This document shows positions 1 through 41,478 of a DNA stretch of 41,478 nt, in pieces. The stretch spans positions 1 to 41,478 of the forward strand of contig CADAZW010000004.1 in the NCBI GenBank assembly GCA_902792555.1. The letters are read 5' to 3'. The notes beneath the pieces were generated by a model, which did not search any database, was not told where the DNA came from, and saw nothing but the letters and a program-made list of their open reading frames with translations. Position numbers and translations under genes: made by a program. Source of the DNA: an uncultured Bacteroidales bacterium. GTDB lineage: Bacteria; Bacteroidota; Bacteroidia; Bacteroidales; Bacteroidaceae. The number at the start of each line of letters is the position of its first letter. Position 1 is the first letter of the stretch.

Positions 1-2
1 TT

Positions 3-455
3 CAGCCGGTGGGCGGCGAATTTGCCGGACTGTCCCGGCGCCCTGCGGTGCTGGTCATTCCCGGCGGCGGCTACCATTTCTGCTCAGACCGGGAAGCCGA
101 TCCCGTGGCCTTTCCCTATCTGAAGGCGGGCTACCACGCTTTTATCCTGCGCTATTCCCTGAACGGGCAGGCAGTCTGGCCCAACCCGCTCCTCGATTAC
201 GAGCAGGCCATGGAGCTGATAGACAAGAAGGCCGAGAACGAGAAGAAGCGACTGGTGCGCAGCCTGGACGGCGGCATCGACGTGATGAACGGACGCTACG
301 GCCCCTACCTGACCTACAACGAGAAGAACTATCGCCTGCCTAAGGCCCTGGCTGCCAATCTGGACGCCCTGACCGAGGAGCAGTGCCGCGAAGTGATTGA
401 GAAGGCCGACCAGCGCGCCGAGAAAGGACGAGGAAAACGCAAAGGGAAGAACTAA
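3..455 (+). CDS. Chimeric ORF: alpha/beta-hydrolase N-part joined in frame to the TopA C-terminus (5' end outside window)
   Basis: The frame is open to the left edge, so the start is not in the window. The first ~65 residues read as the front of an esterase/BD-FAE-type alpha/beta hydrolase: RPAVLVIPGGGYHF is the beta-strand plus oxyanion-hole HGGG-like motif, followed by SDREADPVAF and ILRYS. From about DYEQAMELIDKKAENEKK onward the protein is the C-terminal end of bacterial DNA topoisomerase I, with the repeat signature MNGRYGPYLTY and NYRLPKAL, ending in a basic tail (KGRGKRKGKN). The hydrolase lacks its nucleophile elbow and His; the topoisomerase lacks its toprim and catalytic Tyr domains as far as visible. 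TopA followed by aroK and speA is a natural order in this group, so the right part is probably genuine and the left part foreign. The junction lies near 190-205. Neither activity is expected from this product. Confidence 0.8.
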   Translation, partial: QPVGGEFAGLSRRPAVLVIPGGGYHFCSDREADPVAFPYLKAGYHAFILRYSLNGQAVWPNPLLDYEQAMELIDKKAENEKKRLVRSLDGGIDVMNGRYGPYLTYNEKNYRLPKALAANLDALTEEQCREVIEKADQRAEKGRGKRKGKN

Positions 456-491
456 ACCCACAACCACGCATACACACACACCCTGACCGCT

Positions 492-1031
492 ATGCAGAAC
501 ATCATCCTACTCGGCTACATGGGCGCTGGCAAGACCTCGGTGGGCAAGGCCCTGGCCCGCAGGCTCGGGCTTAGCTTCTACGACCTCGACTTCTTCATAG
601 AGGAGCGCTTTCGCCGCAAGGTGGCCGACATCTTTGCCGAGCGGGGCGAAGAGGGATTCCGCAAGATAGAATATAATATGCTGCACGAGGTGGCCGAGTT
701 TGAGGACATCGTGTTGGCGCTGGGCGGCGGCACTCCATGCTTCTTCGACAACATGGACTATGTCAACCAGAAAGGCATTACGGTGTTTATGAACGCCTCG
801 CCTGAGATAATAGTGAAGCACCTGAAAATAAGCCACAATGTGCGCCCCCTGCTACAGCAGAAGCAGGGACAGGAGCTGCTGGACCATATTGCCCACCACA
901 TGGCAGAGCGCATGGACTACTACCGCAAGGCGCAATATGAAATCAACGTGGACACCCTGGACTCCTTTGAGAAAATAGACCAGCTGGTGGACCATATCCT
1001 GGAGCTCACGGGAGCTGCAGAAGAGAAGTGA
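492..1031 (+). CDS. aroK: Shikimate kinase
   Basis: Phosphorylates shikimate at the 3-OH using ATP, the fifth step of the chorismate pathway, in the cytoplasm. The 179-residue protein has the family's usual size. Visible motifs are the P-loop GYMGAGKTS (residues 8-16), the DLD shikimate/Mg motif around residue 32 (FYDLDFF), RKVADIFAERGEEGFR with the substrate-binding Arg, the GGGTP motif near residue 78, and RPLL in the lid region. It starts 36 bp after the TopA-derived ORF and is followed 37 bp later by speA on the same strand, so it is probably in one transcription unit with them. No unusual residues were seen. Confidence 0.95.
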   Translation: MQNIILLGYMGAGKTSVGKALARRLGLSFYDLDFFIEERFRRKVADIFAERGEEGFRKIEYNMLHEVAEFEDIVLALGGGTPCFFDNMDYVNQKGITVFMNASPEIIVKHLKISHNVRPLLQQKQGQELLDHIAHHMAERMDYYRKAQYEINVDTLDSFEKIDQLVDHILELTGAAEEK

Positions 1032-1068
1032 AATAAAGTGAAACCCACAAACACCGAGAAAGAAGGAC

Positions 1069-2967
1069 ATGGCTAAATGGCGAATTGAAGACTCTGAGGA
1101 ACTCTACAACATCGGAGGCTGGGGAGTGAACTTCTTCGGCATCAACAAGAAGGGCAACGTATTTGTCACCCCCTGCAAAAACGATGTGCAGATAGACCTG
1201 AAGGAACTCGTTGACGACCTGGTGGCCCACCGCACAAAGCCGCCTATGCTGCTGCGCTTTCCCGACATACTGGACAGCCGCATACAGAAGACAGCCAGCT
1301 GCTTTGAGAAGGCTGCCCGCGAGTATAAGTTCAAAGGCGAGAGCTTTATCATCTTCCCGATAAAGGTTAACCAGATGCGCCCCGTGGTAGAAGAAATCAT
1401 CAGCCACGGCAAGCGCTACAACCTGGGATTGGAGGCTGGCTCGAAGCCCGAGCTGCACGCCGTGCTCGCCGCCAACATGGACAGCGACAGCCTGATTATC
1501 TGCAACGGCCATAAGGACCGCTCCTTCATCGAGCTGGCCCTGCTGGCGCAGAAGATGGGCAAGCGCATATTCCTGGTGGCAGAGAAATTTGAGGAGCTGG
1601 AGACCATAGTGGCCACCGCCGGCAACCTCAACCTGCGGCCCCAGATAGGCATACGCGTCAAGCTGGCCTCATCGGGAGCAGGCAAATGGGAGGAGAGCGG
1701 CGGCGACGCCAGCAAGTTCGGCCTTGACTCCAGCGACCTGCTGAGGGCGCTGGAATACCTGAGGGAGCACCAGATGGAGGACTGCCTCAAGCTGATGCAT
1801 TTCCACATAGGCAGCCAGATAACCAAGATCCGCCGCATACAGTTTGCCCTGACGGAGGCAGCGCAGTTCTATGTGCAGCTGCACAAGATGGGCTTCAACA
1901 TTGAATTCGTGGACTGCGGCGGCGGACTGGGCGTGGACTACGACGGCACCCGCTCATCCAACAGCGAAAGCTCGGTCAACTACTCTATACAGGAGTATAT
2001 CAACGACTGCGTCTATACCTTCGTGGAGGCCAGCGACCGCAACCAGATACCCCACCCCAACCTCATCTCCGAGGGCGGACGCTCGCTCTCAGCCCACCAC
2101 TCGGTGCTCATACTGGAGGCCTTTGAGTCAACTCACCAGCCTTCGATGAACGAAGAGTGGGAAGCCCAGCCCGACGACCATAAGCTGGTGCGCGACCTCA
2201 GCGAGATATGGGACAAGGTGTCGGCACGCTCGATGCTGGAAGACTGGCACGACGCTGAGCAGATACGCGAGGAGGGCCTCGACCTCTTCCGCCACGGACT
2301 GATAGACCTCAAGACACGCGCCCAGATAGAGAGCGTCTACTGGAGCATCACCCGCGAGGTGAACGCCATAGCCCACACACAGAAGCACATGCCTGACGAG
2401 CTGCGCAAGCTCGACAAGCTGCTGGCTGACAAATACTTCTGCAACTTCTCTCTCTTCCAGTCGATGCCCGACTCATGGGCCATCGACCAGTTCTTCCCCA
2501 TCATGCCCATCCACAGGCTCAATGAGAAACCCGACCACAACGGCACGCTGCAGGACATCACCTGCGACAGCGACGGCAAGATAGAGACCTTTGTGCAATA
2601 TGGGCGCCAGACAAACTACCTGCCGCTGCACGGCCTGAAGGCCGGCGAGCCCTACTACATAGGAGTATTCCTGGTGGGAGCCTACCAAGAGATACTGGGC
2701 AATATGCACAACCTGTTTGGCGACACCAATGCCGTACACGTGAGCGTAGGCGAGGATGGCAGCTACACCGTGGACCAGATAATCGACGGCGAGACAGTGG
2801 CCGACGTGCTGGACTATGTGCAGTATGACCCCAAGCAGCTGGTGCGCCGGCTGGAGACATGGGTGGACAAGGCCATTGCCCAAGAGCGCATCACCCCACG
2901 CGAGGGACAGGACTTCATTGCCAACTTCCAGCGCGGACTCTACGGATATACCTACCTGGAGAACTGA
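1069..2967 (+). CDS. speA: Biosynthetic arginine decarboxylase
   Basis: PLP-dependent fold-III decarboxylase converting arginine to agmatine, the entry to putrescine/spermidine synthesis. At 632 residues it matches the long biosynthetic SpeA type. The PLP lysine is K99 in FPIKVNQ. Other signatures are EAGSKPEL, ICNGHKD, MHFHIGSQ, the DCGGGLGVDYDGT phosphate-binding segment, SEGGRSLSAHH, and near the C-terminus ITCDSDGK (the CDSD active-site cysteine motif) and GAYQEILGNMHNLFGD. The start ATG at 1069 follows a purine-rich stretch (gagaaagaagg). It lies between aroK and argB with short gaps (37 and 42 bp), suggesting co-transcription; argB makes an arginine precursor, so the neighbourhood concerns arginine supply and use. 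Confidence 0.96.
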   Translation: MAKWRIEDSEELYNIGGWGVNFFGINKKGNVFVTPCKNDVQIDLKELVDDLVAHRTKPPMLLRFPDILDSRIQKTASCFEKAAREYKFKGESFIIFPIKVNQMRPVVEEIISHGKRYNLGLEAGSKPELHAVLAANMDSDSLIICNGHKDRSFIELALLAQKMGKRIFLVAEKFEELETIVATAGNLNLRPQIGIRVKLASSGAGKWEESGGDASKFGLDSSDLLRALEYLREHQMEDCLKLMHFHIGSQITKIRRIQFALTEAAQFYVQLHKMGFNIEFVDCGGGLGVDYDGTRSSNSESSVNYSIQEYINDCVYTFVEASDRNQIPHPNLISEGGRSLSAHHSVLILEAFESTHQPSMNEEWEAQPDDHKLVRDLSEIWDKVSARSMLEDWHDAEQIREEGLDLFRHGLIDLKTRAQIESVYWSITREVNAIAHTQKHMPDELRKLDKLLADKYFCNFSLFQSMPDSWAIDQFFPIMPIHRLNEKPDHNGTLQDITCDSDGKIETFVQYGRQTNYLPLHGLKAGEPYYIGVFLVGAYQEILGNMHNLFGDTNAVHVSVGEDGSYTVDQIIDGETVADVLDYVQYDPKQLVRRLETWVDKAIAQERITPREGQDFIANFQRGLYGYTYLEN

Positions 2968-3009
2968 AGGGGCTGATGCCTATACATTAATTATTCTCAT
3001 ACATCAAGC

Positions 3010-3792
3010 ATGCCAGACAAACTGACGATAGTAAAGGTGGGCGGAGCAATCGTGGAAGAACCGCTGTCGCTGAGCAGGCTGCTGAACACCTTTGCCCAGA
3101 TCGGCGGCAAGCGAATCCTGATACACGGCGGCGGACGTACCGCCACCCAGGTGGCCGCTGCCATGGGAATAGAGACGCATATGATCAACGGCCGCCGCGT
3201 AACTGACGAGGATATGCTGCGCATTGTCACCATGGTCTATGGCGGCCTGGTCAACAAGACCATTGTGGCTCATCTCAACACTTTGGGCATCAAGGCCCTG
3301 GGGCTCACCGGCGCCGACCTTAGCGTGATACGCAGCCATCGCCGTCCGCCACTGCCCGACGGCACCGACTATGGTCTGGTGGGCGACGTGGACAGCGTAG
3401 ACAGCTGCGCACTCAGCACCCTCCTCGAGGCTGACATAGTGCCCGTGGTGGCACCCCTCACCCTCGGCAACGGCGGACAGCTGCTCAACACCAATGCCGA
3501 CACCATTGCCGCCTCCGTGGCCATGGGCATGGCAGCTGACTATGAAGTGACGCTGGTATATTGCTTTGAGAAGAAGGGGGTGCTGCTCAATGCCGACGAT
3601 GACGACAGCGTCATCCCCCACATCGACAGTCAAAGCTATGAACAACTCAAGGCCGACGGCATAGTGAGCGGCGGCATGCTGCCTAAGCTCGACAATAGCT
3701 TCAGCGCACTCCGCGCCGGAGTGAAGCGAGTGGTGATTACCCGCGCCGACCAGATAGCCGACCTATCGCAATCGACAACAATAGTTCTTTAA
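3010..3792 (+). CDS. argB: Acetylglutamate kinase
   Basis: Amino-acid-kinase-fold enzyme that phosphorylates N-acetylglutamate (Bacteroidetes may use N-succinylglutamate; the sequence alone does not tell). The 260-residue length is typical of the short, N-helix-lacking class. Motifs: VKVGGAIVEE near the N-terminus (phosphate-binding Lys and Gly), ILIHGGGRTAT, MVYGGLVNKTIVA, GLTGADLSVIR, the LLNTNADTIAA substrate/ATP region and VSGGMLPKL near the C-terminus. It lies 42 bp after speA and only 21 bp before the alkaline phosphatase, so it is probably part of the same operon. The lack of the N-terminal arginine-sensing helix suggests no hexamer-type feedback, an inference from family knowledge. 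Confidence 0.94.
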   Translation: MPDKLTIVKVGGAIVEEPLSLSRLLNTFAQIGGKRILIHGGGRTATQVAAAMGIETHMINGRRVTDEDMLRIVTMVYGGLVNKTIVAHLNTLGIKALGLTGADLSVIRSHRRPPLPDGTDYGLVGDVDSVDSCALSTLLEADIVPVVAPLTLGNGGQLLNTNADTIAASVAMGMAADYEVTLVYCFEKKGVLLNADDDDSVIPHIDSQSYEQLKADGIVSGGMLPKLDNSFSALRAGVKRVVITRADQIADLSQSTTIVL

Positions 3793-3813
3793 TATTAAAA
3801 ACCATATTCCAAC

Positions 3814-5499
3814 ATGAAGAAAACCCTCTCCCTCGTCTTGGTGCTGACGGTAGCCCTTTCATCGTTTGCCGTTCAGCCCGAGAAAGTCAAGCCCGTCAAG
3901 AACATCATCCTCATGATTACCGACGGCACCTCCATCAGCACCGTTAGCGCAGCACGCTGGCTGCAGGTCTATCGCGACCCCGCCAACACCCGCCTAAACA
4001 TCGACCCCTGGCTCTGCGCCTATGTGCGCACCTGCAATAGCGATGCACCCATCGGCGACTCTGCCCCCACCACCTCATGCTACGTGACCGGCCATCTCAG
4101 CCGCTCGGCCTACGTGAGCACATTCCCTCCCTACAAGGGACAGGACAACATCGAGCCCGTTGACTCCACCCGAGCCTACGCCCCGATGGCCAGCATACTG
4201 GAGGCCGGCCGCCAGCTGCAGGGCAAAGCCCTCGGCATGGTCTTCACCTGCCAGTTCTGCCACGCCACCCCCGCCGACTGCTCTGCCCACTACTATAACC
4301 GCAACGCATCGCAGCTGCTGGCCGACCAGGCCGTGCACAACGGCTTCGACGTGATCATTGGCGGCGGCAACCGCTACCTCACCGACGCCGGCGAAGCCTA
4401 TCTCCGCCAGAACGGCACCAGCGTCTATCGCAACGACCTCCAGGCCATGCGCGCCGACAAGGGCAACAAGATGTGGGCTCTCTTCGGCGATGTCGATATG
4501 GACTATGACCTCGACCGCAACCCCCAAGAGCAACCCTCGCTGGCCGAAATGACCGAGACTGCCCTGAGCAAGCTCAGCAAGGATAAGGACGGATTCTTCC
4601 TCATGGTGGAAGGCTCCAAGGTTGACTGGGCAGCTCACGACAACGACCCTGCCGCCCTGCCCAACGAATTCCTGGCCTTCGACAAGGCCTGCGGCGTAGC
4701 CCTCGACTTTGCCCGCCGCAATGGCAATACCGCCGTTATCATCGTGCCCGACCACGGCAACAGCGGATTCAGCATCGGCCGACGCGACCTCAACGACTAT
4801 AGCCGCCAGCCCCTGCGCAAGCTCTTCGGCCAGGTCGACAAGTATAAGCACAGCGCCGACGGCATGGAGCGCCTGATAAACGAGCAGCCCTTCGACAGCC
4901 TACGCTCTCTCTGGAAGACCTATCAGGGCATCGACCTTAGCCCCGAGGAATTCAGCCAGATAGTCAACTGCAAGGACTACAAGCCCAGCCCCATACCCGA
5001 GGAAATGCGCCAGCCCGACAAGACATCATCGCTCTACAGCCCCTACCTCTCAGTGATTATCACCAAGATTCTCACCAAGCACACTCCCTTCGGATGGACC
5101 ACCGGCGGCCACACAGGCGAAGATGTGTTCCTGGCTGTCTATAATCCCAACAACCAGCGCCCGCTCGGCTTCACTACCAACACAGAGCTCGCCCACTACA
5201 TCCAGTCGCTCTGGAGCATGGACCAGACCAAGATGGACCGCTTCACCGACCAGATATTTGCACGCCATAAGGACGTCTTTGCCGGCTACCAATGCCTCAT
5301 CAAGCGGTCGGAGGAAAAGAATGTATGGCCCGAGCTCATCGTGAACAATCCCGCCAACGGCAAGAGCCTAAGGGTACGCTCCTTCAGCAACGTGGTGGAG
5401 GTTGGCGACAAGCAGGTGCAGCTGCCCTCGGTCATCACCTATGTTGACCGCAACGATATGTTCTACCTGCCCAAGAGCCTCAGCAGCTACCTTAAATAA
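3814..5499 (+). CDS. Secreted alkaline phosphatase
   Basis: A 561-residue alkaline phosphatase-superfamily phosphomonoesterase. Residues 1-19 form a signal peptide (MKKTLSLVLVLTVALSSFA), placing the enzyme in the periplasm or on the outer membrane. Visible metal and catalytic motifs: NIILMITDGTS with metal ligand D37, GDSAPTT with probable nucleophile S83 after D82, FFLMVEGSKVDWAAHDND (metal/His segment), VIIVPDHGNSG (D-H metal pair) and TTGGHTGEDV (C-terminal His ligand). The nucleophile context DSAPTT differs from the DSAAxA seen in E. coli PhoA but keeps the Ser. It follows argB by 21 bp and ends at a strong bidirectional terminator. The substrate cannot be told from sequence. Confidence 0.9.
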   Translation: MKKTLSLVLVLTVALSSFAVQPEKVKPVKNIILMITDGTSISTVSAARWLQVYRDPANTRLNIDPWLCAYVRTCNSDAPIGDSAPTTSCYVTGHLSRSAYVSTFPPYKGQDNIEPVDSTRAYAPMASILEAGRQLQGKALGMVFTCQFCHATPADCSAHYYNRNASQLLADQAVHNGFDVIIGGGNRYLTDAGEAYLRQNGTSVYRNDLQAMRADKGNKMWALFGDVDMDYDLDRNPQEQPSLAEMTETALSKLSKDKDGFFLMVEGSKVDWAAHDNDPAALPNEFLAFDKACGVALDFARRNGNTAVIIVPDHGNSGFSIGRRDLNDYSRQPLRKLFGQVDKYKHSADGMERLINEQPFDSLRSLWKTYQGIDLSPEEFSQIVNCKDYKPSPIPEEMRQPDKTSSLYSPYLSVIITKILTKHTPFGWTTGGHTGEDVFLAVYNPNNQRPLGFTTNTELAHYIQSLWSMDQTKMDRFTDQIFARHKDVFAGYQCLIKRSEEKNVWPELIVNNPANGKSLRVRSFSNVVEVGDKQVQLPSVITYVDRNDMFYLPKSLSSYLK

Positions 5500-5560
5500 A
5501 TAAAGGAGTATTTTCCTTCAAGAATCTCTCTACTCTCCCAAGAGTAACGAGTTATAAACA

Positions 5561-5600
5561 GCGAGGGGGTTATCACATTTCAGTGATAACCCCCCCTTGC
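5561..5600. terminator. Bidirectional rho-independent terminator between convergent genes
   Basis: A perfect 12 bp stem (gggggttatcac, 5565-5576, pairing with 5583-5594) around a 6 nt loop lies between the alkaline phosphatase stop and the GH2 stop, with partly pairing flanks. It can serve both converging transcripts. Confidence 0.8.
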
Positions 5601-5619
5601 TATGAAGGAATTGGCATGG

Positions 5620-8600
5620 TTAATATTTCACCACCTTACCGTCGATGATGTAAATCTGGCCTTTCTGCGGTGCTTTCACCTTCTGGCCGCTGAGGGTGTG
5701 GACTCCATTGACCGCTGACCATTGGTCACTGAGTTTCACAACCTCTTCCTTGCCAATGCCCGTAACATCGTCGGGGTTGGCTGTGAGAATCTCACTCTGC
5801 AGACGGCTGAGGCGGAAGGAGCTGATGGCCGAGGTGCTGTAGGCGGGCAGATTGTAGAGAACGCCGAGCGACACCTTAGCCTCGCTGGGCATGGTGAAGA
5901 TTACACTGCCCTGGTTGAGGGGCGCACTGGCCAATGAGGTGGCTATGCCGCTGAAGGTGGCGAGCTCATCGCCAAGGGTTGCCACGAGCAGGCAGTCGTC
6001 GCTATTGTCTGCCGTCTTGCTGGTGGCGCTGAAGCGGTAGGTGCCGGCGGGCAAGGTGATGGTCTGATAGAGAATCTTGTCGATGCCATCGGAGGAGAAT
6101 CCTTCCCACGAGGTGGTGAAGGTGAGGTTGCCGCCGTGGGGCGTATCGACATACACTCCCGTGTCCTCGGCAGGCAGCATATCGCCCTTCCATGTGGAAG
6201 CGGCGGTACCAGCCTCAAGGGCATTGCCTCCACCCACAGTGTCATCGGTATGGCGGAAGGCTGCCTGGGTGTTGGTAAGGTAGTCGGCAGTGATGTCTGT
6301 CTCCTCGCCTATGGTGGAAGGAGTGTTCACACTGAGGCTGAATACTCCATCAGACTTGACATAGTTGGTGCCCACGGCCTTCTGGAATCCACTGAGCACA
6401 CCGTCGGCCTGGCGAGAGGTCTCGTCGTGGGCAGTGGCTGACAGTTGGTCAAACTTATAGTAGGTGAGGAGCTTATTCTTGCTCTCTGCATCAGCCACGT
6501 CGGCAATGGGGTCATTGCATACCGAGAGGAGTGCATCATCCTTGAGGCCCGTGGCCCAGATGCGCAGCTCGTCGATATTGGCAGCCATGGAGGCATTGTC
6601 GCCGCCCACCACCAGGTCGCCCCATGCAGGACTGGAGAGGATGGGCGAGAAGCTGGCGGCCTGCTCACCGTCGCGTAAGAGGTAGAGGCGCGAGCCGACG
6701 AGGGTGACGGCATAGTGGTGCCATTCATTGGCCACTACGAATCCCTCGGGCGACTGCACGCTCTTGCCGTTGACGGTGGCGGTCATGACGCCCTTGGCAT
6801 CAGTGCTGACGGCGAAAGCCCCGCTGGCAGCATGCATGGCTCCCGCATTGAGGAGCATGGAGGGGTTCATCCACCACTCCACGGTGAACTTAAGGGTGCG
6901 TTCCTCAAAGGGGGCCGGCACTGTGAGGCTCTCGCCACGATTGCGGAAGAGGAGGCCGGTCTTGGAACGGGCGGTGCAGACATAGAGGGCATTGCTCACA
7001 GAGGAGGAGGAGCCTGTCTCGCCGTCGGAGAGGGTGATGTCATAGCGTCCCACGGCTTGGGGCACATAGGTGGTGGTACCGCCCAATATGAGGGTGCGAT
7101 TCTTGTCGTTAGCTACGGTCCACACCAGATTGTCGGCATCGGCGCCACTGGCCTCAATGAGTTCCACGGTCTCGGAGGGCAGCACCACATTGGGCTCCAC
7201 GCGGAAGGCCATGTTGCGCACTCCGGAGCTCACCTGCACCTCCTTGCTGAGGTTGACGGAGCCGGTGGCATTAGTGGCAGTGAGGGTGACGGTATAGGTG
7301 CCGTCGGAGGGATAGACGGCAGAGGCATTATAGGTGGTGGGCGCGGGGTCGAGCTGCGAGCCGCTGAGATTCCACCTGTAGGTGGTGGCCACTCCGGCAG
7401 AGCGGTTGAGCAGACTTACGGTAGCTCCGGCAGAGCGGTCGGGCTGATAGATGTCGAAGTCCACGGTGGGCAGCTCGGCAGCCACCACGCTGATGGTGTC
7501 GCTCACCACCAGGCTGTCGCCATTGACATCGTAGGCGGTGAGGGTGAGCACATAGTCGCCGGCCTTGGGGAAGATGAGGGACACCTCCTGCAGGTTGTCC
7601 TTGCGGAATCCGGTGGTGGCCTCACTCCAGTGCCATGCCATCACGCTGCTGTTGAGCTCAGCCTTGACCTTGGCCTCCACGCCTGCCGTTATTACGGAGT
7701 CGGCCAAGGCAAACGTAGCGCTCATGGGGGCAGGGTCGCCGCCAAGAATAGTTGTGTCCTCAGCCAAGGTGGTGGCAGGGTCGGTGCGCAGATAGGCGGC
7801 ATGATGGCCTCCGGCAGCATCGCGCAGCTTGGTGGTGCCGTTCACCTCTATCTCGTCCATCTGGTAATAGGCCAGCAGGTCGGCCTCGCCGGCAGGGTTA
7901 AGCAGCTCGCTGGCCATGTCGGCCTGCACCTGCTCGGCGGTGCGGGCACTCTTCCATATACGCACATCGTCTATCCAACCGTTGATATAGGCATTGTTGG
8001 AGCCGAAGATAAAGTCGCCTATGGCGGGCAAGCCGGTTACGGTGTTTACATTCATCGTGCGCTTCCACACTCCGTCAACATAGAGATTGATGCGGCCTCC
8101 CGTCAGGGTGACGGCCACGTGGCTCCACTGATGCTTGAGTATGGTGTTGGTAGCTGACTGCACGCGCTTGGTGTTGATGTTTTCAAATCCTGCCGTTACG
8201 CGTCCCATCTGGTCATAATGGATGAGAAAGGCGCCCCATCCGGGGCCCACCTGATGACTGGCGGGGGTGAGGGTGTCAGGCTTAAACCAATATTCTATCG
8301 TGGCATTGGTCAGTGACTGGTTGAACACATCGGGCACTGCAAATCCGTTGTCCTCGAAATGGCGGGCCACATTAGTCTTCTTCTCGGTGGCAGAGGATAT
8401 TTTCACCTTGTTGGAGGGCTCGGAGGTGCCAGAGCTATAGACAGCGGCCACGCTGTAGGTGGCCGCCTTATTGAGTACGTTATAGCTGATGGTGTTCTTG
8501 GAGACGGTGGCCTCCTCGGCATCCTCGGCATATATCTTGTAGCCCTGCAGCTCGGCGGTTGTCAGGGCGGGGGTGTCCCACTCCAGCAGGCCGTCGGGTG

Positions 8601-11325
8601 TGAGGGTGGCGTTGCGCGGTGCACTAAACACCTCGGGGGCAGCGGCGGCTGTGAGCAGCACGGTGCCCGTTTCGTGGCTTACCCTTACGGGCTCCAGTGT
8701 GAGGGGCGTCTGCTCGCCGGCGGGGTTGCGGGTATAGTCGATGACCGAGCAGCTGTGCACAGTGCCTTCGCCCTGGCCGGAAACCTGGGGTTTGACATAG
8801 ACGAAATACTTAACCTGCGCTCCGTCGGGCACGTCGTCAACAAAGTCGGTAATGTCCAGCTCCACCGTCTTGGGGGTCTTCAGCGCACCGTCGTTGAGGC
8901 CAATATATTTGGCCTCGCCGCCGGCCAGTGTGAGTCGGGTGAAGGACTTGAGGGTGTCGGGCTCGGTGGCGTTGGGGTCAAGGCTGTAGCCCACGGCGAA
9001 GCTGAGCTCCGAGCTGTGGGTATAGTCCATATTGATCTGCACCACACGGTCGGTGGCGCGCTCCTCGGCATCCTTGGCCAGCTGCAAGCCGAAGTCTATG
9101 AACTGGCCTCCGCTGGTCTGCTTTACATGAATGGCTATCACGTTGTCGCCGTTGGCAACGACGGCCTTGCGGCCTCCGGCGGTGAAGTCGGTCATCTTAT
9201 AGTCGGTGAGGTAGCCAGTGGCGGAATAGACGAGTGTGCCGTTGAAGTAAATCTCCACGTCCTCATCATTATATATTATCATGCGCAGCTTGGCCAGCTC
9301 CTCCTCGGTAAGGTTGAGGCTCACCGTCTTGCGCAGCCAGATGTTGGTGGAAGTCCACCGCGTGCCGTAGGTCATATTGCCCAATCCGTTGGCGCCGAAG
9401 CATGAGTTGCCAATCTTCCATCCGCTGTCGTCAAAGTCGCTCTTCTGCCATCCGGCGGCGGGCTCTGTCTCGGTGTAGCGCCAGCTCTGGGGAGCGATAT
9501 TGGCAGGCGCCAGCACGAAATGCTCCTCCACTCCGTCGTGCTCTATGAGCTTGCGGTTGGCTCGGTACAGCTTGCTCTGGTCGGTCTTGACCATGCGGTC
9601 GTATGTCATCATGCCGTTCACCTCTATCTCCACGTCGGTGAGCTGGGTATAGACGGCGGCGGAGAGTCCCTTGTAGGTCTTGTAGTATGCCAGCTTGCCG
9701 AAGTAGTTGCACACGGTGCTGTCAAACTCCTCGGCACTGCTTACCGAGGCGTAGCCCCATCCGTTGCCCTGCCAGAGGTGGCCGTCGATGGCATACTTGA
9801 TGCCTCCGTACTCGCCGTCGGCAGTAGCCTGGGGCTTGGTGGTGTAGGGTGCCGACGGAGCGGGATAGGGATGGTTGTCGTAGATGTCGCCGTAGCCATA
9901 GTGTGTCCAGCCGGAGGCCTCGTCGATGAGGCGCGTCTTGTCCAGCTCGCGCACCAGGTCAACGTAATTCTTGGTATTGTGCTGTCCGCCGGCCTCATTG
10001 AATATCACCCAGTTGATGATGGAGGGGGTATTGTAGTGGGTGTTGATCATTGCCGTCAGCTCGGGAGTGAACATATTGGGGTCGTTGGTCACGCCCTCGT
10101 CCTTAGAGCCTCCGTAGTTCATCGACGGCATGTCCTGCCACACCAGCAGGCCTAGCTTGTCGGTCCAGTAGTACCAGCGGCGAGGCTCCACCTTGAGGTG
10201 CTTGCGCACCATGTTGAATCCATATTTCTTCATCTGCACGATGTCGTACTGTATGGCCTCATCGCTGGGCGGCGTGAGGTTGCTCTCCGGCCAGTAGCCC
10301 TGGTCCAGCGGTCCGGTCTGGAAGACGAACTCATTGTTGAGCATCATGCGGTAGTAGCCGTCCTTGTCGCGGCCCAGACTTATCTTGCGCATGCCGAAGT
10401 AGCTCTGCACCTCGTCCTTCTTGCCGTCGTTGTCCAGCAGCTCCAGCTTGAGGTCGTAGAGGAACGGGTGGTCGGGATTCCACAGGTCGGGGTTCTCGAT
10501 GCTCAGCACAATGTCCTGTCCGGGCTGTCCCTCGCCCTCTGCCACCTTCTGCGTGCCGTGGTAGGCCGTTGCCTTCAGCTTGGCCACATTGTCGGTGTTG
10601 CCGCCGGCGGTGGCGTTGATGGTCAGCGTCTCGGCATCAATGTCGGGCACCATGTGGAAGTCTTTTATATAGGTGGGGTTAACAGCCTCCAGCCATACCG
10701 TCTGCCAGATGCCGGAGCATGCCGTGTAGAAGATGCCTCCAGGGCTGCGCACCTGCTTGCCGCGGGGCACTGACCAGCGGTCGGTGGGGTCGAAGACCTT
10801 GAGGGCCACCACGTTGTCCTGCCCCATCTGCACCTTGTCGGTGATGTCGAAGCTGAAGGGGTCATAGCCGCCGTCGTGGGAGCCTATCATCTGGCCGTTG
10901 ACATAGACAGTGCAGCGCCAGTCGACGGCCTCAAAGTTGAGCAGCACCCTCTTGCCGCTCCATGCGGCGGGCACCGTGAAGGTGCGGCGGTAGGCCATGC
11001 TCTCGTAGTGCTGCTTGATGCCGCTCAGTGCGCTCTCCACGCAGTAGGGCACAAGAATCTCTCCCAGCCCCGTGGCGGGAATATCCTCGTCATAGCTGGG
11101 CAGGTAGGTAAACTCCCACAGGCCGTTGAGGTTCTGCCAGTCGGAGCGCACCATCTGCGGGCGCGGATATTCCGGCAGCGCATTGGTGGGGCTCACCTTG
11201 GCCGCAAAGGGAGTCTGGATGCTCACCTTGGCCATCTTCCACTCGGCCCTCAGCCCGGAGGGCACCAGCAGCAGCGCAACAACCGTCGCTGCCGACAAGA
11301 CATTAGTCAGTACAGTTCTCTTCAT
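5620..11325 (-). CDS. Giant secreted multi-domain GH2-family glycoside hydrolase (GH2, FnIII, LamG, PKD-like x3, LamG, C-terminal tail)
   Basis: A 1901-residue secreted enzyme. Signal peptide 1-27. GH2 sugar-binding jelly roll ~45-225 (DWRCTVYVNGQMIGSHDGGY), immunoglobulin-like linker ~226-315, TIM barrel ~316-600. The acid/base is E444 in VIFNEAGG; the likely nucleophile is E505 in DGEYGG. Next come a beta-sandwich at ~610-750 (WQKSDFDDSGW, YFNG), a fibronectin-III-like domain at ~895-978, a LamG/ConA-like domain at ~985-1160 (IEYWFKPDTL, WSHVAVTL, IDDVRIWKSART), PKD-like domains at ~1200-1283 and ~1285-1367, a third Ig-like domain at ~1370-1450, a second LamG at ~1455-1630 (WHHYAVTL, IDELRIW), and a DUF5013-like sandwich at ~1670-1845. 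The tail GVHTLSGQKV...GQIYIIDGKVV resembles C-terminal tails common in Prevotella secreted proteins; its sorting role is unsettled. Substrate unknown; beta-galactosidase, glucuronidase or mannosidase activity are all possible. It stands alone, without a SusCD pair. Confidence 0.9.
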   Translation of the reverse strand: MKRTVLTNVLSAATVVALLLVPSGLRAEWKMAKVSIQTPFAAKVSPTNALPEYPRPQMVRSDWQNLNGLWEFTYLPSYDEDIPATGLGEILVPYCVESALSGIKQHYESMAYRRTFTVPAAWSGKRVLLNFEAVDWRCTVYVNGQMIGSHDGGYDPFSFDITDKVQMGQDNVVALKVFDPTDRWSVPRGKQVRSPGGIFYTACSGIWQTVWLEAVNPTYIKDFHMVPDIDAETLTINATAGGNTDNVAKLKATAYHGTQKVAEGEGQPGQDIVLSIENPDLWNPDHPFLYDLKLELLDNDGKKDEVQSYFGMRKISLGRDKDGYYRMMLNNEFVFQTGPLDQGYWPESNLTPPSDEAIQYDIVQMKKYGFNMVRKHLKVEPRRWYYWTDKLGLLVWQDMPSMNYGGSKDEGVTNDPNMFTPELTAMINTHYNTPSIINWVIFNEAGGQHNTKNYVDLVRELDKTRLIDEASGWTHYGYGDIYDNHPYPAPSAPYTTKPQATADGEYGGIKYAIDGHLWQGNGWGYASVSSAEEFDSTVCNYFGKLAYYKTYKGLSAAVYTQLTDVEIEVNGMMTYDRMVKTDQSKLYRANRKLIEHDGVEEHFVLAPANIAPQSWRYTETEPAAGWQKSDFDDSGWKIGNSCFGANGLGNMTYGTRWTSTNIWLRKTVSLNLTEEELAKLRMIIYNDEDVEIYFNGTLVYSATGYLTDYKMTDFTAGGRKAVVANGDNVIAIHVKQTSGGQFIDFGLQLAKDAEERATDRVVQINMDYTHSSELSFAVGYSLDPNATEPDTLKSFTRLTLAGGEAKYIGLNDGALKTPKTVELDITDFVDDVPDGAQVKYFVYVKPQVSGQGEGTVHSCSVIDYTRNPAGEQTPLTLEPVRVSHETGTVLLTAAAAPEVFSAPRNATLTPDGLLEWDTPALTTAELQGYKIYAEDAEEATVSKNTISYNVLNKAATYSVAAVYSSGTSEPSNKVKISSATEKKTNVARHFEDNGFAVPDVFNQSLTNATIEYWFKPDTLTPASHQVGPGWGAFLIHYDQMGRVTAGFENINTKRVQSATNTILKHQWSHVAVTLTGGRINLYVDGVWKRTMNVNTVTGLPAIGDFIFGSNNAYINGWIDDVRIWKSARTAEQVQADMASELLNPAGEADLLAYYQMDEIEVNGTTKLRDAAGGHHAAYLRTDPATTLAEDTTILGGDPAPMSATFALADSVITAGVEAKVKAELNSSVMAWHWSEATTGFRKDNLQEVSLIFPKAGDYVLTLTAYDVNGDSLVVSDTISVVAAELPTVDFDIYQPDRSAGATVSLLNRSAGVATTYRWNLSGSQLDPAPTTYNASAVYPSDGTYTVTLTATNATGSVNLSKEVQVSSGVRNMAFRVEPNVVLPSETVELIEASGADADNLVWTVANDKNRTLILGGTTTYVPQAVGRYDITLSDGETGSSSSVSNALYVCTARSKTGLLFRNRGESLTVPAPFEERTLKFTVEWWMNPSMLLNAGAMHAASGAFAVSTDAKGVMTATVNGKSVQSPEGFVVANEWHHYAVTLVGSRLYLLRDGEQAASFSPILSSPAWGDLVVGGDNASMAANIDELRIWATGLKDDALLSVCNDPIADVADAESKNKLLTYYKFDQLSATAHDETSRQADGVLSGFQKAVGTNYVKSDGVFSLSVNTPSTIGEETDITADYLTNTQAAFRHTDDTVGGGNALEAGTAASTWKGDMLPAEDTGVYVDTPHGGNLTFTTSWEGFSSDGIDKILYQTITLPAGTYRFSATSKTADNSDDCLLVATLGDELATFSGIATSLASAPLNQGSVIFTMPSEAKVSLGVLYNLPAYSTSAISSFRLSRLQSEILTANPDDVTGIGKEEVVKLSDQWSAVNGVHTLSGQKVKAPQKGQIYIIDGKVVKY

Positions 11326-11380
11326 ATTTATATATAAGGTTTTAATGATTTCTGTTCGCAGTCACCCTTTCGACACGCTG

Positions 11381-11388
11381 CGAATTTA
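11381..11388 (-). promoter_or_regulatory. Possible -7 box for the GH2 gene
   Basis: On the minus strand this reads TAAATTCG, one change from the Bacteroidetes TAnnTTTG -7 consensus, about 55 bp upstream of the GH2 start codon. No clear TTTG -33 box is seen at the proper spacing, so the call is weak. Confidence 0.3.
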
Positions 11389-11457
11389 CGCAAAACCTTG
11401 CGTTTTGCATATATTTCGTTACCAAAAACGCACTTTTTTTGATATTTTGCTTACTTC

Positions 11458-11490
11458 TTTGCTGCATAACAGAGATTTTTCGTAATTTAG
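11458..11490 (+). promoter_or_regulatory. Bacteroidetes-type promoter for trpB
   Basis: TTTG at 11458-11461, a 21 nt spacer, then TAATTTAG at 11483-11490, one base from the TAnnTTTG consensus. The implied leader of ~135 nt contains a palindromic GC-rich repeat and a heptanucleotide repeat before the trpB start. No attenuator with Trp codons was recognised. Confidence 0.6.
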
Positions 11491-11512
11491 CACCCAATAA
11501 CCGCTTAACCGA

Positions 11513-11590
11513 GCCTCTCCCCAGCCCTCCCCTTAAGGGAGGGAGCCCTGGCGCCAGAGTCCTCCCCTTAGGGGAGTTAGAGGGGCTTCC
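11513..11590 (-). repeat. GC-rich palindromic intergenic repeat, copy 1
   Basis: Two adjacent palindromic halves, built on cctccccttaagggaggg and cctccccttaggggag, joined by a ggcgcc-centred segment. Read on the minus strand, 11553-11590 aligns over ~38 nt with 41110-41148, both running from ggaa.cccctctaa to gaggactctggc. It lies in the trpB leader and would be transcribed. Confidence 0.75.
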
Positions 11591-11622
11591 AAATTTCAAA
11601 TTTCAAATTTCAAATTTCAAAT
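11591..11622 (+). repeat. Heptanucleotide tandem repeat (aaatttc) in the trpB leader
   Basis: Four exact copies of aaatttc plus aaat, ending 9 nt before the trpB ATG. The repeat fills the ribosome-landing region. With the preceding elements it accounts for the 306 bp gap between the GH2 gene and trpB. Confidence 0.9.
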
Positions 11623-11631
11623 AAAAACATT

Positions 11632-12999
11632 ATGAGTACCAAGACAAAACGCTATTTCCTGCCTGAGAGCGAGATACCCACGCAGTGGTATAACATCCAG
11701 GCCGACATGGTCAACAAGCCCATGCCCATGCTGCACCCCGCCACCCACCAGCCCCTCAAGGCCGAGGACCTCTTCCCCATCTTCGCCGAAGAGCTCTGCC
11801 GCCAGGAGCTCAACACCGTCGACCCCTGGATACACATCCCCGAGCCGGTAAGAGACAAATACAAATACTACCGCTCCACGCCGCTGGTGAGAGCCTACGG
11901 CCTGGAGCAGGCTCTCGACACACCCGCCCACATCTATTTCAAGAATGAGAGCGTCAGCCCCGTGGGCTCCCACAAACTCAACTCAGCCCTTGCCCAGGCC
12001 TACTACTGCAAGGAGCAGGGCATCACCAATGTCACCACCGAGACCGGCGCCGGCCAGTGGGGCGCTGCCCTCAGCTACGCCGCCAAGGTCTTCGGCCTCG
12101 AGGCTGCCGTCTATCAGGTAAAAATATCCTATGAGCAGAAGCCCTACCGCCGCTCCATCATGCAGGCCTACGGCGCACAGGTGACACCCTCGCCCTCCAT
12201 GTCCACCCGTGCCGGCAAGGACGTGCTCACCGTTGACCCCAACAACCAGGGATCGCTGGGCACCGCCATCTCCGAGGCCATCGAACTGGCCATGACCACC
12301 CCCAACTGCCGCTACGTCCTCGGCTCCGTGCTCAACCATGTAGCCCTCCACCAGACCGTCATCGGCCTCGAGGCTGAGAAGCAGATGGAGATGGCGGGCG
12401 AATATCCCGACATCGTCATCGCCTGCTTCGGCGGCGGCAGCAACTTCGGCGGCGTGGCCTTCCCCTTCATGCGCCACAAGATCAAGGACGGCAAGGCCAC
12501 ACGCTTCATCGCCGCCGAGCCCGCCAGCTGCCCCAAGCTCACGCGCGGCGTCTTCCAATATGACTTCGGCGACCTCAGCGGCCTCACACCCCTGCTGCCC
12601 ATGTACACCCTGGGCCACAACTTCATGCCCGCCAACATCCACGCCGGCGGACTGCGCTACCACGGTGCAGGCATGATAATCTCGCAGCTCCTCAAGGACG
12701 GACTGATAGAGGCCGTCGATATCAGGCAGAGCGAGTCCTTCAAGGCAGGCCTCCTCTTCGCCAAGAGCGAGGGCATCATCCCCGCCCCCGAGTCATGCCA
12801 CGCCATTGCCGCCACCGTCAATGAGGCCCTCCGCTGCAAGGAGGCCGGCGAGCAGAAGGTCATCCTCTTCAACCTCTCCGGCCACGGACTCATCGACATG
12901 AGCGCCTACGACCAGTTCCTTGCCGGCTCCCTCCAGGACTTCGAGGTCACCGACGAGGACGTGGCACGCAACATCGACAAACTGGAAAAGATTATCTAA
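11632..12999 (+). CDS. trpB: Tryptophan synthase beta chain, TrpB2 type
   Basis: PLP-dependent fold-II enzyme condensing indole with serine to tryptophan. The 455-residue length, the N-terminal extension (YFLPESEIPTQWYNIQADM) and the motifs identify the TrpB2 branch rather than the ~400-residue TrpB1. The PLP lysine is K115 in GSHKLNSA. ETGAGQWG is the substrate carboxylate loop, CFGGGSNFGG the PLP phosphate loop, and GLRYHGAG and NLSGHG lie toward the C-terminus. No trpA or other trp gene lies nearby; TrpB2 often acts without TrpA on free indole, for example salvaging indole, so that role is inferred. It has its own promoter and terminator and is monocistronic. Confidence 0.93.
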   Translation: MSTKTKRYFLPESEIPTQWYNIQADMVNKPMPMLHPATHQPLKAEDLFPIFAEELCRQELNTVDPWIHIPEPVRDKYKYYRSTPLVRAYGLEQALDTPAHIYFKNESVSPVGSHKLNSALAQAYYCKEQGITNVTTETGAGQWGAALSYAAKVFGLEAAVYQVKISYEQKPYRRSIMQAYGAQVTPSPSMSTRAGKDVLTVDPNNQGSLGTAISEAIELAMTTPNCRYVLGSVLNHVALHQTVIGLEAEKQMEMAGEYPDIVIACFGGGSNFGGVAFPFMRHKIKDGKATRFIAAEPASCPKLTRGVFQYDFGDLSGLTPLLPMYTLGHNFMPANIHAGGLRYHGAGMIISQLLKDGLIEAVDIRQSESFKAGLLFAKSEGIIPAPESCHAIAATVNEALRCKEAGEQKVILFNLSGHGLIDMSAYDQFLAGSLQDFEVTDEDVARNIDKLEKII

Positions 13000-13023
13000 G
13001 AGACATTTTTTCAGACCATACCC

Positions 13024-13058
13024 ACGGGGAGCAGACGCCTTGTCAGCTCCCCGTTTTC
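13024..13058 (+). terminator. Rho-independent terminator of trpB
   Basis: A 9 bp perfect stem (acggggagc, 13024-13032, with 13046-13054), 13 nt loop, followed by a short T run. It lies 25 bp after the trpB stop codon. Confidence 0.8.
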
Positions 13059-13155
13059 CGTAAAGAAAAATTCTAACACTGAGAAGCACGGGCGTAACCT
13101 CGTGGAGAGCCCACCAAAACACGCGAATACTGAGTTTCTCTCCGAACTCGTTGAA

Positions 13156-13345
13156 AACAAATCGCGATTAAACTTTAATTTGTTCGCGATTAAACTTTAA
13201 TTTATTCGCGACTAAACTTTAATTCATTCGCGATTAAATTTCAACTTCCTCGCGACTAAATTCAGTTTCCTCGCGACAAATTTCAGGCTTATCGCGACGA
13301 AATTCAGTTTCTTCGCGACGAAAGCTAGGCTTATCGCGACAAATT
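13156..13345. repeat. Degenerate tandem array, 21-22 bp period (array A)
   Basis: Nine cgcga cores begin at 13163, 13185, 13207, 13229, 13251, 13272, 13293, 13314 and 13335, so spacing is 22, 22, 22, 22, 21, 21, 21, 21. Each core is followed by an AT-rich segment of type ttaaactttaattt, grading to aaatttcag in the later units. No open frame follows it. It occupies the gap downstream of trpB; 13059-13155 between terminator and array shows nothing recognisable. Confidence 0.92.
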
Positions 13346-13432
13346 TCTATCTGCTCACTCTAAGATTCGCAGCTCTCGCACCGGGAGCTGCCGGGCTCGC
13401 CCTTAGAGAAGGAGAGAGCAGTGTCTGGCGAA

Positions 13433-13514
13433 TGTTCTGCGGAGATAGCGTCTGCTCTTAGCCTTGCGCAGGGTGTTCTGCAGAGATAGCGCCTGCTCTT
13501 TGCCTTGCGCAGGG
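13433..13514. repeat. Two tandem 41 bp direct repeats
   Basis: Units 13433-13473 and 13474-13514 both begin tgttctgc and end gccttgcgcaggg, differing at only a few positions. They lie in the 747 bp gap between trpB and the BACON protein and do not form a convincing gene; the open frame across them on the minus strand has no recognisable features. Confidence 0.85.
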
Positions 13515-13574
13515 AAAAAGAAAGAAACCGCCAGCTGCCTGATGGTTTCACATGAGATTCTTCAGGATATTTCA

Positions 13575-13682
13575 ATTAAGCCGAAAGGAGAAGCAAAGCT
13601 CGCTTTGGTTATCCTGAGGCGTAGAAAAGTCTGTTTATGAAACAACACTAACTTTTCGATTAAGCCGAAAGGAGAAGCAAAG
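13575..13682. repeat. 24 bp direct repeat pair, 84 bp apart, each followed by a small palindrome
   Basis: Positions 13575-13598 and 13659-13682 are identical over 24 bp (attaagccgaaaggag...). Each ends in an aagcaaa...gcttt palindrome. The second copy directly abuts the -33 box of the promoter for the next gene, so the pair may mark an upstream regulatory or recombination site. Confidence 0.85.
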
Positions 13683-13714
13683 TTTGCTTTATTGGAAAAA
13701 AGATTGTATCTTCG
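13683..13714 (+). promoter_or_regulatory. Bacteroidetes-type promoter for the BACON-NPCBM gene
   Basis: TTTG at 13683-13686, 20 nt spacer, TATCTTCG at 13707-13714, one base from consensus. The transcript start expected near 13721 lies downstream of the upstream in-frame start at 13684, which supports ATG 13747 as the true start. Confidence 0.7.
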
Positions 13715-13746
13715 CAGCGGAAACAAATATAAATCTCTTTATTACG

Positions 13747-14598
13747 ATGAAAAGAATGAGCAAGACTTTGTTGCTCGCCCTGACGGCGGGCATGGTTGCG
13801 TTCTCTCAGGCTGAGGCGCAAGAGAACAAGAAATTCTATGAGCCGCGCGAGCTGGTGCAGGTAAGCACTGACAATGTGCAGATGGCTTACAACCAGACGG
13901 AGGAGACGGTGTTCGTGACGGCACGCTCGCCCTATGAGCTCTACTGCCGCAGCCAGTGGCTCAAGGCCTCGGAGCAGAACGGCAAGATTGTGGTCAGCGC
14001 CACGCCTAACGACAGCTTCGTACCTCGCACGGCACGCATCATCCTCACTACCAAGAAGGAGAACGTGAGCCGCGTAATCAGCGTGACGCAGAAGCCGGAG
14101 CCCGGCCACGACCAGTACTTCGCACTGCCCACGGAGGGCAACCTGCTGCCGATGGCCAAGATGGACCTGAGCAATGCCACTCACGACGGCTATATCAAGG
14201 AGATTCTCATCGACAAGTCGGTGGACGGCCACAAAATCAAGATTAAGAACAACACCTATGAGTCGGCCATCGCCACCCACGCGCCCTCGCAGTTTAACGT
14301 CAAGCTCAACGGCGCCATGCGCTTCGTATGCGACCTGGGCATCGACGACGAGATCCTCACCCGCACGACCAACAACCACGGCAACGCCCTCTACAAGGTG
14401 GTGCTGGACGGCAAGGAGGTGGCTGCAGGCCGCATCACCATCCTCGACAGGCAGGCTGTGCATCTGGACATCAACACCCACGGGGCGCAGATGATGCAGA
14501 TTGTGCTTGACCCCGACGGCTCCAACTGGGGCGACCATATCGACCTGGGCAACCCCTACTTTGAGCTGACGGCCGACAAGCCGGAGCTGGTCCCCTAA
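13747..14598 (+). CDS. Secreted BACON plus NPCBM-domain protein
   Basis: 283 residues. The ATG at 13747 was chosen because it begins a clean signal peptide (MKRMSKTLLLALTAG..., cleavage after AEA, ~residue 24) and lies downstream of a good promoter; an in-frame ATG 21 codons earlier would be upstream of the predicted transcript start. Residues ~38-115 form a BACON-type beta-sandwich (WLKASEQNGKIVVSATPN then TARIILTT). Residues ~130-280 match an NPCBM-type carbohydrate-binding fold (YESAIATHAPSQFNVKL, YKVVLDGKEVAAG, HIDLGNPYFEL). No catalytic domain is present, so it is likely a glycan-binding periplasmic or surface protein. The stop codon abuts the ATG of the next gene, suggesting translational coupling. 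Confidence 0.82.
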   Translation: MKRMSKTLLLALTAGMVAFSQAEAQENKKFYEPRELVQVSTDNVQMAYNQTEETVFVTARSPYELYCRSQWLKASEQNGKIVVSATPNDSFVPRTARIILTTKKENVSRVISVTQKPEPGHDQYFALPTEGNLLPMAKMDLSNATHDGYIKEILIDKSVDGHKIKIKNNTYESAIATHAPSQFNVKLNGAMRFVCDLGIDDEILTRTTNNHGNALYKVVLDGKEVAAGRITILDRQAVHLDINTHGAQMMQIVLDPDGSNWGDHIDLGNPYFELTADKPELVP

Positions 14599-15546
14599 AT
14601 GTCGAGCCTCAAATATCAGATAACGACGTCCACTGCCTTGCTGCCCATTAGCATGGCAGTGATGGTGGGAGCCTGGCTGCTACAGACTCCTCTGACCGCT
14701 ATGACTGCCGCCGGGCTGGGCATCGCGCTATTTGTCACGCTGGTACTGCGCTGGGTGAGCAATGCGGTGCAGCTTATCAGGGTGAGGAGCTGGGCGGTAT
14801 CGTCGGTCTTTGCGCTGATGATAGCTGCCACGGGCCGCTGCCACGAGTGGAGCCCGCAGGCCATGGGGCTCTGCGCCCTCTACATGACCTTTGCCGGAGG
14901 GCTGCTGCTCTCCACCTGGGCGGCACGCCCCCAGCTGAGCATCTTCGTGGGCAGCATAGGGCTGGCGGGCATGGTGATGATGGTGCCGCAGACGGTGTGG
15001 CTGCTGCCGGTGGGCGTGCTGGCCATGATGCTGGCCCTGCGCGTATGGGCAGGGCGCACGCTGGCGGCACTGCTGCTGGGACTGCTCCTCCCGCTGGAGG
15101 TATGGGCGGCGTGGAGCTACCTCCACGGCACCCTCGGCGACTTTGCCTTTTCACAATTCTACCATTTCACTATTCCACAATTAGGAATCAACGGCCAATG
15201 GTCGGTGGCCAATGGTCAATGGTCAATAGTCAATGGTCAATGGCTAACGGTTATTGGTTATTGTTTATTGGTTGTTGTCACACTGGTGAGCATCATCCAC
15301 TTTATGCGCACCAGCCTCGACGACAAGATCAGCACCCGCATGCGCTATATCACCCTGCTCCTGCAATGGCCCGTGCTGCTGGCGCTCTCGCTGCTCTGCC
15401 CGGATACGGACAGCCTGGTGCCAGCCCTTGCGCTATGCAGCGCACCGCTGGTGGCACGCTGGGCAGTGTTCTCCCGCGGCTGGATGGCAGCGGTGACCTT
15501 CTGGCTGACGATTGCGGCAATAACGGCGATGATAATTGATAGTTGA
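14599..15546 (+). CDS. Polytopic membrane protein of unknown function with a heptapeptide repeat
   Basis: 315 residues with about eight hydrophobic segments, for example LLPISMAVMVGAWLL, AMTAAGLGIALFVTLVL, MTFAGGLLLSTWA, LLLGLLLPLEVWAAW and VIGYCLLVVVTLVSII. I do not recognise the family. Residues ~198-220 read NGQWSVA, NGQWSIV, NGQWLTV, a heptapeptide repeat encoded by a heptanucleotide array (15188-15278) that looks like a repeat element grown inside the gene. The last codons (IIDS) and the stop lie inside another heptanucleotide array. The start overlaps nothing but directly follows the stop of the BACON protein, so the two are probably co-expressed. Confidence 0.75.
   Translation: MSSLKYQITTSTALLPISMAVMVGAWLLQTPLTAMTAAGLGIALFVTLVLRWVSNAVQLIRVRSWAVSSVFALMIAATGRCHEWSPQAMGLCALYMTFAGGLLLSTWAARPQLSIFVGSIGLAGMVMMVPQTVWLLPVGVLAMMLALRVWAGRTLAALLLGLLLPLEVWAAWSYLHGTLGDFAFSQFYHFTIPQLGINGQWSVANGQWSIVNGQWLTVIGYCLLVVVTLVSIIHFMRTSLDDKISTRMRYITLLLQWPVLLALSLLCPDTDSLVPALALCSAPLVARWAVFSRGWMAAVTFWLTIAAITAMIIDS
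15188..15278 (+). repeat. Heptanucleotide array inside a coding region
   Basis: Thirteen 7 bp units, first of type tcaatgg/ccaatgg (15188-15243), then grading through ctaacgg to ttattgg and ttgttgt. Seven is not a multiple of three, so three units give one seven-residue repeat, which is exactly what the protein shows. Confidence 0.9.
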
Positions 15547-15572
15547 TAATTGATAATTGATAGTTGATAATT
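15531..15572 (+). repeat. Heptanucleotide array across a stop codon
   Basis: Six 7 bp units of gataatt or gatagtt. The stop codon of the membrane protein (15544-15546) lies within the array. Because the frame shifts at each unit, stop codons appear in all three frames. Confidence 0.92.
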
Positions 15573-15576
15573 GAAT

Positions 15577-15690
15577 GCCTAAGGCATCGCGAAGACTTTC
15601 GTTGGCTGTCGTGCCGGGGTCCCCTTTGGGGAAATAAAAAAAATCTCGTTGCAAGGCAACGGTGCCAACATACAAAGAAAGTCTGAGAGC
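15577..15690. other. Structured ~110 bp intergenic element with nested stems
   Basis: Outer stem agactttc (15593-15600) with gaaagtct (15677-15684), then gttggc (15601-15606) with gccaac (15664-15669). It encloses two hairpins: tcccc-ttt-gggga (15620-15632) and cgttgc-aag-gcaacg (15647-15661). This can fold as a three-way junction. It may be a MITE-like repeat or a structured RNA; no homologue can be checked here. Confidence 0.5.
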
Positions 15691-15738
15691 GAAGCGGCAA
15701 TTAGGAGTTAGGAGTCGTGAGTCAATCCGAACTTGGCT

Positions 15739-15774
15739 AAATCGTCAAATCGTGAAATCGTCAAATCGTGAAAT
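15739..15774 (+). repeat. Octanucleotide tandem repeat (aaatcgtc/aaatcgtg)
   Basis: Four alternating 8 bp units, aaatcgtc and aaatcgtg, plus aaat, 64 bp upstream of the DedA-like gene. Together with the elements above it accounts for most of the 291 bp gap. Confidence 0.9.
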
Positions 15775-15837
15775 AAAATTGTTCTCAAATTCTTGATAAA
15801 ATAATTCCGTAGTCCTTGTCCAACTGTAAATGAATCC

Positions 15838-16296
15838 ATGTTATTTCTGAGCATTACCGAATTTCTTGTGCAGTACGGCTACACGGGCATGGGAGTGGCC
15901 GCCTTCCTGGCCGGCAGCTTCATACCGTTCAGCTCGGAGGTGATTCTCACGGGGCTCTTTGCCAGCGGCCTGCACCTGTGGCCGCTGATAGTGGCTGCCA
16001 CCGTCGGCAATGTGCTGGGGGGCTTGTTCAACTATAGCATAGGGCGGATGTGCAACGAGGGATGGGTTTATCGTCTCTTCCGCGTGAAGGAGGAGAAGCT
16101 GGACCGCAGCAAGAAGCAGATACGCACCCACGGCGCATGGATGGGCCTGCTGGCATGGCTGCCTATACTGGGCACCGTCATCACCATTGCCCTCGGAATC
16201 CTGCGAGTGAACTTCGCCAAGTCGCTGTGCACCATAGCCATAGGCAAATTCCTGCGCTATCTCGCCCTGGGCTACATCCTCTCGCTGACGCAGTAG
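15838..16296 (+). CDS. DedA/VTT-family small membrane protein (YqaA-like)
   Basis: 152 residues with the SNARE-associated/VTT arrangement: hydrophobic entry (EFLVQYGYTGMGVAAFLAG), the SFIPFSSEVIL re-entrant motif, GNVLGGLFNYSIGR, and a late GLLAWLPILGTVITIALG helix pair. The length fits the short YqaA-like branch. DedA-family proteins are implicated in membrane homeostasis and lipid-carrier recycling; the substrate here is unknown. The start was taken at 15838, the first ATG in frame, after a repeat-rich gap. The gene ends 102 bp before the outer-membrane barrel gene. Confidence 0.82.
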   Translation: MLFLSITEFLVQYGYTGMGVAAFLAGSFIPFSSEVILTGLFASGLHLWPLIVAATVGNVLGGLFNYSIGRMCNEGWVYRLFRVKEEKLDRSKKQIRTHGAWMGLLAWLPILGTVITIALGILRVNFAKSLCTIAIGKFLRYLALGYILSLTQ

Positions 16297-16398
16297 ACCC
16301 CCGAAGAAAGAAAAACTTTTTCTGTCAAAAAACATATAAATCTGCATACCCTGATGTAACAAAACACCCGTGAGAGTGTTATATATAATATATATAAG

Positions 16399-19341
16399 AT
16401 GAGATACTTACTATTGCTTCTGACAATAATCACTGTCTGCCTCGGCAGTAGGGCCGAGCGCAGAGACTCCATCGATGTGTGGGGCAAGGTGATCGACCTC
16501 TTCACCGGCGAGGAGATAGAGAAAGGCTCGCTCACCATCTACGACGAGCAGGACTCCATAGTGGTGATCGACACCATCCACCCCTCGAAGGACGCCTACT
16601 GGGGCACATGGAAATACAAGGAGCAGTCGGGCTATAAGCTCAAGCTGCCCAAGGGCGGGCAGTACAGGGTGCGCTTCGACGTGGAGGGCTACAGCAGCGA
16701 GCCCCAGGACCTGCATATCCCCGACAAGCAGTACCATAAGTACACCAGGGAGTGGATGCAGAACTTCAAGCTCAAGAAGCTGCCCAAGGAATATACCATC
16801 GACGGCGTGACCGTCAGGGCTACGCGCATTAAGATGGTGGTGAAGGGCGACACGGTGGAGTATAACGCCGACGCCTTCAACCTGGCGGAGGGCTCGATGC
16901 TCGACAAACTCATCGAGGCTATGCCCGGCATGGAACTGGGCGATGACGGAGTGATTACCCACAACGGCAAGAAGGTGGAGAGTCTGCTGGTGAACGGCAA
17001 GGACTTCTTTGACGGCGACCCCAAGCTGGCGCTCGAGAACCTGCCTGCCTACACGGTGAAGAAGGTGCAGGTCTATCGCCGCGACGACGAGGCCGGCTAC
17101 CTAATCAAGGACTCCGTCAAGCGCGACGAGATGAAGAAGCTGGTGGTGGACGTGAAGCTGAAAAAGGAATACAACAAGGGCTGGATGGTCAACGCCGACC
17201 TTGCCGGCGGCACCAAGGGCCGCTACACTACCAAGCTGGTGGGCATGTATTTCACCGATGCTTTCAAGTTTATTGCCGCCGGCGGACTTAACAACCTCAA
17301 CGACCGCGGCCTCACCAATGACCGCGGAGAGATGAACAGCCAGGTGTCGCCCATGGGCCTGCACAATATCAAGAAGGTGCAGAGCGGCTTCACCTACGAG
17401 CACGAAGACAAACTACGCCTGGCGGCAGGATTTGACTTCACCCACGCCGACGACGACAACGAGACCGTGAACTCCTCGACCACCTACCTCACCGGCGGCG
17501 ACACCTACAACCGCAGCCGCTGGCACGGCCTGACCAAATCGACGCAGCTCAACTTCTACAGCCGTCTGCGCAACCGCGCCAGGAGCAGTTTCCTCTGGTC
17601 GCGACCGCTAAACATAAGCTACAGCCGCAACCGCGGCAACCATACCTCCTCCAGCGCCACCTTCAACGACGACCCCATGGACAGCTATCGCGGTGCGGCT
17701 CTCGACAGCGTGTTCATGCCCGTGGGCAGCACGCGCCTGGAGCAGATACTGACCAACACAGTGCTCGACCAAACCATGACAGAGACGCACAACACCTCTG
17801 TCAGCAGCAACGCCAGCTTCCAATTCCATGACCCGCTGTTCGGCAACGATATGCATTTTGACTACGGATTCAATGCAGGCCGCTTCGGCAACGACAGCTA
17901 TCAGCACTACCTGCTCGACAACCGCGCCGCCGACAACAAAGACTACCGCAATATCGCCACCTTTGCCCCGGCTCATCGCTACGACTACAACTTCAATGTC
18001 AGCTACGACATAGAGTTGATGAAGAATTGGAGCCTCAACATCAACTACGGCTACAACCAGAGCTACGACAAGAACAAATCCTCACGCTATCGCCTCGACT
18101 CCCTCAGCGGCTGGGGCGAGGGCACTACCCACGGACTCGGCATGACGCCCTCTTCACGAGACTCGATGCTCATGGCGATGGATGTGCGCAACTCCTACCA
18201 CACCAGTAAGCGATTCCGCCAAAACGAGGTAAGGATCGGCTCCTGGTTCAGCATAGCCGAGAAGCTCAGCGGATGGATTGCCCTGCCCCTGCGTATGCGC
18301 AACTCCAAGGCGTGGGACAACCGCAACAACATATCCCAGCGCAAGACCGCCAACCTGACCAGCCTCGACCCGGCACTGCACCTCTGGTACAACAAACGGG
18401 GGGAGAACGGCAAGGTCAGCTGGATGAACTTCAACTACAATTTCAACCATAACATGCGCGACGCCAGCCAGCTCCTTGACATCTACGACGACACCAATCC
18501 GCTGTTCATACGCGAGCCGAATACCAACCTCCGCAACCCGCGCAACCATCATATAGAATTCGGCTGGGGCTACGGCAACATGGTCCACACGCAAAACTAT
18601 GGCTTCGGCGGCAGCTGGGACGTAAACAGCAACTCCGTGGCCACCGCAACACTCTACGACCGCAACACTGGCATAACTACCTACCGCCCACTCAATATCA
18701 GCGGCAACTGGAGCGCAAACCTCAACGGACGATTCTCACGCAACATCGACAAGAACGACCACTGGGAGCTGGCCACACGACTCAGCCTCGGCTACAACCA
18801 CAGCGCCGACTACATCAGCGACACCCAGAGCGACATAGCCCAGATACAACGCAGCGTGGTACACAACTACAACACCTCGACCTATGCGCACCTCAAGTAT
18901 ATGTTCAAGAAGACCAACGTGATGGCAGAAGGCAGCGCCAACTGGCGTGTGCAGCGCAGCCATCGCCAGAATTTCCAGCGCGTGAGTGCCGTGGACTTCA
19001 ACTACGGCATCAAGGCCAACGGCCCCATCGTCTGGGGGCTGGAGTATGACACGGAGATAAAGATGTATAGCCGCCGCGGCTACAACGACGCCTCGATGAA
19101 CGACGACTATCTTATCTGGAACGCCTCCATCTCCAAGTCGCTGCTCAAGGGCAAGCCCCTCACCCTGCGCCTGGAGGTGGTGGACCTGCTCGGCCAGCGC
19201 AGCAACGTGCAAAACAACATCAACTCGCAGGGCCGCACTGAGACATGGCACAACTCCGTGCCGCGCTATGCACTGCTCCACGTGGTCTATAAGTTCAACT
19301 CGATGGCCAAGAAGAAGGGCGCAAAGCCTACAGAGGAGTAA
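16399..19341 (+). CDS. TonB-linked outer-membrane beta-barrel protein (OMP_b-brl_3 type)
   Basis: 980 residues. Signal peptide ~1-19 (MRYLLLLLTIITVCLGSRA). Residues ~25-110 look like a carboxypeptidase-regulatory-like beta sandwich (GKVIDLFTGEEIEKGSLTIY). Residues ~130-235 form a plug-like region: TVRATRIKMVVKGDTVEYNA, MLDKLIEAMPGMEL, LLVNGKDFFDGDP and YTVKKVQVY. The remainder alternates aromatic and polar residues as in a large barrel (e.g. NFNYNFNHNMRD, WELATRLSLGYNHSAD). No SusD partner is adjacent, so it is probably not a classical SusCD importer; cargo unknown. No clear promoter was found; an aacac...gtgtt hairpin lies just upstream of the start. Confidence 0.85.
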   Translation: MRYLLLLLTIITVCLGSRAERRDSIDVWGKVIDLFTGEEIEKGSLTIYDEQDSIVVIDTIHPSKDAYWGTWKYKEQSGYKLKLPKGGQYRVRFDVEGYSSEPQDLHIPDKQYHKYTREWMQNFKLKKLPKEYTIDGVTVRATRIKMVVKGDTVEYNADAFNLAEGSMLDKLIEAMPGMELGDDGVITHNGKKVESLLVNGKDFFDGDPKLALENLPAYTVKKVQVYRRDDEAGYLIKDSVKRDEMKKLVVDVKLKKEYNKGWMVNADLAGGTKGRYTTKLVGMYFTDAFKFIAAGGLNNLNDRGLTNDRGEMNSQVSPMGLHNIKKVQSGFTYEHEDKLRLAAGFDFTHADDDNETVNSSTTYLTGGDTYNRSRWHGLTKSTQLNFYSRLRNRARSSFLWSRPLNISYSRNRGNHTSSSATFNDDPMDSYRGAALDSVFMPVGSTRLEQILTNTVLDQTMTETHNTSVSSNASFQFHDPLFGNDMHFDYGFNAGRFGNDSYQHYLLDNRAADNKDYRNIATFAPAHRYDYNFNVSYDIELMKNWSLNINYGYNQSYDKNKSSRYRLDSLSGWGEGTTHGLGMTPSSRDSMLMAMDVRNSYHTSKRFRQNEVRIGSWFSIAEKLSGWIALPLRMRNSKAWDNRNNISQRKTANLTSLDPALHLWYNKRGENGKVSWMNFNYNFNHNMRDASQLLDIYDDTNPLFIREPNTNLRNPRNHHIEFGWGYGNMVHTQNYGFGGSWDVNSNSVATATLYDRNTGITTYRPLNISGNWSANLNGRFSRNIDKNDHWELATRLSLGYNHSADYISDTQSDIAQIQRSVVHNYNTSTYAHLKYMFKKTNVMAEGSANWRVQRSHRQNFQRVSAVDFNYGIKANGPIVWGLEYDTEIKMYSRRGYNDASMNDDYLIWNASISKSLLKGKPLTLRLEVVDLLGQRSNVQNNINSQGRTETWHNSVPRYALLHVVYKFNSMAKKKGAKPTEE

Positions 19342-19371
19342 TTCTACAGAAGATTCAACACAAATTTTAAT

Positions 19372-19417
19372 ATTTCCGCAAGAAAACATGACAAAATGCT
19401 TGTTTTCTTGCGGAAAT
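19372..19417. promoter_or_regulatory. 17 bp perfect inverted repeat overlapping the asnA -33 region
   Basis: Left arm atttccgcaagaaaaca (19372-19388), 12 nt spacer, right arm 19401-19417. The right arm covers the end of the asnA -33 box and part of the promoter spacer. It may be an operator or a terminator of the upstream barrel gene; the absence of a T tract after the stem favours an operator. Confidence 0.6.
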
Positions 19418-19429
19418 TATGTAATTTTG
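19399..19429 (+). promoter_or_regulatory. Promoter of asnA
   Basis: CTTG at 19399-19402, 19 nt spacer, and a perfect TAATTTTG at 19422-19429. The transcript would start near 19436, giving a leader of only ~14 nt. Confidence 0.7.
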
Positions 19430-19449
19430 TCGCCCCAAACAAGTAAACC

Positions 19450-20487
19450 ATGAGCAAAGTCTATAAGATTACTGACTACAAGCCGCTGCTCAACCCGCAA
19501 GAGACGGAGCAGGGCATCAAGAAGATTAAAGACTTCTTCCAGCAGAACCTTGCCACAGGCCTCAAGCTGCGCCGAGTCACCGGCCCCCTGTTTGTGCTGC
19601 GGGGCACGGGCATCAACGACGACCTCAACGGAGTGGAGCGCCCCGTGACCTTCCCCATCAAGGATCTGGGCGACCAGCAGGCTGAGGTGGTGCACTCGCT
19701 GGCCAAGTGGAAGAGGCTCACGCTGGCCGAATACCACATATCACCCGGCTACGGCATCTACACCGACATGAACGCCATCCGCGCCGACGAGGAGCTGGAC
19801 AACCTCCACTCCCTCTACGTGGACCAGTGGGACTGGGAGCGGGTGATTACCGCCGAGCAGCGCACGGTGGACTACCTCAAGGCCATTGTACGCGACATCT
19901 ATGCCGCAATGCTGAGAACCGAGTTTATGGTGTGTGAGGCCTATCCGCAGATACAGCCGTTCCTGCCCTCCGACATTTACTTCATCCATGCCGAGGAGCT
20001 CCGCAAGATGTACCCCGACCTCACCCCCAAGGAGCGCGAAAACGCCATCACCGAGGCCAAGGGCGCGGTGTTCATTATCGGCATCGGCTGTGAGCTGGGC
20101 GACGGCAAGCCCCATGACGGCCGCGCACCCGACTACGACGACTACTCCACCGTATCGTCGCTGGGCCTGCCCGGCCTCAACGGCGACATTCTTATTTGGA
20201 ACGAGGTGCTGGGGCGCGCCGTGGAGATATCCTCCATGGGCATCCGCGTGGACAAGGAGTCGCTGCTGCGCCAACTCAAACTCAGCGGCAAGGAAGAGCG
20301 CAAAGATCTCTACTTCCACAAGCGACTGCTCAGCGGACAGCTGCCCCTCAGCATTGGCGGCGGCATAGGCCAGTCGCGCCTTTGTATGCTCTATCTCAAG
20401 AAGGCGCACATCGGCGAGATACAGGCATCCATCTGGCCGCAGGATATGCGCGAAAAATGCCGCAAGCAGGGCATAAACCTTCTGTAA
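19450..20487 (+). CDS. asnA: Aspartate-ammonia ligase (asparagine synthetase A)
   Basis: Makes asparagine from aspartate, ammonia and ATP through an aspartyl-AMP intermediate. The 345-residue protein has the class II aminoacyl-tRNA-synthetase fold typical of AsnA. Motifs: TGPLFVLRGTGINDDLNG, ERPVTFPIKD, VVHSLAKWKR, the YGIYTDMNAIR loop, SVYVDQWDWE-like HSLYVDQWDWE, and the C-terminal motif-3-like LPLSIGGGIGQSRLCM. Its length equals the family norm. It stands alone with its own promoter; the inverted repeat at that promoter suggests a dedicated regulator. Downstream is a repeat-filled gap with no gene for ~510 bp. Confidence 0.96.
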   Translation: MSKVYKITDYKPLLNPQETEQGIKKIKDFFQQNLATGLKLRRVTGPLFVLRGTGINDDLNGVERPVTFPIKDLGDQQAEVVHSLAKWKRLTLAEYHISPGYGIYTDMNAIRADEELDNLHSLYVDQWDWERVITAEQRTVDYLKAIVRDIYAAMLRTEFMVCEAYPQIQPFLPSDIYFIHAEELRKMYPDLTPKERENAITEAKGAVFIIGIGCELGDGKPHDGRAPDYDDYSTVSSLGLPGLNGDILIWNEVLGRAVEISSMGIRVDKESLLRQLKLSGKEERKDLYFHKRLLSGQLPLSIGGGIGQSRLCMLYLKKAHIGEIQASIWPQDMREKCRKQGINLL

Positions 20488-20494
20488 TCCCCAA

Positions 20495-20623
20495 GGGGGG
20501 AAGATGGGGAAGTTATTTCTATAGACTATTAAAAATAAATCCCTATTATCCTGTTTTCTTGTACAAGGGATTTAAGCATTTATTTTTATATCTCCTAAGA
20601 ATCATCTTCCCCATCTTCCCCCC
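20495..20623. repeat. Long inverted-repeat element downstream of asnA
   Basis: A 16 bp perfect inverted repeat (ggggggaagatgggga at 20495-20510 and its complement at 20608-20623) encloses 97 nt, with an inner pair (aaaaataaat near 20531, complement near 20578-20587). The whole can fold into one long imperfect hairpin. It may terminate asnA or be a MITE-like remnant. Confidence 0.75.
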
Positions 20624-20680
20624 TGCCAGGCTGTCCAGGCATCTGTGCCGTTGCCCGTACGAAGAAAAACCTACCGGAAA

Positions 20681-20822
20681 CCGTTTTTCCACGCCGAAAG
20701 CAGTAGGAACCGCGTCAGCATTCCATTTTTCCGCGTCGAAAGCAGCAAAAAACGCGTCAAGACCTGAAAAAAACGCGTCTGCACGACAAAAAACCGCGTC
20801 GAAACAGTTAATTCGGCGCGGT
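20681..20822. repeat. Degenerate tandem array, 21 bp period (array B)
   Basis: The core cgcgtc begins at 20711, 20732, 20753, 20774 and 20795, an exact 21 bp period, with degenerate units before (cgccg at 20692) and after (cgcgg at 20817). A-rich runs precede most cores. Same design as array A but a different consensus. Confidence 0.9.
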
Positions 20823-20850
20823 TTATTGTTTAATCGTAGTGCTTAAGAAC

Positions 20851-20901
20851 AAAAGGCAAGGACAAAAGAGAATCACAATGACTTTCTCTTTTGCCCTTCT
20901 T
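20851..20901 (-). terminator. Terminator for the small membrane protein gene
   Basis: Stem 20858-20872 pairs with 20884-20898, 14 of 15 positions (aaaagagaa core). On the minus strand it is followed by a T-rich run (ccttttgttctt). It lies ~95 bp past the stop of the minus-strand gene at 20997. Confidence 0.6.
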
Positions 20902-20996
20902 AATATAAATCCTTCCTTATATAAACTATGACTGATTATTCTGTGACGGCTTCCCCACCATCGTGGAGCCGATGCCTCTGTTTCCCTTCTTCTTCC

Positions 20997-21194
20997 CTAC
21001 CCCATACTCTTGAGGAACTGTATTATCAGGACTATCATGAAGAGGACAATAAACAAGAGGCCAAGACGCATGAAACATCCTCCCGGTATACAACCTCTGG
21101 TGCCTGCATCATCGCCCAATGGTCCCGACGATGACTCTCCATGGAGAAACATCAGGACAAGAATGATGATTATAAGATATACCCAAAAACTCAT
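20997..21194 (-). CDS. Small two-helix membrane protein of unknown function
   Basis: 65 residues: a first hydrophobic helix (VYLIIIILVLMFL), a short glycine-rich loop with two cysteines (GTRGCIPGGCF), and a second helix (LLFIVLFMIVLIIQFL). It lies in a gap with no gene on the other strand, has an excellent promoter directly upstream and a plausible terminator downstream, which argues for a real gene. The predicted transcript start is about one base before the ATG, so the mRNA may be leaderless. Function unknown. An alternative start at M15 would destroy the first helix. Confidence 0.65.
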   Translation of the reverse strand: MSFWVYLIIIILVLMFLHGESSSGPLGDDAGTRGCIPGGCFMRLGLLFIVLFMIVLIIQFLKSMG

Positions 21195-21201
21195 CAGTGT
21201 A

Positions 21202-21232
21202 CAAAATTACCTCATCTTGCCGAAAAAACAAC
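21202..21232 (-). promoter_or_regulatory. Promoter of the small membrane protein gene
   Basis: On the minus strand: GTTG (21229-21232), 19 nt spacer, perfect TAATTTTG (21202-21209). The start codon at 21194 begins only 7 nt after the -7 box. Confidence 0.65.
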
Positions 21233-21287
21233 ATAAAATATCAAAAAAATTACATTACAGGGCTAAAATTACAGAAAAAGCCTCTGT

Positions 21288-21322
21288 TTTGCGCCTCAGT
21301 CAAAAGAAATTGCGTATATTCG
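21288..21322 (+). promoter_or_regulatory. Possible promoter of the sugar nucleotidyltransferase gene
   Basis: TTTG at 21288-21291 and TATATTCG at 21315-21322, with a rather long 23 nt spacer. The -7 box is one base from consensus and lies 48 bp before the start codon. Confidence 0.45.
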
Positions 21323-21370
21323 CATTGCTAGTTAACATAATTATCATTAACCCATAACCTTAACACAAAC

Positions 21371-22285
21371 ATGAAACCGACACTCTTTCTGCTCGCAGCA
21401 GGCATGGGCAGCCGCTATGGCGGCCTCAAGCAGCTCGACACACTCGGCCCCCACGGCGAGACAATCATGGACTACTCCATCTACGATGCCATCAAGGCAG
21501 GCTTCGGCAAGATCGTTTGGGTAATCCGCAGAGACTTTGAGGAGCAGTTCCGCACCCAGATACTGGCCAAGTATGAGGGCCACATTCCCTGCGAGCTGTG
21601 CTTCCAGAGCCTCGACGCACTGCCCGAAGGCTTTACCGTGCCAGCAGGCCGCGAGAAGCCTTGGGGCACCAACCACGCCGTGATGATGGGCAAAGATGTC
21701 ATCAAGGAGCCCTTTGCCGTGCTCAACTGCGACGACTTCTATGACCGCGACTCCTTTATGGTGATGGCCAAGTTCCTCAGCTCACTGCCCGAGGGCAGCA
21801 AGGGCAAGTACGCCATGGTGGGATTCAGAGTAAGCAACACCCTGAGCGACAGCGGCACCGTAAGCCGCGGCATCTGCGAGAATGACGACAAGACCCACCT
21901 GCTCACATCAGTGGTGGAGCGCACCAAGGTAGAACGCCGCGACGGCAAGGTGCAGTACCTTGACGACGACGACAAGTGGGTGACCATTCCCGATACCACC
22001 CCCGTGAGCATGAACTTCTGGGGCTTCACCCCCGACTACTTCGCACATAGCGAGGAATACTTCAAGACCTTCCTCAGCGACCCGAAGAACCAGGCCAACC
22101 TCAAGAGCGAGTTCTTTATCCCCCTCATGGTGGACCACCTCATCAAGACAGGACAGGCCACCTGCGAAGTGCTGGATACTACCTCCAAGTGGTTTGGCGT
22201 AACCTATCCCGAAGACCGCCCCGCCGTGGTGGAGAAGTTTGCCAAACTCGGTGAAGAAGGACAATACCCCGAGAAGATGTTCTGA
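21371..22285 (+). CDS. NDP-sugar pyrophosphorylase-type nucleotidyltransferase
   Basis: 304 residues with a Rossmann-like GT-A nucleotidyltransferase fold. The N-terminal signature is LLAAGMGSRYGGLKQLD (the GxGxR...K nucleotide-binding loop), followed by VIRRDFEEQF, PWGTNHAVMMG and the metal site LNCDDFYDRDSF. The C-terminal half includes FWGFTPDYF and WFGVTYPED. It transfers NMP to a sugar phosphate or related phosphate ester; the exact sugar cannot be told. No partner gene is adjacent on the same strand; a strong terminator follows, so it is monocistronic. A GalU-like UTP-glucose role is possible but not shown. Confidence 0.82.
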   Translation: MKPTLFLLAAGMGSRYGGLKQLDTLGPHGETIMDYSIYDAIKAGFGKIVWVIRRDFEEQFRTQILAKYEGHIPCELCFQSLDALPEGFTVPAGREKPWGTNHAVMMGKDVIKEPFAVLNCDDFYDRDSFMVMAKFLSSLPEGSKGKYAMVGFRVSNTLSDSGTVSRGICENDDKTHLLTSVVERTKVERRDGKVQYLDDDDKWVTIPDTTPVSMNFWGFTPDYFAHSEEYFKTFLSDPKNQANLKSEFFIPLMVDHLIKTGQATCEVLDTTSKWFGVTYPEDRPAVVEKFAKLGEEGQYPEKMF

Positions 22286-22314
22286 TAGCAGAAGCTGCTA
22301 CTTCACATAACAGC

Positions 22315-22356
22315 AAAGCTGCGAGACCTGACTCTAAAGCAGGACCTCGCAGCTTT
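22315..22356. terminator. Bidirectional terminator between the nucleotidyltransferase and manA
   Basis: An 11 bp perfect stem (aaagctgcgag, 22315-22325, with 22346-22356) extended by an inner cctg/cagg pair and flanked by A and T runs. It serves the two converging genes. Confidence 0.8.
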
Positions 22357-22384
22357 ATTCTTATATATAATGGCGCGTGCCGCC

Positions 22385-23443
22385 TCACTCGTTACAGAGA
22401 TGGAAGAAGCGTGCTGCCCGAGCCGCTAGGCTGTCATCGCAATTGTCGATGAATGTCTCAAGTATGCGGGTTTCAGAAGTAAGGGGCACGATATCATAGT
22501 CTGCTATGGCTGCGGGAATGAGGGTGCTGAAGCCACTTCTGATAGTTACCGGGGCGGTGGGCGCCATTCCTACCGCAGTACGCGGCTCTATGCGGCAACT
22601 GCCCTGCAGACAGATGCTGATGACAAACGAGTCGTACTTTCTCAGGTCGCGATGTAAGGGACGGACGATATCAGTCACGCGGATGCTGAAGTAAGGACTG
22701 TTTATCACGGGCACCGCCTTACCGATAGTCTCAAGATAGTGGGTACGATAGTCATCCAGCACCTCATAGTCAATGGCCTTGGCAGCCATCTCGGTGTGCA
22801 GCTCACGGGGACGGCCGTCGATGCCGGGGCGGTCGTAGTCAAAGATACGATAAGTGATATCACTGCTCTGCTGCACCTCCGCCAGCAATATGCCGCCGCA
22901 GATGGCATGCACTCGCCCGGAGGGGATATAGAATACATCGCCCGGCTTCACCTCATGGCGAGCCAGCACATCGCAGATAGTACCGTCCATCACTCTGAGG
23001 CCATACTCCAGGGGGGTAATCTTCTTCTTGAATCCCACCAGCACGCTGGAGCCAGGCTCGGCATCGATTACATACCACATCTCCGTCTTACCCTTCTTGC
23101 CATGGTAGCGCATGGCCATCTCATCGTTAGGGTGCACCTGTATGCTGAGGTCCTGATGCGCATCAATAAGCTTGACCAGCAGGGGCAGCTGCCGCCCGTA
23201 TTGCTTCACCACGGCACGACCCAGCACCTTTTCGCCCATTTCATCGGTAAAATCGTTGAGTTTGCGGCCTGCGTAGGGACCATTGCTGATTACGCTTTCC
23301 CGCTCAGGAAGAGAACAAACCTCCCAGCTCTCGCCTATTGGCACATCGGCAGGGGGCAGACCCTTCCACTCCAAGAGCCGGCCGCCGCCCCACACCACCT
23401 CGCGTAAGTTGGGCGCAAAAAGAAGAGGATACAGAGATTTCAC
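22385..23443 (-). CDS. manA: Mannose-6-phosphate isomerase, type I
   Basis: Zinc-dependent cupin enzyme interconverting fructose-6-phosphate and mannose-6-phosphate. 352 residues, close to the short bacterial class. Visible signatures: LREVVWGGGRLLEW, GESWEVCS, the zinc-binding SIQVHPNDEMA (Gln and His ligands), KTEMWYVIDAEPG, GDVFYIPSGRVHAI (His ligand) and LAEVQQSSDITYRIFDYDR (Glu/Arg motif). It lies 87 bp downstream of manC on the same strand. Together they feed GDP-mannose synthesis; the phosphomannomutase is not in the window. Confidence 0.93.
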   Translation of the reverse strand: MKSLYPLLFAPNLREVVWGGGRLLEWKGLPPADVPIGESWEVCSLPERESVISNGPYAGRKLNDFTDEMGEKVLGRAVVKQYGRQLPLLVKLIDAHQDLSIQVHPNDEMAMRYHGKKGKTEMWYVIDAEPGSSVLVGFKKKITPLEYGLRVMDGTICDVLARHEVKPGDVFYIPSGRVHAICGGILLAEVQQSSDITYRIFDYDRPGIDGRPRELHTEMAAKAIDYEVLDDYRTHYLETIGKAVPVINSPYFSIRVTDIVRPLHRDLRKYDSFVISICLQGSCRIEPRTAVGMAPTAPVTIRSGFSTLIPAAIADYDIVPLTSETRILETFIDNCDDSLAARAARFFHLCNE

Positions 23444-23530
23444 CTTTTTTACTTAGTTGTTCTCAATTTATGTTTTTATTGGCGACAAGCAGCATCCTTG
23501 CCGGCTATCTTGCCCTGGGGCGTTCCTGAC

Positions 23531-24610
23531 TTACATCACCTCGTCGCCAAACTTCATCTGGGCGTCGTTCATTATGCGGCGCACAAAGGCCGGATCGTCC
23601 TTGCGGCAAACCATCAGCACCTTGTCATTCTCCACCACCATATAGCCCTCCAGGTCCTGAAGGATGACCACCTTGTCGGAGCTGACATTGAGGAGATTGT
23701 TGTGGCAGTCATAGAGCAGGTTGCGCACATCGCCGGTAACATTGCCGTCAGCGTCCTTCTGCTGGAGGTCATAGTAGTTTTTCCACGAGCCTACGTCGGC
23801 CCAGCCGAAATTGCACGGGGCGATATACACATTGGCATGGTGCTCCAGTATCAGTATGTCAATTGACTGGAAGCGTATGCGGGGATACTGCTCGGTGACG
23901 ATGGCAGAAAACCTGCTCAGATCCTGCCCTCTGGCAATGATTGACACCATCTTCTCTATGTCGGGGTAGTCCTGGCGCAAAGCTTGGAGCATGGTCTTGA
24001 CGTTCCAAAGGAAGATACCGGTGTTCCAGTAAAACTCGCCGCTTTCACAAAAGAGGCGTGCAAAGTCTATGTTGGGTTTCTCAGTAAAGCTCTTAAGCTT
24101 GAAGAATCCGTCGCGCGTTTCTTCGCTGGCCTGCAGGTAGCCGTAGCTGGTGGCAGGGCGCGTGGGCTTGATGCCTATGGCTAGGAAACAGTCCGTTTCA
24201 TCGATAAATTCCAGCCCCTTGAGCATTTGTTTCTCAAAGACTTCATGGTCGAAGATAAGCTGGTCGGCAGGCGCACAGATTACATTGGCGTCGGGGTTGC
24301 GTGCTACTATATGCATGAGCGTAAGCGCTGTGGCCGGGGCGGTGCTAAGTTGCAGCGGCTCTGCCACAATCTGCCCTTCATCAACCTCAGGAAGCTGCTC
24401 TTTTACGATGGGGAGATAATCCTTATATGTACTGATAAAAATATTCTCCTTGGGCACAAGATGCTTGTAGCGGTCATAGGTAAGCTGCAGCATTGTGCGC
24501 CCCGCGGCAAACAAGTCGATAAACTGTTTGGGCTTTGCACCCTGGCTCATTGGCCACAGCTTGGAGCCAATGCCGCCAGCCAGGATGATTGCGTAGTTTT
24601 TGCTATTCAC
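23531..24610 (-). CDS. manC: Mannose-1-phosphate guanylyltransferase
   Basis: Makes GDP-mannose from GTP and mannose-1-phosphate. 359 residues, the single-domain guanylyltransferase size (no fused isomerase domain). The signature is IILAGGIGSKLWPMSQGAKP then KQF; the common Arg of GSRLWP is Lys here, a conservative change. Other motifs: EPLQLSTAPATAL, CAPADQLI, FTEKPN, YWNTGIFLW and NFGWADVGSW. It precedes manA (gap 87 bp) and follows the pckA terminator. GDP-mannose would serve capsule, O-antigen or GDP-fucose synthesis. No good promoter was seen in the 296 bp upstream, only a weak TAATTTAG. Confidence 0.93.
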   Translation of the reverse strand: MNSKNYAIILAGGIGSKLWPMSQGAKPKQFIDLFAAGRTMLQLTYDRYKHLVPKENIFISTYKDYLPIVKEQLPEVDEGQIVAEPLQLSTAPATALTLMHIVARNPDANVICAPADQLIFDHEVFEKQMLKGLEFIDETDCFLAIGIKPTRPATSYGYLQASEETRDGFFKLKSFTEKPNIDFARLFCESGEFYWNTGIFLWNVKTMLQALRQDYPDIEKMVSIIARGQDLSRFSAIVTEQYPRIRFQSIDILILEHHANVYIAPCNFGWADVGSWKNYYDLQQKDADGNVTGDVRNLLYDCHNNLLNVSSDKVVILQDLEGYMVVENDKVLMVCRKDDPAFVRRIMNDAQMKFGDEVM

Positions 24611-24779
24611 GATATTAGATTGATTGACAGGTTAGCAAGCTGGACAAGTCTGCGAGTTGATGCCATAGTTAAGGCCGACAACAGGCTGCCTGTCCGTTTT
24701 CACGATGCTAAATTAAGCAAAAAAAAGAGAACACCACATATAATGACACTAAAAAAATACACTCTCGCAATTATTTTTT

Positions 24780-24820
24780 GCAAAAAAAATATGGCGGCTG
24801 CGCAAAAAAGCACAGCCGCC
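24780..24820 (-). terminator. Rho-independent terminator of pckA
   Basis: Stem ggcggctg (24793-24800) with cagccgcc (24813-24820), 12 nt loop. On the minus strand it is followed by a run of eight T residues. Confidence 0.85.
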
Positions 24821-24841
24821 ACCATGGTTATGACCTATTCC

Positions 24842-24930
24842 TTTTTACAACTGCGGACCGGCAGCGACAGGAGAAAATCTCGTTGCCTTGGCCGCAGTCT
24901 ATTTTTTTACAACTGCGGGCCTGCAGCGAC
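24842..24930 (-). repeat. Partial duplication of the pckA 3' end
   Basis: Segments 24842-24868 and 24904-24930 match at 25 of 27 positions. The second holds the pckA stop codon and last codons (VAAGPQL); the first is a copy 62 bp further downstream, again ending in a stop. A shared ctcgttgcc on the upstream side of each suggests a longer old duplication with a small internal deletion. Confidence 0.8.
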
Positions 24931-26520
24931 GAGGGCCTTACCGGCCTCGTTGCCCTCATACTTCTTGAAATTCTTGATGAAGCGTGCAGCGAGATCCTTA
25001 GCCTTCTCCTCCCACTGTGAGGGATCTGCATAGGTGTCGCGCGGATCAAGGATGCCGGTGTCAACGCCTTCCAGCTGTGTGGGAACCTCAAAGTCGAAGT
25101 AAGGAATCTTCTTGGTGGGAGCCTTGAGGATGGCGCCGCCCAGGATGGCATCAATAATGCCGCGGGTGTCGCGGATAGAGATGCGCTTGCCGGTGCCGTT
25201 CCAGCCGGTGTTTACAAGGTAAGCCTTGGCGCCGCTCTTCTCCATCTTCTTCACGAGCTCCTCGGCATACTTGGTGGGATGGAGCTCCAGAAATGCCTGG
25301 CCGAAGCAGGCAGAGAAGGTGGGAGTGGGCTCAGTGATGCCGCGCTCAGTACCAGCCAGCTTAGCGGTGAAACCGCTGAGGAAGTAATACTTGGTCTGCT
25401 CAGGGGTGAGGATGCTCACAGGGGGCAGTACGCCGAAGGCGTCGGCGCTGAGGAAGATCACGTTCTGTGCATCGGGGCCGGCGCTCTTGCCATTCACCTT
25501 CTTCACGATCTTCTCGATGTGGTTGATAGGATAGCTTACGCGGGTATTCTCGGTCACGCTCTTGTCGGCAAAGTCAATCTTGCCGTCGTCGGCAACAGTC
25601 ACATTCTCCAGCAGGGCATCGCGGCGGATAGCGTTATAGATGTCAGGCTCGCTCTCCTTGTCAAGGTTGATGACCTTGGCATAGCAGCCGCCTTCCAGGT
25701 TAAACACGCCCTCGTCGTCCCATCCGTGCTCGTCATCGCCGATGAGCAGACGCTTGGGGTCGGTGGAGAGGGTGGTCTTACCGGTGCCGCTGAGGCCGAA
25801 GAAGATGGCGGTGTTCTTGCCCTCCATATCGGTGTTGGCGGAGCAGTGCATAGAAGCAATGCCCTGCAGGGGCAGATAGTAGTTCTGCATGGAGAACATA
25901 CCCTTCTTCATCTCGCCGCCATACCAGGTGTTGATGATCACCTGCTCGCGGCTGGTGGTGTTGAATGCTACGCAGGTCTCGCTGTTGAGGCCGAGCTCCT
26001 TGTAGTTGTCCACCTTAGCCTTGGAGGCATTGTAGATAACGAAGTTGGGCTCAAAGCTCTTCAGCTCCTCCTCGGTGGGCTGGATAAACATATTCTTCAC
26101 GAAGTGGGCCTGCCATGCCACCTCCACGATGAAGCGCACTGCCAGGCGGGTAGCCTCGTTGGCACCGCAGAAGGCGTCCATCACGTAGAGCTGCTTGTTG
26201 CAGAGCTCCTTGATGGCAATGTCCTTTACCTTGCCCCAAATCTCCTCAGTCATGGGGTGGTTGTCGTTCTTATACTCTTCGGAGGTCCACCATACCTTGT
26301 CGTGGCTCTGGGCATCGTCAACGATATACTTGTCCTTAGGTGAGCGGCCGGTAAAGATGCCGGTCATCACGTTAACGGCATTGAGCTCAGTTAGCTGGCC
26401 CTTGTCGAAGCCGGTCAGTCCGGCCTTGGTCTCCTCCTCAAACAGAAATTCATAAGAGGGATTGTGGGCAATCACGGTAGCACCCGTGATGCCATACTTG
26501 GTAAGATCTAATGTTGCCAT
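24907..26520 (-). CDS. pckA: Phosphoenolpyruvate carboxykinase (ATP)
   Basis: Interconverts oxaloacetate plus ATP with PEP plus CO2; in gut Bacteroidetes it often runs in the carboxylating direction during succinate fermentation (family knowledge). 537 residues, the normal ATP-type length. Motifs: [11 protein letters not shown] (substrate Arg), the kinase-1a loop [13 protein letters not shown] (residues 240-252), the metal motif [16 protein letters not shown], and [15 protein letters not shown] near the C-terminus. It has its own terminator, and its 3' end is partly duplicated downstream. It is divergent from acpP with a 262 bp shared upstream region. Confidence 0.97.
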
Positions 26521-26557
26521 GGTTCTTTATTGTTTTATAATGGTTTTATTCTCGGTA

Positions 26558-26565
26558 CAAAGTTA
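26558..26565 (-). promoter_or_regulatory. -7 box for pckA
   Basis: TAACTTTG on the minus strand, a perfect TAnnTTTG match 38 bp upstream of the pckA start. No TTTG is seen at -33. Confidence 0.5.
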
Positions 26566-26709
26566 GTAATTTTAAGGTACGCGTACGGATGTTCGGTTAA
26601 AATTCGTGCCGCCAAAGCCGTCAAGAGTCGGTTTTTGCCTTGTCGAGTAGACAAAAAGCCTTCAAAAATGCACTTTAAGGCGGCGTGTGTGCATTTTTTC
26701 GTGCAAAAT

Positions 26710-26741
26710 TTTGGTCGGTACAATATTAAGTCCTAATTTTG
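26710..26741 (+). promoter_or_regulatory. Promoter of the acpP-fabF-rnc operon
   Basis: Perfect match: TTTG (26710-26713), 20 nt spacer, TAATTTTG (26734-26741). The start codon follows 42 bp after the box. Confidence 0.85.
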
Positions 26742-26782
26742 CCGCACGTTTTGAACACATTATTAATTAAAACAATTTAGTT

Positions 26783-27019
26783 ATGTCAGAAATTGAAGCT
26801 AAAGTAAAGGCCATTATCGTTGATAAGCTTGGCGTAGACGAGAGCGAAGTAAAGAACGAAGCATCCTTCGCTAACGACCTCGGTGCAGACTCCCTTGACA
26901 CCGTAGAGCTCATCATGGAGTTTGAGAAAGAGTTTGGTATCTCTATCCCCGACGATCAGGCTGAGAAGATTTCTACTGTTGGCGGTGCCATTGAGTACAT
27001 CGAGGCTAACACCAAGTAA
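26783..27019 (+). CDS. acpP: Acyl carrier protein
   Basis: 78-residue acidic carrier of growing fatty acyl chains. The phosphopantetheine attachment site is S37 in [11 protein letters not shown], followed by the recognition helix [10 protein letters not shown]. Length and four-helix pattern are standard. It is immediately followed by fabF and then rnc, a conserved order, and is preceded by the strongest promoter match in the window, consistent with high expression. Confidence 0.98.
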
Positions 27020-27131
27020 ACCTCTACACAATAGATTTCTCTACACACACAATTGCGGGGAGTTAATGGGGAAGAAAATGACCCGTTAGCTTCCCGCTAT
27101 CTACCTCAATACAAAACACATCCTATTTCCT

Positions 27132-28397
27132 ATGGAACTAAAGAGAGTAGTCGTAACAGGCGTGGGTGCCATCACCCCCCTGGGCCACAATGTAGCCGAC
27201 ACATGGGCCGCCATACTGGCTGGCAAGAGCGGCGCAGCCCCCATCACCCACTTCAACACTGAGAAGTTTAAGACCCACTTCGCTTGTGAGGTAAAAGACT
27301 TCGACCCCAAGCAGTATATCGACCGCAAGGAGGCCAACAAGATGGACCTCTACACACAGTATGCCATGGTGGCCGCCACCGAGGCTGTTGAGGACACCGG
27401 CCTCAACATTGAGCAGGCCGACAAGAACCGCATCGGCGTAGTGCTGGGCGTAGGCATCGGCGGCATCAACAGCTTTGAGAAGGAAGTGAGCGACTATGCA
27501 CGCACCGGCGAGGAGCTCGGCCCGCGCTACAGCCCCTACTTCATACCCAAGATGATTGCCGACATCGCTGCCGGCTACGTCTCCATGAAGTACGGCTTCC
27601 ACGGCCCCAACTTCGTCACCACCTCCGCCTGTGCCTCCTCCACCCACGCCATAGCCACAGCCGTTGACCTCATCCGCCTGGGCAAGGCCGATGCCATCGT
27701 CAGCGGCGGAGCAGAGGCTGCTATCTGGCCCACCGGCCTCGGCGGCTTCAACGCCATGCATGCCCTCTCCACCCGCAACGACGATCCCGAAGGAGCTAGC
27801 CGCCCCTTCAGCGCCAGCCGCGACGGATTCGTCATGGCAGAAGGCTCAGCATGCCTCTTCCTCGAGGAGCTCGAGCATGCCAAGGCACGCGGTGCTAAGA
27901 TCTACGGTGAGATAGCAGGCTCCGGCATGAGCGCCGACGCCTACCACATCACCGCCTCCCACCCCGAGGGACTCGGCGCAAAGCTCGTTATGCAGGCAGC
28001 ACTCAAGGACGCCGGCATGCAGCCCGAGGATATTGACTACATCAATGTACATGGCACCTCCACCCATGTGGGAGACATCTCCGAGGTCAAGGCTATCCAG
28101 GAGCTCTTCGGCGACCACGCCTATAAGCTCAACATCAGCTCCACCAAGTCCATGACCGGCCATATGCTCGGTGCAGCCGGTGCAGCAGAGGCTCTCTTCA
28201 GCCTCCTGGCAGTCAAGGAAGACGTTGTGCCACCAACCATCAACCACACCGAAGGCGACGAAGATCCCGAGATTGACTACAAGCTCAACTTCACCTTCAA
28301 CACCGCCCAGCACCGCACCGTTCGCGCCGCCCTGAGCAACACCTTCGGATTCGGCGGCCACAACGCCTGCGTCATAATCAAGAAGTACACTGAATAA
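27132..28397 (+). CDS. fabF: 3-oxoacyl-[acyl-carrier-protein] synthase II
   Basis: Condenses malonyl-ACP with acyl-ACP in fatty acid elongation. 421 residues, thiolase fold. Catalytic triad: C167 in TTSACASSTHAIA, H307 in NVHGTSTHVGD, H344 in SSTKSMTGHMLGAAG, with K339 supporting. The C-terminal SNTFGFGGHNA is the family glycine loop. It lies 112 bp after acpP. Downstream, normally rnc would follow directly; here an insertion separates them. Confidence 0.97.
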   Translation: MELKRVVVTGVGAITPLGHNVADTWAAILAGKSGAAPITHFNTEKFKTHFACEVKDFDPKQYIDRKEANKMDLYTQYAMVAATEAVEDTGLNIEQADKNRIGVVLGVGIGGINSFEKEVSDYARTGEELGPRYSPYFIPKMIADIAAGYVSMKYGFHGPNFVTTSACASSTHAIATAVDLIRLGKADAIVSGGAEAAIWPTGLGGFNAMHALSTRNDDPEGASRPFSASRDGFVMAEGSACLFLEELEHAKARGAKIYGEIAGSGMSADAYHITASHPEGLGAKLVMQAALKDAGMQPEDIDYINVHGTSTHVGDISEVKAIQELFGDHAYKLNISSTKSMTGHMLGAAGAAEALFSLLAVKEDVVPPTINHTEGDEDPEIDYKLNFTFNTAQHRTVRAALSNTFGFGGHNACVIIKKYTE

Positions 28398-28412
28398 TTG
28401 CTTCCTACATAG

Positions 28413-28448
28413 ACTATAGTCACTATAGACACTATAGTTATACTATAG
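28413..28448 (+). repeat. Short actatag repeats between fabF and rnc
   Basis: The heptamer actatag begins at 28413, 28422, 28431 and 28442, giving spacings of 9, 9 and 11 bp. It lies just after the fabF stop and before the old rnc start. Confidence 0.85.
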
Positions 28449-28463
28449 CTACCAACAGAAATT

Positions 28464-28517
28464 ATGTCCAATATTTTCAACCGCATAAAGTTCCTCTTTG
28501 TCAAGAAAAATATATAA
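28464..28517 (+). pseudogene. Displaced original 5' end of rnc
   Basis: A 17-codon frame, MSNIFNRIKFLFVKKNI, ends in a stop created by AT-rich inserted DNA. Its first 15 codons join in frame to rnc residue 19 if 28509-28837 is removed, giving ...FLFVKK-GELFVSLKSMLG, a normal-looking RNase III N-terminus. It is therefore the former start of rnc. Confidence 0.75.
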
Positions 28518-28837
28518 ATTTATATAGTTATAATGATTTGATTGAATTTAAACTGAAATAAATTATGGAATTTACATTTAGAAGCCTTTGGAGTTATGAA
28601 TCTATATGTACAGTTGAAGCTGATTCTTTTGAAGAAGCAAAAAAGAAATTAGATGACCCCGAAATAGAATTTGAAGATAAAGATTATATATTAAAAGAAA
28701 GTTATTGTATGGACGAAAATGAAGAAGAATATGCTTGGAACCCATATGATGATTAATGAGATTATATTAAAAATCAATTAGTTATGATAATTGATTTATA
28801 TAATTACTTTATAAATTTGTTCTCCTTTGTCAAGAAA
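28509..28837 (+). mobile_element. ~330 bp AT-rich insertion into the 5' end of rnc
   Basis: The 13 bp direct repeat ctttgtcaagaaa occurs at 28496-28508 and 28825-28837 and bounds a block whose composition is far more AT-rich than fabF or the body of rnc. The block holds one small ORF (28565-28756) and a new start codon that reopens rnc. No transposase or clear terminal inverted repeats were seen, so the mechanism is unknown. Confidence 0.6.
28565..28756 (+). CDS. Small acidic protein inside the rnc insertion
   Basis: 63 residues, strongly acidic, beginning MEFTFRSLWSYESICTVEA and ending AWNPYDD. The pattern CTVEADSFEEAKKKLDDPEIEF loosely resembles small DpnD/PcfM-like mobile-element proteins, but this is only a resemblance. 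Codons end mostly in A or T, unlike fabF before and rnc after, a sign of recent transfer. It lies fully inside the insertion and ends 27 bp before the new rnc start. Function unknown; an anti-nuclease or regulatory role toward RNase III would be speculation. Confidence 0.65.
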   Translation: MEFTFRSLWSYESICTVEADSFEEAKKKLDDPEIEFEDKDYILKESYCMDENEEEYAWNPYDD

Positions 28838-29629
28838 GGGGAACTTTTTGTTTCTCTTAAGTCAATGTTGGGCTTCGCTCCGCACCACATAGAATTCTAC
28901 GAGCAGGCTATCACCCACCGCTCGGCGGCCATTCGCGACTCGAAGGGGCGGCGCAACAACAACGAGCGCCTCGAATTTCTGGGCGATGCCGTGATAGAGA
29001 CCGTCATCAGCGACATCCTCTACCATCAGTACCCCAAGCGCGACGAAGGATTCCTCAGCACCATGCGCAGCAAGCTCGTTGAGCGTAAAAACCTGGGCCG
29101 CATAGCCAAGGAGATAGGCCTGCTCCCGCTGCTGCGCACCGACTTCAAGGACGGCAGCCGCCCCACTACCCACAACAGCTACCTCGGCGGCAACGCCTTC
29201 GAGGCCCTCGTGGGTGCCATCTATCTCGACCGAGGCTTCCGGGGCAGCTTCCGCTTCATCCGCCGCCTCATGGACCAGGGCTATATCGACATAGCACGCA
29301 CAGCCCGGGTGGAGGAGAACCATAAGAGCGTCCTGCTTGAGTGGGGACAGAAATACAAGGCCGATGTGCGCTTCTTCCTAAAGAGCGAGGACCGTAGCAG
29401 CAGCCGAGGCACCAAGTTCTGCTACGCCGTAATGGTAGAAGGCCGCGAGATAGCCACCGCCACAGGCTATAGCAAGAAAGAATGCCACCAGCTCGCCGCC
29501 AAGCGAGCACTCAGCGCCTTCCGCCGCAACCCCAACTTCGAGCGCTCCATGCTCCAGATGCGCCTCACCCACCGAGTGGTGAAAGATCTCATGCCCTACG
29601 CACAGCCCACCAAAGAAAAGGAGGAATAA
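28784..29629 (+). CDS. rnc: Ribonuclease III with a replaced N-terminus
   Basis: Double-strand-specific endoribonuclease for rRNA and mRNA processing. 281 residues from the ATG at 28784. The catalytic signature is NERLEFLGDAVIE (residues 60-72, with E64 and D68), followed by STMRSKLVERKNLG and GNAFEALVGAIYLDRG (second metal site). The double-stranded-RNA-binding domain is ~195-260 (KSVLLEWGQKYKADV, AKRALSAF). The first 12-14 residues (MIIDLYNYFINLFS) are encoded by inserted DNA but mimic the original (NIFNRIKFLFVKK), with FVKK common to both. The enzyme is probably functional. A basic C-terminal tail is normal for the group. Confidence 0.93.
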   Translation: MIIDLYNYFINLFSFVKKGELFVSLKSMLGFAPHHIEFYEQAITHRSAAIRDSKGRRNNNERLEFLGDAVIETVISDILYHQYPKRDEGFLSTMRSKLVERKNLGRIAKEIGLLPLLRTDFKDGSRPTTHNSYLGGNAFEALVGAIYLDRGFRGSFRFIRRLMDQGYIDIARTARVEENHKSVLLEWGQKYKADVRFFLKSEDRSSSRGTKFCYAVMVEGREIATATGYSKKECHQLAAKRALSAFRRNPNFERSMLQMRLTHRVVKDLMPYAQPTKEKEE

Positions 29630-29665
29630 AAAAAGACCGACATCGGACTCTGCTGTAACATCAAA

Positions 29666-29980
29666 TCGGGAAATGCAGACACCGAATAGGGAAATGTGGA
29701 CTTAGGGAAATTCCTCCGCGAGGAGAGAAGTTTTTTGCGCGAGGAGAGAAGTTTTTATTGAGAGGAAAGAAGATTTTTTTGCGCAAGGAAATCATTTTAT
29801 TGCGCAAAGAATTTTTTTTTATTGCATTGAGATATTTTATTGTTGCGCAGAGATATTTTCTTGTTACGCAGAGAAATTAAATAATCACACGAAGAAAAAA
29901 AATAATCGCGAAGAAGTGGTCTGTTTCGGCGCGATTAGATTTGACTTTGGCGCGATTAGATTTCGTTTCGGCGCGATTAA
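29666..29980. repeat. Degenerate tandem array, ~21 bp period (array C)
   Basis: About 14-15 units. gcgc/cgcg-type cores or their variants recur every 20-23 bp, mostly 21, for example 29717, 29738, 29782, 29803, 29844, 29865, 29907, 29930, 29951 and 29972. Units grade from gaggagagaag-type to gcgcaaag-type to cgcgattagattt-type, so neighbours resemble each other more than distant ones. It fills nearly all of the 423 bp gap between rnc and DUF2851. Confidence 0.85.
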
Positions 29981-30052
29981 ATTTCGGCTTTACAAAAAGA
30001 ATTTTTAGCCGCTCGCTATTGGCAGAAGATGTCAGTGGCAAGCGGCTGATTG

Positions 30053-31270
30053 TCAGTGGTTTTTCATGTATTGGTAGCCAAGTTGGCAGCGGAGGCAGTC
30101 GCGGCGCTCACACAAGCGGGTGAACTGCTGCACCACGGCCTGAGAATCGGCGGCACTCCCAAGGGGCAATCCCGCCTGCTGCCAAAGTCGCGTGTAGCGG
30201 TTGGCTTCGGGAGGCAGCTGGCTAAGCCATAGCAGAGCCTTATCCTTGAGTTTCTTGGAGCCTCGGTAGGCTCCGTAGGCATATAGCATCGGAACGACAG
30301 CGTTGAGCAAGAGCAGATTGACGCTTGCCTGAGGAAGCCTGATGCCTTCAAACAGACGAGCAACAGCATCGGCATTGGGAGCATCAACGATGGCGGAGAG
30401 CGTTACCCTACCCTCGCAATACAGATGGGCCAGCTGCCTTAGGCGCACGGTGGGGAAATTGGAGGGACGGGTGCGAAGGAAACGCCAGCTGTGCACATTG
30501 AGCGGAGTGAGGGAAAACTTGTTGCTCAAAAATCGGTACTCCTGTGCCATAACGGCGCTGTCCTTGCCAAGATCCAGCGCCTTATCCCCGGAGTCAAGAA
30601 ATCCGGCCTGCCCAAGGAAGAGAGCCTCTATCTGAAGGGTGTTGTCACGGTGCTTGGCGGCTCCCCTGTAGGGAATGATGCGTGCCCACTGCTCAAAGGC
30701 GTCGCTATTGATGCCGAAGCCGAAGGCCCGGGCAAGGGTGATGAAGAAGGCATGCTCCCAGTCATGGTCGCAATACTGCAGCCGCGACTCAATGTCGGCA
30801 GTCTTGCGCTCCAGCCGCTGGCGGCAGAGGCGTCCAAGCCATTGGCTCAGCAGGAAGGGTGCCATGCTGGCGGCATGGCTCAGGCATGGCGGATGGCTGT
30901 CGGCAATCTGCAGTTGCTCGTAGCCGCTGACCACACGGTCGGGCACCTGCACCTCTATCTGCGGCACCGTGCGCCCCGAGCTGGTGACTACCTCGCCGTC
31001 GGCCTGCTCCACCACATGAAGGATGACATTATCGTAGGCTGGATCATGATCATGGCCGTGGCGATACCAGTCAGTGCTGCGGGTGTGAATCTCCACATTG
31101 CCAATCCAATCCTCGCCGTCGATGATGATGTCGGCATTGAAAAAATCGGGGCCGGCATCCTTGTTATGCAGGCCCACGGAGAGAATCCTCACTTCCTTGC
31201 CATCAACGGTATGGATGCCCGATGAAGGCATAAGGCGATTTTTCCATGTATAGTGAAGGAGGCGCTCCAT
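30053..31270 (-). CDS. DUF2851 family protein
   Basis: 405 residues matching the Bacteroidetes DUF2851 family, function unknown. Characteristic stretches: LLHYTWKNRL at the start, DAGPDFFNADIIIDG, the GNVEIHTRSTDWYRHGH segment and HDPAYDNVILHVV, which together form a His/Asp/Glu-rich cluster reminiscent of a metal-dependent nuclease-like site (inference only). The C-terminus has three close cysteines (LCERRDCLRCQLGY). No signal peptide or membrane helices. It is last in a probable four-gene minus-strand unit, 38 bp after the opine-dehydrogenase-like gene. Confidence 0.8.
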   Translation of the reverse strand: MERLLHYTWKNRLMPSSGIHTVDGKEVRILSVGLHNKDAGPDFFNADIIIDGEDWIGNVEIHTRSTDWYRHGHDHDPAYDNVILHVVEQADGEVVTSSGRTVPQIEVQVPDRVVSGYEQLQIADSHPPCLSHAASMAPFLLSQWLGRLCRQRLERKTADIESRLQYCDHDWEHAFFITLARAFGFGINSDAFEQWARIIPYRGAAKHRDNTLQIEALFLGQAGFLDSGDKALDLGKDSAVMAQEYRFLSNKFSLTPLNVHSWRFLRTRPSNFPTVRLRQLAHLYCEGRVTLSAIVDAPNADAVARLFEGIRLPQASVNLLLLNAVVPMLYAYGAYRGSKKLKDKALLWLSQLPPEANRYTRLWQQAGLPLGSAADSQAVVQQFTRLCERRDCLRCQLGYQYMKNH

Positions 31271-31308
31271 CAGCGTGGATTTTACTGTTTTCTGCTATTG
31301 ATTGACGG

Positions 31309-32322
31309 TTATTGGCAACAACTGCTGCCCCACTGATAGACTTTGTCGATATTAGGGGTGGAGATTTTGTGCTCCTTAGCCAGCTGCCAGGGATATCTAA
31401 GCCCGTAGGGGAAATCCTCGCGGAAGTAGCGGCTCTGGAAGTCGGGCTCCCATCCGGCGGAAGTTTGCCTCATAGGTGAGGATATGCCGCGGAAACCCTC
31501 GATGGAACGCAGCTTGGCGGTAAGGCTGGAAGCATCGGTGCTCTCATAGTAGTCGAGCACGGGGGGTATGCTGCCGGGGGGCAGGCCCAAGGCACGGGCA
31601 AGAAGCTGCAGCTCGCTATCCATGGCTATATACAGACGGGAAGCCTCTATGGTCCAGTCAGAATAGAACATAGGATTGGCTGGGTAATAAACGCCCGGCC
31701 GCCAGTCATGCCACATGGTATAGAGACGCGAGGTATGAAGCAGGGGATTACTGTTGCTGAGGCTTGCCTCGTAGATGCTGCCCAGACGCCTGACAGGGAC
31801 GTGGAAAAGATTCTCTAATACCCCAAAGATCGAAGCTCCCCCCGCCTCCCCCTCTGGGGGGAGGGCCGCCACGCTGAGCGAGTCCTTATAGCCCTTCAGC
31901 TCGGCAAGGTGACCATACTCCACTATCCTAGAGATGAAGGGCACGCGCTGGAATCCGAAAAGCAGCTGGCCGGGGCGCAAGTGCTCCATGGCCTGGAAGA
32001 AAAAGCCGGTGCTTGACACCACACTGCCCACCCATGCGGAGGGGTCTAGGTAAGGCGCAATAGCCGTGAGCATTGGCTGAATGGCGTAGCCGGGCAGGCA
32101 CAGCAAGACCATCTGCGCTCCGGGAATGACGTCTGCCGCGCTGGCAGAGATGGCATGCAGCGACGCGTGATAGGTGATACCATGACAATCGCGCACCTCC
32201 AGCGAGGGTGACCACTCACGGGGCCTGGAGGTAAGCAGCGAGACCGCGTTGGCGGACTGCGAAGACAGGTAGCCTGCCACCACATGGCCCAGATTGCCGC
32301 CGCCGCAGATGGTGATATTCAT
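31309..32322 (-). CDS. NAD/NADP octopine/nopaline dehydrogenase-family protein
   Basis: 337 residues. An N-terminal Rossmann fold (ITICGGGNLGHVVAGYL, residues 3-19) and a C-terminal helical domain with ASLSNSNPLLHTSRLYTMW, the family's catalytic His/Asn region. Family members reductively join an amino group to a 2-oxo acid, making opine-like products; the substrate here is unknown. Residues ~154-163 (LPPEGEAGGA) are encoded by a GC-rich palindromic repeat and look like an in-frame insertion. The start codon directly follows a heptanucleotide repeat filling the 31 bp gap from the upstream fusion gene, so the two are probably co-transcribed. Confidence 0.8.
   Translation of the reverse strand: MNITICGGGNLGHVVAGYLSSQSANAVSLLTSRPREWSPSLEVRDCHGITYHASLHAISASAADVIPGAQMVLLCLPGYAIQPMLTAIAPYLDPSAWVGSVVSSTGFFFQAMEHLRPGQLLFGFQRVPFISRIVEYGHLAELKGYKDSLSVAALPPEGEAGGASIFGVLENLFHVPVRRLGSIYEASLSNSNPLLHTSRLYTMWHDWRPGVYYPANPMFYSDWTIEASRLYIAMDSELQLLARALGLPPGSIPPVLDYYESTDASSLTAKLRSIEGFRGISSPMRQTSAGWEPDFQSRYFREDFPYGLRYPWQLAKEHKISTPNIDKVYQWGSSCCQ
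31828..31869 (-). repeat. GC-rich palindromic repeat inside a coding region
   Basis: A palindrome of type ccctccccccagagggggagg lies in frame in the dehydrogenase-like gene and encodes ~12 Pro/Gly/Glu-rich residues. Its composition and symmetry match the intergenic repeats at 11513-11590 and 41110-41148. Confidence 0.6.
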
Positions 32323-32324
32323 CG

Positions 32325-32355
32325 TTTGAGGTTTGAGATTTGAGGTTTGAGGTTT
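32325..32355 (-). repeat. Heptanucleotide array between two genes
   Basis: Four 7 bp units (tttgagg, one tttgaga) plus ttt on the plus strand. On the coding strand this reads as cctcaaa units running from the stop of the fusion gene to 2 nt before the next ATG. The whole intergenic gap is repeat. Confidence 0.92.
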
Positions 32356-34171
32356 ATTGTTTTACGGCTTTCATTGCCTCGATGAGGCGGACATTGTCCT
32401 GATGGCTGCGCACGGCAATACGCAGGTATTGGCTGTTGGGGTTGAGGCCTACCTTGGTGGAGCAGTCGCGGAGCAGTATGTCATGATTCTTAAGCATGGT
32501 GAGCACCAGGCCGCGGGCAGTGAAGGGTGGCAGCACCTCACAGAGGAAATAATTTGCCTGTGAGGGAATGACACGCAGCTGTGGCAGCTGCCTCAGCTGC
32601 TGCTCAAACTCTGCACGCTCAGCTATGAAGCGGGCGCATGCCCGATGGTAGTCGGCTTCATACTTATTGAATATCTGCATGAAATACTCTGCAAAAGAAT
32701 TGATGTTCCAAATGCTAACCTCGCCCTTGATACGCGCAATGAGATCGGTGTCAGCGGAACACAGGATGCCCAAGCGGAGTCCGGGCACTCCATAGCTCTT
32801 GGAAATGCTTTTCATCACGAGCATGTCGGGATATGCCTCGAGGATATTGTCATGGAGGAGGCTGTTGTGCTCATAGCCGTCGGTGAAATCAACGAAACTC
32901 TCGTCGATGATGAGACGGGTACCCTGCTGACGGCACCATGCGGCCAGAGTCAGCACATCAGCTAAGGGAATGAAGTTGCCGGAAGGATTGTCGGGGTTGA
33001 TGATGAGCAGGTTGTCGGCATGATGGGCGGAGAAAAAGTCCATCAGGTTTTCTGCCGTGTAGCGGTAGTCAGGATTGGAGGGAGTGAAAGTGACGAGGCT
33101 GGAAGGATCGCGGCGGTTGGGGTACTCCTCAAAGGTAGGGCGCACGATGCCAAGGGTGCCGGGCAGCTGCTCCATGAGTATCTTTATCAGCTCGGCGGCT
33201 CCGTTGCCGGGAACGATATAGTCCTCGCTGACTCCCCAGCACTTGCTGGCGAGCAAGGTATTGACTTTCATGCCGGAGGGATACTCGGCAACAAGGGTGC
33301 GGAAACAGGCTTCCAGCTCATCAATGATGCGCGACTCATTGAAATAGGGATTGACCAGATAGCAATAGTCGAGCATCTTGGGAAAACGCCAAAAGCCACC
33401 GTAGCGACCATAGTATTTGCGGAGAATGTCATCCTCGCTGGCAAAGAGAGCCTCGGCTATGTCGAGGTCCTGCTTATCATCAATCTCATACCATTTCTCG
33501 CTGCTCACGGGGAGGGCCTTGAGGTCGCTGGTGTCAAGAAGAGTGAGGATGCGCAGCACATTCTCGTAATACTCATTGCAGCCCACCACCTTGGTGTATG
33601 CCTCAAGGAAAGGCACGTATTTCTCCTGCGAGAACTGGCGCGAGAATTTATAGATATTGATGGTCTTATAATAACTGCTGCGGTCGTTGTAGTTAAAATC
33701 GGTCTTGGGTATGAAATTGACAATGTTGTTGTCCTTGTCAAGACGCACCATTGTTCCGTCCATCCAGCTCTCATACTTGGCTACGAGAGCAAGGTTGGGA
33801 CAGGGATTGCTGAGAAGCATATGGAGAAGGCGCGACTCAAAGATGAGGTCGCTCTCCAGGAGAATCGTGTCGTCGGCCTGCAGATACTGCTTGGCAAGGG
33901 CAAGGGAGTAGATATTGTTTGTCTTGTCGTAAATGGGATTGTGGACATACTCTATGCTGACCCCGCGAGGACGGCTGTTGATATGGCTGATGAGCTTGTC
34001 ACCTTCATATCCTACCACTACGACCACACGGCTGAGATTGAGCTCTGCCAGCTGGTCAAGCATACGGTCGATAAGCGGTGTACCATTGACTGGCACCATG
34101 CACTTAGTACATGAGGCGGTGTATTCTCTGAGTCGCTTGCCCATTCCGGCAGCGAGGATTATTGCTTGCAT
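32354..34171 (-). CDS. Bifunctional nucleotidyltransferase / class I PLP-dependent aminotransferase-like fusion
   Basis: 605 residues in two domains. Residues 1-~243 form a LicC-like cytidylyltransferase/NTP-transferase: IILAAGMGKRLREYTAS, KCMVPVNGTPLIDRML, metal site LLESDLIF (D108), and WYEIDDKQDLDIAE. Residues ~255-605 are a fold-type I PLP enzyme of the HisC/CobD-like group: PGNGAAELIK, INPDNPSGNF (392-401), RLIIDESFVDF (D423) and the PLP lysine K458 in SISKSYGVPGLRLG. It thus could make and activate an amino- or phosphoamino-compound as a CDP derivative; choline-, ethanolamine- or phosphonate-type products are candidates. The known fusion PntC has a different aminotransferase class, so this is only an analogy. 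Neighbours: opine-dehydrogenase-like gene downstream, esterase 30 bp upstream. Confidence 0.85.
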   Translation of the reverse strand: MQAIILAAGMGKRLREYTASCTKCMVPVNGTPLIDRMLDQLAELNLSRVVVVVGYEGDKLISHINSRPRGVSIEYVHNPIYDKTNNIYSLALAKQYLQADDTILLESDLIFESRLLHMLLSNPCPNLALVAKYESWMDGTMVRLDKDNNIVNFIPKTDFNYNDRSSYYKTINIYKFSRQFSQEKYVPFLEAYTKVVGCNEYYENVLRILTLLDTSDLKALPVSSEKWYEIDDKQDLDIAEALFASEDDILRKYYGRYGGFWRFPKMLDYCYLVNPYFNESRIIDELEACFRTLVAEYPSGMKVNTLLASKCWGVSEDYIVPGNGAAELIKILMEQLPGTLGIVRPTFEEYPNRRDPSSLVTFTPSNPDYRYTAENLMDFFSAHHADNLLIINPDNPSGNFIPLADVLTLAAWCRQQGTRLIIDESFVDFTDGYEHNSLLHDNILEAYPDMLVMKSISKSYGVPGLRLGILCSADTDLIARIKGEVSIWNINSFAEYFMQIFNKYEADYHRACARFIAERAEFEQQLRQLPQLRVIPSQANYFLCEVLPPFTARGLVLTMLKNHDILLRDCSTKVGLNPNSQYLRIAVRSHQDNVRLIEAMKAVKQ

Positions 34172-34201
34172 GGTGTTATTGATTAACAGTTCTTTATTAT
34201 T

Positions 34202-35005
34202 CTATTTTTTCTTCAGCCAATAGAGTAGTTCGCCTATCCATTGGCGCTGCTCTGAGTAGTCGGTGCGACAGCCAAATCCGTGGTAACCGCCCTCATACAT
34301 ATGTAAGTCAACTGGCACTCCGTTGTCCACCAGTGCCTGGGCATAGCTGAGCGAATTGCGCGGAGCCACCGCCTTGTCGGCTGAGGGTAGTACGATGAAT
34401 GCGCGGGGAGTCCTGGCGGTAACGTGAAGCTCATTGGAATAGCTGCTGACCAGATCAGGGCTGGGCTCACTGCCCAATAGTGCATCACGCGAGACAGCAT
34501 GGGTAACCCCTTGCTCCATGCTTACTACAGGATAGAGCAGCACCTGGAAGTCGGGACGTGTGATACTGTCAGTGAAATGGGTAGCTACAGTTGTGGCCAG
34601 ATGTCCTCCCGCACTACTGCCCATAATGCCCACCTCGCGAATACCCCACTCTGCGGCATGGCTGCGCACATAGCGCATTGCCTGCTGGGCATCGGCAAGA
34701 GGCACGGCATGGCGACCCCTGGGCAGGCGGTACTGCAGCACGAAAAGGCTGACGCCCTCCGGATTGAGAATAGGAGCGAAGTCCCACCCCTCATAGGTCA
34801 TGCACAGAAACTCGTAGGCTCCGCCAGGACATGCAATAACGGCGCGGCCCGTCGGCTCAGCAGCCAGGTAGCAATGGAGCACAGCGTCCTTGTAATCCTC
34901 ATCGGCAATCTCGCCATCGGCCCACAGATTAACCTTAAATGTCTGCTGCGCAAAGCCAGCAAGGCCAAAAAAGATAAACAAGGCCAGTAAAAACACTCTT
35001 TTCAT
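34202..35005 (-). CDS. Secreted alpha/beta-hydrolase (esterase, BD-FAE/acetyl-esterase-like)
   Basis: 267 residues. Signal peptide ~1-19 (MKRVFLLALFIFFGLAGFA, before QQ). Motifs: AVIACPGGAYEF (oxyanion-hole loop), the nucleophile elbow GIMGSSAGGHLA, PSADKAVAPRNS with the likely acid, and EGGYHGFG with the catalytic His. The family typically removes acetyl or feruloyl groups from plant polysaccharides or other acylated substrates; the true substrate is unknown. It leads a probable minus-strand unit with the fusion enzyme, the dehydrogenase-like gene and DUF2851, although a secreted esterase may be functionally separate from those cytoplasmic proteins. Confidence 0.85.
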   Translation of the reverse strand: MKRVFLLALFIFFGLAGFAQQTFKVNLWADGEIADEDYKDAVLHCYLAAEPTGRAVIACPGGAYEFLCMTYEGWDFAPILNPEGVSLFVLQYRLPRGRHAVPLADAQQAMRYVRSHAAEWGIREVGIMGSSAGGHLATTVATHFTDSITRPDFQVLLYPVVSMEQGVTHAVSRDALLGSEPSPDLVSSYSNELHVTARTPRAFIVLPSADKAVAPRNSLSYAQALVDNGVPVDLHMYEGGYHGFGCRTDYSEQRQWIGELLYWLKKK

Positions 35006-35089
35006 CTCTTATCTCTATTATTTTATCTATTCTCTACCATATGTACATGTACTATATATGTACAATTTAGCTATTTACTGATAACAATA

Positions 35090-35124
35090 TACTATCAATT
35101 ATCAACTCTCAATTATCAATTATT
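35090..35124 (-). repeat. Heptanucleotide array at the lepB stop codon
   Basis: Five 7 bp units of type aattatc (plus-strand sense); on the lepB coding strand they read gataatt, the same unit as at 15531-15572. The lepB stop codon (35120-35122) falls in the array. Confidence 0.88.
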
Positions 35125-36631
35125 TAATATTGTCCACCATTCGGAAGAGGCGGCTCCAACGTATCTTGCCATCAAACCATCCGCGGTCGGGATCAAGTGA
35201 GAGCCAGATAAAGATAGGTTTGCCCACAATGTGATCCTCAGGAACGAAGCCCCAGAAGCGGCTGTCAAGCGAGTTGTCGCGATTGTCACCAATCATCCAG
35301 TAATAGTCCATCTTGAAGGTATAGCTGGTGGCCGGTTTGCCGTTAATGAATATCTTGCCGTCGCGCTGCTCCACCTCATTGCCCTCATAGACACGGATGC
35401 ATCGGTCGTAGATAGCCAGTTTCTCGGGAGTAAGCTGGATGGTGGCACCACGCTTAGGAATCCATATGGGACCATAGTCATTTGCAGTCCAACCGGTATT
35501 GAAAGTGTGGGGATAAAGCCTATAGTTTTCCGGCTCATCACATTTCACTATGCTGGAAACGAGATCCTTGCGATTCTGCAACACTTTCTTCACCTCGGCA
35601 GTCATGGGCATGCGGATGACATTGCCCTCGGCGCTCAGCACCTCAGAGATATCCTCACGGCTGATACCAAGTTCGCGACATAAGTCTTCGGGAAGTGGCT
35701 GAAGGAGAGTGACCTTATAGCTCTGCTGGGCTTTCTGGGGCATAAACATCTGATGGCCGTTGGTATAGACGCGACCTTTCTTAATCTGCAGCACCTGACC
35801 TGGGAGACCTACACAGCGCTTCACATAATGCTCACGCATATCCACCGGACGATATTTCTTCTCTCCCATCTGCTGGAAGTTATCCTTTATTGCCTGCTGG
35901 GCATAGTAATACTCAACAGCACTATTCTGTATCTGCTCATTTGGCGGAAGCTGCGCTTCTGCTTTTAGAAAATTCTCAAAGTCCATACCTGCCTGCTGGG
36001 CTGCTATCGACTTACCTATCTCGTAACAAATGGTATAATAATCCTGGCTTTCATAGTTGGCTAACACTGTATCACCACTTGGCACATTGAATACTACTAT
36101 GTCGCCCTGCTTGACGGAACCCAGGCCCTTAACCCTGTCATACTCCCACTTAGGCCACTCAATAAAACTCTTAATATTAAGCAAGGGGATTGTGTGGCTG
36201 GTAAGCGGCATGTGAAGCGGTGTCATAGGTTTACGCGGTCCATAGCTCACTTTGCTGACAAAAAGATAATCGCCGGTAAGAAGGCTTTTCTCAAGCGAAG
36301 AACTGGGGATGACATAGTTCTGAAAAAGATAAAGATTAACAAAATAGACAGCCACTAATGCAAACACTATGGCATCTACCCAACTCATCACCTTACGCAC
36401 GGTGCTATTCTTGCTCTTACGCCACCAACTCCAGGGAATTTTCTTAGTTATATATGCGTCAAAGATAAATGGCACAACTATCAATCCCATCCAGCTGCCG
36501 ACCCATAAACAAAATAACAACCACAGCACTATGACTATGGCGCAACGCACTCTTCTCTCCTTAAGGCTGAGCTCCCTGCGTGGCTTTTCCTCTTTGTTCT
36601 CCTTGTTCTTTTTACTTTTGAAAAACGCCAT
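35120..36631 (-). CDS. lepB: Signal peptidase I
   Basis: Membrane serine protease that removes signal peptides. The start at 36631 (MAFFKSKKNK, 503 residues) was chosen because the extra 45 upstream residues lack family similarity and run back over the dapB 3' end. Two membrane helices: ~30-57 and ~85-104. The nucleophile is S112 in VIPSSSLEKSLLTGD; the general-base lysine is K271 in YVKRCVGLPGQ; box E is GDNRDNSLDSRFWGFV. It is longer than E. coli LepB because of an insertion between the catalytic boxes (~residues 190-260 and 290-400), typical of Bacteroidetes. It lies 34 bp after dapB, a conserved pair. Confidence 0.95.
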   Translation of the reverse strand: MAFFKSKKNKENKEEKPRRELSLKERRVRCAIVIVLWLLFCLWVGSWMGLIVVPFIFDAYITKKIPWSWWRKSKNSTVRKVMSWVDAIVFALVAVYFVNLYLFQNYVIPSSSLEKSLLTGDYLFVSKVSYGPRKPMTPLHMPLTSHTIPLLNIKSFIEWPKWEYDRVKGLGSVKQGDIVVFNVPSGDTVLANYESQDYYTICYEIGKSIAAQQAGMDFENFLKAEAQLPPNEQIQNSAVEYYYAQQAIKDNFQQMGEKKYRPVDMREHYVKRCVGLPGQVLQIKKGRVYTNGHQMFMPQKAQQSYKVTLLQPLPEDLCRELGISREDISEVLSAEGNVIRMPMTAEVKKVLQNRKDLVSSIVKCDEPENYRLYPHTFNTGWTANDYGPIWIPKRGATIQLTPEKLAIYDRCIRVYEGNEVEQRDGKIFINGKPATSYTFKMDYYWMIGDNRDNSLDSRFWGFVPEDHIVGKPIFIWLSLDPDRGWFDGKIRWSRLFRMVDNIK

Positions 36632-36665
36632 TTTTTTACTCTTTATACAGTATAATATTGTCTCT

Positions 36666-37418
36666 TTACTTAAATAAATCATCCATTGTGAGCAGGCCTT
36701 CGTGGGTATAGGCATACTCTGCGGCAAGCACTGCACCCAGCACAAAGCCTCCACGCGACTTAGCACGATGCTCTATGATTATCTCATCATAATCGCTCTG
36801 GTAACAAATAGTATGAGTGCCAGGCACTTCTCCTTCCCTCACTGATTTTATTACCAGTTCCTCTGGCTTGGGACTAACGCCACGTTCCACTGATCCATCC
36901 GACTTGACATAGTCGCCTTTTATCCAAGACTTTTTTGCAGGATAGTTTTCTATAAGTCCTTCAGCAAGAGTGATTGCTGTGCCAGAAGGAGCATCCAATT
37001 TATGCACATGATGGGTTTCCTCAACATAAGGCTCATAGTTACTATAGGGAGCCATTAACTTGGCAAGCTGCTTATTCAATTTATTGAAAAGATACACCCC
37101 AAGGCTGAAATTGCTGCTCCAAAAGAGTGTGTGCAATCCATACTTGCACATATCGCTAATCTCCTGCCAATGATCTTTCTGCCAGCCTGTACTGCCGGTA
37201 ACAACCTTAATATCACGGTCAAAACACTTCTTAATATTATTGTAAGCAGTAAAAGGAGTAGTAAACTCAATAGCCACATCTGCCGACTGAAAAGCAGCAC
37301 TGTCAAAGTCGTCCTGATTATCAATATCAATTATACAGACAATTTTGTGACCTCTCTGAATGGCTAGTTTTTCTATCATCTGGCCCATCTTGCCATAGCC
37401 TATCAATGCAATGTTCAT
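36666..37418 (-). CDS. dapB: 4-hydroxy-tetrahydrodipicolinate reductase
   Basis: NAD(P)H-dependent step of lysine and diaminopimelate synthesis. 250 residues, family norm. Motifs: IALIGYGKMGQMIEK (dinucleotide binding), EFTTPFTA, TGSTGWQ, the catalytic-site segment EETHHVHKLDAPSGTA (His pair and substrate-binding Lys), and VPGTHTICYQSDYDEI. The composition is more AT-rich than genes to the left. It is the first gene of the dapB-lepB pair with a -7 box 20-30 bp upstream. Confidence 0.96.
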   Translation of the reverse strand: MNIALIGYGKMGQMIEKLAIQRGHKIVCIIDIDNQDDFDSAAFQSADVAIEFTTPFTAYNNIKKCFDRDIKVVTGSTGWQKDHWQEISDMCKYGLHTLFWSSNFSLGVYLFNKLNKQLAKLMAPYSNYEPYVEETHHVHKLDAPSGTAITLAEGLIENYPAKKSWIKGDYVKSDGSVERGVSPKPEELVIKSVREGEVPGTHTICYQSDYDEIIIEHRAKSRGGFVLGAVLAAEYAYTHEGLLTMDDLFK

Positions 37419-37444
37419 AGTTAGTCTATTTAATTTTCAAACTA

Positions 37445-37452
37445 CAAAAATA
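37445..37452 (-). promoter_or_regulatory. -7 box for dapB-lepB
   Basis: TATTTTTG on the minus strand, a perfect TAnnTTTG match 27 bp before the dapB start. No TTTG is present at -33. Confidence 0.5.
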
Positions 37453-37526
37453 AAACCATTTTTCCACTTATCTATTCATTTAACATTCTTTTTTATTTTT
37501 CTTGCCCTATAAGTACAGAAAACAAA

Positions 37527-37556
37527 CAAAAAAGGACCCCGAAATATCGAGGTCCT
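37527..37556 (-). terminator. Terminator of the zinc-ribbon/lipoprotein operon
   Basis: Stem aggacc/ggtcct with additional cg pairs (37533-37556), followed on the minus strand by a T run (ttttttg). It lies 25 bp after the stop of the 180-residue lipoprotein. Confidence 0.8.
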
Positions 37557-37581
37557 AATTAAATTTTATAAGAAATTTTCT

Positions 37582-38124
37582 TTACTCAGTAACTTCGTCT
37601 GCTACTTCTTCAACTGTCTCAGTAACTTCCTCTGCAGCATCTTCTGCAGCATCAGTAACCTCATCAGCGGCACCTTCAACTGTCTCTTCTGCTTCGTTGA
37701 ACATGTCACCCATGCCCAAAGCAGCAACCCACTGCTTGCTGAAGTCTTCGTCAGTCTGCAACTCGGTCCAAGCCGGATTCTTCGTTACTTCAGTATTGAA
37801 ATCCTCAATTACTTTCTGAACGGTCTGAACATCATCAGCGGTAAAGCCGGCATCCTGATAAGCCTTGGCAGCATCTTCCATGCTGAACTTCTCATCATTG
37901 AAGAGCTTAGCTACAACCTCAACAGACTTCTGCATAACGGGCTTGATAATCTCAGCCAGTTCCAGAGCCTTTGTCTTAAGTTCTTCCTTAGGCATGGTAG
38001 CCAGCTTATCCTTAACACTTTCAAAAAGTTGCTTAGCCTTTGCACCGGGGCCATCACCACCAGAACAACTTACCATAAACACGCCCATCAGGGCTACTAA
38101 TGCAAATCCTAATAATTTTTTCAT
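37582..38124 (-). CDS. Lipoprotein with acidic C-terminal repeats (paralog A)
   Basis: 180 residues. Lipoprotein signal MKKLLGFALVALMGVFMVSC with the lipobox Cys at 20, followed by SGGDG, an export-type context in Bacteroidetes. The middle is helical (KQLFESVKDKLATMPKEELK). The last ~40 residues are a near-repeat of EEVTETVEEVADEVTE, likely a negatively charged coiled coil. I do not recognise the family. It shares its signal peptide and part of its helical region with the next gene upstream, so the two are tandem paralogs. It is the last gene of a three-gene unit. Confidence 0.8.
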   Translation of the reverse strand: MKKLLGFALVALMGVFMVSCSGGDGPGAKAKQLFESVKDKLATMPKEELKTKALELAEIIKPVMQKSVEVVAKLFNDEKFSMEDAAKAYQDAGFTADDVQTVQKVIEDFNTEVTKNPAWTELQTDEDFSKQWVAALGMGDMFNEAEETVEGAADEVTDAAEDAAEEVTETVEEVADEVTE

Positions 38125-38148
38125 CTTTCTATTTTTTAAAAAGTTAAA

Positions 38149-38550
38149 TTACATATTAACACCCATTGTCTCTAGCATTTTCTTCTGAAAATCGGGATCT
38201 TTCTCCAGCTCTTTGAAAGCAGGAATCTTATTGCAGGCAGCCTCCATTTCAGACATCAAACCCTCAATTTCTTCTGCACCTGCTTCCTTCATCTCATTAG
38301 CATAATCAAGAGCCTTTGATGGGTCTGCTTCAATCTTCTTGCCTATTTCTGCAACCTTTTCAGTTACAGGCTTGATTGCATTGGCAAAATCCATAAGCTT
38401 AGTCTTAAGTTCGTCAACATTCATGTTGGCTCCCTTATCCTTAAGCTCCTGAACTATTTCTTTTGCCTTTTCGATGCCGCCACCGTTAGAGCAACTAAGC
38501 ATAAACACGCCCATTAAGGCTACTAATGCAAATCCAAGTATTTTTTTCAT
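38149..38550 (-). CDS. Lipoprotein (paralog B)
   Basis: 133 residues. Signal peptide MKKILGFALVALMGVFMLSC, nearly identical to paralog A also at the DNA level; lipobox Cys 20, then SNGGG. The body is helical and charged (KAKEIVQELKDKGANMNVDELK, ADPSKALDYANEMKEAGAEE) and has no known domain I can name. It lacks the acidic tail of paralog A. It lies 18 bp after the zinc-ribbon gene and 24 bp before paralog A, so the three are one operon. Confidence 0.8.
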   Translation of the reverse strand: MKKILGFALVALMGVFMLSCSNGGGIEKAKEIVQELKDKGANMNVDELKTKLMDFANAIKPVTEKVAEIGKKIEADPSKALDYANEMKEAGAEEIEGLMSEMEAACNKIPAFKELEKDPDFQKKMLETMGVNM

Positions 38551-38568
38551 ATATATAATACCTATTAA

Positions 38569-39315
38569 TTATTTACCATCACAAATGATTTTCTTAGCAT
38601 AGAGGTAGATAAATATGCTAATAGCGCTGGAGATAGCAGCAATGATGATGGTGATGACACCAACATTTCCACCGCTCAGAGCAGCAGCACCACCGCCAAT
38701 GGCAGCAAGTACTCCAACTAATACAGGAATTACAAGCAGCCAACCAAAAGTCTTAACATTGCCAGAATAGCTGCCAATGAGCGTGAAAGCTACAATGAGG
38801 AGCAGAATTAAATAAACGAAGGAAACAATTCCACCTACTACTCCAATACCTGCAGCAGCACTTATACCATCAAGGCCAGCCAATACTACTATAAGACCAG
38901 CAATAACAATCAGAGCCATTGAGGCAACGTATAACCAACCTGTAGTGGTAAGCAGTCCGGGCATCGGCTTCTTGTGGCCGGCAAGACCTTTCTTAAGGCT
39001 ATCAAAAATCTTAAACATTGCCAGTGCAGCACAGGCAGAAGAGATAGCATAGAAGAAATAGTAAAGTCTTGGGTTTTCAAGAATGTTGAAGAAAGACATA
39101 ATGAAAGCCAAGATAGCACCGGCAATACCTATATAGGCAAAAGTCGGGAAACTAGCAGAGTTAGAGCTAGGAATGTAATCCAAATGCTCGGGACCATTGT
39201 TGTAGGCAGGAGCCTGGGGTGCTGCAGCGGGAGCTGCTTCCATGGGTGCACCACATGCGGGGCATACAGCCACGCCGTCAGCTACTTGCTGACCACATTT
39301 TGAACAAAAAGCCAT
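38569..39315 (-). CDS. Zinc-ribbon polytopic membrane protein
   Basis: 248 residues. An N-terminal zinc ribbon with two CxxC pairs (CSKCG at 4-8 and CPACG at 18-22), an Ala/Pro-rich linker, then five to six hydrophobic segments (e.g. YIGIAGAILAFIMSFF, LIVIAGLIVVLAGL, LLVIPVLVGVLAAIGG, VGVITIIIAAISSAISIFIY). Such zinc-ribbon membrane proteins are common and mostly uncharacterised. It leads the operon with the two lipoproteins and has a near-perfect promoter. A role in envelope homeostasis is only a guess. Confidence 0.82.
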   Translation of the reverse strand: MAFCSKCGQQVADGVAVCPACGAPMEAAPAAAPQAPAYNNGPEHLDYIPSSNSASFPTFAYIGIAGAILAFIMSFFNILENPRLYYFFYAISSACAALAMFKIFDSLKKGLAGHKKPMPGLLTTTGWLYVASMALIVIAGLIVVLAGLDGISAAAGIGVVGGIVSFVYLILLLIVAFTLIGSYSGNVKTFGWLLVIPVLVGVLAAIGGGAAALSGGNVGVITIIIAAISSAISIFIYLYAKKIICDGK

Positions 39316-39361
39316 AGTCTTAAAATGTTTAAAGGGTTAATAGATTCTAAAATTTCGTTTT

Positions 39362-39392
39362 CAAAATTATGAATTATAATTGAATATCCAAA
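39362..39392 (-). promoter_or_regulatory. Promoter of the zinc-ribbon/lipoprotein operon
   Basis: Minus strand: TTTG (39389-39392), 19 nt spacer, TAATTTTG (39362-39369), both boxes perfect. The start codon lies 47 bp downstream. Confidence 0.8.
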
Positions 39393-39443
39393 CAAAAATA
39401 TATGAAAATCTTATTTTTTAAGTAAAAAAGTTGTATTTTCAAA

Positions 39444-39860
39444 TTATCCACACCCAAAAACAATACTTATTTTTCAATATTTAATTTAATATGTTTTATT
39501 ATTATTTTTAGTGTGTTTTTATATGTGTGGCGGTTGAAACTGTTGATATTTTTTTATGATAAAAAGCAAAGATTTTTTATCAACGCAGAATGAATATTTG
39601 TCCACATATTATCAACAAATAATTTGTAATGTAACTTGCATAAATATCATTAATTTATATCATTAATTATGCTCATTTTCCACAGACTGGACAGAAGTGT
39701 ATATGAAATTATTTATACTAATTTAAGGTGCGTGATAAGATGTTGATAACTCTAAAGAATGTGCTCTTATATATGTGAATTGATGTGGAAAAATACATAG
39801 GACAATACTATATAATTAATTCACAGCAGAATTCACAGATTATTAACATACTTTTCCACA
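39444..39860. other. Candidate chromosomal replication origin (oriC)
   Basis: A very AT-rich stretch of ~500 bp without genes. It contains one perfect DnaA box TTATCCACA (39444-39452), TTGTCCACA (39598-39606), TTTTCCACA (39676-39684, 39852-39860 and inverted 39784-39792), and TTATCAACA-like sites (39609-39617, inverted 39741-39749). Long T and A runs between them could form the unwinding region. All genes from 30 to 39.3 kb point away to the left. dnaA is not visible, which is common in this order. Confidence 0.6.
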
Positions 39861-40372
39861 TTTTTAAAATATTGCCACATAACCATTGCTGCAGTACATG
39901 AGACATTGAAGGAATGCTTAGTGCCGATCTGCGGAATCTCTAAACAATAGTCTGCGGCATCTATTATCTCTTGACTTATACCTTTAACTTCGTTACCGAA
40001 AATAACTGCCAAGGGTTGGACATCACTCCATTCTATCATATTCTGACTGCCTTCCACTTGCTCAACTGCAATGATAGTATAATTATCTTTACGCAGTTTT
40101 TCTATACATTCAAGTGTTGATTTATAGTATTTCCAATCAACACTGTCTTCAGCGCCGAGGGCAGTCTTATGAATTTCCTGGTGCGGCGGAGTACCGGTGA
40201 TACCGCAAAGGCAAACTTGCTTAATGCGAAATCCGTCAGCAGTGCGCAATATAGAACCTACATTATACATACTCCTGACATTGTCGAGTACAACAATGAG
40301 GGGAATCTTCTTTGTTTTGCGAAATTCTTCAGCGGTAAGGCGGTTCATCTCTAATATACTTAGTTTGTGCAT
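39833..40372 (-). CDS. SpoU/TrmH-family RNA 2'-O-methyltransferase
   Basis: 179 residues from the ATG at 40372 (MHKLSILEMNRLT). A longer frame starts at 40453, but a perfect -7 box at 40417-40424 lies inside it and the extra residues lack family character. The SPOUT knot motifs are all present: LDNVRSMYNVGSILRTADGF (Arg and Asn of motif 1), AVIFGNEVKGIS (motif 2) and FNVSCTAAMVMW (motif 3). The enzyme methylates ribose in tRNA or rRNA using SAM; the target nucleotide is unknown. A TTTTCCACA site overlaps its 3' end. Confidence 0.88.
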   Translation of the reverse strand: MHKLSILEMNRLTAEEFRKTKKIPLIVVLDNVRSMYNVGSILRTADGFRIKQVCLCGITGTPPHQEIHKTALGAEDSVDWKYYKSTLECIEKLRKDNYTIIAVEQVEGSQNMIEWSDVQPLAVIFGNEVKGISQEIIDAADYCLEIPQIGTKHSFNVSCTAAMVMWQYFKNVEKYVNNL

Positions 40373-40416
40373 GAGATTATATTTAGATAAATAGCGGGTA
40401 AATGTATCTATGTGTG

Positions 40417-40424
40417 CAAAATTA
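40417..40424 (-). promoter_or_regulatory. -7 box of the SpoU methyltransferase gene
   Basis: TAATTTTG on the minus strand, 45 bp before the preferred start at 40372. No TTTG at -33. It decides between the two possible starts. Confidence 0.5.
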
Positions 40425-40468
40425 GTATTTTTAACTAATTCCATATTCTTCACTCCTTATAAATTGTG

Positions 40469-40476
40469 TATTTTTG
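40469..40476 (+). promoter_or_regulatory. -7 box of the DUF4294 gene
   Basis: TATTTTTG, a perfect match, only 10 bp before the ATG at 40487, giving a very short leader. The -33 region is weak. Confidence 0.5.
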
Positions 40477-40486
40477 CAGCCGAATT

Positions 40487-41107
40487 ATGAATGCGCGAAC
40501 ATTTATATATATAATATTGTGGGTATCGGCAATAGTATGGAGTATTACCGGCAATGCTCAGGACAATGCCAATGACACTATTCAGGTAGCGATGTATGTC
40601 AAGATAGACCGTGCCTATTATCAGGGTGATAGCATACCTAACATGACATTGCATGAATTTTATAAGACAGCTCCAAAGATATTCAAAAACGAGAAGCAGC
40701 GTCAGAAATATAATAAGTTGGTGAGGGATGTGCGATATGTTTTTCCTTATGCAAAGCTGACACGTCAGATATTGATAGAAACTCACGATTATCTCGAGAC
40801 CATTGAAGACGAGAAGGAAAAGAAGCGTCATATCAAGGCCGTTGAGAGGGGTATCCGTAAGCAGTATGAGCCGACGGTGCGTAAGATAACTAAGACTCAG
40901 GGTAAGCTTTTAGTGAAATTGATTGACCGTGAATGTGGGCAGACCAGCTTTGAAATGATAAAGGCATTTCTTGGTCCTGTTAAAGCAAATATGTATAATG
41001 TGCTCAGTACGCTTTTTGGCAACAATCTCCGCAAGCACTATGATCCCGAGGGTGAAGACCGTGAGATAGAAAAAATTGTCCGCAAGGTTGAGAGCGGACA
41101 ACTTTAA
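40487..41107 (+). CDS. DUF4294 family secreted protein
   Basis: 206 residues from ATG 40487 (MNARTFIYIILWVSAIVW); an in-frame ATG seven codons earlier would sit within the promoter. Residues 1-24 form a signal peptide ending before QDNAND. The body matches the Bacteroidetes DUF4294 family: RDVRYVFPYAKLTRQIL, ERGIRKQYEPTVRKITKTQG, KLIDRECGQTSFEMIK and KAFLGPVKANMYNVLSTLFG. It is basic and helical, probably periplasmic. Function unknown. It is divergent from the methyltransferase gene across a 114 bp shared promoter region. Confidence 0.85.
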   Translation: MNARTFIYIILWVSAIVWSITGNAQDNANDTIQVAMYVKIDRAYYQGDSIPNMTLHEFYKTAPKIFKNEKQRQKYNKLVRDVRYVFPYAKLTRQILIETHDYLETIEDEKEKKRHIKAVERGIRKQYEPTVRKITKTQGKLLVKLIDRECGQTSFEMIKAFLGPVKANMYNVLSTLFGNNLRKHYDPEGEDREIEKIVRKVESGQL

Positions 41108-41290
41108 AGGGAAACCCCTCTAATTCTCCCAGAGGGGAGGACTCTGGCTGGCCCAACGACGTGACTTACTCCTTGGTCACTTCTGCCACGCCAGAAAGAA
41201 ATTATCAGAAATATTTTACTACTATTTTCACGAATGCCGCAGGCTTCGCATTAAATAACCCCTCCCTCCCTTTAGGGCAACAAGAGGTGG
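41108..41290 (+). repeat. GC-rich palindromic intergenic repeat, copy 2 with flanking remnants
   Basis: 41110-41148 aligns with 11553-11590 (minus strand), from ggaa.cccctctaa to gaggactctggc. A small stem follows (gtgac, 41160-41164, with gtcac, 41176-41180), and a second partial copy (cccctccctccctttaggg, near 41261-41279) ends the block 20-odd bp before nadA. Confidence 0.75.
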
Positions 41291-41302
41291 TATAGTCATT
41301 GA

Positions 41303-41478
41303 TTAAATTCCCAGTTCTTTGCTAATGCGGAGCATTTCGTTGATGGGGCGACGTGCTTTTTCAATTACTTCTGGCTCAACTTTCACTTCCGGCCATTCGT
41401 AGCGCAGGGTGTTATAAAGTTTTGCCAATGTGTTAAGTTTCATGTAGGCACATTCGTTGCAAGAGCATGAAGGCAGAT
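41303..41478 (-). CDS. nadA: Quinolinate synthase, C-terminal fragment (5' end outside window)
   Basis: 58 full codons are visible, ending at the stop 41303-41305. The peptide includes CSCNECAYMKLNTLAKLYN, the NadA C-terminal signature with the last 4Fe-4S cluster cysteine, then EKARRPINEMLRISKELGI at the end. NadA condenses iminoaspartate with dihydroxyacetone phosphate for NAD synthesis. The rest of the gene lies beyond the right edge. Confidence 0.88.
   Translation of the reverse strand, partial: LPSCSCNECAYMKLNTLAKLYNTLRYEWPEVKVEPEVIEKARRPINEMLRISKELGI

Follow-up and report, generated by a model that had tools for sequence, protein, structure and literature searches.

An AT-rich insertion at the start of rnc in a Bacteroidales genome and the conserved hairpin that it interrupts and rebuilds in shortened form

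The interrupted rnc gene and its inserted block

We analyzed a window of 41,478 nucleotides, the whole of the stretch taken from contig CADAZW010000004.1 of an uncultured Bacteroidales bacterium (assembly GCA_902792555.1), in which the gene for RNase III, rnc, is broken after codon 15 by a 329-bp block (28509-28837) just downstream of fabF. The features of the locus, in order of position, are as follows:

27132-28397, plus strand: fabF (beta-ketoacyl-ACP synthase), the upstream neighbor of rnc, an ORF of 421 aa
28464-28517, plus strand: displaced native rnc start, now a 17-codon ORF (MSNIFNRIKFLFVKKNI-stop) that resembles the rnc starts of relatives such as MSNIFQRIRFLFRKKGELF
28490-28508, plus strand: left imperfect direct repeat GTTCCTCTTTGTCAAGAAA, attL-like; it comprises the original 5' arm and loop of the rnc hairpin, which the insertion has orphaned
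28509-28837, plus strand: inserted AT-rich block, 329 bp, with edges uncertain within the 13-bp repeat
28565-28756, plus strand: acidic ORF of 63 codons with a weak DpnD/PcfM-like match below the Pfam cut-off
28760-28805, plus strand: AT-rich RNA hairpin within the block, 18 bp with a 3-nt bulge; the new rnc ATG lies in its loop
28784-29629, plus strand: rnc (RNase III), 281 codons, reopened by the ATG of the block; Pfam domains above cut-off
28819-28837, plus strand: right imperfect direct repeat GTTCTCCTTTGTCAAGAAA, attR-like; the replacement 5' arm and loop
28819-28844, plus strand: rebuilt rnc hairpin, a 10-bp stem GTTCTCCTTT/AAAGGGGAAC with loop GTCAAG, lying within a covariance-model match that spans 28805-28855

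We take the 421-aa ORF to be fabF, and the C-terminal motif that we call fabF-like in the relatives is likewise presumed to mark this gene. The native ATG at 28464 opens the peptide MSNIFNRIKFLFVKK, which is followed by two further codons and a stop at 28515-28517. Inside the block, the ATG at 28784 provides a new in-frame start reading MIIDLYNYFINLFSFVKK-GELFVSL, and an in-frame TTG at 28817 offers an alternative. The domains Ribonucleas_3_3, Ribonuclease_3, and dsrm all score above the Pfam cut-off, so that rnc looks intact past the block. When the flanks were joined by script they read in frame as MSNIFNRIKFLFVKKGELFVSLKSMLG, resembling the uninterrupted rnc starts of relatives. These results agree with the original prediction, which held that removing 28509-28837 restores a normal RNase III start and that the block ends with a new ATG reopening the gene. 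The Bacteroides-type promoter consensus TTTG-N17-22-TAnnTTTG is absent from the block, in which a lone TAnnTTTG at 28812-28819 lies downstream of the new ATG. The hairpin around that ATG (28760-28805) has a predicted stability of -11.2 kcal/mol (z -3.43), matched by 1 of 200 shuffles, and the whole region 28440-28900 is of ordinary stability (z -0.92).

The block stands out by its composition (GC 0.228, vs 0.534 for the window) and is bounded on both sides by the exact 13-bp repeat CTTTGTCAAGAAA (28496-28508 and 28825-28837), as had been described from the letters. Since a crossover could have occurred anywhere in these 13 bp, the edges are uncertain by that length. Imperfect direct repeats of about 20 bp are present at both ends: stretched to 19 bases, the copies are identical at 17 positions (89%), 13 of them in the exact run, and with a 3-base insertion the similarity continues as far as ATAAA. 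One concern was that the repeat might be a chance similarity. Taken alone it is indeed not rare, since the window holds 16 pairs of exact 13-mers spaced 100-600 bp apart, in six clusters. It counts here because its copies fall at the composition boundaries, because the match lengthens to 17/19, and because relatives have empty sites. The 13-mer occurs three times in the host genome, twice at the block edges; the third, in a 660-codon ORF, is not surrounded by an AT-rich block and was rejected as another insertion. Elsewhere in the window, the AT-rich stretch from 39337 is intergenic DNA, and the intergenic region downstream of rnc (29680-29990) contains degenerate repeats of the types gcgaggagagaagttttt and gcgcgattagattt. 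On the minus strand, two adjacent small lipoprotein-like ORFs (37582-38124 and 38149-38550) begin almost identically, with MKKxLGFALVALMGVFMxSCS, and are likely a local duplication.

The 63-residue ORF noted earlier is present at 28565-28756 and is the longest ORF wholly inside the block; it has no family match above cut-off, and the block thus encodes no integrase or recombinase. An ATG ORF of this length arose in 25 of 2000 dinucleotide shuffles of the block. Residues 16-44 show weak similarity to PF14207 (DpnD/PcfM; E 0.11, 13.0 bits against a cut-off of 25). The predicted fold, of low confidence (mean pLDDT 55.6), is beta-beta-alpha, which presumably suits that family. We did not accept family membership, as the score lies far below the curated cut-off. 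The protein is thereby an orphan, for which the poor model and the weak match would suit mobile-element cargo.

Searches for further copies covered overlapping sets of genomes. Among 301 genomes of the family the protein was found in one, the host itself. Among 393 genomes of the order the next-best match had E 0.0065 (66 genomes matched at E up to 10, host included), and 395 genomes of the class added one further match (E 0.0024), inside a 390-codon frame. IMG/VR, the INPHARED phages, PLSDB plasmids, Pfam, PHROGs, and NCBIfam yielded no convincing relative (phrog_14649, E 0.0049). We took the weak matches as chance, since those listed lie mostly inside longer frames. At the DNA level, the block gave short AT-rich matches only to phages and plasmids (best E 0.03 and 0.007), exact patterns of its two ends occurred 0 and 0 times in viral contigs, and its one match in its own genome (80.5% complete) was itself. 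The search of the protein and the block ends for other insertions therefore returned none from genomes, phages, plasmids, or viral contigs. With no second copy, a protein confined to 1 of 301 family genomes, no recombinase, and no convincing protein relative, the block can be called no more than a putative mobile unit.

Empty sites were found in the relatives. In 18 of 18 other genomes examined in the genus, fabF adjoins an uninterrupted rnc start, the fabF stop lying 16-91 nt before the matched part of rnc. A further 100 genomes of the family were read, bringing the number to 118 of the 269 that have an rnc match besides the host; because these were taken from the score-sorted matches listed, they lean towards nearer relatives. 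Of 102 genomes from other families in which rnc was matched, 40 were read. A fabF-like motif and stop precede rnc in 108 of the 118 family genomes (90 of the 100 beyond the genus) and in 38 of the 40 others, and in these 100 and 40 genomes the stop is never more than 241 nt before the rnc match. The ten family genomes in which the motif was not found upstream of rnc, within the stretch fetched, all belong to genus g30. Besides the host, the fabF-rnc junction could be read in 146 genomes, and none of them carries such an insertion; the gap exceeds 120 nt at nine loci, and in the five that were read the extra DNA lies upstream of the rnc start. Relatives do not share the arrangement, and the original prediction of an insertion into rnc with a rebuilt start is borne out by the 18 empty sites. 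The host, the sole genome with the block, is a draft assembly of 2.29 Mb in 145 contigs. Two irregularities were seen among the relatives: in G127 of genus g19 (locus L050), the usual 5' arm is missing and rnc has a different beginning, immediately behind the fabF stop, and in six g15 genomes (G191, G165, G230, G253, G126, and G152) the rnc match falls within unusually long open frames of 576-879 codons, which may be fusions or open by chance.

A conserved hairpin at the rnc start

The empty site is a palindrome, AAGTTCCTCTTT-GTCAAG-AAAGGGGAACTT, within the first codons of rnc. Across the genus and much of the family, this place in the coding sequence holds a palindrome of about 12 to 20 bp in which codons face each other; a mismatch is frequent, as is closure by GCAA, GAAA, or GTAA. 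We examined its pairing in a protein-guided codon alignment, in which 73 of 80 rows were without an indel in the hairpin block; the seven rows dropped were two g30 loci, four genus loci with an extra codon, and the right copy of the host. Two more g30 loci and the joined flanks of the host were left uncounted among the 73, and 70 sequences were counted.

In these 70 sequences 83.8% of cells pair, against 46-58% when the arms are slid by 1-3 columns. Whole 3' halves were then permuted between sequences 1000 times. No permutation paired as well as the real alignment or had as many as its 166 doubly changed cells (mean 51.9), and the number of pair types was attained in 13 of 1000. Permuting within genera gave the same outcome for pairing and both-side changes (0/1000 each; means 80.3% and 135.8); the number of pair types carries no weight within genera, since 604 of 1000 such permutations reach it. 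In a MAFFT alignment (A1) of 64 of the 70 sequences, 16 of the 18 pairs show both-side changes. These fill 157 cells; shuffling yields 50.6 on average and never as many as 157 (0/500), sliding the arms yields no more than 45, and the number of pair types was reached by 4 of 500 shuffles. Six sequences had been left out of it by hand, three as near-duplicates (L053, L055, and L073) and three as lacking a clear hairpin (L041, L044, and L050); its figures are therefore flattered, and the 70-sequence counts keep all six.

Synonymous recoding with the protein kept gave 10.5 of 18 pairs, against 15.1 of 18 observed in the 70 sequences, and in 66 of the 70 at most 5% of 200 recoded copies pair as well as the natural sequence. 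Certain pairs persist even though the amino acid changes on either side; at locus L015, for instance, TCC/GGA replaces TTC/GAA. By a simple stem score alone, a stem scoring at least 9 was present in 100 of the 108 family genomes that do not belong to g30, in 1 of the 10 that do, and in 22 of 40 genomes from other families, whereas control stretches downstream and upstream attained that score in 2 and 5 of 118 within the family and in 2 and 2 of 40 outside. A fairer figure for the other families is 17 of 40, since L140, L142, L148, L152, and L154 have stems elsewhere or unlike the rest; in the strongest of these cases the stem again lies within or across the first codons. With E limited to 0.1, a covariance model (R1), which is palindromic and matches many loci on both strands, recognized 33 of 34 family loci that were neither from g30 nor in its alignment (from the same genera as its training set), 3 of the 4 extra-codon genus loci, none of 10 g30 loci, and 11 of 40 loci from other families. 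Rfam gave no relevant match (E up to 1) for window positions 27900-29300 or for 10 relative loci. From the covariation, the recoding, and the controls, we conclude that the hairpin at the rnc start is conserved and under selection for pairing.

Kept by compensatory change at the rnc start in much of the order, the hairpin fits a role in self-control by RNase III. In Staphylococcus aureus the enzyme is described as cutting its own rnc mRNA within the coding region (PMC3386247), and autoregulation is also described for Streptomyces coelicolor and Escherichia coli (PMC3386247, PMC10126417). The likeness to those sites (E. coli, S. coelicolor absB, and S. aureus rnc) is a stem-loop in or next to rnc. 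The difference is that ours is another hairpin, in another place and another phylum, known from its sequence and with cleavage putative. By this analogy the hairpin is probably a self-regulation site of RNase III. Its absence from g30, where no fabF motif was found, hints, from one genus, that it serves the fabF-rnc transcript. A DNA-level role for the palindrome is possible; the G-U pairs among those counted lean towards a role at the RNA level. Among the papers listed by full-text searches of the open-access literature, there was no report of an RNase III self-control hairpin in Bacteroides or Bacteroidetes.

The insertion splits this palindrome, and the right end of the block restores its 5' arm and with it a shortened hairpin. 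Within the window, R1 gives a single match at E up to 10, at 28805-28855 (27.2 bits, E 0.0027), and the same single match in the host genome (E 0.15, with 150 of 780 first-look candidates scored). A sequence-only model (R2) matches the orphaned left arm at 28480-28510 (model positions 2-32). The arm GTTCTC supplied by the block pairs at 6 of 6 positions with the host GGGAAC. Composition gives this a chance of about 0.0015, and no other hexamer among the 311 in the block pairs fully with the host 3' arm. None of the 18 genus genomes has this word at that place: 13 have GTTCCT, three GTTCTT, one ATTCCT, and one GTCCTT, and the left copy carries the commonest of these, GTTCCT. With its 10 bp, the rebuilt stem is weaker than that of the joined flanks, which covers 17 positions including one mismatch; folded alone, the rebuilt hairpin has a z of -2.78, with 5 of 200 shuffles as stable. 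RNase III prefers stems of roughly two helical turns, and the rebuilt one is shorter than that. The earlier observation that the new peptide imitates the lost one is right but incomplete, since the same stretch doubles as the 5' arm of the conserved hairpin.

Origin of the block

Any account of the block starts from what the locus displays: an insertion, empty sites in relatives, imperfect direct repeats, an open rebuilt frame, and a shorter rebuilt hairpin. The explanation that we favor, and to which we give about half of our belief, is a recent insertion of foreign AT-rich DNA in which a miniature or internally deleted integrative element recombined into the palindrome of the rnc hairpin. 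Here an integrase of the tyrosine-recombinase type would have acted at the 12-6-12 palindrome given above, supplied by a part of the element that is now absent or in trans, and the right repeat copy would have come with the element instead of being a target duplication. Tyrosine recombinases use inverted arms around a short center, and the joined ends of the element are symmetric about GTCAAG over an inverted run of 9 bases, which 0.34% of random placements in the block attain (a symmetry noticed first and tested after). An element-borne right arm is favored over a duplication that diverged later because the two adjacent changes lie on the right and the left copy is undecayed. The 63-aa ORF would be cargo, lying ahead of rnc as in an operon. 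If the hairpin is where RNase III cuts its own mRNA, an element failing to restore it would change RNase III levels, and this one would restore the N-terminus of the protein as well as the control hairpin.

The main gap in this explanation is the missing integrase. The host genome, at 80.5% completeness, has three PF00589 matches, which by sequence reading are XerD-like, XerC-like, and the partner of an IS91-type element; none is a candidate for the integrase of the block. Mobile parts are often lost from draft genomes.

Two alternatives appear unlikely to us, to the same degree. According to the first, a MITE or IS remnant entered by transposition and left a 13-bp target-site duplication, the GTTCTC inside the right end being due to chance or later selected to pair. 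The exact repeat at the edges and an AT-rich block as small as MITEs are fit this, but 13 bp is an unusual length for a target duplication, the direct similarity exceeds it (17/19, and to ATAAA with the 3-base insertion), and there is one block copy in the genome. Also in its favor, the two edges are bridged by an inverted similarity (28484-28534 with 28800-28850; 51 nt, 71%); this consists, however, of the hairpin palindrome outside the edges and a match of AAATTTATA some bases inside, and the edge hexamers AATATA and GAGAAC match at 2 of 6 positions, so there are no inverted repeats at the very ends.

The second involves no mobile DNA: break repair or replication slippage at the palindrome would have captured foreign DNA, for example from a phage, and made a faulty second copy of the hairpin's 5' half. 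Palindromes are hot spots of breakage and slippage, no convincing relative of the block was found, and the copy resembles the host sequence along some 24 bases, apart from a 3-base insertion and two changed bases. Against it, a single accident would have to capture a small ORF intact, place a new start in frame, and provide an arm that pairs throughout, and the two changed bases are adjacent with pairing intact.

That the block was wrongly joined in assembly or binning is very improbable: it does occur in one genome only, a draft of 145 contigs that is 80.5% complete, but both junctions lie within one 41-kb contig, the frame is restored, and a shared word of 13 bases is below the usual assembly k-mers. 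An ancient arrangement, with the block lost in relatives, has a negligible probability, as no point was found in its favor and parsimony speaks against it over the 18 of 18 genus genomes and all further genomes with a readable fabF-rnc junction, which are without the block. Readings as an integron attC site, a group II intron, or an IS200/IS605 element were set aside by reasoning, there being no matching ends, reverse transcriptase, or transposase.

Relation to known elements and significance

The architecture of the block has a precedent in the integrative elements of dusA, which comprise genomic islands, prophages, and IMEs in the 5' end of that gene. The islands have semiconserved 21-bp direct repeats, and the 5' end of the gene is island-derived with the original 5' end displaced (PMC4482086); one dusA element equips the gene with a new promoter and with an N-terminus that shows 61% identity over 35 residues, and SXT acts in the same manner on prfC (PMC8409611). 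The idea that an insertion rebuilding the start of an essential gene is a self-preserving strategy thus finds its architecture here, but the strategy is not new in kind, judging by these accounts of dusA and prfC. Like the dusA elements, the block sits in the 5' part of a conserved gene, lies between direct repeats that are imperfect, displaces the original 5' end, and supplies a new start (PMC4482086, PMC8409611), and because the architecture is that of the dusA islands, we read the block as a miniature or eroded element. The differences are size, enzyme, and target: dusA elements are typically 30-60 kb, carry a dedicated integrase, and enter dusA, whereas the rnc block has 329 bp and no integrase, enters rnc, and also restores an RNA hairpin. 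The SXT ICE in prfC differs in being a large conjugative element with an integrase, and we know of no RNA hairpin at its site. At 329 bp, the block is far smaller than the islands known with this 5'-end-targeting architecture, and no report of elements entering rnc was among the papers listed by a search of the open-access literature.

A broader claim, which we hold tentatively and consider rather unlikely in its full extent, is that a class of tiny elements attaches at the palindromic self-control hairpin of RNase III and carries a half-hairpin and a start codon, so that both the enzyme and its RNA feedback are kept, the hairpin itself being an undescribed regulatory RNA across Bacteroidales. 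If the favored explanation is right, an inserting element would repair its own damage at two levels, that of the protein and that of RNA control, at a gene central to RNA processing. The choice of site would be explained as well: tRNA genes are ready-made recombinase sites, and a palindrome kept by selection as an RNA hairpin would likewise be one. Apart from the insertion, the covarying hairpin makes self-control by RNase III in Bacteroidales directly testable.
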